Source of the DNA: a virus
Strand: one strand, 5' to 3'
DNA length: 36,652 nucleotides
IMG/VR virus record: IMGVR_UViG_3300048588_000135
Location: 1-36,652 of that record
Shown here: piece by piece, positions 1 to 36,652 of the stretch
Layout: the number at the start of each line of letters is the position of its first letter
How positions within the stretch are numbered: position 1 is the first letter of the stretch
Program-made: the position numbers and the translations under genes
Notes under the pieces: generated by a model
The model's input: the letters and a program-made list of their open reading frames with translations, nothing else
The model's database searches: none
What the model was told of the DNA's origin: nothing

Positions 1-147
1 ATAAATGCGTGTTTTACGTGCTCAATGAGGTTTTGCCCATTGAATCGATGGTTATAACCGCGCGAAACACGCTTGTGGCTAGGCAAAACGCTAGGGCGAT
101 AGCGGTGAACTGCTTCAAAAGTAGCGTTAAATTTTCGCTAAAAAGGA
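1..147 (+). repeat. Left copy of terminal direct repeat (circular overlap)
   Basis: Bases 1-147 match 36506-36652 with a single difference (C at 21, T at 36526). The repeat lies inside a gene whose frame is continuous across the join. The simplest reading is a circular or circularly permuted genome of 36505 bp whose contig overlaps itself. A true short terminal repeat of the virion DNA is less likely but not excluded. Confidence 0.9.
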
Positions 148-239
148 TAAGCGATGAAGAGTTTAACGCGTGGAATAATGAACAAGAACTTTCTTTTGTT
201 CAAAATTTATTAAACTTAAAAGATCTATTTAAACGGTAA
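1..239 (+). CDS. Small hypothetical early protein (3' part; gene crosses the circular junction)
   Basis: This is the downstream part of an 82-residue protein. Its true ATG is at 36493 in the repeated end of the window, so the genome must be read as a circle to see the whole gene. The reading frame is continuous from the ATG (MEPKYKCVFYV...) through the repeat into this segment and stops at 239, five bases before the ERF gene. I recognise no family. It has an N-terminal beta-like stretch (VFYVxNEVLPIESMVITA) and an acidic, helical C-terminal half. The tight spacing puts it in the early operon with ERF. One base differs between the two copies of the overlap (position 21 against 36526), changing Leu to Phe. 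Confidence 0.75.
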   Translation, partial: KCVFYVLNEVLPIESMVITARNTLVARQNARAIAVNCFKSSVKFSLKRISDEEFNAWNNEQELSFVQNLLNLKDLFKR

Positions 240-244
240 AAAAT

Positions 245-880
245 ATGAAAAATCTAATAAAAGCGGTTCTTGCGGTAATGAATGAATGCAAGGGTGTTGA
301 CAAATCAATGACGGTAGGGGGCGGAAACTCTTCATATAAAGGGGTTTCCGACAAAGATGTTAAGTTAAAGATAGGCGAATCAATGGGCAAGCATGGTCTT
401 GTCATATTTCCAATTGGTATAGAGGAAAAAACACAAATAGACAGGTGGGAGGCAAAAGATTATAACGGCAATCCAACCACAAAACAAAGCGTGTTTACAA
501 ATGTCGTCACAAAATACCTCCTAGCTCATGAAAGCGGTGAAAGTATTGAGGTTTGTGGGTATGGTCATGGTGTTGATGTTCAGGATAAGAGCGCTGGGAA
601 AGCGACTACATACGCCTTAAAAAACTATCTCTTGTATCAGTTTTTAGTTGCCACGGGTCACGTTGATGACACTGATAGAGAGCACTCTGACAATATAGAT
701 ATTCCTCAAGCAGCAAATGTTGGCGGCAATTTAAAAGAAGCGTTCTCAGCTGAGAAACTAAAATATTGCGCATCGGAAAAGGATTTGATGGCTTACTACA
801 ATAGCTTGTCGGAGGCTGAAAAAACAAAAAACAGAGACCGATTTAGCGAGCAAAGGAAAATCATAAACAAAACAGTTTAA
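245..880 (+). CDS. erf: ERF-family single-strand annealing protein
   Basis: A 211-residue protein of the ERF superfamily of phage recombinases, which anneal complementary single strands during recombination and replication. The family hallmarks are visible: YKGVSDKDVKLKIGESMGKHG at about 31-51, and the glycine-rich core GYGHGVDVQDKSAGKATTY at about 105-123 followed by ALKNYLL. The charged C-terminal tail (from about 160) is the variable part of the family and probably binds partners. It starts five bases after the preceding stop. Other recombination genes are nearby (RuvC-like at 3706, DUF3127 at 4566, YqaJ nuclease at 5874), a normal exonuclease-annealase set. Family assignment is secure; the activity is inferred from the family. 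Confidence 0.9.
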   Translation: MKNLIKAVLAVMNECKGVDKSMTVGGGNSSYKGVSDKDVKLKIGESMGKHGLVIFPIGIEEKTQIDRWEAKDYNGNPTTKQSVFTNVVTKYLLAHESGESIEVCGYGHGVDVQDKSAGKATTYALKNYLLYQFLVATGHVDDTDREHSDNIDIPQAANVGGNLKEAFSAEKLKYCASEKDLMAYYNSLSEAEKTKNRDRFSEQRKIINKTV

Positions 881-911
881 GGCATTTATCCTATTTTGAA
901 TTTAGAGAATT

Positions 912-1265
912 ATGAAGGAAATATTTAAATACTTACAAGAATGTCAGGTAGAAGGGAAATATGTTTCTGCTGTTTTTGGCAGCAGATTTGAGTTTAAAAT
1001 ATACGATTGCGATATTAAAGAGATGATAAAATATAAAGTTAGAGAATTAGCTGGCGGAAGCACACAAACAACATTACGTTTATTTGGCTTTATATGCTGG
1101 GCGTGTTTAAGAGCGAAAAATAGCGGATGGTTTAGACTCTTTGGTATTGGAATTACTTGGACGCAAAATAGTATTACACCGATGTTTAGTAAGCGAATTG
1201 GTAAATATAAAAAAATTACAATAGGAAATTATAGGTATGGGTATTTGAAGCCTTGCCTACAATGA
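912..1265 (+). CDS. Hypothetical phage protein, last gene before the plus-strand cassette array
   Basis: A 117-residue protein that I do not recognise. The N-terminal half is mixed (MKEIFKYLQ...). The C-terminal half contains an aromatic block, GWFRLFGIGITW at about 75-86, followed by a basic tail KRIGKYKKITIGNYRYGYLKP, a pattern seen in small phage proteins of unknown function. The last codons (...KPCLQ) run into the left arm of the first cassette site at 1266, so the C-terminus may have been altered by cassette insertion. It follows ERF by 31 bases and probably belongs to the same early operon. Confidence 0.55.
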   Translation: MKEIFKYLQECQVEGKYVSAVFGSRFEFKIYDCDIKEMIKYKVRELAGGSTQTTLRLFGFICWACLRAKNSGWFRLFGIGITWTQNSITPMFSKRIGKYKKITIGNYRYGYLKPCLQ

Positions 1266-1346
1266 CAAGTGTATGTGCCGTGCTTGTTGTGAACTTTATT
1301 AACGGCTACAAACTTTAATTGCATGGCATCATAATACGTGTTATGC
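1266..1346 (+). repeat. attC-like recombination site A (start of plus array)
   Basis: This is an imperfect palindrome. The left arm at 1266-1283 ends GCCGTGC; the right arm at 1321-1339 starts GCATGGC, and the two pair with a few unpaired bases. The right end is the core G|TTATGC at 1340-1346, which begins cassette 1. The core is complemented by GCATAAC at 1624-1630, at the far end of that cassette. The left core is degenerate, as expected where an array abuts phage sequence. Confidence 0.6.
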
Positions 1347-1359
1347 TTATTTTATTAAC

Positions 1360-1623
1360 ATGAAAATAGAGGCAGAACTTCAACAAATAGTAGTTAGCTC
1401 AAAATCTGAAAGGCTATTACGTTTACCAAAACAATATAGGGGTGCTTATATTTTATCAGCACTTCCTTCTGAATACACGGATGGAACAGAAAATATATCT
1501 ATAATTTTAAATAATAGTTATGATGGAGACAATGAAGATATGGATTTATATATGGATTTGACCAAAAAAGAAGCTATTCAATTTGCAAAATGTTTAATAG
1601 CAATAGCTGAAAGTATTGATTAA
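1360..1623 (+). CDS. Cassette 1 protein, hypothetical
   Basis: An 87-residue acidic protein of unknown family (MKIEAELQQIVVSS...). Its central part, ILSALPSEYTDGTENISII, looks like beta strands, followed by an Asp-rich segment (YDGDNEDMDLYMDL) and a C-terminal helix KKEAIQFAKCLIAIAESID. The gene fills a single cassette: the ATG lies 19 bases after the recombination point at 1340/1341, and the stop precedes the GCATAAC core by two bases. That tight packing is typical of an integron gene cassette. No promoter is visible, so expression probably comes from upstream. Confidence 0.6.
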   Translation: MKIEAELQQIVVSSKSERLLRLPKQYRGAYILSALPSEYTDGTENISIILNNSYDGDNEDMDLYMDLTKKEAIQFAKCLIAIAESID

Positions 1624-1677
1624 GCATAACGCACGATTGTATGTGGTCGCGTAGTGCCATCATACATTGTGTTGTGT
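1624..1677 (+). repeat. attC-like recombination site B (short)
   Basis: A short palindrome of about 55 bases. The left core GCATAAC is at 1624-1630, with left arm ending ATGTGG at 1646. A loop of about ten bases follows. The right arm begins CCATCATAC at 1658, and the right core is G|TTGTGT at 1671-1677. The left core is the exact complement of the start of cassette 1; the match extends to 10 bases, GTTATGCTTA. The right core is complemented by ACACAAC at 2453-2459. Confidence 0.75.
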
Positions 1678-1731
1678 GATGGTGATTTTTTAACCTAAAT
1701 GAAAATAAATAATAAATTTATTAGAAAACGC

Positions 1732-1762
1732 ATTGACTTCTAATATTATTATTATATATTTA
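1732..1762 (+). promoter_or_regulatory. Candidate promoter inside cassette 2
   Basis: ATTG at 1732-1735 is followed after 19 bases by TATATTTA at 1755-1762, close to the Bacteroidota -33/-7 pattern TTTG-N19-TATATTTG. It lies 23 bases upstream of the ATG at 1785 in a long untranslated leader. A promoter carried within a cassette would let its genes be expressed wherever the cassette lands. Confidence 0.4.
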
Positions 1763-1784
1763 CATCATACTTAAAGACAAACAC

Positions 1785-2063
1785 ATGACAATTCAAGATT
1801 TAAAAGATAGCAAAAACGAAATTTTAGAAAGAATATCTGAAATTGGAAACACACAAAAAACCAAAGAAATTATGCAAGCAATGTTGAACCTTGTAAATGG
1901 AAACATGTGTGATGCTGACAACGCTGTTGATTTAGTTGATGAGGTTGTTGAAATGTCTACTTCGTATCAAAAAACATTTGCCCCATCTCTTTGGGGTAAC
2001 GGATGTAAGTATAGCACTCAAGCCGAGTATCAAAGAAGTTGTTTAGGTTCAAAATTTAACTAA
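1785..2063 (+). CDS. Cassette 2 protein a, hypothetical helical protein
   Basis: A 92-residue protein with no recognised family. Residues 1-60 are predicted to be helical (MTIQDLKDSKNEILERIS..., then DNAVDLVDEVVEMS). The C-terminal part has a more extended, Trp/Cys-containing segment (APSLWGNGCKYSTQAEYQ). It is the first of three closely spaced genes in one cassette (1672-2539), with its own candidate promoter. The next gene starts seven bases after its stop. Confidence 0.6.
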   Translation: MTIQDLKDSKNEILERISEIGNTQKTKEIMQAMLNLVNGNMCDADNAVDLVDEVVEMSTSYQKTFAPSLWGNGCKYSTQAEYQRSCLGSKFN

Positions 2064-2070
2064 TAAAGAC

Positions 2071-2253
2071 ATGAAAAAAGAAACATTCACAATAGTAAAA
2101 AAAGGAATGGATACACATTACGACACTAACGACCAAAGATTTTATGGCGGTACTTGGGAAAGAACGCTAGACTCGAAATCATACCTGGAAATGTTAATAT
2201 CAAATAGCCCTGAAAAATTTGAAGGTTGTGAAATACAAGACAACAAATCGTAA
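2071..2253 (+). CDS. Cassette 2 protein b, hypothetical
   Basis: A 60-residue protein of unknown function. It begins MKKETFTIVKKGMDTHYDTND, probably a beta hairpin, followed by FYGGTWERTLDSKSYLEMLIS. Its stop overlaps the start of the HTH-like gene by one base (TAATG), which suggests translational coupling. The three genes of this cassette are therefore probably expressed as one unit. Confidence 0.55.
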   Translation: MKKETFTIVKKGMDTHYDTNDQRFYGGTWERTLDSKSYLEMLISNSPEKFEGCEIQDNKS

Positions 2254-2441
2254 TGACTGACCACCAAAAATTTAAAGCCCTACTAGATGAAGTAGGGCTT
2301 ACTCGTGAAGACTTTGCCGAGTTAATGGGTATGAAATTCACTTCAATGACTAATCAGCTCGCACCTGCTAAGGATTTACCAAAATGGGCTAAGTCTGCTT
2401 TAATAATAGTTGATAGGCTAAAGCTTATAAATGAGCAATAA
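2253..2441 (+). CDS. Cassette 2 protein c, small helix-turn-helix-like protein
   Basis: A 62-residue protein with an XRE-like helix-turn-helix arrangement. FKALLDEVGLTREDFAELMG (about 7-26) resembles helices 1 and 2, and MKFTSMTNQLA (27-37) the turn and recognition helix; PKWAKSALIIVDRL follows. This suggests a small DNA-binding regulator, though the protein is too short and too diverged for a firm family call. It could control its own cassette as the regulator of the two upstream genes. It is coupled to the preceding gene through a one-base overlap and lies just before recombination site C. Confidence 0.55.
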   Translation: MTDHQKFKALLDEVGLTREDFAELMGMKFTSMTNQLAPAKDLPKWAKSALIIVDRLKLINEQ

Positions 2442-2450
2442 AGCGAACTG

Positions 2451-2548
2451 GCACACAACGGTTGGGCTATGTGCAGTTGCCCTTGTAGAAACTTTAAATA
2501 TTGCACTAACCTAAATTGGGCAATTGCATACAGCCTGTGTTATGCCCC
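2451..2548 (+). repeat. attC-like recombination site C
   Basis: A long imperfect palindrome. The left core ACACAAC is at 2453-2459 and the left arm at 2461-2482 ends CAGTTGCCC. The right arm at 2518-2535 starts GGGCAATTGCATACAGCC, and the right core is G|TTATGCCCC at 2539-2548. The left core complements the start of cassette 2 (GTTGTGTG, 8 bases). The right core is the exact 10-base complement of GGGGCATAAC at 3255-3264. The left arm is two bases longer than the right, so some bases remain unpaired, as in attC sites. Confidence 0.8.
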
Positions 2549-2579
2549 GTAATTGTTTAACTTATTAATCTTAAATACA

Positions 2580-3263
2580 ATGAATTATCAAATTATTAAA
2601 GACAAAGAAAAGCTACTGAAATTTATTGAATGGCTTCCTGAATTGCAAAATGGGGAGGCTTATTATTGCTGCCTTTTTGCACGTTCAAAATATTGTAAAG
2701 ATGTTGCTCATATTAGCTCGGATAAACAACAGTTAAAAAGATTTACTTCGACTAAAGAGTTTTTGTTTGAAAAAATACAGCAATTAGAATGTGAAGTTGG
2801 CAGTTACTTTCAAAAGCATAATCCAATACCACAAGAAGCACTTGCAATTTATATTAACCCAAACCCAAGAAGCTACGAGAAAGCCGCAAAGAATGGATTA
2901 ATAAAACTTGCTGAACTAATTACAAAACCTTACGGTGGATATAACCCACACCAAGAATTAATGAGCGAAATACAAAAGGCTTGTAGTCGAAAAGTGTATT
3001 TTGATATTGATTTTGATGGCGTTGAATTGGAAGTTGTTAGAAATAGAGCAATTGAACTTATAAACGAAGATTGTTTGCATTTTTTACAAACAAGGGGCGG
3101 TTTTCATTTACTTGTTGAGTTGTCAAAAATTAATAAGCAATACGAAAAAACTTGGTACAAATCAATTTCATCTATCGAGGGAGTTGATATTAAAGGGGAC
3201 AATATGGTTCCTGTTATCGGATGCTACCAAGGTGGATATGTGCCGTCTTTTTATGGGGCATAA
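2580..3263 (+). CDS. Cassette 3 protein, possible AEP-type primase fold
   Basis: A 227-residue protein filling one cassette. I chose the ATG at 2580 because an upstream TTG would add residues from untranslated leader. Residues 142-148 (VYFDIDFDG) match the hhhDhD metal-binding motif of archaeo-eukaryotic primase-like proteins, and [10 protein letters not shown] about 35 residues later matches their sxH motif. The N-terminal 140 residues are helical, with conserved-looking aromatic residues ([23 protein letters not shown]). If correct, this is a small nucleotidyltransferase or primase-like enzyme; the third motif is not obvious. The stop codon lies in the cassette core GGGGCATAAC. This is inference from motifs only. 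Confidence 0.5.
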
Positions 3264-3393
3264 CGGTTAGGCGGTTGGCGTTCGTTGCCGACTTTGGAAC
3301 ACAAAACTTTCACTTTAAAAATAAATTTGATATGGAAAACAAAACTTCAATTAACCACGAAGACGGCAATGACGCTAACCGCTTGTTAGCTGC
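3255..3393 (+). repeat. attC-like recombination site D (start codon of next gene lies inside)
   Basis: The left core GGGGCATAAC is at 3255-3264. The left arm runs through GGTTGGCGTTCGTTGCC to 3289. The right arm GGCAATGACGCTAACCGC is at 3365-3382, and the right core G|TTAGCTGC is at 3385-3393. The left core is the perfect complement of the start of cassette 3. The right core is the perfect 9-base complement of GCAGCTAAC at 3627-3635. The central loop carries the ATG at 3332, so the next gene starts inside the site. Confidence 0.8.
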
Positions 3394-3634
3394 TGGGCTT
3401 TTTGATTTACAAGAATTTCACGGATGGCCACCAACAACAGTAAACAATTATTTTGAAGAGAAAGGGTGGGAAATGATTGATTGCTTTAATGATTATAAAT
3501 GGGCTTGGGTAAATCATTCTCTTAATAAATCTATTGTTGCAAAAACTGAAATGGTAGATGAAGATGCTTTGGGAAATGAAATGATAGTTGATATTTGGTG
3601 GTATGATGGGATTTATTCAGAGCCTTGCAGCTAA
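3332..3634 (+). CDS. Cassette 4 protein, hypothetical; start lies within attC-like site
   Basis: A 100-residue acidic protein rich in Trp and Tyr (GWPPTTVNNYFEEKGW, YKWAWVNHSL, VDIWWYDGIYSEPCS), with no recognised family. The chosen ATG at 3332 lies in the loop of site D, so the first 18 codons (MENKTSINHEDGNDANRL) come from the preceding recombination site and the rest from cassette 4. No ATG occurs early in cassette 4 itself. The stop is the TAA of the core GCAGCTAAC. The protein would therefore depend on which site lies upstream. Whether the native start is here or at a TTG at 3383 is uncertain. Confidence 0.5.
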   Translation: MENKTSINHEDGNDANRLLAAGLFDLQEFHGWPPTTVNNYFEEKGWEMIDCFNDYKWAWVNHSLNKSIVAKTEMVDEDALGNEMIVDIWWYDGIYSEPCS

Positions 3635-3671
3635 CACCGATATATCCCAATGTGGTTATATTGGTGGATAA
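3627..3671 (+). repeat. Distal boundary hairpin of plus array (shared with minus array)
   Basis: The core GCAGCTAAC at 3627-3635 leads into a hairpin: CACCGATATA at 3635-3644 pairs with TATATTGGTG at 3657-3666. The sequence from 3632 to 3671 is repeated at 29770-29809 on the minus strand with 39 of 40 bases identical, and weak similarity continues for about 15 more bases. Identity on the left stops at the variable part of the core. The right end lacks a canonical GTT core (GTGGATA). After this point ordinary phage sequence resumes. Confidence 0.8.
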
Positions 3672-3705
3672 CCCAAATGGAATAGTACTATCTGATATTG
3701 GAATA

Positions 3706-4137
3706 ATGAAAGATATATTTGTTGACATCGGAATAACAAAAGGCAGCGCGGTAGTAATGGTGGACCACGAAAACAAAAGTATTGCCGTTTTAAAAAGGTT
3801 TTGCGCAGGCGAATTAATAGATCTCTTTTTAACCGAAAAAGGCACTATTTTCATCGAGGACAGTAATTTAATCAAAGGCAGTTGGCACGGAGCAACTTCG
3901 CGCGAAAATGTTGGTAAAAATAAAGGCTTTTCATCCGCTATTTTCCAAATTCTAAACCACAAAGGAATAACTATCAAACCGCTAAAACCAAGCGGTTATA
4001 GTAGTTTCTTTGAAAAACACAAACTAGAAAAAATTTTCAAGAACAAGCCAAAAAAAACAAACACCGACCAGCGCGCAGCTCTAGCAATGGCATTACTACA
4101 TTCATCAAGCCCAATTCAAAACTATTTATTTATTTAG
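3706..4137 (+). CDS. RuvC-like Holliday junction resolvase
   Basis: A 143-residue protein with an RNase H-like RuvC arrangement. The ATG at 3706 begins MKDIFVDIGITKGSAVVMVD, with the first acidic residue at about D7 in the DxGxxxG strand. IFIEDSNLIKG places the second acid at about E51. NVGKNKGFSSAI and IKPLKPSGY follow, and TNTDQRAALAMAL near 119-130 gives the C-terminal acid. Such enzymes cut branched DNA before packaging. I chose this start because an upstream in-frame extension is encoded by the array hairpin. The stop overlaps the 20-base promoter element of the next operon. Activity is inferred from fold motifs. Confidence 0.65.
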   Translation: MKDIFVDIGITKGSAVVMVDHENKSIAVLKRFCAGELIDLFLTEKGTIFIEDSNLIKGSWHGATSRENVGKNKGFSSAIFQILNHKGITIKPLKPSGYSSFFEKHKLEKIFKNKPKKTNTDQRAALAMALLHSSSPIQNYLFI

Positions 4138-4215
4138 AATGATTATAAATTACATTATTTTGTAACTATTTATGTAACTATTTGCATGTTATTAAAGTAT
4201 AATATAATATATTTG
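4133..4215 (+). promoter_or_regulatory. Early promoter with conserved 20-bp upstream element (copy 1)
   Basis: TTTAGAATGATTATAAATTA is at 4133-4152. TTTG follows at 4181-4184, then AAAGTATAAT and TATATTTG at 4208-4215. The whole block closely resembles 35953-36023, including the 23-base spacing between TTTG and TATATTTG. It should drive the 4280-6485 operon, leaving a leader of about 60 bases. The upstream element may bind an activator or the phage repressor. Confidence 0.7.
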
Positions 4216-4279
4216 AGTAGCAAGCTAAAACAAGTTCAGCACACACGGTTATAAGAAAAGAAATAGAATCTTTAAGCAA

Positions 4280-4579
4280 ATGAGAAAAGATGCTAAAATA
4301 GTTCGGAAAGTTTTAGAAATTAGCCAGAACAGTAGGGATGATGTTAATGAGTTATACGCCTGCTATTTGGGCGAAAAAGGCTTTAATGTTTTTTCCCTTG
4401 CCTATATTGACATTGTAAAATACATAGCACAGGGGCGTATAAAATCAATAGAAACCATCTCTAGGCTCAGTAGGTTAGCCCAGCAGAAACATATAGAACT
4501 GAGAGGCAAGGAGTGGGGGCGAAGACAGAATCAGGCACGAAAAGTAAGCAACCAAATAATAAATAATGAATATGAATAA
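4280..4579 (+). CDS. Hypothetical early protein, helical
   Basis: A 99-residue protein, first gene behind the promoter at 4133. It is mostly helical and ends in a strongly basic segment (RLAQQKHIELRGKEWGRRQNQARK). Residues 10-75 (KVLEISQNSRDDVNELYACY..., then FSLAYIDIVKYIAQGRIKSIETISRLSRLAQQ) look like a compact helical bundle, possibly nucleic-acid binding. I recognise no family. It overlaps the DUF3127 gene by 14 bases, which suggests co-translation. Confidence 0.65.
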   Translation: MRKDAKIVRKVLEISQNSRDDVNELYACYLGEKGFNVFSLAYIDIVKYIAQGRIKSIETISRLSRLAQQKHIELRGKEWGRRQNQARKVSNQIINNEYE

Positions 4580-4871
4580 TCAACTATCTATCACCCTAGA
4601 AGGTGTTTTATTAGACAAAATGGAGGTGCAAAATGTTAGCCCAACTTTCACAAAGCAAGATTTCGTTTTGCAGGTGGAAACAAATAATGGCAAGGAGGTG
4701 TTTTTCGATTTCGTGAAAATTACGGCTTCAAAAATAATTCCAGCGCTGGAAAATATCCCGACAGGCTCGAATGTCCGTGTTTTCGTGAACATAAAAGGCA
4801 ACAAAGTGGAGAAGTTTCCAAACACAAGCTATTTCACGAATTTAAACGCTTGGAAAATTGAACAGATATGA
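4566..4871 (+). CDS. DUF3127-family OB-fold protein, probable single-strand DNA-binding protein
   Basis: A 101-residue protein resembling the DUF3127 family common in Bacteroidota and their phages, thought to be an OB-fold single-strand-binding protein. The family layout is present: an opening strand (LSITLEGVLLDKMEVQNVS), KQDFVLQVETNNGKEVFFDFV (about 26-46), and the closing strand with Trp, SYFTNLNAWKIEQI, at the C-terminus. A second ATG two codons downstream is an alternative start. It sits between the early helical gene and a small hypothetical gene, in the operon that ends with the YqaJ nuclease. SSB function is inferred. Confidence 0.7.
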   Translation: MNMNNQLSITLEGVLLDKMEVQNVSPTFTKQDFVLQVETNNGKEVFFDFVKITASKIIPALENIPTGSNVRVFVNIKGNKVEKFPNTSYFTNLNAWKIEQI

Positions 4872-5125
4872 TAGGCGAAATTATCAAAATATATCTAAAT
4901 GGCGAAAGAGAAGAGCTGTTCAGCCGTGTCGGTGATTTTACATTTGGTGAAATAGTGTCTTTTAAGGCTGAAACAAATGTATCTATTTACGGGATTAAGC
5001 GCATTTTCTACGTTGTTAAGCCTGTTCACGAGGTCGTTAAGCCGAAAAAAGTAATAGACGCAAGATTCGTTCAATTCACTGAGCCTCCAACGGTATTCAA
5101 AAGAATTGTTTTAAAAGATTATTAA
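4868..5125 (+). CDS. Hypothetical early protein
   Basis: An 85-residue protein predicted to be beta-rich (MIGEIIKIYLNGEREELFSRVGDFTFGEIVSF...), with the repeats VVKPVHEVVKPKK in the middle. It overlaps the DUF3127 stop by four bases (ATGA), so it is translationally coupled to it. Its stop lies in a degraded cassette core (ATTAACGGATAGT at 5121-5133), so the C-terminus may have been replaced by a cassette insertion. The remnant reading frame at 5643-5696 could be its original tail, but that is speculative. Confidence 0.6.
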   Translation: MIGEIIKIYLNGEREELFSRVGDFTFGEIVSFKAETNVSIYGIKRIFYVVKPVHEVVKPKKVIDARFVQFTEPPTVFKRIVLKDY

Positions 5126-5147
5126 CGGATAGTAAAAATTACTGAAG

Positions 5148-5321
5148 ATGACACGGCACATTTTAAAAACAAGACACTTCAAGATTTGCCTCGTAATTGG
5201 ATGCGGATATTGGAAAGATGCTTATCTGAAAGATAATATAGGCATCGAGGGAGTTACGCACAATTTAATACTGCCATTTCTCCGCATACAATGGGGGTAT
5301 TTAGTAGCAGAAAAGGAGTAA
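5148..5321 (+). CDS. Cassette 5 protein, hypothetical miniprotein
   Basis: A 57-residue open frame starting with ATG at 5148 and ending in the stop at 5319-5321. It is basic at the N-terminus (MTRHILKTRHFK), then has ICLVIGCGYWKDAYLKDN and a hydrophobic patch THNLILPFLRIQWGYLVAEKE. I do not recognise it. It occupies a segment bounded by ATTAACGGATAGT (5121-5133) and ACTATCCGCTAAC (5327-5339), which are complementary at 11 of 13 positions, so it is probably a degenerate cassette. Confidence 0.5.
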   Translation: MTRHILKTRHFKICLVIGCGYWKDAYLKDNIGIEGVTHNLILPFLRIQWGYLVAEKE

Positions 5322-5326
5322 TGGTT

Positions 5327-5445
5327 ACTATCCGCTAACGTTCCGAGTATTGCCGTTCGTTGCGGATTTAGAATTACAAACTTTCAAAACAGATAAAACA
5401 TGAATACAGAACAAAACTTTCAAAATAGCACAGAAGCCAGCAATG
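5327..5445 (+). repeat. attC-like site F, partly degraded
   Basis: The core ACTATCCGCTAAC at 5327-5339 is followed by GCCGTTCGTTGC (5357-5368), nearly identical to the left arm of site D. The centre carries the start codon of the next gene at 5400. A right-arm trace, GCAATGACG, occurs at 5440-5448, as in site D, but no clear GTT core follows. Left arm and centre are preserved; the right end is eroded. Confidence 0.5.
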
Positions 5446-5600
5446 ACGTTTTTCTTGGTTTCTTTTCGATACTATGGGTGGTTGCTTTGGTATTATGGGT
5501 AACATTTGTAATAAAAGGAATGATTACTGAAATGTGTATTGCAAATGCTTTTATGTGGATTGGTGTCTTTGGTCGCAGCTGGTCAAAAAATGGCAGCTAA
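5400..5600 (+). CDS. Cassette 6 protein, small membrane protein
   Basis: A 66-residue protein. The N-terminus (MNTEQNFQNSTEASNDV) is encoded in the loop of site F and resembles the start of the protein at 3332 in position and composition. Residues 18-40 (FLGFFSILWVVALVLWVTFV) form a confident membrane helix, and MCIANAFMWIGVF at about 46-58 a weaker second one. It is followed directly by the core GGCAGCTAAC. Function unknown; possibly an inner-membrane miniprotein. Confidence 0.5.
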   Translation: MNTEQNFQNSTEASNDVFLGFFSILWVVALVLWVTFVIKGMITEMCIANAFMWIGVFGRSWSKNGS

Positions 5601-5640
5601 CGTTTTGCAGCTACACGCAGTAGCCGAAGCAGGCAACAGC
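5592..5640 (+). repeat. attC-like half-site G at end of the short array
   Basis: The core GGCAGCTAAC at 5592-5601 is followed by GTTTTGCAGCTACACGCAG, which resembles the 5' portions of the other sites. I see no matching right arm or GTT core before phage coding sequence resumes. It is best read as a truncated recombination site. Confidence 0.4.
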
Positions 5641-5642
5641 AT

Positions 5643-5696
5643 ATCTATGATTTGAACGCAAACGAATTTTACAACGAATTAATGAAACTTAATTAA
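5643..5696 (+). pseudogene. Possible 3' remnant of an interrupted early gene
   Basis: An 18-codon frame, IYDLNANEFYNELMKLN plus stop, with protein-like composition. It lies directly after the truncated cassette site and two bases before the GTG of the next phage gene. It has no start codon of its own and may be the tail of the phage gene that was split by the 5121-5640 insertion. Confidence 0.3.
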
Positions 5697-5697
5697 C

Positions 5698-5880
5698 GTG
5701 AGGGTATATCTGAACCATTTTCTAATGCCGTGCGACAAAATAGTGGCGCGGCATATAGCCACAATAGATGAGGGAAAGCACCATTACGACAGTGAGAGCA
5801 AGATGTACCATTACGAGATACAGAAAATAACGCCTTTTGTAGATGTTAAAATTTTAAAGGTAAAAGAGAAGCTATGTTGA
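5698..5880 (+). CDS. Hypothetical early protein (GTG start)
   Basis: A 60-residue protein of unknown family. It starts at GTG (no nearby in-frame ATG precedes the first conserved-looking residues) and reads MRVYLNHFLMPCDKIVARHI, then KHHYDSESKMYHYEIQKITPF, probably a small beta-rich fold. It overlaps the YqaJ nuclease gene by seven bases, which suggests coupling to it. Confidence 0.55.
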   Translation: MRVYLNHFLMPCDKIVARHIATIDEGKHHYDSESKMYHYEIQKITPFVDVKILKVKEKLC

Positions 5881-6485
5881 GCCCCAGCAGAATGGGTAAG
5901 ATCACTGGGTCAAGCTGCCATATCTTATTTCCCAAGAGAGAAAACAAAACAACACAAGAGAGCTATGCCATGGAACTAGCAATCGCTAAGCTTTTTAACT
6001 ATCGGCAAAACGCATCTTCTTGGCAGATGGACCATGGGCACACACGCGAAGCAATGGCAATGGATATATTTAGAAATACCTACCCATTTGCCTATTTCCC
6101 TGAATTCAAAAGCCTTGGAGAATACGGAGGATCAGCAGACTGCATGATTCCAGACGAAGATTTTGGGGTTGACTTCAAGTGCCCGACTAGCTTAGAAAAG
6201 TGGCTATCTTACCTAAATGGCGTAGACCACCAACAGGAGCGACAGGCTCAGATGTATATGTGGTTGTATGAAAAGCCAAAATGGAAGATCATCGCGTTTT
6301 TAAATGAAACCAACTTTATGATAGATAGCGGAGAAGCATACCCAGTCCCCCCTGGAAAAAGGTTTATTGTTTGCGAAATTCACAGAGACCCGTTGTTTGA
6401 AGCGCAAATACAAGAGCGTGGTGCCATCCTTTTAAAACGAAGGGATGAAATCATTGAAGAGCTTAAAATAAAATTAAGTATTTAA
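5874..6485 (+). CDS. YqaJ-family (lambda exonuclease-like) PD-(D/E)xK nuclease
   Basis: A 203-residue protein of the YqaJ viral recombinase family, which resects double-strand ends to make single strands for an annealase such as the ERF protein at 245. The motifs in order are HGHTREAMAMDIF (E59), GGSADCMIPDEDFGVDFKC (D89, then D100-x-K102), and QQERQAQMYMWLY (about 120-132). The length is normal for the family. The ATG at 5874 overlaps the preceding gene by seven bases. The operon ends here, with a strong terminator at 6534. ERF plus this nuclease forms a Red-like recombination pair split over two operons. Confidence 0.85.
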   Translation: MLSPSRMGKITGSSCHILFPKRENKTTQESYAMELAIAKLFNYRQNASSWQMDHGHTREAMAMDIFRNTYPFAYFPEFKSLGEYGGSADCMIPDEDFGVDFKCPTSLEKWLSYLNGVDHQQERQAQMYMWLYEKPKWKIIAFLNETNFMIDSGEAYPVPPGKRFIVCEIHRDPLFEAQIQERGAILLKRRDEIIEELKIKLSI

Positions 6486-6533
6486 AATATACGAGGTAAA
6501 AACTAACCGTTTTTAAGCCGCAAGCCCCTCGTT

Positions 6534-6570
6534 AACACCAGTAGAGAAGGTCTTTACTGGTGTTCTTTTG
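6534..6570 (+). terminator. Intrinsic terminator of the early operon
   Basis: AACACCAGTA at 6534-6543 pairs perfectly with TACTGGTGTT at 6555-6564 and is followed by CTTTTG. It lies about 50 bases after the YqaJ stop. The T-run doubles as the -33 box of the next promoter. Confidence 0.85.
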
Positions 6571-6597
6571 AATTATAAAAAAAAAGACTTATATTTG
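6567..6597 (+). promoter_or_regulatory. Consensus Bacteroidota promoter for the leader RNA
   Basis: TTTG at 6567-6570, a 19-base spacer that includes a run of A, and TATATTTG at 6590-6597. This matches the consensus exactly. The expected start is near 6602-6605, the first bases of the closing stem of the RNA at 6604-6684. Confidence 0.75.
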
Positions 6598-6603
6598 AAT
6601 AGT

Positions 6604-6684
6604 TGTAGCAGCGACTAGTAACGATACTGGCAATGATAGGTGCAATGCCTAGAACCGCCATTAAAGCCAATGGATGCTGCTACA
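6604..6684 (+). ncRNA. Structured RNA with a four-way-junction fold upstream of terminase
   Basis: A perfect 9-bp closing stem, TGTAGCAGC (6604-6612) with GCTGCTACA (6676-6684), encloses three hairpins: CTAGT/ACTGG (6615-6619, 6626-6630), TAGG/CCTA (6637-6640, 6648-6651) and CCATT/AATGG (6658-6662, 6669-6673). It starts almost exactly at the predicted transcription start of the promoter at 6567. The closing stem and third hairpin cannot coexist with the terminator hairpin at 6665-6694, so the RNA may switch between two folds. It is not a normal tRNA: the arm lengths are wrong and there is no T-loop sequence. It could be a riboswitch-like leader, a packaging-related RNA or an independent small RNA. 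Folding was done by eye. Confidence 0.6.
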
Positions 6685-6698
6685 TCTGTTGGCTTTTG
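6665..6698 (+). terminator. Terminator hairpin competing with the leader RNA fold
   Basis: AGCCAATGGATG (6665-6676) pairs with CATCTGTTGGCT (6683-6694) in a 12-bp stem with two wobble pairs and the loop CTGCTA, followed by TTTG. Its stem and loop consume the 3' strand of the closing stem of the RNA at 6604-6684, so the two structures exclude each other. The U-run is short. Confidence 0.6.
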
Positions 6699-6851
6699 TC
6701 ATTTTGCGCCATATAGCAAATATAAGGGTGAAAACTTTTAAGACGCTCCCCCAAAGGTTTATCAAAACTATTTTAAATTATAGGCATGGACGCAAAGCAC
6801 TTTCCTCTATAAGCCAAAACCAAGCGAGAAACTCATTCGACAGCTGTTATA

Positions 6852-6909
6852 GGTAATAGGAGATGCTTAATCTTCTTAGGGGGTAGGGGGTTAAGCACTT
6901 TCTATTACC
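6852..6909 (+). other. Long hairpin with G-rich loop in the leader region
   Basis: GGTAATAG (6852-6859) pairs with CTATTACC (6902-6909). After a symmetric 5+5 base internal loop, GCTTAA (6865-6870) pairs with TTAAGC (6891-6896). The apical loop holds two runs of five G. The loop contains GGTAGGGGGTT (6882-6892), the same word as in the tandem repeat at 34541. No strong T-run follows, so it looks more like a protein- or RNA-binding structure than a terminator. Confidence 0.45.
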
Positions 6910-6933
6910 TTCCTTCACTCAAATCTATTCTCT

Positions 6934-7003
6934 AGCTGTTAGCTGTTAGCTGTTAGCTGTTTTTTCTCAATTAGAATTTTCACGAATTTTCACGAATTTT
7001 CAT
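6934..7003 (+). repeat. Two short tandem repeats upstream of the terminase gene
   Basis: AGCTGTT occurs four times in a row at 6934-6961, then GAATTTTCAC three times at 6974-7003 (the last copy ends CAT). They lie between the hairpin at 6852 and the late promoter at 7039. They could be binding sites for a packaging or regulatory protein, for example the small terminase, or simple slippage products. Confidence 0.55.
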
Positions 7004-7038
7004 AAAACACTATTTAGAACCTTTTTAAATAAAAATTG

Positions 7039-7046
7039 TATATTTG
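7039..7046 (+). promoter_or_regulatory. -7 box of the probable late promoter
   Basis: TATATTTG at 7039-7046 lies 22 bases before the terminase start codon. A TTTAGAA sequence at 7013-7019 occupies the -33 region but is not a consensus TTTG. TTTAGAATCAATCTAAA follows the -7 box and is a small palindrome that could be an operator. This is the natural promoter for the late genes from 7069. Confidence 0.5.
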
Positions 7047-7068
7047 TTTAGAATCAATCTAAATAGAT

Positions 7069-7527
7069 ATGGCTAACCCAGTAGGTAGACCCAGAGGCAT
7101 AAAATCACCCGAATTACTTTGGGAGCTTTTTTTAGAGTATAAAAAAGAAGTTAAATCAAAACCTTTTCTCGTTCATGACTTCGTGGGGAAAGATGGAATT
7201 TCTGTTTACAGAGAAAAAGAGAAGTGCTTAACCATGGAAGGCTTCGAAGATTTTATAGTAGAAAGCCCAAAAACAACAATAACTTTTGCGGATATTGATC
7301 CATATTTAAAGGGAGAATACGAGGAATATTCCTTAATCTCTGCGCGTATAAAGAAAAGAATACGTGAAGATCAGATCACAGGAGGCATGGCAGGGGTGTA
7401 TAATGCTAACTTAACAGCTCGACTTAACGCGTTAAGTGAGAGCCAAAATATTGACATCACAGAGAAGCGCAAAACAGCTTTAGAACTATTTCCCGAAATT
7501 CCTGAGATAGATGGCGAGAGCGATTAA
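7069..7527 (+). CDS. terS: Terminase small subunit, gp3-like
   Basis: A 152-residue DNA-recognition subunit of the packaging motor. The family pattern is present: the opening GRPRGIKSPELLWELFLEYK, then KEKCLTMEGFEDFIV (about 56-70), and the characteristic C-terminal RIREDQITGGMAGVYNANLTARLNAL (about 103-128, with GGMAGVYN at its core). It is the first gene of the late operon, and its 3' end overlaps the large subunit gene by 17 bases. Subunits of this family form a ring that selects viral DNA. Call is confident from sequence and context. Confidence 0.85.
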   Translation: MANPVGRPRGIKSPELLWELFLEYKKEVKSKPFLVHDFVGKDGISVYREKEKCLTMEGFEDFIVESPKTTITFADIDPYLKGEYEEYSLISARIKKRIREDQITGGMAGVYNANLTARLNALSESQNIDITEKRKTALELFPEIPEIDGESD

Positions 7528-8707
7528 TCCAAATTTTGTCGCATTAGTACAACATTTTAAAAGCCCGAAAACAAAAGGGCTAATCATGCAAGGGTCGTCA
7601 CGATCAGGCAAAACAATATCATGCGTTGACTTCGTGATATGGTACTGTATAAACAATAGCGGGAAAACTATCAACGTGGTCAAGGAAACTTATAATGAGT
7701 TCAAAACCACTTTATACGATGATTTTAAAAAAAGGCTTGATGATTTTGGGCTTGACAATCCATTCAAGAGACGGCAAGAAGTTTCCACTTTTAAGATATT
7801 CGGCAACAAGATAAATTTTCTAGGGGCAGATAACGAAAAAAAAATACACGGAGCTGGGTGTGATGTGCTTTGGGTGAATGAGGCAATACACGTATCAAAG
7901 AAAGTATTCGACCAAGCGGAAATGCGATGCCGCGATTTTTGGTTCATGGATTTTAACCCATCCGCAACGAGCCATTGGATATTTGACAGCGTGGAGAAAA
8001 GGGAGGATGTGAGAACTATAAAAACAACATATAAAGACAACCCATTTATATCCGCAAGCGAGCGTGGCAAAATACTTTCATACGAGCCCACGGAAAAGAA
8101 TATTCTGCAAGGCACAGCGGATGAAACGATGTGGAAGATCTATGGGTTAGGAGAGAAAGCCGAGATCAAAGGTCTTATTTTCAATAAGTGGACCACTACC
8201 AATGAGCCAATAACAGAGGGATATTACTATGGCTTAGACTTTGGGTACACCACCGACCCAACCGCGTTGGTTAAATACAAGAAGGAAGGCAATAATATAT
8301 TTTGTGAGCTGCTAATATACGAGCCAATACCCGAGCCAAGTCTACTAATTCAGAAGCTTGAAGAATTAAAAATTGAAAAACACATCCCAATTATTTGCGA
8401 TAGTGCGGATAGGTATGTGAATGAGTGGGGCGTGAAGAATTATGTTAACAGCCTACGCGAGGCAGATTATGAAGCCTCAAAAGTTTCCAAAAGAAAAAGC
8501 GTCATGTATTGGTTGGGAGAAATGCGTACATGCAATATTGTTGCATTTAAAAATAATTTATGTACATTGGCGGTTAAAGAGCTAGAAAATTATCGAATGC
8601 AAGAAATTAATGGCATTTCAATTAATAAACCAATTGACAAAGACAACCACTTCATTGACGCTTTACGCTATGCCTTCATGTCCGACACCGAAAGTTTCAT
8701 CTTATGA
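7511..8707 (+). CDS. terL: Terminase large subunit
   Basis: A 398-residue packaging ATPase and nuclease. GSSRSGKT (28-35) is the Walker A motif, CDVLWVNEA (117-125) is Walker B with its catalytic glutamate, and a coupling motif probably lies near KTTYKDNPF. The C-terminal RNase H-like nuclease shows D243 in GLDFGYTTDPTALV, D297 in CDSADR, and D383 in NHFIDALRY. It overlaps the portal gene by four bases (ATGA). The length and domain order are normal for this family. Confidence 0.93.
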   Translation: MARAINPNFVALVQHFKSPKTKGLIMQGSSRSGKTISCVDFVIWYCINNSGKTINVVKETYNEFKTTLYDDFKKRLDDFGLDNPFKRRQEVSTFKIFGNKINFLGADNEKKIHGAGCDVLWVNEAIHVSKKVFDQAEMRCRDFWFMDFNPSATSHWIFDSVEKREDVRTIKTTYKDNPFISASERGKILSYEPTEKNILQGTADETMWKIYGLGEKAEIKGLIFNKWTTTNEPITEGYYYGLDFGYTTDPTALVKYKKEGNNIFCELLIYEPIPEPSLLIQKLEELKIEKHIPIICDSADRYVNEWGVKNYVNSLREADYEASKVSKRKSVMYWLGEMRTCNIVAFKNNLCTLAVKELENYRMQEINGISINKPIDKDNHFIDALRYAFMSDTESFIL

Positions 8708-9915
8708 TTTTAGAACTAGGCAAATTTAAAATGCAATGGGGGTTGAGCGATTCGGCTCGAATGCTTCGCGAAAGTTCGTTTTCAAGATTTGGCTCTACTC
8801 TTTTTGCTATGAATAACGAAGCTTTTTTAAACGAAGGCTACGTAAGCAATTCAGATGTTTTCTCGGTGGTCCAAAGAATTATAACCGTGTACACTTCCCT
8901 CGACTGGATAGTGGAAGAAAAGACCGCTGATGGATGGGTAGAATTGACAGGCACACCCGTTCACGAATTGATCGAAGCGCCAAATAAAGCTAAAGGATAC
9001 TCAATGGATGACATTGAGCAGATGCTATTGATCTACTACCTATGTACTGGAAATGCTTACCTATATGGTGAGAGAGCGCTAGGGCGTATAGCTGAGATAG
9101 ACGTTTTGCCAGCGCAATACATGGAAATCAAAGGTTCTAAAAACTTTTTTGAGCCTAACCTAAAATACACATTCAAAAACTACGGAAAAAACGAAACTAT
9201 TGAAAGCGAGAATATCGCGCATTTTAGGTTTTTCAATCCTTTGTATTGCGAGAGCTTCTACGGTCTATCACCATTGCAGGCGGCAGCTAGAGTGGTGCAG
9301 ACCTCCAATGATAAGTGGATAGCTGATAGTGTCCTTTTGCAAAACAAAGGTATGATCGGTATGGTGACAGATAAGTCTGAAATCGCCATGACGAAAGCGG
9401 AGGCTGAAAAGATACAGGCTTCATTTAATAGTGAAGTAGGTGGGGCAAGCAAATTTGGTCAAGTCAAAGTTTCAAATAAGAACTTGAGCTACATCCCTAT
9501 GTCGCTTTCTTCGTCTGATTTGGAGCTAATTCAAAAGGGGTATGTTACGCTAAGGGCGCTATGTTCTGTTTACGGGCTAGACTCATCGCTATTCAATGAT
9601 CCCGAAAATAAAACCTACAACAACAGAGTTGAGGCAGAGAAGGCGATGTATTCAAACTGCATCATGCCTTTAGATGCTAAGATAAGCGCAAAGCTAAACC
9701 AGTTCATAGTTCAAGACCTTATGAAAGGGCGAAATGTGCGAATGAGGAAGAATTTTGACAACGTGGAATGCTTGCAAGGCAATTACAAAGAGCAGGCAGA
9801 CGCATTGGTAAGCCTTTCCGCCAGTGGAATTATAACCACAGAGCAGGCAGCTACGGAGTTAGGTTATGAATTTCAACAACCACAGCAACAAAATGAAGAA
9901 TCTAACAGGATATAA
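8704..9915 (+). CDS. Portal protein, HK97 family
   Basis: A 403-residue protein that forms the ring at one capsid vertex through which DNA enters and leaves. Family features include an N-terminal SNSDVFSVVQRIITVYTSLDWIV (about 48-70), VHELIEAPNKAKGYSMDDIEQMLLIYYLCTGNAYLYG (about 88-124), the FRFFNPLYCESFYGLSPLQAA segment (about 175-195), and a C-terminal helix-rich end rich in Gln. Position between terL and the protease is canonical. The ATGA overlap with terL couples translation. Confidence 0.88.
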   Translation: MILELGKFKMQWGLSDSARMLRESSFSRFGSTLFAMNNEAFLNEGYVSNSDVFSVVQRIITVYTSLDWIVEEKTADGWVELTGTPVHELIEAPNKAKGYSMDDIEQMLLIYYLCTGNAYLYGERALGRIAEIDVLPAQYMEIKGSKNFFEPNLKYTFKNYGKNETIESENIAHFRFFNPLYCESFYGLSPLQAAARVVQTSNDKWIADSVLLQNKGMIGMVTDKSEIAMTKAEAEKIQASFNSEVGGASKFGQVKVSNKNLSYIPMSLSSSDLELIQKGYVTLRALCSVYGLDSSLFNDPENKTYNNRVEAEKAMYSNCIMPLDAKISAKLNQFIVQDLMKGRNVRMRKNFDNVECLQGNYKEQADALVSLSASGIITTEQAATELGYEFQQPQQQNEESNRI

Positions 9916-10627
9916 AATCAAAAACTTTGACCTGACCGTCAAAGATTTAGACATAAAAACAAGACGCGTAAAAATAGCGCTTTCGGCTTTCGATATAATT
10001 GACAGTGATAATGACCTAATTCGAAAAGGCGCATTTGCAAAGTCATTGATGGAGCGCGGACCATCAAGCCAAACAAATAGAAAGATAGCTTTCCTTCGTT
10101 ACCACGACTGGGAGCAGCAAATAGGGAAGTTTGTTGAGCTAACTGAAACGGACTATTACTTGGAAGCTGTTGCCGATCTAGGAAGAAGCACAAAAGGGAA
10201 TGACGCTTTAATGGACTACCAAGATGGGATCATTACAGAACACTCAATAGGCTTCAACTACCTTCGCGACAAGATGGAGCTAGTGGGCGAAGGGGAAAAA
10301 CAACACTATGAAATAAAAGAGTTAATTCTTTGGGAAGGTAGCGCGGTAACATTTGGAGCAAACGAACTAACACCCACCCTAGATGTTAGCAAAGGCAACC
10401 ACGAAGAACTAATTGAAAAAGTAAATAAAAAAATGGCGGGACTAATCTCCGCTTTAAAGAATGGCAATGGAACAGACGAGCGCCTTTACTCTATTGAGAT
10501 GGGGTTGAAGGTAGTGCAAGAACAATACAACTCACTAATTAATCACAAGCCGTTCATTAAGAGCACTTTAGATGAAAAAGTCGAGGTTATTAAAACAAAT
10601 AATAATTTCTATTTAAACCTAAAGTAA
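9893..10627 (+). CDS. HK97-type prohead maturation protease (S78 family)
   Basis: A 244-residue serine protease that cleaves the capsid protein delta domain and itself during prohead maturation. FLRYHDWEQQIGKF gives the catalytic His (about H71), ITEHSIGF the Ser (about S118), and LILWEGSAVTFGAN is the usual strand near the C-terminus of the core. An upstream in-frame ATG would add nine residues from inside the portal gene; I prefer the ATG at 9893, which starts MKNLTGYK. The C-terminal tail (from 170) is helical and may act as a scaffold. Confidence 0.85.
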   Translation: MKNLTGYKIKNFDLTVKDLDIKTRRVKIALSAFDIIDSDNDLIRKGAFAKSLMERGPSSQTNRKIAFLRYHDWEQQIGKFVELTETDYYLEAVADLGRSTKGNDALMDYQDGIITEHSIGFNYLRDKMELVGEGEKQHYEIKELILWEGSAVTFGANELTPTLDVSKGNHEELIEKVNKKMAGLISALKNGNGTDERLYSIEMGLKVVQEQYNSLINHKPFIKSTLDEKVEVIKTNNNFYLNLK

Positions 10628-10633
10628 AACAAA

Positions 10634-11887
10634 ATGAACTGGAAAGAATTTATTGCCCAAAAAGGCATTACAGAGCTGGACAAGAAGTCAGCAGAAGAGC
10701 TTGCAGTATTGCACAGCGAGTACATAGAAGAAGGTCGTAAGGAGCTTATGAAAGCTATCGAAGCGAAGGCAGACGCTCAGATAATTCAAGACATTAAGTC
10801 TAACATGGACGAAAGTGTGGCGAAGATGTCTAAGAATGTTTTCGATGCTATGAAGGAGATGGAATTGCGTTTGGCGAAACAAAACAAAGGCAATGGTGAA
10901 GTAGTTGAGAAATCAATTGAATCACAACTATTAGCAGCGAAAGACAAATTAGCAGATTTAAAAGCTAAGAAGTCTGGTTCGGGATTATCTATCAAGGCAC
11001 CAGCGACAATGTTACGCGCGAACATTACAGGGCGTGCAGTACCTGAGCAGTACCTTTCGGGAATTGACTCATTACTTGATAGACGCGTTCGTTTACTTGA
11101 CATCGTTTCAAGAGGAGTTGCGACTACCGATGTAATCAAATGGGTTTCGGAGGCTTCAAGAGATGGTGCACCTGGTCAAACAGCAGAGGGGGCATTAAAA
11201 GCTCAAATCGACTTTGATTTAGTTGTGACATCGGAAGTATTGAAGAAAACTACCGCGTGGATCAAAGTATCAGATGAGATGATTGAGGACGTTCCTTTCA
11301 TCATGTCGGAAATTAACAACCACCTTCAAACACGCTTATTGTTAGCTGTTGAAGATCAAGTGTATTCGGGTGATGGTACTGGTGAAAACCACAGAGGCAT
11401 TAAAACTGTCGCTACGGCATTTTCTGCAGGCGCAAGGGCTAATCAAGTTGATAATGCAAATGAGGCGGACGTATTAGCAAGGGCTATCGAGCAAATCGAG
11501 GTGATTAACCAAGAGATGCCTAACTACATCTTGTGTCACCCATTCGACATCAACACATTGAAGTTTATCAAGAACTCAACCACTGATCGAAGATATGTTG
11601 ACAGGTTACAGATCATCGCAGGTGACTTATCATTGGATGGCTTACCTATCATCAAGTCAACTTTAGTTCCACAAGGAGAGTACTTGGTAGGCGCGTTCAA
11701 TCTTGCGAACGTTTATTCTAAAGGCGGGATCGACTTAGAGATGGATAGAGAAATGGATGACTTTACCAAGAACTTAGTAACAATCCGTGCGGAGTGGAGA
11801 GGTCTCACATTGGTGAGAAACAACCACAGAAGCGCATTTGTTAAAGGTGTCTTTGCTACTGATAAAACAGCTTTAGAAACTCCATAA
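10634..11887 (+). CDS. Major capsid protein, HK97 fold
   Basis: A 417-residue capsid subunit. Residues 1-110 are a charged coiled-coil region (ELDKKSAEELAVLHSEYIEEGRK and so on) that corresponds to the delta domain removed by the protease encoded just upstream. The mature domain probably begins near KKSGSGLSIKAPATM (about 112-126) and continues with VPEQYLSGIDSLLDRRV, WIKVSDEMIEDVPF (E-loop and A-domain region) and LEMDREMDDFTKNLVTIRAEWR near the end. A stem-loop terminator follows. The cleavage site is inferred. Confidence 0.9.
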   Translation: MNWKEFIAQKGITELDKKSAEELAVLHSEYIEEGRKELMKAIEAKADAQIIQDIKSNMDESVAKMSKNVFDAMKEMELRLAKQNKGNGEVVEKSIESQLLAAKDKLADLKAKKSGSGLSIKAPATMLRANITGRAVPEQYLSGIDSLLDRRVRLLDIVSRGVATTDVIKWVSEASRDGAPGQTAEGALKAQIDFDLVVTSEVLKKTTAWIKVSDEMIEDVPFIMSEINNHLQTRLLLAVEDQVYSGDGTGENHRGIKTVATAFSAGARANQVDNANEADVLARAIEQIEVINQEMPNYILCHPFDINTLKFIKNSTTDRRYVDRLQIIAGDLSLDGLPIIKSTLVPQGEYLVGAFNLANVYSKGGIDLEMDREMDDFTKNLVTIRAEWRGLTLVRNNHRSAFVKGVFATDKTALETP

Positions 11888-11892
11888 TACTA

Positions 11893-11918
11893 ACGGGGGG
11901 CGTAAAAACCCCCTTTTA
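11893..11918 (+). terminator. Stem-loop after the major capsid gene
   Basis: GGGGG at 11896-11900 pairs with CCCCC at 11909-11913 around a CGTAAAAA loop, followed by TTTTATAA. Such a terminator or RNA-stabilising hairpin lets the capsid message accumulate above the distal genes. Transcription must partly read through, because no promoter is obvious before the next gene. Confidence 0.75.
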
Positions 11919-11923
11919 TAACT

Positions 11924-12097
11924 ATGCAAGAAAAAATAATATACGGAACAGGCAAGTCAAAGCACATGCCTTTGGGAATGAAAACAAACAGTTACGAGCC
12001 GCAAGCATCTTACTTGGTTGAAAAAGGTTATGCCTCATTCGAGCCAGTAAGCGAAGATGTTAAAGTTCCTAACCAAAAAACCATAAAAAAGAAATGA
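11924..12097 (+). CDS. Small hypothetical head protein
   Basis: A 57-residue frame directly after the capsid stem-loop, reading MQEKIIYGTGKSKHMPLGMK and ending in a basic tail (NQKTIKKK). The middle, SYEPQASYLVEKGYASF, suggests a short beta-alpha unit. It overlaps the next gene through ATGA at 12094. I recognise no family; the position after the capsid gene suggests a role in head completion or decoration. Confidence 0.65.
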   Translation: MQEKIIYGTGKSKHMPLGMKTNSYEPQASYLVEKGYASFEPVSEDVKVPNQKTIKKK

Positions 12098-12594
12098 TAA
12101 TAACGTCCGCAGATTTCAAAGAAGGGGTTCACAAAATCGCCTTCGACCAATACACTAGGCTGGATTTAGAGGACTTAATTTCAAAAGAAGAAAGCAATCT
12201 AATGGTTAGACTATTGGGAATTGATCTGTGGCCGCTATTTCAAGCAGACTTGGTAAATGGAGTGCCGCAAACTCAAATATACATTGACCTATACGAGCCT
12301 TTCACTATCGAAATAGGTGGGTGCTTGGTAATTTCAAAAGGAATCAAAGAATATTTGAAAGGTGCTATTTACTTCTTATACATGCGTGAGGTGGCGATCA
12401 AGGCAACTCCCAACGGAGCTGTGAAAGCAAATCACGAATTGTCAACAACATTAACAGGCAACACATACGCAAGCGTACTGAAGCTAAACGAATCAAGAAA
12501 CACAGGAATCTCTATTCAGATTTTAGCGGACAGCGAGCCAACTATCTATCCAACATTCAAAGGGTACGAGCTAATGGAGGGCGAATGGTTATGA
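12094..12594 (+). CDS. Probable head-tail adaptor protein
   Basis: A 166-residue, largely helical protein. SADFKEGVHKIAFDQYTRLDLEDLISKEESNLMVRLLG at the N-terminus and a central EYLKGAIYFLYMREV helix resemble the phage adaptor proteins that sit below the portal. I cannot assign a family with certainty. The gene is coupled on both sides by ATGA overlaps, in the position where siphoviruses encode connector proteins. Confidence 0.5.
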   Translation: MIITSADFKEGVHKIAFDQYTRLDLEDLISKEESNLMVRLLGIDLWPLFQADLVNGVPQTQIYIDLYEPFTIEIGGCLVISKGIKEYLKGAIYFLYMREVAIKATPNGAVKANHELSTTLTGNTYASVLKLNESRNTGISIQILADSEPTIYPTFKGYELMEGEWL

Positions 12595-12899
12595 GAACGA
12601 AAACACTATTTGACCAAGCCATAAGCGGTGAAGCTATAAGCGAGATATTGAACTTCCAAGAGCAGGATGCACGATTTCTAATACAATGCGATGGCGCAGG
12701 CGTTATTTTGTATGTTGAAGAAAGCATTGATCAAACAATGTGGTCGCCAATGTGCGACAGCAACACTCTGCTAGAATACTATGCGGTCAACGGGCAAATA
12801 GCTATAAAAGATAACTACTTCATGGGCAAATACATGAGGTTGAGAGCAGTAGGAAGTGGTAATTTGAAAGCTTTAATAGGTTATAAAACTAAGCCATGA
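12591..12899 (+). CDS. Hypothetical virion-associated protein, beta-rich
   Basis: A 102-residue protein (an ATG two codons upstream at 12585 is possible, but the ATGA overlap at 12591 matches its neighbours). It is mainly beta strands: ARFLIQCDGAGVILYVEESIDQTMW, then ENTLLEYY-like and YFMGKYMRLRAVGSGNLKALIGY. The ESIDQTMWSPMCD motif resembles small carbohydrate- or capsid-binding beta sandwiches. Located in the connector region, just before three paralogous beta-domain genes. Confidence 0.55.
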   Translation: MRTKTLFDQAISGEAISEILNFQEQDARFLIQCDGAGVILYVEESIDQTMWSPMCDSNTLLEYYAVNGQIAIKDNYFMGKYMRLRAVGSGNLKALIGYKTKP

Positions 12900-13231
12900 G
12901 CGAGAGCGATTTAAGAAAACAGCAGAAGGTAGTAGTAACTGGGGCGGTGAGCATCATTCCCGAGCCATTGCCAGTACTTGCTAGTGTGGTAGAAGTGCCA
13001 TCTAGTGACGTGCCTGTTTTGTTAAGTGCTCAAAATTTGGGCAGAAAAGAACTTATAATAGTTAACGATGGCGCTTACGACCTTTTTGTAAAATATAACT
13101 CAATACCATCTCTTACCAACTGGTCATTTAAGTTGAAGAGTGGCGACACTACGGTGATTAAAGGAATAGCGGTGGCGGTATATGGTGTATGGGAAGAAAT
13201 AAACGGAAAAGCATTAATAACTGAGATATGA
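12896..13231 (+). CDS. Small beta-domain protein, paralogue 1 of 3
   Basis: A 111-residue protein whose C-terminal half, ELIIVNDGAYDLFVKYNS (about 50-68) and GIAVAVYGVWEEINGKALITEI (about 90-111), shares the pattern 'L.I.N....LfV.Y ... vyG.W ... a.I.E' with the two following genes. The N-terminal 40 residues are probably a flexible anchor. Such domains often decorate capsids or necks. It is coupled to both neighbours by four-base overlaps. Confidence 0.6.
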   Translation: MSESDLRKQQKVVVTGAVSIIPEPLPVLASVVEVPSSDVPVLLSAQNLGRKELIIVNDGAYDLFVKYNSIPSLTNWSFKLKSGDTTVIKGIAVAVYGVWEEINGKALITEI

Positions 13232-13653
13232 CACAGATTATACGCGACCCGAAAGGGCAAGAAATCTTATTAGAGGCACAGGCGCAAAACCTAGAGCTGC
13301 AAACGCTAAACACGCAAGGAGCTAAGGAAAGTAAGCAAGATTTGATGATCGCTGCCATTGAAAACATTGGTGGAGGTTCGGCAACAACGGCAACAGAAAC
13401 TAGCGTTGCTCAAAACGTGGCAAGTGTTGTTTTGAAAGCCGCCAACGTGAATAGAAAAGGTTTGTTTATTAGAAACAATTCACAAAAAAACAACCACATT
13501 TTGTATATCTCTTATTCAGGCACGGCAACGAATGCAGCACCAACGGCATTAGCAAAAGGAGATGAATTGATAGAAGAAAATTACACAGGTGTAGTTAGTG
13601 GCATTTGGTCGAATGCTGGTACTGGTGCAGCTCTAATTCGTGAATTAGTATGA
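13228..13653 (+). CDS. Small beta-domain protein, paralogue 2 of 3
   Basis: A 141-residue protein. Residues 1-45 are helical and Gln-rich (EILLEAQAQNLELQTLNTQG), likely a coiled-coil or attachment segment. The rest repeats the pattern of its neighbours: KGLFIRNNSQKNNHILYISYSG (about 76-98) and YTGVVSGIWSNAGTGAALIREL (about 119-140). The helical N-terminus is an addition not shared by the other copies, so this may be the trimerising or anchored member. Four-base overlap with the next gene. Confidence 0.6.
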   Translation: MTQIIRDPKGQEILLEAQAQNLELQTLNTQGAKESKQDLMIAAIENIGGGSATTATETSVAQNVASVVLKAANVNRKGLFIRNNSQKNNHILYISYSGTATNAAPTALAKGDELIEENYTGVVSGIWSNAGTGAALIRELV

Positions 13654-13958
13654 TCATAAGCCGAGACATAGCAAGGCAGATAGCTCTATTGCCGATAGTA
13701 AGCACTAGAGTCGAAATCCCAGCAGCTAACACTAGCGCGCTGCTTGTTGCGGCAAATAATTCGCGGCTTGACGTTACTTTGGTTAATCGGTCTAATAAAA
13801 GCTTATGGATCAGCTATGGGGAGGCGGCAACAAAAAAAGACATTCTAATTAAATCGGCAACTCAAATTACCATAACCAACGTGAAGGCAGATATTTATGG
13901 GATTTGGGACAATGGACCAAACAACGGAGTAACCATATTTGAAAACAGCGCAGGATGA
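13650..13958 (+). CDS. Small beta-domain protein, paralogue 3 of 3
   Basis: A 102-residue protein with the same core as the two genes before it: LDVTLVNRSNKSLWISYGEA (about 39-58) and VKADIYGIWDNGPNNGVTIFEN (about 78-99). The N-terminus (MIISRDIARQIALLPIV) is helical. Together the three genes look like a tandem duplication of a surface or neck domain. No enzyme motif is visible. It ends four bases into the start of the next gene. Confidence 0.6.
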   Translation: MIISRDIARQIALLPIVSTRVEIPAANTSALLVAANNSRLDVTLVNRSNKSLWISYGEAATKKDILIKSATQITITNVKADIYGIWDNGPNNGVTIFENSAG

Positions 13959-14509
13959 TTAACAACAACACGTGCATGATTAGCAAGGAAGTAGTAGTGC
14001 CAGCTCAGGTGGGTACTTACTCAGAGATTCTGTCTTTTCCCTACGAGATAGGTCTATTGCGCGCTAAATGGTTTAACAAGGTATCATTTGGCGGTGACCT
14101 TGTTAAGGTTGAGATAGCGCCAAATAGTATTATAGGAGTACTTGCCGCGAATGCCGTGACAGGCTCTAATGAACTACTCTGTTCCCCAACTGTAATGGCG
14201 AATATAAACATAGGCTACTGCATTAATATAGGAGGTCAAGACCTTGGCGCAGTGATAGAAATATTGGCTGGGGAAGACAAAATAAAAACAGAAAACAATC
14301 TAAGTGCCGACCTATACGCTGGGGCTTATGTCTTTCAAACAATTAAAGTGGTGCCGCGCCTTTATTTAGATGCGGTCGATAGCATGATGGTGCTGGAGGG
14401 AGATGATGAATATTTGATACTTCCAAAAAACACCCCGCTAGTGATATCATACACGAATAACAACGGGTTCGAAAAGACCTATTCTGTCAAACTTGAATAC
14501 AAATACTGA
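13955..14509 (+). CDS. Hypothetical virion protein in the connector region
   Basis: A 184-residue, beta-rich protein (EVVVPAQVGTYSEILSFPYEIGLL..., LYAGAYVFQTIKVVPRLYLDAVD, TPLVISYTNNNGFEKTYSVKLEYKY). I recognise no family. Position after the beta-domain genes and before a tail-completion candidate suggests a head-tail joining or stopper role. It overlaps its downstream neighbour by one base (TGATG). Confidence 0.5.
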   Translation: MINNNTCMISKEVVVPAQVGTYSEILSFPYEIGLLRAKWFNKVSFGGDLVKVEIAPNSIIGVLAANAVTGSNELLCSPTVMANINIGYCINIGGQDLGAVIEILAGEDKIKTENNLSADLYAGAYVFQTIKVVPRLYLDAVDSMMVLEGDDEYLILPKNTPLVISYTNNNGFEKTYSVKLEYKY

Positions 14510-15177
14510 TGCTGATAGATGTTCATAATATACTAGCCACTATACTGTACCAGCCTAGACCGTTACAGTACACCACAGTACAGCAGGGTATATCTACAAC
14601 AGACATAACTGTTAAGGATGTGTTTTGGGTTCGAGCAGGAAAAGAGATAGATATTGATGGCATTAAATATTTGGTGAAAGAAATTAACGGGAGTGTTATA
14701 ACTGTTTTTGGCTTAGTAACACCAACACTTATAAAAGCAAACCAGCCAGTTTACTTGAATGGCACGATCCCACAGGCAAATAGTGAAAGGGTAAACATAC
14801 AAGATAAGAGCAGCAACACACCATTAGTGTTCAATTACGAGGTGTTTGATGAAGACTATGGCGACAAAAACAGCAATGAGGTAGAGATGGGTCTAGTGCT
14901 TTTCTTTTTAGATGAATCAAAATTCAGCGCAACAACTGGGGAGTACTACTCCGATGTAATTGGTCCCATGCGCGTGCTTGCTGAAAACTTTCTTAACAAT
15001 TTGCAAAAAGCAAAAGGAGTTAATGAAGTAGCAAGTATTGAAATTAGAAACCACACGCGGTTTGCGAATTACTCAGATAAGAATGGATATGAAAATATAT
15101 TCCTTAGTGAAAATCTTTCAGGCGTAGAAGTGCGCTTTGATCTTTTTCTTTCAAAAACAATAAAATGTAAATGTTAA
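14509..15177 (+). CDS. Probable tail completion / neck protein
   Basis: A 222-residue protein. The N-terminal part is beta-rich, and the C-terminal half has an alpha/beta layout (PLVFNYEVFDEDYGDKNSNEVEMGLVLFFLD, then SDVIGPMRVLAENFLNNLQKA, GVEVRFDLFLSKTI), reminiscent of tail terminator proteins that cap the tail tube. It lies immediately upstream of the tail tube gene, which is the usual place for that function. Family not recognised, so the role rests on position and shape. Confidence 0.5.
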   Translation: MLIDVHNILATILYQPRPLQYTTVQQGISTTDITVKDVFWVRAGKEIDIDGIKYLVKEINGSVITVFGLVTPTLIKANQPVYLNGTIPQANSERVNIQDKSSNTPLVFNYEVFDEDYGDKNSNEVEMGLVLFFLDESKFSATTGEYYSDVIGPMRVLAENFLNNLQKAKGVNEVASIEIRNHTRFANYSDKNGYENIFLSENLSGVEVRFDLFLSKTIKCKC

Positions 15178-15196
15178 ACTAAACTAAATAAGTAAA

Positions 15197-16126
15197 ATGG
15201 CTCTATGTAAATGCGGTTCAGGCTTGGGAAATACGGGTATCCCTTCTTGCGTACAAGTACCCGAAAGAATTTCAACACTATTCCCTGTGTCGAAGTTGAA
15301 AAATGATGGAACGCCTAATAGCATTCCAGTTGGAACTACTATCGATCAAACTTTCCTAGATGGAAAACTTTCAGCGGTTGATCCATTTGTAAGATGGGGC
15401 AAAATTGCGAATTTCGAACAGGTAGAGAATGTTCGTGCTGAAAACGAAGTTGAGGAGAGCGATGGTATATCTCGTAAAACGGCTGATGGTTTAAAAACTT
15501 TCACAGGTCGTATCTACGATGGCGCAAGCAAGCAGTTTGCAGATATCTTAGACAACATGGGTTGCTCTGAAATGGGGTTCTATATTGCGGACATTGACGA
15601 GAATTTGGAAGTTCAGCTAGACAAAACACAGCTATTAATGTTACCTGCTTATGTGGAGCGTGGCACATTCTCAGCTATCTACGTAGAGGCGACAAGAACG
15701 TCAAGACCTTACATCAATGTTACTTTCTCTTGGTCTCGCTATTTGAAGGACGGGGATTCTTACATAATACCTTCCGATGAAATTACTGCTGACTTGGGGA
15801 CTAGAGCGCTAATCGATGTAACGATTTCAAACCCAACGGCACTTACTACTACTTCGGTAACATTCGATGCTAAAAGCAAATTCGGAACGGCAAACAACAG
15901 AGCTGTAAAAGGACTTCCAGTAACAGCATTTGAGGTTTTCAATGTAAACACTTCTTCGGTGGTGCTTCCTACCGTTGCGGTTGAGAACACGGATGGAAAT
16001 TATACGCTAACATTCCCAGCGCAAACGATAGGTAATGTATTGATCGTTAGATCAAGAAATACTGGCGGTGTGTACACGGTGAGCGGTTACGAGATCACTC
16101 CATTCACTAACGCGGCAATTGTTTAA
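15197..16126 (+). CDS. Major tail tube protein with C-terminal Ig-like domain
   Basis: A 309-residue protein. The N-terminal 200 residues fit a tail tube subunit (KTFTGRIYDGASKQFADILDNMGC, YVERGTFSAIYVEATRTSRPYINVTFSWSRYL). From about 205 to the end is a separate immunoglobulin-like domain (ALIDVTISNPTALTTTSVTFDA..., PVTAFEVFNVNTSSVVLPTV, VSGYEITPF). Siphovirus tail tube proteins often carry such a surface domain. It lies a short distance upstream of the tape measure gene, as expected. An unusual N-terminus, MALCKCGSGLGN, has two cysteines in a CxC arrangement. Confidence 0.75.
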   Translation: MALCKCGSGLGNTGIPSCVQVPERISTLFPVSKLKNDGTPNSIPVGTTIDQTFLDGKLSAVDPFVRWGKIANFEQVENVRAENEVEESDGISRKTADGLKTFTGRIYDGASKQFADILDNMGCSEMGFYIADIDENLEVQLDKTQLLMLPAYVERGTFSAIYVEATRTSRPYINVTFSWSRYLKDGDSYIIPSDEITADLGTRALIDVTISNPTALTTTSVTFDAKSKFGTANNRAVKGLPVTAFEVFNVNTSSVVLPTVAVENTDGNYTLTFPAQTIGNVLIVRSRNTGGVYTVSGYEITPFTNAAIV

Positions 16127-16281
16127 TGCTACGAATTGGCAACTTAACCATTGACCAGTCTATTTTAGTCGATATTAAAAAAAACGACTTTAAAAAAATG
16201 GTAGGTGGCTCTTTGAAGATAGACTTTGAAGAGGCGTGGAGGCTTGTTTTAGCGTTTAAGAATGAGCAGAGAAGCAAGTAA
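16126..16281 (+). CDS. Small tail-region protein, hypothetical
   Basis: A 51-residue frame starting in the stop of the tail tube gene (TAATG) and reading MLRIGNLTIDQSILVDIKKN followed by DFKKMVGGSLKIDFEEAWRLVL. It is a plausible small helical protein. It could be part of the tail assembly chaperone pair found between tube and tape measure, but I see no family motif. Confidence 0.6.
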   Translation: MLRIGNLTIDQSILVDIKKNDFKKMVGGSLKIDFEEAWRLVLAFKNEQRSK

Positions 16282-16302
16282 ATGCAACAATGTTGCAATT
16301 AA

Positions 16303-16782
16303 ATGATAAGTGTGTCCACTGAAATAAAACACCAAATTAAAAGAGTGCTTCGTTTGAAAGAAAATGAAGCACTTTTTTCTATTGGGTCGGAAAAAGAGAT
16401 ACAAGATCAAATAGTTGAGCTGAATACCTACGGGCAGCTATTCAAGGGAGTAGATAGTGAAGGAAAAGAGCTGGTGAATAGCGAGAACAAGCGAACCACG
16501 TACACGCCATTTTCACAAAGATTAAAAGCAATTCGTTTTCCTGCTGGTTTCCCAACGCACTACACACTACTAGATAGTGGGGCGTATTATGATAGCTTCA
16601 AAGTTAAAGCGACCAAAAAAGGGTACATTGAAATCAATTCACAACCAAAAAAGAAAGATGGCGACCTATTTCAGAAGTTCGGTGCAGAAATCGAGGGGCT
16701 TAATGATAAAAGTCTTAGCCTTTTGCAGGAAGATGTACTTGTTTTTTTATTGGCATACACAAAAACACAGATTGGTTTATAA
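16303..16782 (+). CDS. Tail-region protein, virion morphogenesis-like
   Basis: A 159-residue protein with a helical N-terminus (MISVSTEIKHQIKRVLRLKENEAL). A central segment, FPAGFPTHYTLLDSGAYYDSFKVKATKKGY (about 87-116), resembles the LRDTGxLYxSF-like pattern of small phage morphogenesis proteins, where a target Leu-Ser-Gly is followed by a beta hairpin. C-terminal helices follow (KSLSLLQEDVLVFLLAYTKTQIG). Location between tail tube and tape measure fits assembly. The function is not certain. Confidence 0.55.
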   Translation: MISVSTEIKHQIKRVLRLKENEALFSIGSEKEIQDQIVELNTYGQLFKGVDSEGKELVNSENKRTTYTPFSQRLKAIRFPAGFPTHYTLLDSGAYYDSFKVKATKKGYIEINSQPKKKDGDLFQKFGAEIEGLNDKSLSLLQEDVLVFLLAYTKTQIGL

Positions 16783-16795
16783 ATCAATCAAAGAA

Positions 16796-17194
16796 ATGCC
16801 GATTCAGAAGTGGAATGACATTTACAAAACTGGTGATTTGCGCCATGTTTTGAAGTTTTACAAGCCTTTTGAGGTTGATTTTGAGCCGTATTGGCACGCC
16901 TTAAATGATGAATTTATAGAGATTTTCGGGCTAAAACCTAGTTTTTTAGAGCGTTTGAAGACAAAAAAGAAGCTAATATCATTGATTGATCGGTTCTTGC
17001 GAACAAAAGATCGTCTATTGCTGAATGAGATTGAAATAATGCAAAACAGCCTTATGAAAGTGAATGAGAAGGACGAAGGGATAGAAGATGTTCTTTCGGC
17101 TCTTGAAAAGCACTATAATACTGGTTTTGATTCAAACATGAGCGTGTACGACTTCTTTAGACGAATAAACTACCTACAAAATGGCGCAAATTAA
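16796..17194 (+). CDS. Probable tail assembly chaperone
   Basis: A 132-residue, highly helical protein (MPIQKWNDIYKTGDLRHVLKF..., LIDRFLRTKDRLLLNEIEIMQ). It ends 14 bases inside the tape measure gene, the usual place of the chaperone that coats the tape measure protein. I chose the ATG at 16796, 14 bases after the previous stop; a longer frame running from 16577 only overlaps the upstream gene. I see no convincing slippery sequence for the programmed frameshift common in such genes. Confidence 0.5.
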   Translation: MPIQKWNDIYKTGDLRHVLKFYKPFEVDFEPYWHALNDEFIEIFGLKPSFLERLKTKKKLISLIDRFLRTKDRLLLNEIEIMQNSLMKVNEKDEGIEDVLSALEKHYNTGFDSNMSVYDFFRRINYLQNGAN

Positions 17195-20100
17195 ACAAGA
17201 ACAGCTATACCAAGCGGATATTTATAAGAATTTAATTGACAGTGCTAAATTAGCGGAGCAGGCTACTAAGGAGCTTGACACTAAGGTAGTTGCGCTTTCA
17301 AAATCATTCGCTGAAATAGCAAAGCAAACGGTTAAATTAGATTCAAAAAGCATTCAAGCACTTAACAAGGCGTATGAAGGCAGCACCAAAACGCTTGAAA
17401 AGTCTATAAAAATTGATAAGCTAAAATTAGAGGCGCAAACAAAGTTAGAGCAATTACGGCAGCAACAACTAAAAAGCAAAATACAACAGGAAGCGCTGGA
17501 TCAAAAAGTAGTTGCTGGAATTATTCGCGAAACAAAAGAAACCGAAAGGCTGGTAAGAGAGCAGGAGAAGCAAGCAAGGGCATCTGAAAAGCAAAGTCGG
17601 GCAAGCGAGATCTTAAATAATGCTTTCAAGAAACTTGAAAGGTCAACCAATGAGGCGCGTGATAGGTTTAGGACACTTGCGGCAGAGCAAGGTCTTAACT
17701 CCAAAGCAACTATACAGGCAAGGCAGGAGTTTGAGAGGCTTGATGGTAAATTAAGGGCGATAAATACGCTTGCAAAGGATGGGAAGAATGATGTAGGGCG
17801 CTATGGGATAGCTTTTAATGGGTTAAAAAGCAGCCTTTCGGATGTGGCTGGGGCGTTTGGCATTGGCACAGCAATAGCATTAGTCGGGGCAAGTTTAAGA
17901 GATGCCTTTAATACGATTAAAGATTTTGAGTTTTCGCTTTCAAATCTTCAAGCCGTTCTCGGGGTAAGTAAAGCTGAGATGAAAAGCCTTAACGATGAGA
18001 TTTTAAGGCTAGGCAATTCAACTAAATTTAGCGCACAGGAGGTTGCAAATGCCGCGACAGAACTTGCGAAGCTTGGTTTTACAGCTAATGAAATAGAGGC
18101 TTCATTGGAAGGTGTGTTAAATGGCGCAATAGCTCTAGGGGCTGAAATTCCAGACGTTGCGGAGTTAACATCTAAAACCATTCGTGCTTTTGGATTAACT
18201 GCAGAAGATACCGAAAGGGTAGTTTCAACATTAGCGGCATCAGCTAACAAAACGGCTACTGGTTTTGAGTTCTTTGCGGATTCATTGCCGTATGCCTCAA
18301 CCGCTGCAAAACAACTAGGATTTTCAATAGAGCAAACAGCCACTTTCTTGGGAGTGTTGGCAGATAATGGTTTAAAATCATCTACTGCTGGGGTTTCTTT
18401 GCGTGATATTTTCACAGATCTAAGCGTAAAGGGTCTAACGCTAAACCAAGCGCTTGACAAGATCAAGAAATCGACAGATAAAAGTAAAACCGCGTTTGAG
18501 CTATTCGGGAAAACATCATCTAGTGCCGCGATCATTTTAGCTGATAACAAAGATAAGTTTGAAGACCTTACCAAGGCTATAACTGGTCAAGAAGAAGCGT
18601 TGCAGAAATTGGTTGAAGTAAGAAGTGACAATTTACAAGGCGATATTGAAAAGCTATCAAGCGCGTGGGATGGGTTTATTTTAGGCGTTGTAAATGGTGA
18701 GGGGGCATTAGGTAGTTTCTTTAGAAGTTTTACGCAAGGAACGACAAGTTTTATAAGCAATCTAAACAGAGTTTCGTTAACAACAAAGGTTCTTCTTGGA
18801 AATTTTAAAAACCTAACTACCGTTGACTTTAAAAGTTTTACAGAAAGCTTTAGGCTTGATAACGGTAAAGATATTAGTGTATTTTTAAAAGAAACTGGGT
18901 TTGAACTTGATAAACTAACCAAAGCTTTCAACAACACAAAAGCATCTTTTGGTGAGCAAAATGGCATTAAATTCTTCAAATCAAAAGAAACGGAACAACT
19001 TATCTTTGTAAATAAATTACAGAAAGACTTAACAGCAAGCTTAGTGGCACAAGGCGAAAAACTAACTGATGCAGCAACGTTTTCACGCAAATACATTGAA
19101 CTACTTAAAGAGGAGGCAAAAAACAAAGAAGCTCTAAAAACTGAAACAAAAGAAAATATAATTATTAATGAAGATGAAGCGGAGGGTAAAAAAAGATTAA
19201 CGGGCTTAATCGAAAAACAAGAGGACAAAATAAGAAAACTAAACGAGGCTTTGAAGGAATCTAAGAGAATAGGCGCGGAGGGGCAAAAAGGGACAATTAG
19301 ACAGATACAGGCTGAAATTGAAGTTGCTCAAATTGAGCTTGATAGGTTGTTAGGGCGACAAAAAGAAGTTAAAACAGAAGCGGTAGAAGCGCCAAAAGAT
19401 TTTACGGAAGAAAGGGTTGAGGCGTTGCGGAAATTGCGCCAAACTGAACTTGACATTGCAGCCAATCAAAAATTGAATGAAAACCAAAAACTAGAGGCAT
19501 TTAAAAAATCGCTTTCTGAAAAAGAAGCTGCGGAAATTGAAGCTTTACAATTTAGTTTTGACAATCAAAGGGATGCGGCAAAGCAAACAATAGATGATGA
19601 AATAACATTAACGGCTGAACTTGAAAGGATAGAGTTAGAGAGAGGGGAGGCACTTGCGGACATAAAAGACAAAAACAGCAACATCATAAAAGAAAAAGAG
19701 AAGGAAGCGCTTCAAGAACGACTTGAATTGCAGCAGGCAGGGGTTGACTTGGCAGCAAAACTATTTCAAAAATCTTCTGAGAAAACAGTAAAAGCAATAG
19801 ACCAGCAACTAAACGACTTATCTTCAAGAGCCGATTCCTTGCGCCAAAGCGCAGCACTAGGTAATGCGGAAAGCGTGGCTAGCTTGGCGTTGGCGGACAA
19901 GAAGCAAGCCGAATTAAACGCGCAAAAAGAAAAGGAACTAAAAAAACAAAAACAGATAGAGGCAGGTTTAGCAGCTTATAAGGTGTTTGCAGCTAAGACA
20001 GAAGCAGGCGACAAGAATGCTCTTGGCAGCACTTTGAAGGAATTGCTTTCACTAGACGCCTTTGTTGCCGCACTGCCTACCTTCTATTCGGGAGCGGACC

Positions 20101-20477
20101 ACGTGGGCAGCGCTATGGGTGCGCCACATTTGAATACTCAAAAAGATGCTTATATTGCTAGGGTTGACAAGAATGAAAGAATAGTTGACCCAACCAACGC
20201 TGCTTTAATAGGTTATAACACTCCGAATAGCTTAGTAGGTGAGGTAATGAGCGATTTTAGGCGTGGTTTCTTGACTAGAGGTGATAGTGTTGCCCCTCCT
20301 GTGATAGTCAATATGCAAGGAATGGTGGTTAAGGAGCTGCAAACACAAAACGAGTTGCTAAAGAAACTACCTAACATGATGCCGAGGCATTCAACCGACT
20401 ACGACACTATTACTAAAATAGTTTCGGACATTGAAAAAAGAAATACAGTTACAACGGTAAGAAGGCGCAAGTTATGA
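17181..20477 (+). CDS. Tail tape measure protein
   Basis: A 1098-residue protein that sets tail length. The N-terminal 200 residues are coiled coil (ELDTKVVALSKSFAEIAKQTV...). A TP901-type core follows at about 200-430 (SLSDVAGAFGIGTAIALV, EILRLGNSTKFSAQEVANAA, SKTIRAFGLTAEDTERVVST, LGVLADNGLKSSTAGVSLRD). Further coiled-coil sections run to about 900, and there is a Pro/Gly-rich C-terminal end. By the usual 1.5 angstrom per residue rule, the tail should be roughly 160 nm. No lytic domain is obvious. Confidence 0.9.
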   Translation: MAQIKQEQLYQADIYKNLIDSAKLAEQATKELDTKVVALSKSFAEIAKQTVKLDSKSIQALNKAYEGSTKTLEKSIKIDKLKLEAQTKLEQLRQQQLKSKIQQEALDQKVVAGIIRETKETERLVREQEKQARASEKQSRASEILNNAFKKLERSTNEARDRFRTLAAEQGLNSKATIQARQEFERLDGKLRAINTLAKDGKNDVGRYGIAFNGLKSSLSDVAGAFGIGTAIALVGASLRDAFNTIKDFEFSLSNLQAVLGVSKAEMKSLNDEILRLGNSTKFSAQEVANAATELAKLGFTANEIEASLEGVLNGAIALGAEIPDVAELTSKTIRAFGLTAEDTERVVSTLAASANKTATGFEFFADSLPYASTAAKQLGFSIEQTATFLGVLADNGLKSSTAGVSLRDIFTDLSVKGLTLNQALDKIKKSTDKSKTAFELFGKTSSSAAIILADNKDKFEDLTKAITGQEEALQKLVEVRSDNLQGDIEKLSSAWDGFILGVVNGEGALGSFFRSFTQGTTSFISNLNRVSLTTKVLLGNFKNLTTVDFKSFTESFRLDNGKDISVFLKETGFELDKLTKAFNNTKASFGEQNGIKFFKSKETEQLIFVNKLQKDLTASLVAQGEKLTDAATFSRKYIELLKEEAKNKEALKTETKENIIINEDEAEGKKRLTGLIEKQEDKIRKLNEALKESKRIGAEGQKGTIRQIQAEIEVAQIELDRLLGRQKEVKTEAVEAPKDFTEERVEALRKLRQTELDIAANQKLNENQKLEAFKKSLSEKEAAEIEALQFSFDNQRDAAKQTIDDEITLTAELERIELERGEALADIKDKNSNIIKEKEKEALQERLELQQAGVDLAAKLFQKSSEKTVKAIDQQLNDLSSRADSLRQSAALGNAESVASLALADKKQAELNAQKEKELKKQKQIEAGLAAYKVFAAKTEAGDKNALGSTLKELLSLDAFVAALPTFYSGADHVGSAMGAPHLNTQKDAYIARVDKNERIVDPTNAALIGYNTPNSLVGEVMSDFRRGFLTRGDSVAPPVIVNMQGMVVKELQTQNELLKKLPNMMPRHSTDYDTITKIVSDIEKRNTVTTVRRRKL

Positions 20478-22192
20478 TCACAAAAGCAAATATGAGAATT
20501 GGAGGCGTTGCGGTAAATTTACCAGTTGACTGGCAAAGCATTTCCATCAATGGCTCTTTCAACTCCGACAACGCTAGTAGTTCGATTGAAACAGATCAGA
20601 TTAAACTGGTTTTAGAAGCCGCTAGGGAGGTGATTAATTACGTGGATGCAGGCACTAGCGGAGGCTTTGGTGTCACCGTTGGTCAAGATGTGGAATTAGA
20701 ACTGGTCAACAATGATGGAACTATCAATGTCTTTCGCGGCATAATTGATTTTACGGATGGGTTTGAAATTTTAGACAGCCAAACGGTAAGCTGCAAACTA
20801 AAGGCGCTTGATTCCCTTGCTTTGCTAAAACAGCGGATGGAGGGAACTACCGTTGATTATTTGGAAAGCCAAAAAATATACACTCAAAACGATTACATCA
20901 AAATAAACTATCTAGTTGAGCCTGATAGTTCTATTCTTGAAATTGCTCTTTTAGGTTTGACTATTTATCTGCTTCAAAAAGAAGTAGCGGAAAGCATTAG
21001 GCGAACAGGGGAAGCCGCGGCAACTGCTTCGGGTATTATTTCAGGCAGTTTTACGGGAACTATTGGAGCAGCTGTTTTCTTAGTCGCCAAAGCGATCATT
21101 GAATTAGCGTACACCGTATTTATGGCTATCCAGATCATAAAACTGGTAAAGCAATTAAGCGGTGAATTAATTTCACCCACTCGACAGTTCAAAGGTATTA
21201 GCCTGTATTCATTGGTTAGCAAGGCGATAGGGTACTATGGCTATTCATTAAAAACAGACATAAAAGAATTGAAGGAATATGTGTATTTGCCATCGAAAAC
21301 ATTAGGCAGATCAAATAATAGTGGCTTGCCTACTGTGAGCGATTTCGGATATACGGTAAGTGAGGCGATAGAATTGTGTGAGCAGTTATTTGATGCGAAA
21401 ACAGTTATAACAGGCAACGAATTTCATTTACGACCTAGGAATGATCCTTTTTGGCGTAAAAAATCAACCTATATTTTAACGGAGATTAGCCGTGAGGATT
21501 CCGAGAAGGTGGCGTTTAATTTGGACGAACTAAAAACTGGTTATTACTTGAAATTTGAACTAGACCCAAGTGATTTCTACACTTTGCGCGAATACAAGGG
21601 CACTGCTTTTACTGTGGCGACACAAAACAAAAAGCAAAACAATATTAATAGGAATTTGATTCGTGGTTTTGAAGAAGAAGCATTTCCTTTGGCGCTTGGG
21701 AATGCGAAAATAGAGCTAAACGATCTTGAAAGCGCTATGAGTGGCTTGATAGATGCTGCTAATGCGGTGTTGAAAATATTTGGGGGCAGCGTGACGAATC
21801 CAGTTAAGAATAGAAAAGGGATGTTGAAAATAAGTCAAAACACAACATCACGCGCGAAGCTATTGTATTTAAGTGGGGGCAAAATTCCAACAAATCACAG
21901 GGATAAGTTAAGCGCAAAATACTTGTGGGATAGGTTTCACAATAGAAAATCATTCGTGGCGAATAACTTCGGAGGGCAGTACCAAGTATTTAAGAATGTG
22001 CGGATCTCTTTGACTTTTAGCGATTACCAGCTACTAATAAGCAATAACTTCATAACCGATTGGAAGGGTAGGGAAGCGGAAATTACGGAGGTGGTTAAGT
22101 GGAGTTTTGATTCTGATACTGCAATAGTTAACTTTAAGGTAAAGCAGAAATACACTGATAATTTAATCGAAATTAAAACAGAGCCAATATGA
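20474..22192 (+). CDS. Distal tail / baseplate hub protein with hydrophobic insertion
   Basis: A 572-residue protein following the tape measure, where siphoviruses encode the distal tail and hub. The N-terminal 140 residues look like a tail-hub beta domain (LELVNNDGTINVFRGIIDFTDGF...). An odd feature is a hydrophobic region at about 153-228, with two segments (SSILEIALLGLTIYLLQ and AAVFLVAKAIIELAYTVFMAIQIIKL) separated by a Gly/Ser-rich link, interrupting the domain. The C-terminal half resembles hub proteins with a beta-rich core. The insertion may help the tail tip cross the host envelope. Confidence 0.6.
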   Translation: MITKANMRIGGVAVNLPVDWQSISINGSFNSDNASSSIETDQIKLVLEAAREVINYVDAGTSGGFGVTVGQDVELELVNNDGTINVFRGIIDFTDGFEILDSQTVSCKLKALDSLALLKQRMEGTTVDYLESQKIYTQNDYIKINYLVEPDSSILEIALLGLTIYLLQKEVAESIRRTGEAAATASGIISGSFTGTIGAAVFLVAKAIIELAYTVFMAIQIIKLVKQLSGELISPTRQFKGISLYSLVSKAIGYYGYSLKTDIKELKEYVYLPSKTLGRSNNSGLPTVSDFGYTVSEAIELCEQLFDAKTVITGNEFHLRPRNDPFWRKKSTYILTEISREDSEKVAFNLDELKTGYYLKFELDPSDFYTLREYKGTAFTVATQNKKQNNINRNLIRGFEEEAFPLALGNAKIELNDLESAMSGLIDAANAVLKIFGGSVTNPVKNRKGMLKISQNTTSRAKLLYLSGGKIPTNHRDKLSAKYLWDRFHNRKSFVANNFGGQYQVFKNVRISLTFSDYQLLISNNFITDWKGREAEITEVVKWSFDSDTAIVNFKVKQKYTDNLIEIKTEPI

Positions 22193-22362
22193 TGGTTGAT
22201 TTTGACAAAGCGAAAATAATGAGAGATATAGAGGCTCATGTGCCTGCTGAGAAAAAACACCTATTCATTAGGCTGGTTTCAGATTTAGAGAAATGCGCCA
22301 AAACGCTTGATGCGGATGGGTGCTTGAAAATAGCAAACAAAATAAAAGAAATATGCCAGTAG
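22189..22362 (+). CDS. Small hypothetical tail protein
   Basis: A 57-residue helical protein (MMVDFDKAKIMRDIEAHVPAEKKHLF, then VSDLEKCAKTLDADGCLKIANKIKE). It starts inside the stop of the hub gene (ATGA) and overlaps the start of the next large gene by ten bases. Both overlaps suggest a genuine coupled gene. I recognise no family. Confidence 0.6.
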   Translation: MMVDFDKAKIMRDIEAHVPAEKKHLFIRLVSDLEKCAKTLDADGCLKIANKIKEICQ

Positions 22363-24380
22363 TTGTTAATATAGCTTCATTAGGCTATTCGGATGAATTT
22401 AGTGCAGATCAGAATATCTTTGCGGCAACCTATTCGCCTCTATTTAATGGACTGGCAGGCACTTATAATTACGTAAAAATTTTAGCGCAGCTGGAGTATC
22501 ACATCTTGCTTAATGCTGAGCAGTTTTCTATTTACGAAGTAAAATATGAAGGCGGTGTAACGAAGATACCTGTATCAACAGAAGCGCCAAATAGCGTGTT
22601 TTCAGTTGGTGATTTGGTTTATTACGAAAGTTTTTACTTAGCGCTTGTGCCTCCAGTGACCCCCGTCACGATTCAAGGAACCGCGACCGTTGTCTTTGTT
22701 AGCGATTCGGAAATATGGCTTGATGATGATTTCTCATACCCAGTATCGAATGTTGAAAAAACGGTGGGTTTGAAAATAATCGGATTGTCGGAAAAAAACT
22801 TTGTTGAATATGCGACAGGCTTGGTTCAGAATGGCGATCCATATTCAAATATTAGTTTTGTCACGAACGAATCAATGGCTTTTTACACCAAAACAGCAAC
22901 TCAACCGCCAAATACGCTAAAAACACTAGCGCCTTTGGGCGTAAGCAATTCTTGGCGCGACAAGTTTTTAGGCGTTATAAAACAAAAGGACTCATTAACA
23001 GGAACTTATTTCAGTTTCGGCAATAACGGGGCAGATGCAGCCCCTTTGATAGTGCCTTACGCTATTCAGCAATATGAGTTGAATACTGGTTTCTTTATTC
23101 CTTTTTATACAGAAGACGAAAGAGAGAATATCATTAACGGCATCGCCCCGAATTCTCTTCTGGGCGACAATTCTTTGAAACACGTATTTCAGCTTCGTTT
23201 TAAAAAAACACTAGCGGACACTTCGCCTGCTGTTGGCGTATTTGATTCAAATAACGGTTCAGTAGGATGGCTTGGGGAATCGTTCAATGGTTTCACCAGC
23301 CAATATAGTGTTGAGAATGTCGTTATAAGAGACCTTTTGAATGAGCTAAAAACAACGGTAGATGTAGCAGGGAGCAAAGTTTCTTTTAGACTAAAATCTG
23401 TTGGAGGTTCGTTTGTAGCTTCGCAAAAAATACTCGTTTACTGGCAAATGATGCCCGATGAAGGCGTGTATTTGAACAAAGCAAACAGATATGATCAAAA
23501 TATAAACCAAGAAGTAATATCTATCACCGCAGGCTCTAGCGGTCCAATTTCTCAGCCTAACATCTTTCAATCTTACTCCGCGGTTTTGGTTAATTCGGAA
23601 ACCATTGATGTAGAAGTTGTTATTGATCCAAATGCCGATCAATTCGGGATAGGGAATTCTTACGACATAGGCGATTATTTTGCGCTTTACACCGTAGTAG
23701 GAAAGCAGCCTATCATCGCAACACCTAGCAATGATGTTGTTTCGTTGTTTGTGAAGATTGGGCAGCTAGAAAAAAATACCGATGTGCCCGACCTTTTGTT
23801 TAACGAAGGTTTTGAGATCTTAGCGCCTGATGAAAACTATTACACCGATTATGTTGGTGGGATAGAAGATGGAATTACGGTTAAGAATAGGTTCAAGTTG
23901 GACACGACAAAAAACGCACAGATAGATACCTTGAATGTGGAGTTCATCGGCTATGACCCATTAAACGGGTCAAGTTTCCTTATAAAATCGGAGGTTGTTA
24001 ATTTCACCAGCCTATTTATTAACGGTCAACAGGAAATTAACATCGAAACCACTCGCGGTTTTAACGCTATTGATGAAGTGTTTAATGTTGTAAAACTAAA
24101 ATCTGACACATTTAATGGTCAATTTAGGTTTTACGATCTTGAATATTCCACTAAAATACCATTTAGAGAAAACATATTAGTTGCCGCGCCCGATGTTTTC
24201 TTTGACAACACGAAGCCGTTGAATGGCTTAAACGAAAAAGCTTCAAACTATTCAGATTTGAATGGGTATGAAGTTAGGCTGCAAATAAGATTCGGAGTGA
24301 ATAATGGGGAGGTTATCACTCAATATGCCATCACTTCACCAAAATTACGTATATTTGATTACCACGAAATAATAGCTTAA
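22353..24380 (+). CDS. Large virion protein, probable baseplate or tail fibre component
   Basis: A 675-residue protein starting at the ATG at 22353 (MPVVVNIAS...). A longer frame from 22320 runs through the end of the preceding small gene, so I prefer this start. It is beta-rich throughout, with many Tyr/Asn and Gly turns. The middle (YWQMMPDEGVYLNKANRYDQN, IFQSYSAVLVNSETIDVEVVI) suggests repeated beta domains. No enzymatic motif is visible. Its position next to the beta-helix spike supports a tail-tip role. Confidence 0.55.
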   Translation: MPVVVNIASLGYSDEFSADQNIFAATYSPLFNGLAGTYNYVKILAQLEYHILLNAEQFSIYEVKYEGGVTKIPVSTEAPNSVFSVGDLVYYESFYLALVPPVTPVTIQGTATVVFVSDSEIWLDDDFSYPVSNVEKTVGLKIIGLSEKNFVEYATGLVQNGDPYSNISFVTNESMAFYTKTATQPPNTLKTLAPLGVSNSWRDKFLGVIKQKDSLTGTYFSFGNNGADAAPLIVPYAIQQYELNTGFFIPFYTEDERENIINGIAPNSLLGDNSLKHVFQLRFKKTLADTSPAVGVFDSNNGSVGWLGESFNGFTSQYSVENVVIRDLLNELKTTVDVAGSKVSFRLKSVGGSFVASQKILVYWQMMPDEGVYLNKANRYDQNINQEVISITAGSSGPISQPNIFQSYSAVLVNSETIDVEVVIDPNADQFGIGNSYDIGDYFALYTVVGKQPIIATPSNDVVSLFVKIGQLEKNTDVPDLLFNEGFEILAPDENYYTDYVGGIEDGITVKNRFKLDTTKNAQIDTLNVEFIGYDPLNGSSFLIKSEVVNFTSLFINGQQEINIETTRGFNAIDEVFNVVKLKSDTFNGQFRFYDLEYSTKIPFRENILVAAPDVFFDNTKPLNGLNEKASNYSDLNGYEVRLQIRFGVNNGEVITQYAITSPKLRIFDYHEIIA

Positions 24381-24382
24381 AT

Positions 24383-24628
24383 ATGATAGTACTACCAAAT
24401 GGCGAAAACTGGGAAAATGAAGGCGAAAACACGCCTTTAGCTATCGCATGGGTTCGCGACATGTTCATTAACGCCTCAACATCACGCGATTTAGCGCAAG
24501 GGTATGAAGTTCAGAAATATGGCTCTGAATGGTTCCACTCGAAGATCATCGCTTATGACCTGTGCATTAGTACCGATGTTCGTTTTGATTTCACCACTAA
24601 TTATATAATAGATGCCATTGGTTCATAA
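24383..24628 (+). CDS. Small hypothetical tail protein
   Basis: An 81-residue protein (MIVLPNGENWENEGENTPLA...) with a helical middle and an aromatic segment (EVQKYGSEWFHSKIIAYDLCIS). It begins two bases after the previous stop, and its 3' end overlaps the spike gene by 17 bases. It may be an adaptor or assembly factor for the spike. No family recognised. Confidence 0.6.
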   Translation: MIVLPNGENWENEGENTPLAIAWVRDMFINASTSRDLAQGYEVQKYGSEWFHSKIIAYDLCISTDVRFDFTTNYIIDAIGS

Positions 24629-25865
24629 TTTTGAAAAGGGGTTAGACCTAGTTCTTGACCCAACAGGCGCAACACCGCTTGTAAATCATGTTTTTATCAG
24701 CAAGAGCGGTAATGATGGAACTGGTACTGGAACACCTTTGAATCCTTACTTAACCTACGCAGCGGCTAGGGTAGCTCAGGGAACTGGAAAAACATTCATA
24801 ATAGGAAGTGGCATATACACGGATTTCAATGTGATTGGAAATAACGCTACCATCAAAGGAGATGGATTAGTTATATTTGAGAATAATGGAACGAATTATT
24901 TTTTTTCTGACGCAGTTCAAAACAACTTTATTGAAGATGTTGTGTTTATTGGCTACTTAAGCTTAATGACAAACATAGGAAGAGGAATTAGGTTAACCAG
25001 ATGCTTTCTGAAAGACACCGCTTGGGGCGGTACTAATGCGGCAAATGGTTCATTTGCCGATTGCACTATCGTTAATTGCACGATAAACTACACAGTGCCT
25101 GGCAATTCTGTTTTTTTAAGAAACAAACTTATAAATACTTCATTTACTTTCTCTTACACTTATGATTTCACATTCAAAAACAACTACATCGATAGCACTA
25201 GTGTGGTTAATATGAGCGGAAATACTGGTGTAGTTAGAGATTTCTCGTATAACAACAACCAAGGCACGTTAATAGGCACACCAACGGTAAGCATTGGAAA
25301 CATAAATACAAACCCCTTGTTTGCAGGCAGTATTTCAGATAATGAAACTCTGTTGCAATTAGCCTCGCCAATGTTAGGAGGTGGTGAAGGTGGTCAAAAC
25401 ATCGGTAACGGCAAATTTGGAGAGTTATTAAATGAGGCAAGCACATCATTTGGGGTGTCGCCTTCCGCTAATGTCAACACTACATTTATAAGCGGTGATT
25501 TGGTTTTAACGAACCCCATATTAGATGGCTCGCGTACTTCTGCTATAATTGACTTAGGTAAATTATATACCTCCCCACGAATTAAATTGGCTGGTTTTAC
25601 CGATTTTCTAAACAACGTAGCAAGCACATCAAACTTACTTTCAAACCCAAATCATTTGACGGTAAATATCCGATACGCTGGATCAAATCAAGTTTACACG
25701 GCTTATAAACCGTTTAAAATCGACAATACGGGCGTTAGAATATTGCTAGATGCAGGAGGGAAAAGCACTGGCGAGGATGGTTTCAAGTGGGCGACTGCAA
25801 CTACTCAGAAGCTTAGATACATTCAGATACAAGTGGTAGTGACTAATAACTACATAGTTTCATAA
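24612..25865 (+). CDS. Beta-helix tail spike protein
   Basis: A 417-residue protein. After a short N-terminal adapter, the segment from about 28 on (HVFISKSGNDGTGTGTPLNPYLTYAAARVAQGTG) has the start typical of pectate-lyase-like right-handed beta-helices. Short repeating strands follow (FIEDVVFIGYLSLMTNIGRG, NSVFLRNKLINTS, FTFKNNYIDSTSVVNMSGN). From about 290 a beta-sandwich C-terminal domain follows (AIIDLGKLYTSPRIKLAG). Such proteins bind or cut surface polysaccharide. The catalytic residues cannot be identified by eye. Confidence 0.7.
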   Translation: MPLVHNFEKGLDLVLDPTGATPLVNHVFISKSGNDGTGTGTPLNPYLTYAAARVAQGTGKTFIIGSGIYTDFNVIGNNATIKGDGLVIFENNGTNYFFSDAVQNNFIEDVVFIGYLSLMTNIGRGIRLTRCFLKDTAWGGTNAANGSFADCTIVNCTINYTVPGNSVFLRNKLINTSFTFSYTYDFTFKNNYIDSTSVVNMSGNTGVVRDFSYNNNQGTLIGTPTVSIGNINTNPLFAGSISDNETLLQLASPMLGGGEGGQNIGNGKFGELLNEASTSFGVSPSANVNTTFISGDLVLTNPILDGSRTSAIIDLGKLYTSPRIKLAGFTDFLNNVASTSNLLSNPNHLTVNIRYAGSNQVYTAYKPFKIDNTGVRILLDAGGKSTGEDGFKWATATTQKLRYIQIQVVVTNNYIVS

Positions 25866-26500
25866 TGAGAGGTGTAGAGCTGTTTTTAGACCCTATCAAA
25901 GACCGCCTGCGTGGGTTGGAATTGGCTATTGAGGATAATGTTATAATAGAAGTGCGCGATAGTATCACTAATAACATTATAAACACAGCGAATATAACGA
26001 TAGCAGGATCAACGAATGACAACGGAGTTCAGCTGGGAGGGGAATATAATTTTGTCGAGCCCAATTCCGTAGCACTAACCATTTCAGCAGCCGCGCCAAG
26101 TTATACGGTAGATAGTGAGGCATTTGCTTTCACTGGCAAGGGCGCTTTAGCTAGGGTAACGCTTATACTTGTTAAGATTACTTTAGAATTTGATTGCGAT
26201 ATTCTAACATTCACAGAAGGAGGGGCATCGTTAAATCAAAAAATTTCCTCATCTGAAAACACAGTAATTAAGGCGACCTTCACAACCACTAATATGACCG
26301 TACCGCCAACAGGTCAACTACGGTGCATCATTAGACAATGGGCAAGCGTTGGAAACTTAAACGAAGGTGTGTTTGAGTACCCTTTAACGAGCATTTCCGA
26401 AAGTTTAAGCGGTTTTTCTCTAGTGTACACGCTAGTTATAACACCAGAGGAAGCCAACAGAGGGGATAGAATTTCAGCTAGATTAATAGACTTGCCATGA
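25865..26500 (+). CDS. Hypothetical tail-tip protein, beta-rich
   Basis: A 211-residue protein made of beta strands with a Thr/Ser-rich surface (IIEVRDSITNNIINTANITIAG, ARVTLILVKITLEFDCDILTF, GFSLVYTLVITPEEANRGDR). It resembles an Ig-like or jelly-roll virion domain, but I see no family mark. It overlaps the spike stop by one base and the next gene by four, so it belongs to the same tail-tip block. Confidence 0.5.
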   Translation: MRGVELFLDPIKDRLRGLELAIEDNVIIEVRDSITNNIINTANITIAGSTNDNGVQLGGEYNFVEPNSVALTISAAAPSYTVDSEAFAFTGKGALARVTLILVKITLEFDCDILTFTEGGASLNQKISSSENTVIKATFTTTNMTVPPTGQLRCIIRQWASVGNLNEGVFEYPLTSISESLSGFSLVYTLVITPEEANRGDRISARLIDLP

Positions 26501-27414
26501 TCCGAATATTCCAAACAAATAGCGCACCCATGGGTGGTACTGGCATAGTTTGCAACCTAGGCGCGACAGTAGTGAACACAACGGTAACACCTACACAAGC
26601 ATTTGACTTCTGTCATTGCGACTATGAATGTGTGTACGAAGAACCTGCTTTCGTGAATTTAGCAGACTTAAATAACAAGCATGAAAACGACAAAAAAGAA
26701 GTTTTAGTGACGCTTCCAGATGATAGTGGCAGTGTTGATTTCTTTTTAATAAATTCATCAACAGGGCAAGAAATACCTTTAATCGACAACACCTATGGAG
26801 TGAACTACCCATTCCCGTACTTTGGCGACAAAGCTGGCTACGTGGTGGAATGGAAGAAGGTAGTACCACTTCTTGGTTATTGCGTTTACCAAATTAAAGC
26901 GGTCATTGATAGCTTCGGAACTATTTCAGAGCAGATAACTCATAGGTTCAAAGTGTTGCCTTTTAGCGAAGAAAATGCGGACAACACGGTAAAAGTTAGA
27001 AGCATTCACAATGGCTACATTGAAGGTGGTTTTAACTATACAGGCATGAGCTGGGAGCGCAATGTGCGGTTTTACGGCAACATTACCGACTTCAACCCAA
27101 CTCCTACGATAGATAACTATGAGAACAGGGATCGGGTAATAACGCAGATCAAAACGAGTTTAGAAATAGCTTATTCGCTTAACTTATTTAGCGTTCCCGA
27201 AAGCGTTTTCGATTCTTTCTTCAAAGACCACTTACTGGCTAATGAAGTGTATTTGAATGACTTCAACCTATTCGCACCAGTGGTTAAAATGCGCGATAAG
27301 CTTGTTTATTGGTCTGAAAACAATGAGATTAAAAGTTTTGTGAGAAACCGAAACCTTAAAATTTCGCTTAAAATGATAGAAAGCAATCGAAACATAGTTA
27401 AAAGGCAATGGTAG
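26497..27414 (+). CDS. Hypothetical tail-tip protein with Cys-rich N-terminus
   Basis: A 305-residue protein. An early cluster of cysteines (GIVCNLGA, then DFCHCDYECVYEEP at about 37-50) suggests metal binding or disulfides, unusual for an otherwise beta-rich tail protein. The central region (VLVTLPDDSGSVDFFLINSSTG..., GYCVYQIKAVIDSFGTISEQ) looks like Ig-like domains. The C-terminal third is helical and basic (EIKSFVRNRNLKISLKMIESN). No family recognised. Confidence 0.5.
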   Translation: MIRIFQTNSAPMGGTGIVCNLGATVVNTTVTPTQAFDFCHCDYECVYEEPAFVNLADLNNKHENDKKEVLVTLPDDSGSVDFFLINSSTGQEIPLIDNTYGVNYPFPYFGDKAGYVVEWKKVVPLLGYCVYQIKAVIDSFGTISEQITHRFKVLPFSEENADNTVKVRSIHNGYIEGGFNYTGMSWERNVRFYGNITDFNPTPTIDNYENRDRVITQIKTSLEIAYSLNLFSVPESVFDSFFKDHLLANEVYLNDFNLFAPVVKMRDKLVYWSENNEIKSFVRNRNLKISLKMIESNRNIVKRQW

Positions 27415-27794
27415 CAAGCGTATTCAGCGGAAAGTACTTCTACGAGGTTGAAGATCCGATAGTGTTCAAAGGAGTGGACGAGGAGTTGCGTTTTAGCCAT
27501 CCTTATTGCAGAATACAAAAAGGTGTTTTAACAGTGAAACGCGGCTATCAGTTTAATGGCGCAAGCCCTAGAATATCCTTTATGACTTTAGAAATTGGCA
27601 CGCCACAGGGGCGAGGAAACTACACGATAGAAGCCTTTGCGGTTCATGATGCTTTGTACCAGTTTGGCAGAAAAATCGGTTTAAAAAGAAGTTGTTGCGA
27701 CAAAATATTGCTTCAAATGCTGCAAGAAAAGGGATTTCCTTTTGCTAAAATATATTACTTAACTGTGAGGGCATTCGGATGGAAAGCGTGGTGA
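27408..27794 (+). CDS. DUF1353-family protein
   Basis: A 128-residue protein of the phage DUF1353 family. GYQFNGASPR (about 46-55), the TPQGRGNYTIEAFAVHDALYQ segment (about 66-86), and a second acidic-basic motif (KRSCCDKILLQMLQEKG) match the family pattern, in which the HDxxY motif is conserved. Members are often found next to endolysins and holins, as here. Their function is unknown. The assignment rests on the motif. Confidence 0.7.
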   Translation: MVASVFSGKYFYEVEDPIVFKGVDEELRFSHPYCRIQKGVLTVKRGYQFNGASPRISFMTLEIGTPQGRGNYTIEAFAVHDALYQFGRKIGLKRSCCDKILLQMLQEKGFPFAKIYYLTVRAFGWKAW

Positions 27795-28117
27795 GAGTGT
27801 TTAAAAATTTAATATCGCAAGATTACGAAGCTGCAATTATAGAGGTGGGGGCAATAATAGATACAGTGGTGACAGGGGCAAATAATTCATTCATACACAT
27901 AGTTACTGCACTCTACCTTCTTGGTAGAGTAGCGTATTTTTTTTACTCAAAATACGTATCTTTAAAAAAAGAGCATTCGGAGGCGCTTAGTGCTGAGATA
28001 GACACAAAAATAAAACTGGCACAACTAAAGAAATGGGATATGCTGAATGTAGATGTTGGGCATGAAGAAGAAGTTGAGAAGTTAAAAAAACTGCGCGAAA
28101 AGCTATGGAAGAAATAA
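27779..28117 (+). CDS. Small membrane protein, possible holin
   Basis: A 112-residue protein. One hydrophobic stretch, IHIVTALYLLGRVAYFFYSKYV (about 40-61), suggests a single membrane segment, followed by a long charged C-terminal coil (KEHSEALSAEIDTKIKLAQLKK..., EEVEKLKKLREKLWKK). This is a plausible layout for a holin or an accessory lysis protein, next to the endolysin. It overlaps the endolysin gene by 13 bases. The two-segment protein at 28503 is also a holin candidate. Confidence 0.55.
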   Translation: MESVVRVFKNLISQDYEAAIIEVGAIIDTVVTGANNSFIHIVTALYLLGRVAYFFYSKYVSLKKEHSEALSAEIDTKIKLAQLKKWDMLNVDVGHEEEVEKLKKLREKLWKK

Positions 28118-28500
28118 CATTTAAATTAAGTCAAAGAAGCATTGACAGGCTGCAAGGCATTCACCCTATTTTGATTGAAATAGCGGTTGAAGGAATTAAA
28201 GATTCACCTTATGATTTTGGTATTCCGCAAGATGGAGGTCTTAGAACCGCTCAAAGGCAAAATGAACTATTTAAGAAAGGTGTTAGCAAGCTTGATGGCT
28301 TCAAAAAGAAAGGAAGGCACCAAGAGGGTAAGGCATTTGATATTTACGCGTTTGTAAATGGCAAAGCTTCGTGGGATGCAAAGCACTTGAAACCAATAGC
28401 TAGACACCTTCAAAGCATAGCGAAAACAAAAGGCGTTTACCTGCGTTGGGGCGGTGATTGGGAGAATTTTAAAGATTTGCCACATTTTGAAATGTTATAA
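28105..28500 (+). CDS. Endolysin, M15-type peptidase
   Basis: A 131-residue peptidoglycan peptidase of the M15 (VanY / L-alanyl-D-glutamate peptidase) type. RTAQRQNELFKKGVS (about 47-61) leads to the metal-binding GRHQEGKAFDIYA, with H72 and D79, and the C-terminal DLPHFEM supplies a second His (about H127), the standard HxxxxxxD...H set. It cuts peptide bridges in the cell wall at the end of infection. It lies in a lysis block with two membrane proteins and a spanin. Length is typical for a single-domain phage enzyme. Confidence 0.85.
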   Translation: MEEITFKLSQRSIDRLQGIHPILIEIAVEGIKDSPYDFGIPQDGGLRTAQRQNELFKKGVSKLDGFKKKGRHQEGKAFDIYAFVNGKASWDAKHLKPIARHLQSIAKTKGVYLRWGGDWENFKDLPHFEML

Positions 28501-28502
28501 GA

Positions 28503-28724
28503 ATGGAAATATTAAGCAAAATATTTGAAAGAATTCAGGGAGGTTTAATGTCAACCATCCTAGGCGTGTGCCTTATAGTTTCGGGCTGGAAGCTAATGGG
28601 TAAAGTAGAAGATCTGAGCTACGACAGTGTTGAGTTAGGTTTGTTCTTGCTGGGTTTGTTCTTTCTGTTAATATCTGACAAGTGGATCTTAGGGCTGTTT
28701 AAATTGATAAATAAAAAGAAATGA
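28503..28724 (+). CDS. Probable holin, two membrane segments
   Basis: A 73-residue protein with two hydrophobic helices: LMSTILGVCLIVSGWKLMG (about 15-33) and VELGLFLLGLFFLLISDKWIL (about 43-63), ending in basic residues LINKKK. This is a small class II holin-like topology. It sits between the endolysin and the spanin, overlapping the latter by four bases. It would form membrane lesions that release the endolysin or depolarise the membrane. Confidence 0.65.
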   Translation: MEILSKIFERIQGGLMSTILGVCLIVSGWKLMGKVEDLSYDSVELGLFLLGLFFLLISDKWILGLFKLINKKK

Positions 28725-29176
28725 AGTATATACCATTTGCAGTTATATTGTTTGTTTTCGTTGCTTGTAGTAAGGATGCGAGGCAAAAAAGAAGAGCAGA
28801 ACGCAAGATAGAAGCTGCAAGGCGGTTAGATCCTTCACGTTTTGAAAACGATACTATTACTGTTTTCGACACCGTTGTTTTCATCTCCAAAACAGTTGAC
28901 ACGGTTACTTTATTTCAAAAAAACGACACTATTACGGTCATCAATAGTGATAGCGTTATTTTGAAATATTTTTACAACACCAAAACAAATAACATCTACC
29001 ACGAAGCCACCTGCATAGGCGACACCGTGGTAGTTGAAAATAAGGTAATAGTTGAGAAAATAAAAATAATGAGTTTTTCGGAAACCCTTAGCCATTTTGG
29101 CTGGCGAAATCTGCTATTATGTGCCTTGCTGTTGCTTTTTATCTTGCTTTCTGTCGCATTCGTGACAAAAAGGTGA
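28721..29176 (+). CDS. Unimolecular spanin (u-spanin) candidate
   Basis: A 151-residue protein with a lipoprotein signal, IPFAVILFVFVAC at about 4-16 (lipobox FVAC, acylated Cys16), a beta-rich middle with repeated DTV units (DTITVFDTVVFISKTVDTVTLF), and a C-terminal membrane helix LLLCALLLLFILLSVAFV (about 131-148). An outer-membrane lipid anchor plus an inner-membrane helix in one chain is the definition of a u-spanin, which fuses the two membranes during lysis. Position directly after the holin fits. Experimental proof is lacking, but the architecture is clear. Confidence 0.75.
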   Translation: MKYIPFAVILFVFVACSKDARQKRRAERKIEAARRLDPSRFENDTITVFDTVVFISKTVDTVTLFQKNDTITVINSDSVILKYFYNTKTNNIYHEATCIGDTVVVENKVIVEKIKIMSFSETLSHFGWRNLLLCALLLLFILLSVAFVTKR

Positions 29177-29213
29177 GCAAAATCAATTTCCGTGTATTTC
29201 GTTATTTTACGCT

Positions 29214-29405
29214 TCATTTGCCATCTATTTTCTTCAAAACAATCTCAAGCCCCATCGCCTCCGCGTATTTCTCAACGGTCGACATTAAGCCTGTGCCGTT
29301 CTCAATATTTCGAATGGTTTGCTGGTGCATTCCTGTCTTTTCGGCAATATCCTTCCTGAATAGCTCTTTAAATTTCCTCTGCTTCCGTAGTTCGTCACCT
29401 ATCAT
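29214..29405 (-). CDS. XRE-family HTH repressor-like protein
   Basis: A 63-residue DNA-binding protein on the minus strand. FRKDIAEKTGMHQQTIRNIENGTGL (about 16-40) is a typical XRE helix-turn-helix with the NIENG turn. It has no C-terminal self-cleavage domain, so it resembles a Cro- or antitoxin-sized regulator. The promoter at 29435-29467 contains a palindrome overlapping the core, consistent with autorepression. It faces the end of the late operon, its stop being 37 bases from the spanin stop. Confidence 0.75.
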   Translation of the reverse strand: MIGDELRKQRKFKELFRKDIAEKTGMHQQTIRNIENGTGLMSTVEKYAEAMGLEIVLKKIDGK

Positions 29406-29434
29406 TTGTGTATGTGTTTTGGTCTTATAACTTT

Positions 29435-29467
29435 CAAATATAGTGTTTTATACATTGTTGTAAAACA
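29435..29467 (-). promoter_or_regulatory. Promoter and operator of the XRE gene
   Basis: On the minus strand TATATTTG (29442 to 29435) is a -7 box, 30 bases from the ATG. Between it and the -33 region lies the palindrome TGTTTTA-N10-TAAAACA (29444-29467 on the plus strand), with 7-bp perfect arms. A repressor bound here would block RNA polymerase. The likeliest ligand is the XRE protein itself. Confidence 0.6.
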
Positions 29468-29485
29468 TTATGTTTCAAATATCTT

Positions 29486-29505
29486 TAATTTATAATCATT
29501 CTAAA
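29486..29505 (-). promoter_or_regulatory. Conserved 20-bp promoter element (copy 3)
   Basis: Exact copy of TTTAGAATGATTATAAATTA read on the minus strand, upstream of the XRE gene promoter. Unlike the other three copies, it is not followed by the AAAGTATAA block. It lies about 60 bases upstream of the predicted transcription start. Confidence 0.7.
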
Positions 29506-29510
29506 TAAAA

Positions 29511-29744
29511 CTATCTTTTCGTTAGAAAATAAGCGTTTCCGCGAACTTGGTTCTTTTCATTAAATGTTCTTCGAATATCTATTTCTCCATTTCTGTATAA
29601 AATACGTAGGCAGCTGCGTAGCTGTGTTATTTTCAGCCCTTCGATTTTGATTCCTTCATAAATCGTTTTGGCAGAAGTAGGAGTTTCAACACTTAGTGCT
29701 TTCACTATTTCTGCAAATACATCCCTGTTTAGCACTTTACTCAT
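29511..29744 (-). CDS. Small winged-helix-like protein at the end of the minus operon
   Basis: A 77-residue protein starting at the ATG at 29744 (MSKVLNRDVFAEIV). A longer frame from 29789 would start inside the boundary hairpin and is less likely. The layout (helices 1-30, then LKITQLRSCLRILYRNGEIDIRR, then a beta wing RGNAYFLTKR) resembles a winged-helix DNA-binding fold. It is the last gene of the minus-strand early operon, directly after the cassette array. It ends beside the 20-bp element upstream of the XRE gene. Confidence 0.6.
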   Translation of the reverse strand: MSKVLNRDVFAEIVKALSVETPTSAKTIYEGIKIEGLKITQLRSCLRILYRNGEIDIRRTFNEKNQVRGNAYFLTKR

Positions 29745-29769
29745 TGTTAATATAATTATTCGGTTTGGT

Positions 29770-29814
29770 TTATCCACCAATATAACCACATTGGGTTATA
29801 TCGGTGTTATCGGC
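29770..29814 (-). repeat. Distal boundary hairpin of minus array (shared with plus array)
   Basis: On the minus strand the core GCCGATAAC (29814 to 29806) runs into the same 40-bp hairpin found at 3632-3671 in the plus array; 39 of 40 bases are identical. CACCGATATAACC pairs with GGTTATATTGGTG. The core is complementary to the start of the DUF3560 cassette (GTTATCGGC). Phage sequence follows. Confidence 0.8.
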
Positions 29815-29816
29815 AA

Positions 29817-30470
29817 TTAAGCCCAGAGTTTCACGGCAGTTTCATGCTTAGATTTTAATTCTTTTATTTTCTTGCTCGCATAAGACAAAGCCATTCCGTG
29901 TGGCCGCTCTTTCGGATTATCTTTTAAAAATTGGTGATATACCTTTGCTTCTTCGAGTTGTATCTCAAAAAATTCTAAACTCTCAGGCATTGAAAGGTCA
30001 ATTTTATTTGCCATACTTTCCCAATATGCAGTTCTTTCACGGTAGGTATCAGCTTTTTTATATTCTTCCATTGCATTACTCATTCTATTCCAGTTTCGCT
30101 CAATTAATGCACGGTGTCGTTTTTCGCTGTGATGTCCTACTTTTATAGGTTCTGCAAGTGCCAAAAAATCTTTACCTTCATTGCTTTTTTCTTGCCAATC
30201 ACTACCCTTTTTGTCCGCATTGTCAGCCCAATTATTTAGCTTTTCAACTTTATTTCTTGCTCTTTCTTGGTTATTATAACCATCAGCACGAGTAATTGAA
30301 TAACAATACATAGGTTTTTCTTTTGTCCCTGTGTAGCCTACAAAATTGTGAACTATACATTCATTTTCTTTTCCATACTTGGTTTCAACTATAATAGTAT
30401 CACCTTTTTCGTGCTTTTCTTCGCATTGTGCCACAAATACATTTGGGCAATATTTTTTGTAAGTATTCAT
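29817..30470 (-). CDS. DUF3560-domain protein (cassette gene)
   Basis: A 217-residue protein. Residues from about 110 carry the DUF3560 pattern: GHHSEKRHRALIERNWNRMS (about 111-130), then KADTYRERTAYWESMAN, and a C-terminal EAKVYHQFLKDNPKERP. This domain is found in plasmid and phage accessory proteins, sometimes with ParB- or methyltransferase-linked genes; its activity is unknown. The N-terminal half (YKKYCPNVFVAQCEEKHEKGDTI) is beta-rich with a VTRADG-like motif. The gene fills one cassette with boundary cores that are exact complements. It is next to the methyltransferase cassette. Confidence 0.75.
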   Translation of the reverse strand: MNTYKKYCPNVFVAQCEEKHEKGDTIIVETKYGKENECIVHNFVGYTGTKEKPMYCYSITRADGYNNQERARNKVEKLNNWADNADKKGSDWQEKSNEGKDFLALAEPIKVGHHSEKRHRALIERNWNRMSNAMEEYKKADTYRERTAYWESMANKIDLSMPESLEFFEIQLEEAKVYHQFLKDNPKERPHGMALSYASKKIKELKSKHETAVKLWA

Positions 30471-30504
30471 AATATTTTGATATTTATTTGATTAAAAATT
30501 AAAA

Positions 30505-30602
30505 GCCGATAACACGGTATATATGCCATGCGCCAATTAGTGTCGTGCTATTTTTATGTTTATCGCGGGCGCACGTCACATATACCCATCGTTATATGAA
30601 AG
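30505..30602 (-). repeat. attC-like site before the DUF3560 cassette
   Basis: Read on the minus strand: core CTTTCATATAAC (30602 to 30591), left arm ending GACGTGCGCC, a loop, right arm GGCGCATGGCATATATACC, and the core G|TTATCGGC (30513 to 30505). The left core complements the start of the methyltransferase cassette at 14 of 15 positions. The right core is the exact complement of GCCGATAAC at 29806-29814. Confidence 0.82.
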
Positions 30603-30668
30603 TGGGCAGACCTACTTCGATTTAAGTTCTGTGAGAAAGAAAAAAGAAAAAATCTGCCCACGCTCATT

Positions 30669-31406
30669 TTAAAGAGATTTATTTATGACAACAATTTTAC
30701 CTCCTACCATTGTACCACTTTCTTTGAAAGAACCTTTTTCAATATCAATCACTTCGGCTTCAACTTCATCAAGCCAATTTTTAAAATCAACTTGCTTTTT
30801 TTGGCTTCCGTTTACCCAACTTTCAGAAGTAATGCAAACCAATCTACCGCCACGAGAAAGGCACTCGTACATTTCTTTTAAGTGGTCAATATCTTGGTTT
30901 TTTGTAAATGGTGGGTTTGCAATAATCTTACTATAAGTTTTGCCATTGTGCTTAAAGAAATCATCTCCAATCAAATTAAAACGCAAACCACTTTTATTCA
31001 ATATAACTGTGTTTACATCCATCAATTCAAAGCAATCAGGTATAACATCGCAAACTTTGTTTATTGCCTTGATAATTGCACCCTGTCCAGCACTTGGCTC
31101 TAAAATTGTATCGTGTTGTTTAAGTTCAGCTAAATAAACCAATTCGTCTGCAAGTTTTTCAGGTGTCGCAAAAAACTGAAATTCTTTTTTTAAGTTTCGT
31201 TTTTCACCATTTGCAATTTGGTCTAATAAGTCTGTCGGGTCGGTAGCGAATACAAACCCAAATACCTTACCACCTTTCCATTTACCTCCAATCAATTCAA
31301 GTGCTTTTGCTACTTCTTGATAAAGTTTACGGTCAAGTTGTACGTTTGGGAGTTTTACCGTTGTTCCATCAACTGTGCAATTCTGCAATACTTCTTCTTT
31401 TGTCAT
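30669..31406 (-). CDS. N6-adenine DNA methyltransferase (cassette gene)
   Basis: A 245-residue methyltransferase. EPSAGQGAI at 103-111 is the AdoMet-binding motif I, and IIANPPFTKN at about 161-170 is the catalytic NPPF motif IV of adenine-N6 enzymes. FFATPEKLADELV before motif I is typical of the type I-like M subunit architecture. The protein is small, with no target-recognition domain that I can see, so specificity is unclear. It could protect phage DNA from host restriction. It is preceded by a 25-residue basic miniprotein in the same cassette. Confidence 0.85.
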   Translation of the reverse strand: MTKEEVLQNCTVDGTTVKLPNVQLDRKLYQEVAKALELIGGKWKGGKVFGFVFATDPTDLLDQIANGEKRNLKKEFQFFATPEKLADELVYLAELKQHDTILEPSAGQGAIIKAINKVCDVIPDCFELMDVNTVILNKSGLRFNLIGDDFFKHNGKTYSKIIANPPFTKNQDIDHLKEMYECLSRGGRLVCITSESWVNGSQKKQVDFKNWLDEVEAEVIDIEKGSFKESGTMVGGKIVVINKSL

Positions 31407-31418
31407 TATTTTATGTTT

Positions 31419-31496
31419 TTAAAATTTCCCACGCTCATTTTTCTTTTTTCTTTTACGTGCTTCAATGAAAGTGTAGTGCGTAAAATCCACCTTCAT
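31419..31496 (-). CDS. 25-residue basic miniprotein (cassette)
   Basis: A short frame starting at the ATG that overlaps the recombination core GTTATATG, reading MKVDFTHYTFIEARKRKKKN plus ERGKF. It is strongly basic. A longer frame from upstream would be read through the recombination site, so I prefer this start. It ends 12 bases before the methyltransferase start codon. It may serve as a leader or coupled peptide for that gene, or be an independent miniprotein. Confidence 0.4.
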   Translation of the reverse strand: MKVDFTHYTFIEARKRKKKNERGKF

Positions 31497-31598
31497 ATAA
31501 CACGGGTTTTGTGCAATTTGCCCTATTAACATTTGTCTATAATTTGAACATTTGTGCAAGGGCAAACTGACACAAAGCCCAAAAACGTTAGCCACAAG
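31490..31598 (-). repeat. attC-like site before the methyltransferase cassette
   Basis: On the minus strand: core CTTGTGGCTAAC (31598 to 31587), then TTTGGGCTTTGTGTCAG with TTTGCCC, a loop, GGGCAAATTGCACAAAACCC, and the core G|TTATATGAAGG (31501 to 31490). The left core matches the complement of the start of the neighbouring cassette at 11 of 12 positions. The palindrome is imperfect, with unpaired bases. Confidence 0.82.
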
Positions 31599-31599
31599 T

Positions 31600-32103
31600 T
31601 TAAGACCTGCGTTCATTTAAGCACTCTTCTACTACATTTGAAACAGCCAAAGACATTTTAGATTTGAAAATAGCATCTTGTTTCAGTTCGTTTGAAATTT
31701 TATCAAATAAACCATCGTTGTTTGAAATAATATTTCTTGCAACTTTATGCGAAAATGCTGTAATTATTGAGTTCTTAAAATCATCAGTTCTAATTACCGA
31801 ATTAAAGCTATCTGAAATCAATTGCTTTAAAAATGTTGTGTTTTCTGAAACAACCGCTTCAACTAATTTTTTCAATGGAGAACTGTAATCTGTCAATACT
31901 TTTTGTATGCTTTCATTCATTGCAATTTGAGCAGTTCTTAAAATGTCCTGCTCCAATGTAATCGGTAGGTGTTTCTTTTCCGTTTTGGTATTAATTGCTT
32001 CAACTTGCATTTTTACATCTTCACGGAATTTTGAGTTTTCTGCTCTTAAATCTTGAACAGCTTTAAATAAGTTGTCAATTGTTTGTTGTTCTTTCGTTGT
32101 CAT
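31600..32103 (-). CDS. Cassette protein, helical, hypothetical
   Basis: A 167-residue protein that is almost entirely helical. Residues 1-45 form a likely coiled coil (TIDNLFKAVQDLRAENSKFREDVK), then charged helices (LPITLEQDILRTAQIAMNES, SPLKKLVEAVVSENTTFLKQL). No family recognised. It fills its cassette from the start core GTTAGCCACAGG to the end core CTTGTGGCTAAC. Function unknown; an oligomeric scaffold is possible. Confidence 0.6.
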   Translation of the reverse strand: MTTKEQQTIDNLFKAVQDLRAENSKFREDVKMQVEAINTKTEKKHLPITLEQDILRTAQIAMNESIQKVLTDYSSPLKKLVEAVVSENTTFLKQLISDSFNSVIRTDDFKNSIITAFSHKVARNIISNNDGLFDKISNELKQDAIFKSKMSLAVSNVVEECLNERRS

Positions 32104-32137
32104 AATTATTTAATTTTAAGGTGATTATTAATAAAAC

Positions 32138-32276
32138 CCTGTGGCTAACAATGTGTATAATTAATTGGGGTTGCAGTGCGGTTTTCAGCGTTTTACCTCG
32201 CCCCAGCGTTCAGTGTCTTTGATTGGTTCGTGCCACGTAATCCCCAACTAATCATACACTAAACGTTAGCCGCAAG
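32138..32276 (-). repeat. attC-like site before the helical cassette protein
   Basis: On the minus strand: core CTTGCGGCTAAC (32276 to 32265), left arm GTGTATGATTAGTTGGGG, a loop of about 60 bases, right arm CCCCAATTAATTATACAC, and the core G|TTAGCCACAGG (32149 to 32138). Both arms are longer than in the other sites, giving a strong hairpin. Confidence 0.8.
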
Positions 32277-32277
32277 C

Positions 32278-32349
32278 CTACCGACCACGTTTACGAGCTT
32301 GTTTTGCACGTTTAGACGCAGCCCTTGACTTTTTCTGTTTATTAGTCAT
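32278..32349 (-). CDS. 23-residue Arg/Lys-rich miniprotein (cassette)
   Basis: A frame that begins at the ATG overlapping the previous gene's stop (ATGA) and reads MTNKQKKSRAASKRAKQARK plus RGR. Eleven of its residues are Lys or Arg, so a nucleic-acid-binding peptide is plausible. The stop immediately precedes the recombination core. It is too short to be found by default length cut-offs. Because it is coupled and its frame is open, I list it at moderate confidence. Confidence 0.45.
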   Translation of the reverse strand: MTNKQKKSRAASKRAKQARKRGR

Positions 32350-32471
32350 GGACTTTTACGACTTGGTTTTGAACCCGAATATTTCATTTCAGGTAAATCG
32401 GAATAAGGATTTGTGTAATCCATCATTGTTGCTGCTAATCCCAACATTAGGGCTGCTTTTTTCATACTCAT
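32346..32471 (-). CDS. 41-residue cassette miniprotein
   Basis: A frame starting ATGAGTATG at 32471 and reading MSMKKAALMLGLAATMMDYT then NPYSDLPEMKYSG, ending SKSRKSP-like in a basic tail. The N-terminal 18 residues are hydrophobic after two lysines, so a membrane or secretion segment is possible. Its stop overlaps the start of the 23-residue gene. Unknown function. Confidence 0.45.
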   Translation of the reverse strand: MSMKKAALMLGLAATMMDYTNPYSDLPEMKYSGSKPSRKSP

Positions 32472-32499
32472 ATTGTTATTTTGTTTGTGAGAACTGTCA

Positions 32500-32535
32500 G
32501 GCGGCTAGTGCAAAGCCGTAAAACGTTAGCGGCAA
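32500..32535 (-). repeat. Degenerate attC-like site
   Basis: On the minus strand the core GCCGCTAAC (32533 to 32525) is followed by GTTTTACGGCTTTGCACTAGCCGCC. The expected right core is replaced by CTAGCCGC; its TAGCCGC part still complements the core at the far end of the next cassette. Only a short GGC/GCC stem remains, so the site is probably inactive or shortened. Confidence 0.5.
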
Positions 32536-32537
32536 CC

Positions 32538-32825
32538 TTACAGAAACTCATCAACCTTGTGAGTGTCTAATCCTGTATAAGTGTGTATTAGTTTCCGCAA
32601 AGCGGAACCACAACTTTCTACCATCTTAATTCTATCTTCAATAGCCATACCATCGTAATCTTGGTTATCATACATTTTGTCCATTAAAGCAGTTTGAAAA
32701 ATAATAGTTGCGTTCCTAAAATCCCTTTTGGAATAATTAGGTTTGTTTTCATTACCTTTTGCATCTGCATTTTGGGTTAGCAAGTCGTTTGCTATTGATT
32801 CAAGTTCTGTTTTGTAATTTCTCAT
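32538..32825 (-). CDS. Cassette protein, hypothetical
   Basis: A 95-residue protein. I start it at the ATG at 32825 (MRNYKTELESIANDLLTQ), because an upstream in-frame extension is encoded by the recombination site. It is helical and acidic, with a Lys/Asn-rich loop (ADAKGNENKPNYSKRDFRN) and a C-terminal segment KLIHTYTGLDTHKVDEFL. No family recognised. It fills a cassette between sites at 32855-32986 and 32500-32535. Confidence 0.6.
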   Translation of the reverse strand: MRNYKTELESIANDLLTQNADAKGNENKPNYSKRDFRNATIIFQTALMDKMYDNQDYDGMAIEDRIKMVESCGSALRKLIHTYTGLDTHKVDEFL

Positions 32826-32854
32826 TTTATTATTGATTTGTGAAGAAAGGCAGC

Positions 32855-32986
32855 CGCACACACGTGCTATACAAAAGAGGCGGTTCGGTACTCCGCAGGA
32901 GCATTTATGGTTAAACAAACATTTGTACTCCGCATCAACTTTAGTGCTAATAATCGCCTCCTTCGTATAGCACCATACGTTGTAAG
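32855..32986 (-). repeat. attC-like site with non-canonical right core
   Basis: On the minus strand: core CTTACAAC (32986 to 32979), left arm GGTGCTATACGAAGGAGGCG, a loop, right arm CGCCTCTTTTGTATAGCAC, and a right core GTGTGCGGC instead of the expected GTTAGCGGC. The left core complements the start of the 59-residue cassette at 13 of 14 positions. The palindrome is well preserved despite the core change. Confidence 0.7.
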
Positions 32987-32991
32987 TAATA

Positions 32992-33171
32992 CTACTTTTG
33001 TACTCCGTAAGAAACTATAATTTTATTAAGCACTTGTATTTTTGCTTTAATGCACGTTATTATTTTTTTATCGTGTTTAGTGAATTTTAAGTTATTCATA
33101 CTACTTGTTAAGTCTATTGCAGTTATTTCGTGCCTTAGCTCTTTTATTTCTCTTTGTATTAATTCAATCAT
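32992..33171 (-). CDS. 59-residue cassette protein, hypothetical
   Basis: A helical, basic protein (MIELIQREIKELRHEITAID, SMNNLKFTKHDKKIITCIKA, IQVLNKIIVSYGVQK). Its first 20 residues could form a short coiled coil. It fills a cassette of about 230 bases, starting about 40 bases after the core. I recognise no family. Its open frame ends exactly before the CTTACAAC core. Confidence 0.55.
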   Translation of the reverse strand: MIELIQREIKELRHEITAIDLTSSMNNLKFTKHDKKIITCIKAKIQVLNKIIVSYGVQK

Positions 33172-33200
33172 TTTATTTTGTTTTAGTTAATATTTCCGTA

Positions 33201-33256
33201 CTACTTACAACAACACCTAAAACGCCACTACGCGGACGTTTAGCTAGGCGTTAATC
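33201..33256 (-). repeat. attC-like site, short (about 56 bases)
   Basis: On the minus strand: core GATTAAC (33256 to 33250), GCCTAGCTAAACG, a short centre, then GTTTTAGGTGTTGTT and the core G|TTGTAAG (33211 to 33204). The palindrome is short but continuous. The right core fits the complement of the end of the 59-residue cassette. Confidence 0.65.
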
Positions 33257-33409
33257 ATCGCTTAATGACTGCCCGAAAACTATACAAGCTAAACATACAG
33301 GAAGATACCACTTCCAATTATCTGTTTGAGTTATCCAAATCGATGATAAAATCATTCCACTTGTGAATATTGCTACTGAGTTTAAAAACTTTTTTACTTT
33401 TTTCATCAT
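33251..33409 (-). CDS. 52-residue cassette membrane protein
   Basis: A frame MMKKVKKFLNSVAIFTSGMI then LSSIWITQTDNWKWYLPVCL and ACIVFGQSLSDD. It has a basic N-terminus and two short hydrophobic segments (about 10-27 and 35-47), so a small two-pass membrane protein is likely. The stop TAA is part of the GATTAAC core. The cassette start core (GTTATAG) and end core match only in GTTA, so this cassette is more diverged than the others. Confidence 0.5.
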   Translation of the reverse strand: MMKKVKKFLNSVAIFTSGMILSSIWITQTDNWKWYLPVCLACIVFGQSLSDD

Positions 33410-33424
33410 TCTAAAATAAACGCC

Positions 33425-33460
33425 CTATAACATCGGTTCGGCAATTTTGTCGTTTTGCTC
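33425..33460 (-). repeat. Half-site at the start of the minus array
   Basis: On the minus strand ATTGCCGAACCGATG is followed by the core G|TTATAGGGCG (33431 to 33421). I cannot find a left arm upstream. It marks the join between phage sequence and the first cassette, where only the right half of a site is expected. Confidence 0.45.
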
Positions 33461-33502
33461 AAAATCTATAAGCACACATTTAATTTTATCTATCTCTTCC
33501 AT
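33425..33502 (-). CDS. 25-residue early frame, possibly truncated by the array
   Basis: A frame MEEIDKIKCVLIDFEQNDKI then AEPML, starting at 33502. Its final codon and stop (TTA TAG) are the recombination core GTTATAG. It may be the surviving N-terminus of a longer phage gene whose 3' end was replaced when cassettes inserted. No family can be assigned to so short a protein. Confidence 0.35.
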   Translation of the reverse strand: MEEIDKIKCVLIDFEQNDKIAEPML

Positions 33503-33561
33503 GTGATTTCTATCATGAAATTATTTTATATTCAAAGTGAAAGATTCTTCAACTACTTGTT

Positions 33562-33714
33562 CTAATTCCACAAGAAAAGTTCACGAAGTGAAGCTTTACC
33601 AGTTTCGTTTTCACGAATCTCAAAATTCATATTACCTCCAAAAGAGATGATATTAATATTTTCACATTGTAGTTTATTTTCTACTTTCATTTGTCTTGCC
33701 TGTGAAGTTCTCAT
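33562..33714 (-). CDS. First gene of the minus-strand early operon, hypothetical
   Basis: A 50-residue frame, MRTSQARQMKVENKLQCENI, then NIISFGGNMNFEIRENETGK and ASLRELFLWN. It begins 35 bases after the -7 box at 33749. Just before its stop another frame continues with VELEQVVEESFTLNIK down to 33521, one base out of register. This looks like either a -1 frameshift or a sequencing or evolutionary indel in a gene that was about 66 residues long. The product is unknown, rich in Asn and Glu. Confidence 0.5.
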   Translation of the reverse strand: MRTSQARQMKVENKLQCENINIISFGGNMNFEIRENETGKASLRELFLWN

Positions 33715-33748
33715 GATTCTTAGTTTTTAAGTGTCTTATTTAATGATT

Positions 33749-33819
33749 CAAATATACCTATTTATACTTTAAAAATAACAAAATAGTTTTAAGAAATAGT
33801 AATTTATAATCATTCTAAA
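33749..33819 (-). promoter_or_regulatory. Early promoter with conserved 20-bp element (copy 4, minus operon)
   Basis: On the minus strand: TTTAGAATGATTATAAATTA (33819 to 33800), TTTG (33782 to 33779), AAAGTATAA, and TATATTTG (33756 to 33749). The TTTG to TATATTTG gap is 22 bases, close to the 23 of the plus-strand copies. It should drive the entire minus array through 29511. Confidence 0.72.
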
Positions 33820-33865
33820 TAGCGAGCGTGGGTTTTATAGCGGAAAAAATGTTTTACTTTTGGGT

Positions 33866-34066
33866 ATGGTAACGAAAGAAATAGAGGCAAGGCAGCGAGC
33901 TGAGTTCTCGGAGCAGTTGCGAAATAAAACCGCAAAAGAACTAAAGCAGGAAGCTGCTTATATAACCAATACTATCTTGGCGGCTTTCCCGTTAAGCTAC
34001 GCAAAGGTGGCTGGTAACAACTGGCAGCTTAATGCTATTAATAAGGAGCTGAAAAAAAGAATATAA
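33866..34066 (+). CDS. Hypothetical regulatory-region protein
   Basis: A 66-residue basic helical protein, MVTKEIEARQRAEFSEQLRN, then KTAKELKQEAAYITNTILAAF and LSYAKVAGNNWQLNAINKEL. A TTG two codons earlier is an alternative start. It lies in the intergenic region between the divergent early operons. I recognise no family. A small DNA- or RNA-binding protein is possible. Confidence 0.55.
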   Translation: MVTKEIEARQRAEFSEQLRNKTAKELKQEAAYITNTILAAFPLSYAKVAGNNWQLNAINKELKKRI

Positions 34067-34084
34067 AATGTGAATTGTTTTTTT

Positions 34085-34114
34085 TTTGTGTTTAATTTAT
34101 TTTAAATATATTTG
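34085..34114 (+). promoter_or_regulatory. Promoter of the Cro-like gene, possibly leaderless
   Basis: TTTG at 34085-34088, an 18-base spacer and TATATTTG at 34107-34114. The ATG at 34119 begins only five bases after the box, so a transcript starting at the usual distance would have no 5' leader. Confidence 0.6.
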
Positions 34115-34118
34115 AAGC

Positions 34119-34271
34119 ATGATACATGAACGAATAAGAGAACTAGGCATTAAAAAAATGTGGCTAGCCAAGAAAATAGGCATTAGCAATGTTTTGTTGT
34201 CGTACTATTTAACAGGCAGCAGACCCATGCCTGACAGAATTAAAAAGAAAATACTAGAAATTCTAGGTTGA
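34119..34271 (+). CDS. Small HTH protein, Cro-like
   Basis: A 50-residue protein that is essentially only a helix-turn-helix: IRELGIKKMWLAKKIGISNV (about 6-25) and LLSYYLTGSRPMPDRIKKKI. It resembles the core of Cro/XRE-type proteins, but without the usual C-terminal dimerisation strand. It lies upstream of the replication genes and may control the early promoters. Start chosen at the ATG after the -7 box. The next gene begins about 40 bases later. Confidence 0.6.
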   Translation: MIHERIRELGIKKMWLAKKIGISNVLLSYYLTGSRPMPDRIKKKILEILG

Positions 34272-34313
34272 TTTTTTTTGTCGAAGCGGTTAAAATAGTT
34301 TAAACATTTAATC

Positions 34314-34898
34314 ATGAGAAAAGCATTTAATTTCTATTACAGTTACTATGAAGTAATGAAAGAACTTCCCGAAAAGGAGAAGCTAACTTTTTTGACTGCA
34401 ATATTAGAACGACAATTTGAAGGTATTGAACCTAATGGTTTAAAGGGTATGGCTAAGCTTGCGTACATATCACAGAAACATAGCATTGATGCGCAAGTGG
34501 TTGGTTATGAGAAGAAAACGGGAGTCACTTTAACACCTTTGGTAGGGGGTTCGGTAGGGGGTTCGGTAGGGGGTTCGGTAGGGGGTTCGGTACAAGAGAA
34601 AGAGAAAGAGAAAGAGAAAGAGAAAGAGAAAGGTGAACTGTCGCATATACCTGCTTTTGAAGATTTTCTCGCTCATGCAATTTCTAAAGTGCCTAACGTG
34701 TGTAAGGAAGCTGTCAAACTAAAATATGACAGTTGGGTAGAGAATGGGTGGAAGGATGGCAATGACAAAAAAATAAAAAACTGGCACAGCAAGCTTACTA
34801 ATACTGTTGGGTTCCTGCAAAAACAAAAAACAAATAATTATGGAAGATTTGAGCAAAAAGGAAATATTGGATATGACGAGGCACTTGCCAAGTGGTAA
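34314..34898 (+). CDS. DUF6291-like replication protein with repetitive linker
   Basis: A 194-residue protein. The N-terminal half (FYYSYYEVMKELPEKEKLTF, then LERQFEGIEPNGLKGMAKLA) resembles the DUF6291 domain of phage replication proteins. The middle is low complexity, with four GGSV units (about 78-93) and six Glu-Lys pairs (about 95-106). The C-terminal domain (AFEDFLAHAISKVPNVCKEA, KNWHSKLTNTVGFLQKQK) resembles the C-terminus of replication initiators. It starts the replication block, and its 3' end overlaps the next gene. The linker DNA may be an origin (see findings). Confidence 0.6.
   Translation: MRKAFNFYYSYYEVMKELPEKEKLTFLTAILERQFEGIEPNGLKGMAKLAYISQKHSIDAQVVGYEKKTGVTLTPLVGGSVGGSVGGSVGGSVQEKEKEKEKEKEKGELSHIPAFEDFLAHAISKVPNVCKEAVKLKYDSWVENGWKDGNDKKIKNWHSKLTNTVGFLQKQKTNNYGRFEQKGNIGYDEALAKW
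34541..34631 (+). repeat. In-gene tandem repeats: 12-bp x4 and GAGAAA x6
   Basis: GGTAGGGGGTTC is repeated four times at 34541-34588, then after seven bases GAGAAA is repeated six times at 34596-34631. Both keep the reading frame. The first array has four runs of five G per strand, so a G-quadruplex is possible. The arrangement recalls iterons plus an AT/purine-rich element inside a replication gene. Confidence 0.85.
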
Positions 34899-35679
34899 TA
34901 GTGAGCTTGATTTTTTTTTAAAAAATAGATCGGAAATAAAATTGCGCGATTTAGTGAATATAGAGCCGCTTAAAGAGGTGTTAAGATACTGCGTTGTTTT
35001 GGTTGGTATAAAAAAAGAAAACATGCCAAGCGATGCGCAAAAATCAGTTTTAATTGATTTTTTAATTAACCGACTTGGAGGTTACTCCCCCAGCGAAATT
35101 AAACACGCTTTTTTGTTAGCTGTTGAAGGAAAGTTAAATGTATCTGTAACCGCGTATCAAAGTTTTGATTCCGTTTACGTTTCCGATATCCTGAAAGCAT
35201 ATAAGAATTATATTGTTCAAAAAAATTATCACACAAAAGAAACTCAAGAGCCTATTAAAAAGGAAATAACAGAAAACGAAAAAAGAGCCGTTTTAAAGGT
35301 TTTTTTTCTTGATCTGATAGATAGGTATAAAAAATCTTTAAAATCGCTTAGGAGTGAAATAAATGATGAGTACGGAGTTGTGTACGACCAATTGACTAGG
35401 TTAGGTATAATGAATGCGACTACTCAAGAGAAAATAAACGCTTTTGAAAAGGCGAAACTGCTTACTTTCATTGTCAATATTGGGGATGCCAATGACAGGA
35501 GGGCGTTTAAGGCGTTTAAAGAATGCCATTTCAAAAATGGCTCTGGCGACAGGTCGAATGTTTATTACATCAAATGCAAGCAGCAATCAAAATCAATTCT
35601 AACCGATCAATTTATAAAGAAAAGCATAAAAGAAAATCGCGATCTTGAGGCGGAGATAAAAAAACATTTTGAATTATGA
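34840..35679 (+). CDS. Replication-associated hypothetical protein
   Basis: A 279-residue helical protein. I start it at the ATG at 34840 (MEDLSKKEILDMTRHLPSG); a longer frame begins in the previous gene. Segment MPSDAQKSVLIDFLINRLGG and YSPSEIKHAFLLAVEGKLNV (about 65-105) resembles the middle of phage replisome-organiser proteins. The basic C-terminus is KSIKENRDLEAEIKKHFEL. No helicase or polymerase motif is visible. It is the second gene of the replication block. Confidence 0.5.
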   Translation: MEDLSKKEILDMTRHLPSGNSELDFFLKNRSEIKLRDLVNIEPLKEVLRYCVVLVGIKKENMPSDAQKSVLIDFLINRLGGYSPSEIKHAFLLAVEGKLNVSVTAYQSFDSVYVSDILKAYKNYIVQKNYHTKETQEPIKKEITENEKRAVLKVFFLDLIDRYKKSLKSLRSEINDEYGVVYDQLTRLGIMNATTQEKINAFEKAKLLTFIVNIGDANDRRAFKAFKECHFKNGSGDRSNVYYIKCKQQSKSILTDQFIKKSIKENRDLEAEIKKHFEL

Positions 35680-35957
35680 AAAGTAAAAGAATGAAAGCGC
35701 TAGAGGGCGCAGCGCATAGCTATATTGAGGCGTTTTGTAAGAAGCAAGAGATGGAATTTGAGGGCACTATCGGAGTGTGTGAAATAGTTATCTGCAGCGA
35801 CTTCTATTTCAGTTTTCAGGATATAGTTCACGACATTGAAACAAAGCAGCCAAAAGGTCTTATAATTAAATGGTATTATGATTCAATTGATTTTCACCCG
35901 AAAGTTTTAAACTATAAAAGTTTTTGCATTGGCTTAAGGTTTGAACATATTGTTTAG
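35676..35957 (+). CDS. Hypothetical early protein
   Basis: A 93-residue protein (MKSKRMKALEGAAHSYIEAF, CKKQEMEFEGTIGVCEIVIC) with a beta-rich end (PKGLIIKWYYDSIDFHPKVL, NYKSFCIGLRFEHIV). It overlaps the preceding gene by four bases. Its stop lies inside the 20-bp promoter element at 35953. No family recognised. Confidence 0.6.
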   Translation: MKSKRMKALEGAAHSYIEAFCKKQEMEFEGTIGVCEIVICSDFYFSFQDIVHDIETKQPKGLIIKWYYDSIDFHPKVLNYKSFCIGLRFEHIV

Positions 35958-36023
35958 AATGATTATAAATTACAGAAATATAAAACTATTTGTATGTTAC
36001 TAAAGTATAATGTATTATATTTG
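35953..36023 (+). promoter_or_regulatory. Early promoter with conserved 20-bp element (copy 2)
   Basis: TTTAGAATGATTATAAATTA at 35953-35972, TTTG at 35989-35992, AAAGTATAAT and TATATTTG at 36016-36023. It should drive 36049 through the circular junction, ERF and the plus array. It is the closest relative of the block at 4133. Confidence 0.72.
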
Positions 36024-36048
36024 AACAACAAAATAAACAAGTGAAGAA

Positions 36049-36321
36049 ATGATAGTAACATTAGAATTAGAGAACGAAGATTTTGAAACCATTTTAGGAG
36101 GTGAAGAAGTCATCTCCATTGATTGCGAATGGTTATACGATGGCGGAACTGTTGAAGAGTGCCACGGGTTGCACGATATGGGTGGTTGGGTGCTTCAAAG
36201 CGCTAAGATAGAAGGTGAGTGTATATTAACCCAATTAGAAAATGAAATTTCATCGTCAAGAGGTGAAAAAAGACAGTTTTTAAAAGATGTTTCACAAAAA
36301 ATACACCAATCATGCTGTTGA
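36049..36321 (+). CDS. Hypothetical early protein
   Basis: A 90-residue acidic protein. A beta-rich N-terminus (MIVTLELENEDFETILGGEE, VISIDCEWLYDGGTVEECHG) is followed by a helical end (EISSSRGEKRQFLKDVSQKI). The first gene behind the promoter at 35953. It overlaps the next gene by ten bases. I recognise no family. Confidence 0.6.
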   Translation: MIVTLELENEDFETILGGEEVISIDCEWLYDGGTVEECHGLHDMGGWVLQSAKIEGECILTQLENEISSSRGEKRQFLKDVSQKIHQSCC

Positions 36322-36509
36322 GCTTCGACCAAAGAAAAGCGCTTTTGTCCAGGATAAAGGTGCTAGATAGCCGATCAAATGGCTTGTTTAAAAACTATTT
36401 CCAAACAAGAAAAGAAAAGGCGTTGGAGTTAAAAACAGCGGTAGATTTGGAGATAAGCGCTGTTTGGAATATTTACACACAAAACAGAAAACATGGAACC
36501 GAAATATAA
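36312..36509 (+). CDS. Hypothetical early protein, helical
   Basis: A 65-residue basic protein (MLLSFDQRKALLSRIKVLDS, KNYFQTRKEKALELKTAVDL). It overlaps both neighbours: the previous gene by ten bases and the next gene by 17. These overlaps suggest a coupled early operon. No family recognised. Confidence 0.55.
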   Translation: MLLSFDQRKALLSRIKVLDSRSNGLFKNYFQTRKEKALELKTAVDLEISAVWNIYTQNRKHGTEI

Positions 36510-36652
36510 ATGCGTGTTTTACGTGTTCAATGAGGTTTTGCCCATTGAATCGATGGTTATAACCGCGCGAAACACGCTTGTGGCTAGGCAAAACGCTAGG
36601 GCGATAGCGGTGAACTGCTTCAAAAGTAGCGTTAAATTTTCGCTAAAAAGGA
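36493..36652 (+). CDS. Small hypothetical early protein (5' part, continues at position 1)
   Basis: The ATG at 36493 begins MEPKYKCVFYVFNEVLPIES. The frame continues past the end of the window and finishes at 239 when the molecule is read as a circle, giving 82 residues. The gene overlaps the stop of the preceding gene by 17 bases. The 5' part confirms that the left-hand copy at the window start is truncated by the contig end, not by mutation. Confidence 0.75.
   Translation, partial: MEPKYKCVFYVFNEVLPIESMVITARNTLVARQNARAIAVNCFKSSVKFSLKR
36506..36652 (+). repeat. Right copy of terminal direct repeat (circular overlap)
   Basis: Matches 1-147 with one mismatch (T at 36526 against C at 21). Removing one copy yields a 36505-bp circle with intact genes at the join. 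Confidence 0.9.

Follow-up and report, generated by a model that had tools for sequence, protein, structure and literature searches.

Phage mosaicism is usually credited to homologous or illegitimate recombination. Integron-type cassettes have also been described in phages: CALINs are known from phage genomes, e.g. that of Polaribacter phage P12002L, and also occur in virulent phages, where IntI1 is able to use the attC sites (Qi et al. 2023, PMC9892861). According to MacDonald et al. 2006 (as cited in PMC8138268), integrons cannot function without the IntI-specific insertion. Here we describe a phage with two integron-type arrays. We put at roughly 75% the probability that these are phage-associated arrays served by an integrase of the kind encoded in most of the relatives, acting in trans on the cassettes of this phage.

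The DNA analysed (the window, a virus contig of 36,652 nucleotides) is from a phage of a Bacteroidota-type bacterium. About 145 bases are common to both ends of the 36.7-kb contig, therefore it is probably a complete phage genome. It encodes TerL, a portal protein and an ERF-type recombination protein, and the relatives of its TerL are found in flavobacteria phages and viral contigs. In agreement with the first-pass annotation, which had reported the absence of a tyrosine recombinase, searches of the window with TIGR02249 and PF00589 were negative at E <= 10; PF00589 was positive in all of 14 control genomes. An Rfam scan found neither attC nor any other RNA family. Whereas a single array had been recognized at first, a second one (minus strand, 29807-33436) had been missed; both end at a copy of an attI-like sequence. 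The limits of the cassettes also had to be redrawn, the mobile units of array 1 (plus strand, 1263-3634) being cut at plus-strand AA|C. The features are as follows.

1263-1629, plus strand: cassette 1, moved as a unit; palindrome at about 1261-1342, then ORF 1360-1623
1630-2458, plus strand: cassette 2; palindrome at about 1628-1681, ORFs 1785-2063, 2071-2253 and 2253-2441, the last one HTH-like
2459-3263, plus strand: cassette 3; palindrome 2457-2541, ORF 2553/2581-3263
3264-3634, plus strand: cassette 4; palindrome 3262-3387, ORF 3332-3634
3635-3690, minus strand: attI-like copy 1, fixed end of array 1; inverted repeat 3635-3666
3707-4137, plus strand: phage gene after array 1, Holliday-junction-resolvase-like (weak match, phrog_1770, E 0.002)
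29757-29806, plus strand: attI-like copy 2, fixed end of array 2; inverted repeat 29775-29806
29807-30591, minus strand: cassette A; ORF 29820-30470 (DUF3560), attC 30511-30593
30592-31587, minus strand: cassette B; DNA methyltransferase ORF 30672-31406, attC 31499-31589
31588-32265, minus strand: cassette C; ORF 31603-32103, attC 32147-32267, own-end run 10
32266-32525, minus strand: cassette D (tentative); distal core degenerate, own-end run 3
32526-32979, minus strand: cassette E (tentative); ORF 32541-32825, own-end run 3
32980-33250, minus strand: cassette F; ORF 32995-33171, own-end run 10
33251-33436, minus strand: last unit, G (tentative); ORF 33254-33409, distal boundary uncertain

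The attC sites were located with a scanner of our own, not with the IntegronFinder model; it looks for the pattern AAC...stem...stem...GTT with attC-like spacing, at -14 kcal/mol or better. In the whole window it gave three plus-strand and five minus-strand matches, every one within the two arrays, and at the same settings there was none in 12 dinucleotide shuffles of the window. The identification of integron-type cassettes by the first-pass annotation is thus supported, and the long imperfect palindromes that it had described are present at the cassettes of array 1. With at least two attC sites by this scanner and none near an intI gene, the window can be classified as a CALIN. Stem registers vary between the attC sites. 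Clear extrahelical bases, as in Vibrio attC sites, are lacking in the palindromes, and the IntI-linked sites of Bacteroidota look alike in this respect.

The four core pairs noticed initially are also there: the complementary runs between the 5' core and the cassette's own distal R'' box are 10, 8, 10 and 9 bases long in cassettes 1, 2, 3 and 4, respectively (the ends of cassette 1 are GTTATGCTTA and TAAGCATAAC). Runs of 8-10 bases were likewise found in cassettes A, B, C and F, whereas D, E and G, whose ends are degenerate, lack this complementarity. Such pairing had been regarded as a strong fingerprint; in the window alone it is weaker evidence than that, since 28 of the GTT/AAC pairs at distances of 200-1000 bp show complementarity over 8 bases or more, of which only 8 correspond to cassettes. 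Core complementarity by itself is not rare; what sets the arrays apart is that such units follow one another in a chain. Across the whole family, however, own-end complementarity is decisive: a run of at least 7 was found in 102 of 156 own-end pairs, compared with 19 of 216 pairs in which both boxes belong to one site (p = 3e-24).

Exchange of cassettes could be followed by comparison with G001, a 36.7-kb relative found by a scan with the ERF protein, whose backbone is about 99.9% identical and in which a tyrosine recombinase is likewise absent. Counted from the shared 54-bp sequence, the order in array 1 is 4, 3, 2, 1 in the window and 1, 4, 3, a 4.6-kb cassette and another cassette in G001. 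Cassette 1 is therefore distal in one phage and attI-proximal in the other, and G001 carries other cassettes in place of cassette 2. Array 2 starts with cassette A (DUF3560) in the window and with a different gene (Y) in G001; cassette B then follows in both, in G001 behind this different first cassette. The cassette-sized differences at exact core points, which had been suggested as a check in related phages, are thus seen in this comparison. All mapped junctions, which come from metagenomic assemblies with the G001 contig stopping inside array 2, lie at AA|C on the ORF strand, equivalent to G|TT on the opposite strand. Cassette 1 terminates in A rather than G and both of its contexts read AA|TGAC, so here the cut position is unusually clear.

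In every comparison the palindrome travels with the downstream ORF, therefore the mobile unit consists of palindrome, ORF and end box, the reverse of a standard integron cassette. The standard arrangement, in which an ORF is followed by its own attC, was considered and rejected, the palindromes keeping to the following ORF throughout. The orientation originally assigned to the cassettes is thus not supported: each palindrome goes with the ORF downstream of it, and the G|TT crossover is antisense to the ORFs. The cargo of the window comprises a methyltransferase, a DUF3560 protein, an HTH protein and small unknown proteins, that of G001 a helicase with IbrA/IbrB-like genes and a protein weakly matching a candidate defence family. 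The gene of cassette 3 is also present in jumbo phages, there outside any cassette.

Whole-unit exchange at G|TT is visible in cultured Polaribacter phages as well. Freya_1 has an empty site, TTTACAA|CACCCCTATAAC, at which Freya_10 carries an insert of about 4.9 kb between identical flanks, and the difference between Freya_9 and Freya_10 is exactly one cassette (about 305 bp) at the same AA|C.

Most relatives encode an Xer-like tyrosine recombinase of about 266 aa. Its score with the IntI model TIGR02249 is 124-126 bits (cut-off 265), and the XerA model scores best; alignment shows that the catalytic RHRHY residues are kept and that the IntI-specific insertion is missing. Neither the window, which has no tyrosine recombinase, nor the relatives, whose enzyme is below the cut-off and lacks the insertion, thus contain a complete integron of the IntI type. 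The separation of the recombinase sequences from IntI is strongly supported; their group includes one Xer-like protein encoded on a chromosome. A scan of viral contigs with two full-length recombinases gave 80 loci, from which duplicates were then removed. In 43 of the 44 deduplicated viral loci having at least 1.5 kb upstream, attC sites lie upstream of the recombinase gene (181 sites upstream vs. 6 downstream, polarity 179:2), and the ORFs of the arrays add up to 22,558 aa on the recombinase strand vs. 756 aa on the opposite one. A terminase of one family is also present in at least 8 of 28 recombinase-bearing viral records. The same arrangement of array and recombinase occurs in a jumbo phage, with the recombinase gene frameshifted. 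In a 53-kb phage related to the window by its TerL (46-47% identity), a ten-site array and the recombinase gene lie at opposite ends of the contig and would be adjacent if the genome were circular. With dozens of viral contigs carrying such arrays, and with phage integron parts already published (PMC9892861), the window is not the unusual carrier it had been thought to be. It has the polarity of these arrays, but the recombinase gene with the array upstream of it is absent from both the window and G001.

Among 395 Bacteroidota genomes a strong match to the recombinase was found in a Bacteroidales MAG alone, therefore the enzyme looks mainly viral. This MAG contains a chromosomal array of the inverted type, which includes a copy of cassette A (92% identical DNA) and ends at the gene of a 266-aa Xer-like recombinase. 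Some of the control Xer-like recombinases also have neighbouring attC sites; these are located on the 3' side, in the opposite polarity, and are a separate matter.

In the recombinase-bearing loci a conserved attI core, most often AA|CTACTATATGTAA, is located past the last end box, about 50-100 bp before the recombinase gene, and in nine loci with near-identical recombinase and attI the first cassette is one of four different kinds, in each case joined at AA|C. The two attI-like copies of the window have 54-60 bp in common (90% identity over 60 bp); a search of viral_contigs with this sequence gave G001 as the sole match. Copy 1 is joined at AA|CACCGATATA by two different cassettes, 4 in the window and 1 in G001, and copy 2 at G|TT by cassette A or Y, respectively. 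Copy 2 (AA|CACCGATATAAC) matches the attI of Freya and Ingeline at 10 of 12 positions, the best among the 1525 AAC sites of the window, and copy 1 (AA|CACCGATATATC) at 9 of 12, tied second; this match is short, and with a broader attI profile the two copies rank 7th and 57th of 1525. Judged from these similarities, the 54-bp copies are likely to be attI sites. The repeat may be merely an operator, yet that reading leaves unaccounted for why the differences between the arrays start exactly at its edge.

The polarity was also checked independently, in the 105 of the 395 Bacteroidota genomes that encode true IntI proteins, scoring above the cut-off. In the intI-adjacent attC sites, read on the canonical strand, 1-2 bases separate AAC from the stem and 4-5 bases the stem from GTT, C precedes G|TT in 95% of the sites, and the ORFs of the arrays amount to 13,408 aa pointing away from intI vs. 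2,361 aa in the opposite direction. Read in the sense of the ORFs, the phage sites are the mirror image of this spacing, and in 99% of 195 phage-type sites the strand antisense to the ORFs has a C ahead of G|TT. No ORF of the window runs from the 5' core towards the attC as in standard cassettes, all are reversed. The mirrored spacing and the mapping of the crossovers concur, therefore the window cassettes are true attC-type cassettes, with ORFs inverted relative to attC and attI.

In the mechanism we propose, a cassette made up of an attC palindrome, an ORF and an RYYYAA-like end would leave as a circle, which would re-enter by site-specific recombination at AA|C, either between attC sites or beside the short attI. 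We infer that the reaction is performed by the Xer-like recombinase, whose gene stands directly beyond attI in most relatives, and the substrate would be a folded single strand. As the ORFs point towards attI, early transcription from the phage itself would pass through the cassettes. The window phage may have lost the integrase or never had one, keeping two attI-like copies, and its cassettes would be acted upon in trans by a recombinase supplied by a co-infecting phage, a prophage or the host. Mobilisation in trans by a host enzyme had been presumed in the first-pass annotation; action in trans agrees with our reading, and a host IntI is possible, but the inverted arrays accompany a mostly phage-borne Xer-like recombinase. 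It is also probable, if a little less so, that Bacteroidota phages have an integron class of their own with an Xer-like integrase devoid of the IntI insertion, an adjacent attI and inverted cassettes, of which the window would be an integrase-less form with two attI platforms served in trans.

A host IntI could act in trans on what would then be ordinary cassettes of bacterial integrons, with no need for a phage-type recombinase. IntI is common enough in Bacteroidota (see above), the attC sites linked to it share the spacing and the C|G|TT asymmetry with the phage sites, cassette A has its close copy in a Bacteroidales chromosome, and phage attC sites were recombined by IntI1 in E. coli (PMC9892861). 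We nevertheless consider this explanation unlikely, because the ORFs of IntI-linked arrays mostly leave intI whereas all window cassettes, like those of the phage-type arrays, face attI, the chromosomal array with cassette A adjoins a phage-type recombinase in a MAG that is without IntI, and the attI-like sequence of the window is nearer to the Freya/Ingeline attI than to bacterial attI regions.

The Xer-like recombinase could also be an ordinary lysogeny integrase with attI as its attP, the cassettes gathering in some other way. Bartlau et al. read the integrase gene of Freya, Leef and Danklef as a sign of temperate potential only (PMC8776804), and the PHROGs class of the family is integration and excision. 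This would leave unexplained the upstream-only attC arrays of fixed polarity, the own-end complementarity and the single-cassette differences located exactly at the site, and appears quite improbable to us. It is hardly credible that shuffling is mimicked by recombination of mosaic phages, whether homologous or illegitimate, or by misassembly of repeats: the window and G001 are indeed metagenomic and the G001 contig terminates within an array, but the same dinucleotide step is used in many independent joins, including those of isolates with identical flanks, and the palindromes have almost no common sequence that could drive homologous recombination.

The exchange described here is modular and site-specific, it concerns single-gene units such as methyltransferases, DUF3560 genes and IbrA/IbrB-like operons, and it is frequent among viral contigs and can already be seen in cultured isolates. 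If Bacteroidota phages do have an integron class of their own, it would represent a phage-to-phage gene exchange system drawing on a shared pool of cassettes. Integron-like capture with an insertion-less enzyme would make the evolution of attC recombination testable. IntegronFinder-type searches would label these arrays as CALINs, and a phage-type integron would explain why. In the open-access literature, preprints and subscription papers excluded, we found no phage integron with inverted cassettes and an Xer-like, non-IntI integrase.

It is instructive to compare these arrays with the known systems. With the phage CALINs they share attC cassettes in an intI-less phage and methyltransferase cargo; for those, capture of bacterial arrays was proposed (PMC9892861), whereas here a phage-type recombinase is dedicated to the arrays, the inverted orientation is fixed, and exchange of cassettes is documented. 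The recombinase of the relatives has the fold family and the RHRHY catalytic residues in common with the simple tyrosine recombinases XerA, XerC and XerD, but is linked to attC arrays and attI rather than to dif. The features shared with IntI arrays, including those of Bacteroidota, are attC palindromes with R boxes, the G|TT crossover, own-end pairing of R'' and R', and an attI beside an integrase gene that is transcribed away from the array. Unlike in IntI arrays, the ORFs are inverted relative to attC and attI, the window itself is integrase-less, and the recombinase of the relatives is an Xer-like protein of about 266 aa, without the IntI insertion and on a separate branch.

The window holds a second cassette array, absent from the first-pass annotation, and the attI-like sequence that closes array 1 recurs as a second copy at the end of this one. 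This array and other features of the window are listed here.

29757-33436, minus strand: second cassette array with its attI-like end
4137-4235, 33745-33830 and 35957-36042: AT-rich sequences that resemble one another (74-87% identity) and lie upstream of blocks of genes
34545-34635: tandem repeats (GGSV and EK repeats) within the ORF at 34314-34898
35733-35897: 165-bp stretch, missing in the near-identical relative G001 and coinciding with no cassette boundary

The AT-rich sequences are perhaps repeated phage promoters. Degenerate attC-like stretches flank the ORF at 5400-5600, and it may be that this region (5330-5640) represents the remnants of an old cassette. In array 1 of G001 one cassette (L013 3587-8149), at 4.6 kb big by cassette standards, carries helicase pieces and IbrA-like (DUF3440/PAPS reductase) and ParB-like genes.

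Among the cultured Polaribacter phages Freya_1, 6, 8, 9 and 10 (L226, L227, L231-L235) the cassettes adjoining the recombinase vary, and these isolates offer a ready laboratory model. The jumbo phage G005 (L107/L030) has a recombinase of the phage type with an adjoining two-cassette array; a frameshift close to the end of the recombinase gene disrupts the frame. In Bacteroidota chromosomes attC-like sites lie beyond the 3' end of other Xer-like recombinases of about 345 aa (L203, L205, L208, L210, L211, L213); these recombinases with their sites possibly represent a further integron layout, the polarity of the sites being opposite to that of the phage type.

Follow-up and report, generated by a model that had tools for sequence, protein, structure and literature searches.

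Integrons are known mainly from bacteria, and the cassettes of phages have so far been reported as stray fragments. Cassettes also insert at attG sites, which are genomic sites of a non-attI, GTT-like kind. The known XerA recombinase resolves chromosome dimers at dif. Arrays of attC sites without intI (CALINs) in virulent phages, Polaribacter phage P12002L included, are described in passages of Qi et al. 2023 (PMC9892861), which call the attC directions divergent and report that IntI1 recombined attC sites of phages, a P12002L attC among them. These passages mention no duplicated 68-bp site, reversed units or XerA-like recombinases beside arrays. The North Sea flavophages Freya, Danklef, Ingeline and Leef were presented by Bartlau et al. 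2021 (PMC8776804), where, in the parts used here, an integrase is annotated and taken as a sign of temperate life; neither cassettes nor integrons came up in a term search of the main text.

The window is the whole stretch of DNA analysed here, the 36,652 nucleotides of IMG/VR record IMGVR_UViG_3300048588_000135. It is a complete, circular siphophage genome with a terminal repeat of 147 bp and contains genes for the small and large terminase, portal, protease, major head/capsid and tape-measure proteins, as well as a recombination-type exonuclease. An earlier note on this DNA had claimed that positions 3632-3671 (+) and 29770-29809 (−) are identical at 39 of 40 positions, and comparison confirmed the figure; each copy terminates an array of integron-type cassettes. 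The identity was said to begin at the AAC of the cassette core and to continue slightly into phage DNA. It does so: the sequence shared by the two sites starts at TAAC, and beyond the 40-mer the likeness extends at 92% over 53 bp, to about position 3684. A 19-nt core with up to 3 mismatches was found at two places in the window, both of them the sites, where shuffled sequences predict 0.02. On the 3' side of the site GGTG is followed by GATAAC or GATAAA, and the GTTRRRY R' box (paired with R'') of a classical terminal attC was not found there. The layout is common to both sites, with the cassette array followed by the site, one short phage gene and then the promoter-like repeat TTTAGAATGATTATAAATTACA.

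3635-3684, + strand: left attI-like acquisition site (proposed); palindrome at 3635-3666, cut at 3634/3635 (AA|C), 39/40 repeat, another cassette at the cut in the sister phage.
3706-4137, + strand: phage gene directly 3' of the left site (from the ORF list), the last before the next promoter-like repeat TTTAGAATGATTATAAATTACA at 4131.
29757-29806, − strand: right attI-like acquisition site (proposed); palindrome at 29806-29775, cut between 29807 and 29806, 39/40 repeat, another terminal cassette in the sister phage.
29511-29744, − strand: phage gene directly 3' of the right site (from the ORF list), the last before the next promoter-like repeat at 29472-29509.

The repeat TTTAGAATGATTATAAATTACA occurs four times (4131 and 35950 on the + strand, 33821 and 29509 on the − strand) at the starts of transcription units and resembles an early-promoter family. 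A similar element sits before the array of G005, a contig related to the window by its large terminase (TerL).

The cassettes of both arrays were delimited by their AA|C boundaries and R boxes as follows.

912-1265, + strand: gene B, a phage gene forming the 5' border of the left array; cut at 1262/1263, sequence common with the sister up to 1262 and different cassettes thereafter.
1263-1629, + strand: cassette C, a 5' attC body and ORF 1360-1623; found next to the hairpin in the sister, its 5' body unaltered and its 3' neighbour different.
1630-2458, + strand: cassette D, a 5' body and ORFs 1785-2063, 2071-2253 and 2253-2441, with end repeats; missing in the sister, which has a 4.4-kb cassette before E.
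2459-3263, + strand: cassette E, a 5' attC body and ORF 2580-3263; the block shared with the sister begins at its AA|C, after a different cassette.
3264-3634, + strand: cassette X, the terminal one in the window, with an ORF that starts inside the attC body of X itself; in the sister, C separates X from the hairpin.
29807-30591, − strand: cassette P, encoding a DUF3560 protein (Pfam), terminal in the right array; another cassette takes its place in the sister.
30592-31587, − strand: cassette Q, methyltransferase-like on weak Pfam matches, with R-box ends and a 3' end common with the sister.
31588-32265, − strand: cassette R, with AA|C boundaries and inverted R boxes.
32266-32979, − strand: cassettes S (32266-32525) and T (32526-32979), with AA|C boundaries and imperfect R boxes.
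32980-33238, − strand: cassette U, with AA|C boundaries; the 5' limit of the right array past U is uncertain.

Inverted R boxes mark most cassette ends (imperfectly in S and T), and attC-like hairpins were found both in the arrays of the window and upstream of the recombinase genes of its relatives, so that attC sites are present as in integrons. The 8-base ends of the two last cassettes, GCAGCTAA and GCCGATAA, are inverted repeats of their own starts, GTTAGCTGC and GTTATCGGC. With at least two attC sites each and no PF00589 protein in the window, the left and right arrays are CALINs, that is, elements without an integron integrase. In the window (3332-3634) and in Freya_10 (L036, 3844-4089) an ORF starts within the attC body, and the hairpin is partly coding.

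Searches of IMG/VR with the 39-mer and the 19-mer core matched only one other phage, and relatives sought with single flanking proteins gave this sister phage or nothing. The 19-mer had one match in 84,980 species genomes, in Alteromonas, which lacked the palindrome and was taken as chance. The hairpin that the earlier note had wished to trace in related phages and hosts was thus met as a 40-mer in the sister alone; an empty equivalent site was recovered in Freya_1.

The sister, IMGVR_UViG_3300048834_000177, is a single IMG/VR contig that carries both sites, and its backbone is 99.8-99.96% identical to that of the window. The left array reads B-C-D-E-X-site in the window and B-N1-BIG-E-X-C-site in the sister, BIG being a cassette of 4.4 kb; the right array reads Q-P-site and Q-P'-site. 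All breaks between the two phages fell at AA|C, and the sequence of the site was constant, so the variants at the same join that the earlier note had wished to see exist at both cuts. Gene B ends in CCTACAA, followed by TGACAAG (C) in the window or CGTTGAG (N1) in the sister. X ends in GCAGCTAA, followed by CACCGATA in the window and by TGACAAGTG (C) in the sister. C ends in AAGCATAA, followed by CGCACGATTG of the D body in the window and by CACCGATA in the sister; its 5' body is the same in both phages, but the 3' side reads CGCACG or CACCGA. E starts with CGGTTGGG whether it stands behind D or behind BIG and retains its 5' body. The ends of P and P' are alike (...ATAA|CACCGA). Read from these alignments, the mobile unit is the stretch from one AA| to the next, in which the attC body comes first, at the 5' end, and the ORF second. 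A classical unit, made of an ORF and its own 3' attC, would demand two attCs each for C and for X.

Whichever cassette stands next to gene B provides its stop codon (window, CAA|TGA; sister, CAA|CGTTGA), and the choice of cassette therefore changes the end of a phage protein. The large cassette of the sister (L009:3711-8148) is a multi-gene unit with 31-bp inverted R-box ends and genes for an SNF2-type helicase, a PAPS-reductase/DUF3440 protein and a ParB-like protein; the last two we take to be IbrA/IbrB-like. It is possibly a defence or counter-defence module. A stretch of 165 bp at 35733-35897 of the window is missing in the sister, an indel within an early gene region.

Duplication of such a site is not unique to the window, since Polaribacter phage P12002L shows it as well. 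Two separate arrays of P12002L end in one identical 68-bp site that starts at AA|C, with the junctions GGTAA|CAACGGATAAAACAAGTTTTACC... and CCTAA|CAACGGATAAAACAAGTTTTACC..., and phage P12002S has the same 68-bp site behind a different cassette. No match of P12002L to the Freya-type recombinase was obtained in the phage search, where all 19 Polaribacter records belonged to Freya, Danklef and Leef.

The same arrangement was found in cultured phages beside a recombinase gene. G005 has an array of ten hairpins, and at the opposite end of the contig the gene of a 266-aa tyrosine recombinase lies directly behind TAA|C. A search with this protein led to Polaribacter phage Freya. In Freya_1 the site is empty (TTTACAA|CACCCC); it reads ...TTTATTGTTTACAA|CACCCCTATAACAACAATAAG and is followed by the tyrosine recombinase gene. 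Freya_10 and Freya_1 have 0 mismatches over 43,978 bp, and their sole difference is 4,942 bp of cassettes at AA|C beside the recombinase gene. Freya_2, 5, 6, 8 and 9 have subsets of these cassettes or alternatives, every one joined to an unaltered CACCCC. Danklef_5 and Danklef_2 differ by one methylase unit of 781 bp, body first and with AA|C ends, and a 1,169-bp unit is common to Danklef and Freya (99.6% identity), where its neighbours on either side differ. Such an arrangement also precedes the recombinase genes of Ingeline (CTAA|CACCCACATAAC) and Leef (CTAA|CGCCCCTATATAC). In Danklef (L045-L049) the arrays persist while the recombinase gene is disrupted, only its C-terminal part being annotated, possibly a step toward orphan sites. 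Contig G004 (L015), with a repeated unit of body and methylase, also fits and was left uncounted; the evidence comes from contig ends, and the terminal site is off the consensus.

Taken together, the natural variants demonstrate, at the level of sequence, a fixed site, AA|C junctions, a unit of 5' body and ORF, and gain and loss of units beside the site. The 40-mer is very probably the fixed, attI-like phage half of a cassette-acquisition site, placed once in each of two early operons. We read it as a fixed phage site and not as the attC of the last cassette because the terminal cassettes vary, the site is constant and the body moves 5' of the ORF. The earlier note had proposed as much, and the proposal is supported: the sister exchanges the terminal cassettes at both sites and P12002L repeats the pattern. 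Insertion beside the site, at the 3' end of the operon, agrees with the Freya isolates, in which AA|C is empty or filled to varying degrees, and with the sister variants; the proposed reversal of a classical attI arrangement agrees with the variants of the sister, Freya and P12002L.

In the proposed mechanism a cassette would be a circle in which an ORF is joined to an attC hairpin body, and a single cut in the ORF strand, at AA|C (G|TT on the opposite strand), would insert it immediately 5' of the site. Every new cassette would therefore be the 3'-most gene of the array, and the site (CACCGATATAWCCC...) would stay unaltered. We infer such a circular intermediate and single-strand chemistry. 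In its recombination polarity the array would correspond to an ordinary integron array with all ORFs facing back toward attI. Since the ORFs face the site, a promoter (Pc) at attI could not serve the cassettes; the promoter-like repeats stand at the operon end opposite the site.

No tyrosine recombinase (PF00589) is encoded in the window or in the sister, and the two sites of the window are therefore probably served in trans. The likely enzyme would be a XerA-like tyrosine recombinase of the type that related Bacteroidota phages encode next to their equivalent site; the host or a co-infecting phage would supply it. The catalytic residues R, K, H, R, H and Y are invariant in an alignment of four such recombinases, whose best solved matches are archaeal XerC-like/XerA proteins (PDB 4a8e, 5hxy). 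The alignment of IntI4 (2a3v) with them is split in two by about 48 additional residues. The span from LR..E to HxLRH has a median of 86 residues in the recombinases of the relatives versus 134 in IntI, and the IntI-specific insertion is missing; the score with TIGR02249 was 124 bits, below the cut-off of 265. In a tree of 14 IntI proteins from the order of the Alteromonas control genome, 4 Xer rows and the phage proteins, IntI fell on a separate side at 100/100, and the phage recombinases stood apart with moderate support (91/45). An intI with its specific insertion was thus found neither in the window or sister nor among the recombinases of the relatives.

The acquisition site may be real and its enzyme an IntI-type integron integrase of the host, a reading we regard as rather unlikely. 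It would suit a window devoid of tyrosine recombinases, and IntI1 recombined phage attCs, including one of P12002L, according to passages of Qi et al. 2023 (PMC9892861). However, the gene adjoining the site in related phages encodes a XerA-like enzyme that lacks the IntI insertion and falls outside the IntI clade, and no IntI-linked array with a site of this type was found. The Bacteroidota IntI suggested in the earlier note is accordingly not the enzyme type to which the relatives point. Annotation of Bacteroidota plasmid XerA neighbourhoods revealed no obvious cassette array.

The XerA-like enzyme was followed across IMG/VR with the alignment of four recombinases, which retrieved 80 viral loci, 78 of them with a mapped gene start. 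Upstream of the gene 218 attC-like hairpins were detected in 221,852 bp (0.98/kb), and downstream 6 in 278,983 bp (0.02/kb), with the same home-made scanner, which detects few canonical attCs and was used for this contrast alone. The fold was better on the ORF strand in 144 of the 170 phage hairpins detected on both strands (144:26), against 9 versus 11 in a classical control in which few canonical attCs were detected, and nothing here is built on this bias. An AA|C core was present within 75 bp upstream of the start codon at 78/78 loci, in a search that presupposed this form; the consensus was TAA|CTACTATATGTAA. A matrix of these sites ranked the two sites of the window 28th and 80th of about 73,000 positions, so the family likeness of the window site itself is weak; the nearest recombinase-linked sites were those of Freya (10/12 bases) and Ingeline (9/12). 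Locus pairs were compared where the 300 bp downstream of the cut were at least 90% identical. With 8 pairs dropped as redundant or without upstream sequence, all 18 informative pairs, not all of them independent, diverged 3-6 nt upstream of the cut. In five contigs the cut coincides with the contig end, as expected if the assembler faced many alternative sequences there. G|TT (AA|C) junctions were thus met in the sister, Freya, Danklef, P12002L/S and the 18 IMG/VR pairs, with the exact boundary ambiguous within the shared AA.

These junctions bear on a second alternative, that homologous or illegitimate recombination between phages shuffles cassettes without a site-specific enzyme and the repeat is a shared border. 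The window phage has no integrase and does have a recombination-type exonuclease gene, and cassettes are common to related phages. Nevertheless, 18/18 informative pairs break within 3-6 nt of AA|C without flanking homology on the cassette side, and whole cassettes distinguish Freya isolates that have zero SNPs between them; shuffling of this kind is very improbable.

On the ORF strand the site folds, with DNA parameters, as a 32-nt hairpin CACCGATATAACCC-AATGT-GGTTATATTGGTG; the energy is −9.0 kcal/mol (z −4.1) for the right copy and −6.4 (z −2.5) for the left. No such fold forms at the equivalent, recombinase-linked sites of Freya, Ingeline, Leef and G005, and the hairpin was therefore rejected as an essential feature. 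Of the hairpin acquisition site put forward in the earlier note, the site stands, fixed and used, and the need for a palindrome does not. P12002L has an inverted repeat just past the cut with a loop too short for a stable fold. Because the empty Freya site has the form TTATTGTTTACAA|CACCCC|TATAACAACAATAA, AA|CACCGA|TATAACCC may be read as an R arm, a 6-nt spacer and an L arm, and the 40-mer would then be a half-site with its own inverted copy. The hairpin may aid the use of an orphan site as folded DNA, have a second role or be incidental.

The palindrome might instead act chiefly in RNA, terminating transcription or serving as a processing hairpin where the array gives way to the next gene, which would agree with its stability in the RNA sense and its intergenic position within one operon. 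This is nonetheless a highly unlikely explanation: no T-run follows the palindrome, the equivalents in Freya, Ingeline, Leef and G005 are unfolded, and the AA|C junctions are left unexplained. A double role in acquisition and termination or processing is possible. The classical reading, in which the 40-mer is the attC of one last cassette copied in two arrays, as the earlier note had offered by way of alternative, has a palindrome starting with AAC where the last attC would be, but is hardly credible: four terminal cassettes with unlike R boxes (X, C, P and P') carry the same sequence, C is followed by the 40-mer in the sister and by the D body in the window, changing its 3' side by position and keeping its 5' body, the 3' side lacks a GTTRRRY box (GGATAAC), the body moves with the ORF to its 3' in every window/sister, Freya and Danklef variant compared, and the 40-mer was absent from internal cassette positions in IMG/VR and the 84,980 species genomes scanned.

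With the acquisition site as the preferred reading, we think it reasonably likely that a reversed, phage-borne integron lineage extends across Bacteroidota phages, with a XerA-like, non-IntI enzyme, attC-first cassettes and a position at the 3' ends of early operons, the orphan duplicated sites of the window and P12002L being served in trans. Such a system is new relative to the literature searched. In that light cassette capture seems to be a standing function of phages; it has a recombinase lineage and a polarity of its own, and its docking sites are duplicated in early operons. It would provide a second, apparently non-IntI case of how a Xer-type recombinase turns into a cassette-capture enzyme. 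The difference between Freya_1 and Freya_10, zero SNPs and 0 to 4.9 kb of cassettes, suggests exchange visible within one isolation campaign, and the mechanism is therefore directly testable in cultured phages.

Compared with known systems, the locus shares with integrons the inverted R-box cassette borders, the G|TT (AA|C) cut, the small co-oriented ORFs and growth beside one fixed site, which stays constant while terminal cassettes vary. It differs in that the attC is not 3' of the ORF but 5' of it and moves with it (one exception, L086/L095, has a common ORF and different 5' bodies), that the ORFs face the site and that the newest gene is 3'-most. The recombinase of the relatives is XerA-like without the IntI insertion, and the window has two orphan sites and no integrase. 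The attC arrays of virulent phages in passages of Qi et al. 2023 (PMC9892861) are likewise phage CALINs without intI, and P12002L is common to both studies. XerA-type recombinases (4a8e, 5hxy) are the closest solved sequence match of the phage recombinases, whose gene here adjoins a cassette array. At attG sites, too, insertion takes place at non-attI, GTT-like sequences; a site of the window type differs in being fixed, duplicated and repeatedly used.

Follow-up and report, generated by a model that had tools for sequence, protein, structure and literature searches.

A candidate attenuator-like RNA element between the early and late operons of a Bacteroidota siphovirus

To our knowledge, early-to-late gene switching in Bacteroidota phages is poorly known, and a literature search found no study on the subject. 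Bacteroidota hosts use a different sigma factor and promoter. In phage lambda, the PR'/6S RNA/tR' arrangement brings together, where early genes give way to late ones, a constitutive-type promoter, a short RNA and an intrinsic terminator, while phage phi29 encodes a structured RNA, the pRNA, near its packaging genes. The lambda late leader works by a Q-dependent antitermination mechanism (PMC7171158). The put RNA of HK022, structured and ~70 nt long, forms the extreme 5' end of its transcript immediately after the promoter (PMC9378689), and termination in the pT181 leader is induced by an antisense RNA (PMC5703833).

The window analysed here is the whole 36,652-nt stretch of IMG/VR record IMGVR_UViG_3300048588_000135, a circular genome of ~36.5 kb as indicated by 147-nt direct terminal repeats. 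The virus is a siphovirus of the Flavobacteriia type with Bacteroidota as host group; its large terminase is nearest to those of Cellulophaga phage Nekkels_1 (42%) and of Flavobacterium phages. The early genes, including Erf, SSB and an exonuclease, end at 6485, and the late genes begin at 7069 in the order terS, terL, portal, protease and capsid. The two groups are separated by a gap of 583 nt that contains a candidate switch-like element, located 3' of the terminator-like hairpin of the early operon and 340 nt before terS, with another large hairpin in between (Table 1).

As in lambda PR'/6S RNA/tR', a promoter and, by prediction, a short, terminator-ended RNA precede the late genes; unlike in lambda, an RNA stem is predicted to compete with the terminator, no Q homologue was recognised, terS seemingly has its own promoter, and the host belongs to the Bacteroidota. 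With the put RNA the element shares its place at the extreme 5' end of the predicted transcript, but put acts on the polymerase and suppresses distant terminators, whereas here the element's own terminator lies inside the switching region. A structured RNA near packaging genes also recalls phi29 pRNA, from which the locus differs in having no Rfam match, a terS of the classic TerS/TerL system, and terS relatives that mostly leave no room for an RNA. Competition between an upstream leader segment and a terminator hairpin, with possible antisense control, is known from pT181/pIP501 (PMC5703833); here, however, the setting is a phage late operon with no rep gene, and the antisense RNA is a prediction from a -7 element and would cover the terminator.

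Table 1. Positions in the window of the features in and around the early/late gap, and of a promoter class found elsewhere in the genome
Feature	Position	Strand	Details
Last early gene, RecE-like / phage exonuclease	5874..6485	+	phrog_149, E 4.8e-12
Terminator-like hairpin closing the early operon	6534..6564	+	just 5' of the 6602 promoter
Bacteroidota sigma-A promoter	6568..6597	+	TTG 6568-6570, 19-nt spacer, TATATTTG 6590-6597; exact consensus
Stem S1, 5' arm (competitor of the terminator)	6604..6612	+	TGTAGCAGC; 9 perfect pairs with 6676-6684
State 1 inner hairpins	6615-6630, 6637-6651, 6658-6673	+	cloverleaf form
Terminator-like hairpin (state 2)	6663..6696	+	AAAGCCAATGGATG-CTGCTA-CATCTGTTGGCTTT; 14 pairs including G-U, 6-nt loop, then TGTCATTTTG
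Stem S1, 3' arm	6676..6684	+	GCTGCTACA; doubles as terminator loop and top pairs
Minus-strand TATATTTG	6717..6724	-	predicted antisense start 6712; RNA would span the whole element
Near-perfect ~60-nt palindrome	6851-6910		loop with TAGGGGGTAGGGGG, no U-tract; z -3.8 as single-stranded DNA
Tandem repeat TAGCTGT x4.1	6933-6961		upstream of terS; one unit fewer in the near-identical genome
Tandem repeat GAATTTTCAC x2.9	6974-7002		upstream of terS
-7 element TATATTTG, likely of a promoter serving terS separately	7039..7046	+	start 7051, 18-nt leader
terS (small terminase subunit), first late gene	7069..7527	+	phrog_606, E 1.6e-12
Regions of four TTTAGAATGATTATAAATTA promoters	4130-4229, 35950-36037, 29433-29508 (-), 33736-33821 (-)

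Promoters and the two predicted folds

The preliminary description of this DNA had placed a consensus promoter immediately before a 9-bp perfect stem, and both were confirmed. The former matches the Bacteroidota sigma-A consensus exactly. Since the last G of the -7 element has been measured at -5 relative to the transcription start in F. johnsoniae (PMC6847099), the predicted start is G6602, 2 nt 5' of the stem (S1), which thus begins at +3. Full-consensus intergenic sites (TAHHTTTG plus TTG at 18-19 nt spacing) occur only twice in the genome, and the second, with its start at 34119, precedes the early operon running from 34314 to 6485. The -7 element directly before terS is not accompanied by a -33 TTG; three other terS loci (L013, L014 and L020) also carry a -7 element immediately 5' of the gene. 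On one reading, 6602 serves constitutive host-type transcription and 7051 represents another promoter class.

State 1 is built on S1, and the three hairpins said to lie inside the stem can indeed fold as a cloverleaf (-25.9 kcal/mol), but a rod-like fold is better (-28.4 kcal/mol). State 2 is the terminator-like hairpin. It had been described as a 12-bp hairpin sharing the 3' strand of S1; hairpin and overlap are real, while the pairs number 14 when G-U is included and the shared strand amounts to the 6-nt loop and the top pairs. The hairpin is followed by a U-tract, which is interrupted (TTTTGTCATTTT). In predicted energy the two states are close to balance at -28.4 versus -30.1 kcal/mol, ~2 apart.

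Ensemble folding of the growing transcript predicted an upstream pairing that forms earlier than the terminator and excludes it. S1 had a pair probability of 0.96-1.0 with RNA up to 6680-6690 and persisted until ~6692, and the terminator reached 0.92 at RNA end 6694 and 0.995 at 6696-6698; these are equilibrium values at each length and not a kinetic simulation. In the finished RNA the terminator fold stood at 0.99, with the 5' end left free. Assuming that ~10 nt are held inside the polymerase, the folds would exchange at polymerase positions 6702-6704, within the U-rich stretch, and this predicted timing is that expected of an attenuator. The claim that only one fold can form is thus supported by ensemble folding in a qualified form: since the 3' strand of S1 lies within the 6-nt loop and the top pairs of the terminator, exclusivity is mostly topological, and a partial pseudoknot of this arm with the terminator is possible.

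The arrangement exceeded chance expectation. A hairpin of at least 12 bp overlapped by a stem of at least 9 bp from 40-90 nt upstream occurred once in the window and in 0 of 3,256 dinucleotide-preserving shuffles of it. Folding energies gave z-scores of -3.5 for 6602-6686 and -2.8 for 6602-6700, and a 5'-anchored 9-bp stem, given the start, is expected by chance in ~0.9% of cases.

Family and comparative searches

No named RNA family matched the element, which by prediction is attenuator-like: nothing in Rfam reached the gathering threshold. Of the riboswitch or attenuator logic proposed earlier, the exclusive folds with a terminator were borne out by ensemble folding and the riboswitch part found no family. 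The fluoride riboswitch was rejected (18.7 bits versus 34 needed, with the second stem of the family missing), as were miRNA-family matches, which reflect chance similarity to hairpins. Mimicry of a tRNA, also suggested by the cloverleaf, was not borne out either, as ARAGORN detected no tRNA-like fold.

The sole other copy found, in IMGVR_UViG_3300048834_000177, is identical across the element. Over the 8.85 kb compared, this genome and the window differ at 7 mismatched positions and by a single repeat unit of 7 nt, and because it is near-identical overall the 0 changes in the 100 nt of the element are uninformative. In viral contigs, the 9-bp arms with a gap gave 43 matches, none alike beyond the near-identical genome, which was also the only one recovered with a 17-mer of hairpin 2 and the only one alike among 29 matches to a pattern of both cores plus the terminator arm. 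A pattern of promoter and 5' arm showed no diverged relative among the at least 119 matches listed, nor did blastn against phages and plasmids. A single-sequence covariance model returned three weak matches (E 0.004-0.04, poor alignments) from 395 genomes of the host phylum, and over the terS loci no homologue, the match in L018 being a tandem repeat. In the sequences searched, the element thus appears to be an orphan at present.

A packaging RNA, which its position before terS had brought to mind, is disfavoured. Among 92 distinct terS upstreams (including that of the near-identical genome), nearly all have an upstream gene overlapping or touching terS, and gaps of at least 200 nt were found besides this phage only in L002 and L004. 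This rarity argues against a packaging RNA that accompanies terS, and agrees with a function at the head of a transcription unit. The L002 gap (4520-4985) is long and non-coding and contains numerous GTAGCAACA/TGTTGCTAC motifs, which occur in either orientation. In L004 (IMGVR_UViG_3300009678_000881), whose terS is distantly related, a -7 element is found 194 nt 5' of the gene, and the leader (2353-2500) is unrelated in sequence but occupies the same place. Two mutually exclusive stems of 8 and 9 bp, ATGAGTAA/TTACTCAT and GTAAATAAA/TTTATTTAC, can form there between the RNA 5' end and either of two segments further 3'; a two-stem leader of this type arose in ~1 in 4,000 shuffles, a figure to be read with the knowledge that the case was noticed after inspecting many loci. 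The overall folding energy of this leader does not stand out (z -1.3) and no obvious terminator was seen, so that the parallel is suggestive only.

Attenuator and alternative readings

We tentatively favour the reading that the element is a promoter-proximal conditional terminator, that is an attenuator, at the junction of the early with the late operon. Host sigma-A holoenzyme would initiate at 6602 without help from the phage, and the nascent RNA would fold into S1, trapping the future loop and upper stem of the terminator in the wrong pairing. While the polymerase moves over the U-rich stretch (~6697-6706), the 3' arm of the terminator would emerge and compete for the same bases. If the terminator wins, an RNA of ~100 nt would be released; with a stabilised S1 or a slow exchange, the polymerase would continue toward terS, so that read-through would feed this gene. 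Regulation would consist in setting this balance by some signal, which may be a factor of the host, a phage protein located at the paused complex, an antisense RNA or polymerase speed. The exact promoter 2 nt before the stem, the near-balanced energies, the uniqueness of the pattern in the window and the position at the operon boundary speak for an attenuator, as do the placement of the sole other full-consensus promoter at the head of the early operon and the exclusive stems of the L004 leader. Against it stand the interrupted U-tract, the absence of a homologue beyond the identical copy and hence of covariation, the 340 nt and the further large hairpin that separate the element from terS, and the failure to recognise a Q-like antiterminator: a scan of the early and flanking ORFs found no Q family, and the phage may encode a diverged or novel one. 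Moreover, with a likely promoter of its own at 7051, terS would not need read-through. If the attenuator reading is true, a two-state terminator at the early/late boundary would be a compact and concrete element and would set an RNA-based example alongside Q and put of enterobacterial phages. We regard as improbable the more far-reaching idea that the early-to-late transition is timed by an RNA switch which needs no protein and senses a host metabolite, some host factor or an antisense RNA, and that the same two-stem logic evolved at the same place in unrelated sequences of other phages, as in L004.

The main rival, which we consider rather unlikely, is a free-standing small RNA of ~100 nt with its own promoter and terminator whose targets in trans would be RNAs of the phage or the host, S1 being mere internal complementarity and terS being transcribed from 7051. 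A promoter plus an intrinsic terminator is the canonical layout of intergenic sRNAs in Bacteroides (PMC7366714), and the predominance of the terminator fold in the finished RNA with its free 5' end, as well as the likely terS promoter 18 nt before the terS ATG, agree with such an RNA. However, no phage target stands out, since the best duplex (-40.5 kcal/mol) falls at about the 5% point of shuffled RNAs and is not significant, and the RNA is not conserved in other phages. Furthermore, one would not expect a plain sRNA to carry a perfect 9-bp competitor of its terminator, which has no obvious use there, and for this reason the attenuator is favoured over the small RNA, though not strongly.

That the RNA folds are incidental to a DNA-level element, in which abundant inverted and direct repeats would serve packaging or replication, seems improbable. 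The gap does hold the ~60-bp near-palindrome and the TAGCTGT (x4) and GAATTTTCAC (x3) tandem repeats, which are possible sites for TerS or a replication protein, and the motif-rich gap of L002 offers a counterpart in a terS relative. But these repeats lie 3' of the element and not inside it, most terS relatives lack such a gap, and a DNA site would need neither S1 2 nt past a predicted start nor its location within a terminator.

Slightly less probable still is an antisense-controlled attenuator of the pT181/pIP501 type, in which a minus-strand RNA from 6712 would pair with the leader, remove the S1 arm and favour termination. This start would lie 16 nt past the end of the terminator stem, facing the sense start, and antisense-induced termination in the pT181 leader provides the precedent (PMC5703833). 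The minus-strand site, however, has no -33 TTG, no clear antisense terminator was found, and RNA from 6712 would mask the terminator arms too; a lone -7 element can be due to chance, as 37 TAHHTTTG sites occur on both strands of the window, many of them within genes.

A 5' leader of a small protein is very improbable: the 60-aa (6674-6856) and 27-aa (6633-6716) ORFs both begin within the element, but each has a codon score of -0.09, near the wrong-frame median (~-0.06) and well under real genes (0.17), and RNA structure buries the ATG at 6674. As to the earlier statement that the gap contains no protein gene, small ORFs (27, 33 and 60 aa, without a match to any protein family or phage) do exist; the 60-aa and 27-aa ORFs have non-coding scores, and the score of the 33-aa ORF falls in the ambiguous zone of overlap.

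Further observations in the window

The likely terS promoter is flanked by an operator-like inverted repeat, CTATTTAGA / TCTAAATAG, at 7010-7018 and 7059-7067. Four other promoters (starts 4220+, 36028+, 33744- and 29430-) have in common a 20-nt element, TTTAGAATGATTATAAATTA, upstream of TATATTTG, which is likely a regulator site marking a phage promoter class.

A ~368-bp segment with an 87-aa ORF lies at 1263-1630 of the window; in the near-identical genome it is found at 1206-1571, inserted between window positions 3634 and 3632, and the place corresponding to 1263 holds a different sequence. The junctions share only AA (GCTAA/CATAA). By comparison of the two genomes, it appears to be a small moving gene segment; an integron cassette inserted at 3634 was rejected, since the core sites fit poorly. 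Finally, a 67-nt inverted repeat pair occurs at 3625-3691 and 29750-29816, the copies being 87% alike and each capable of forming a hairpin, and one copy coincides with the place where the moving segment is inserted.
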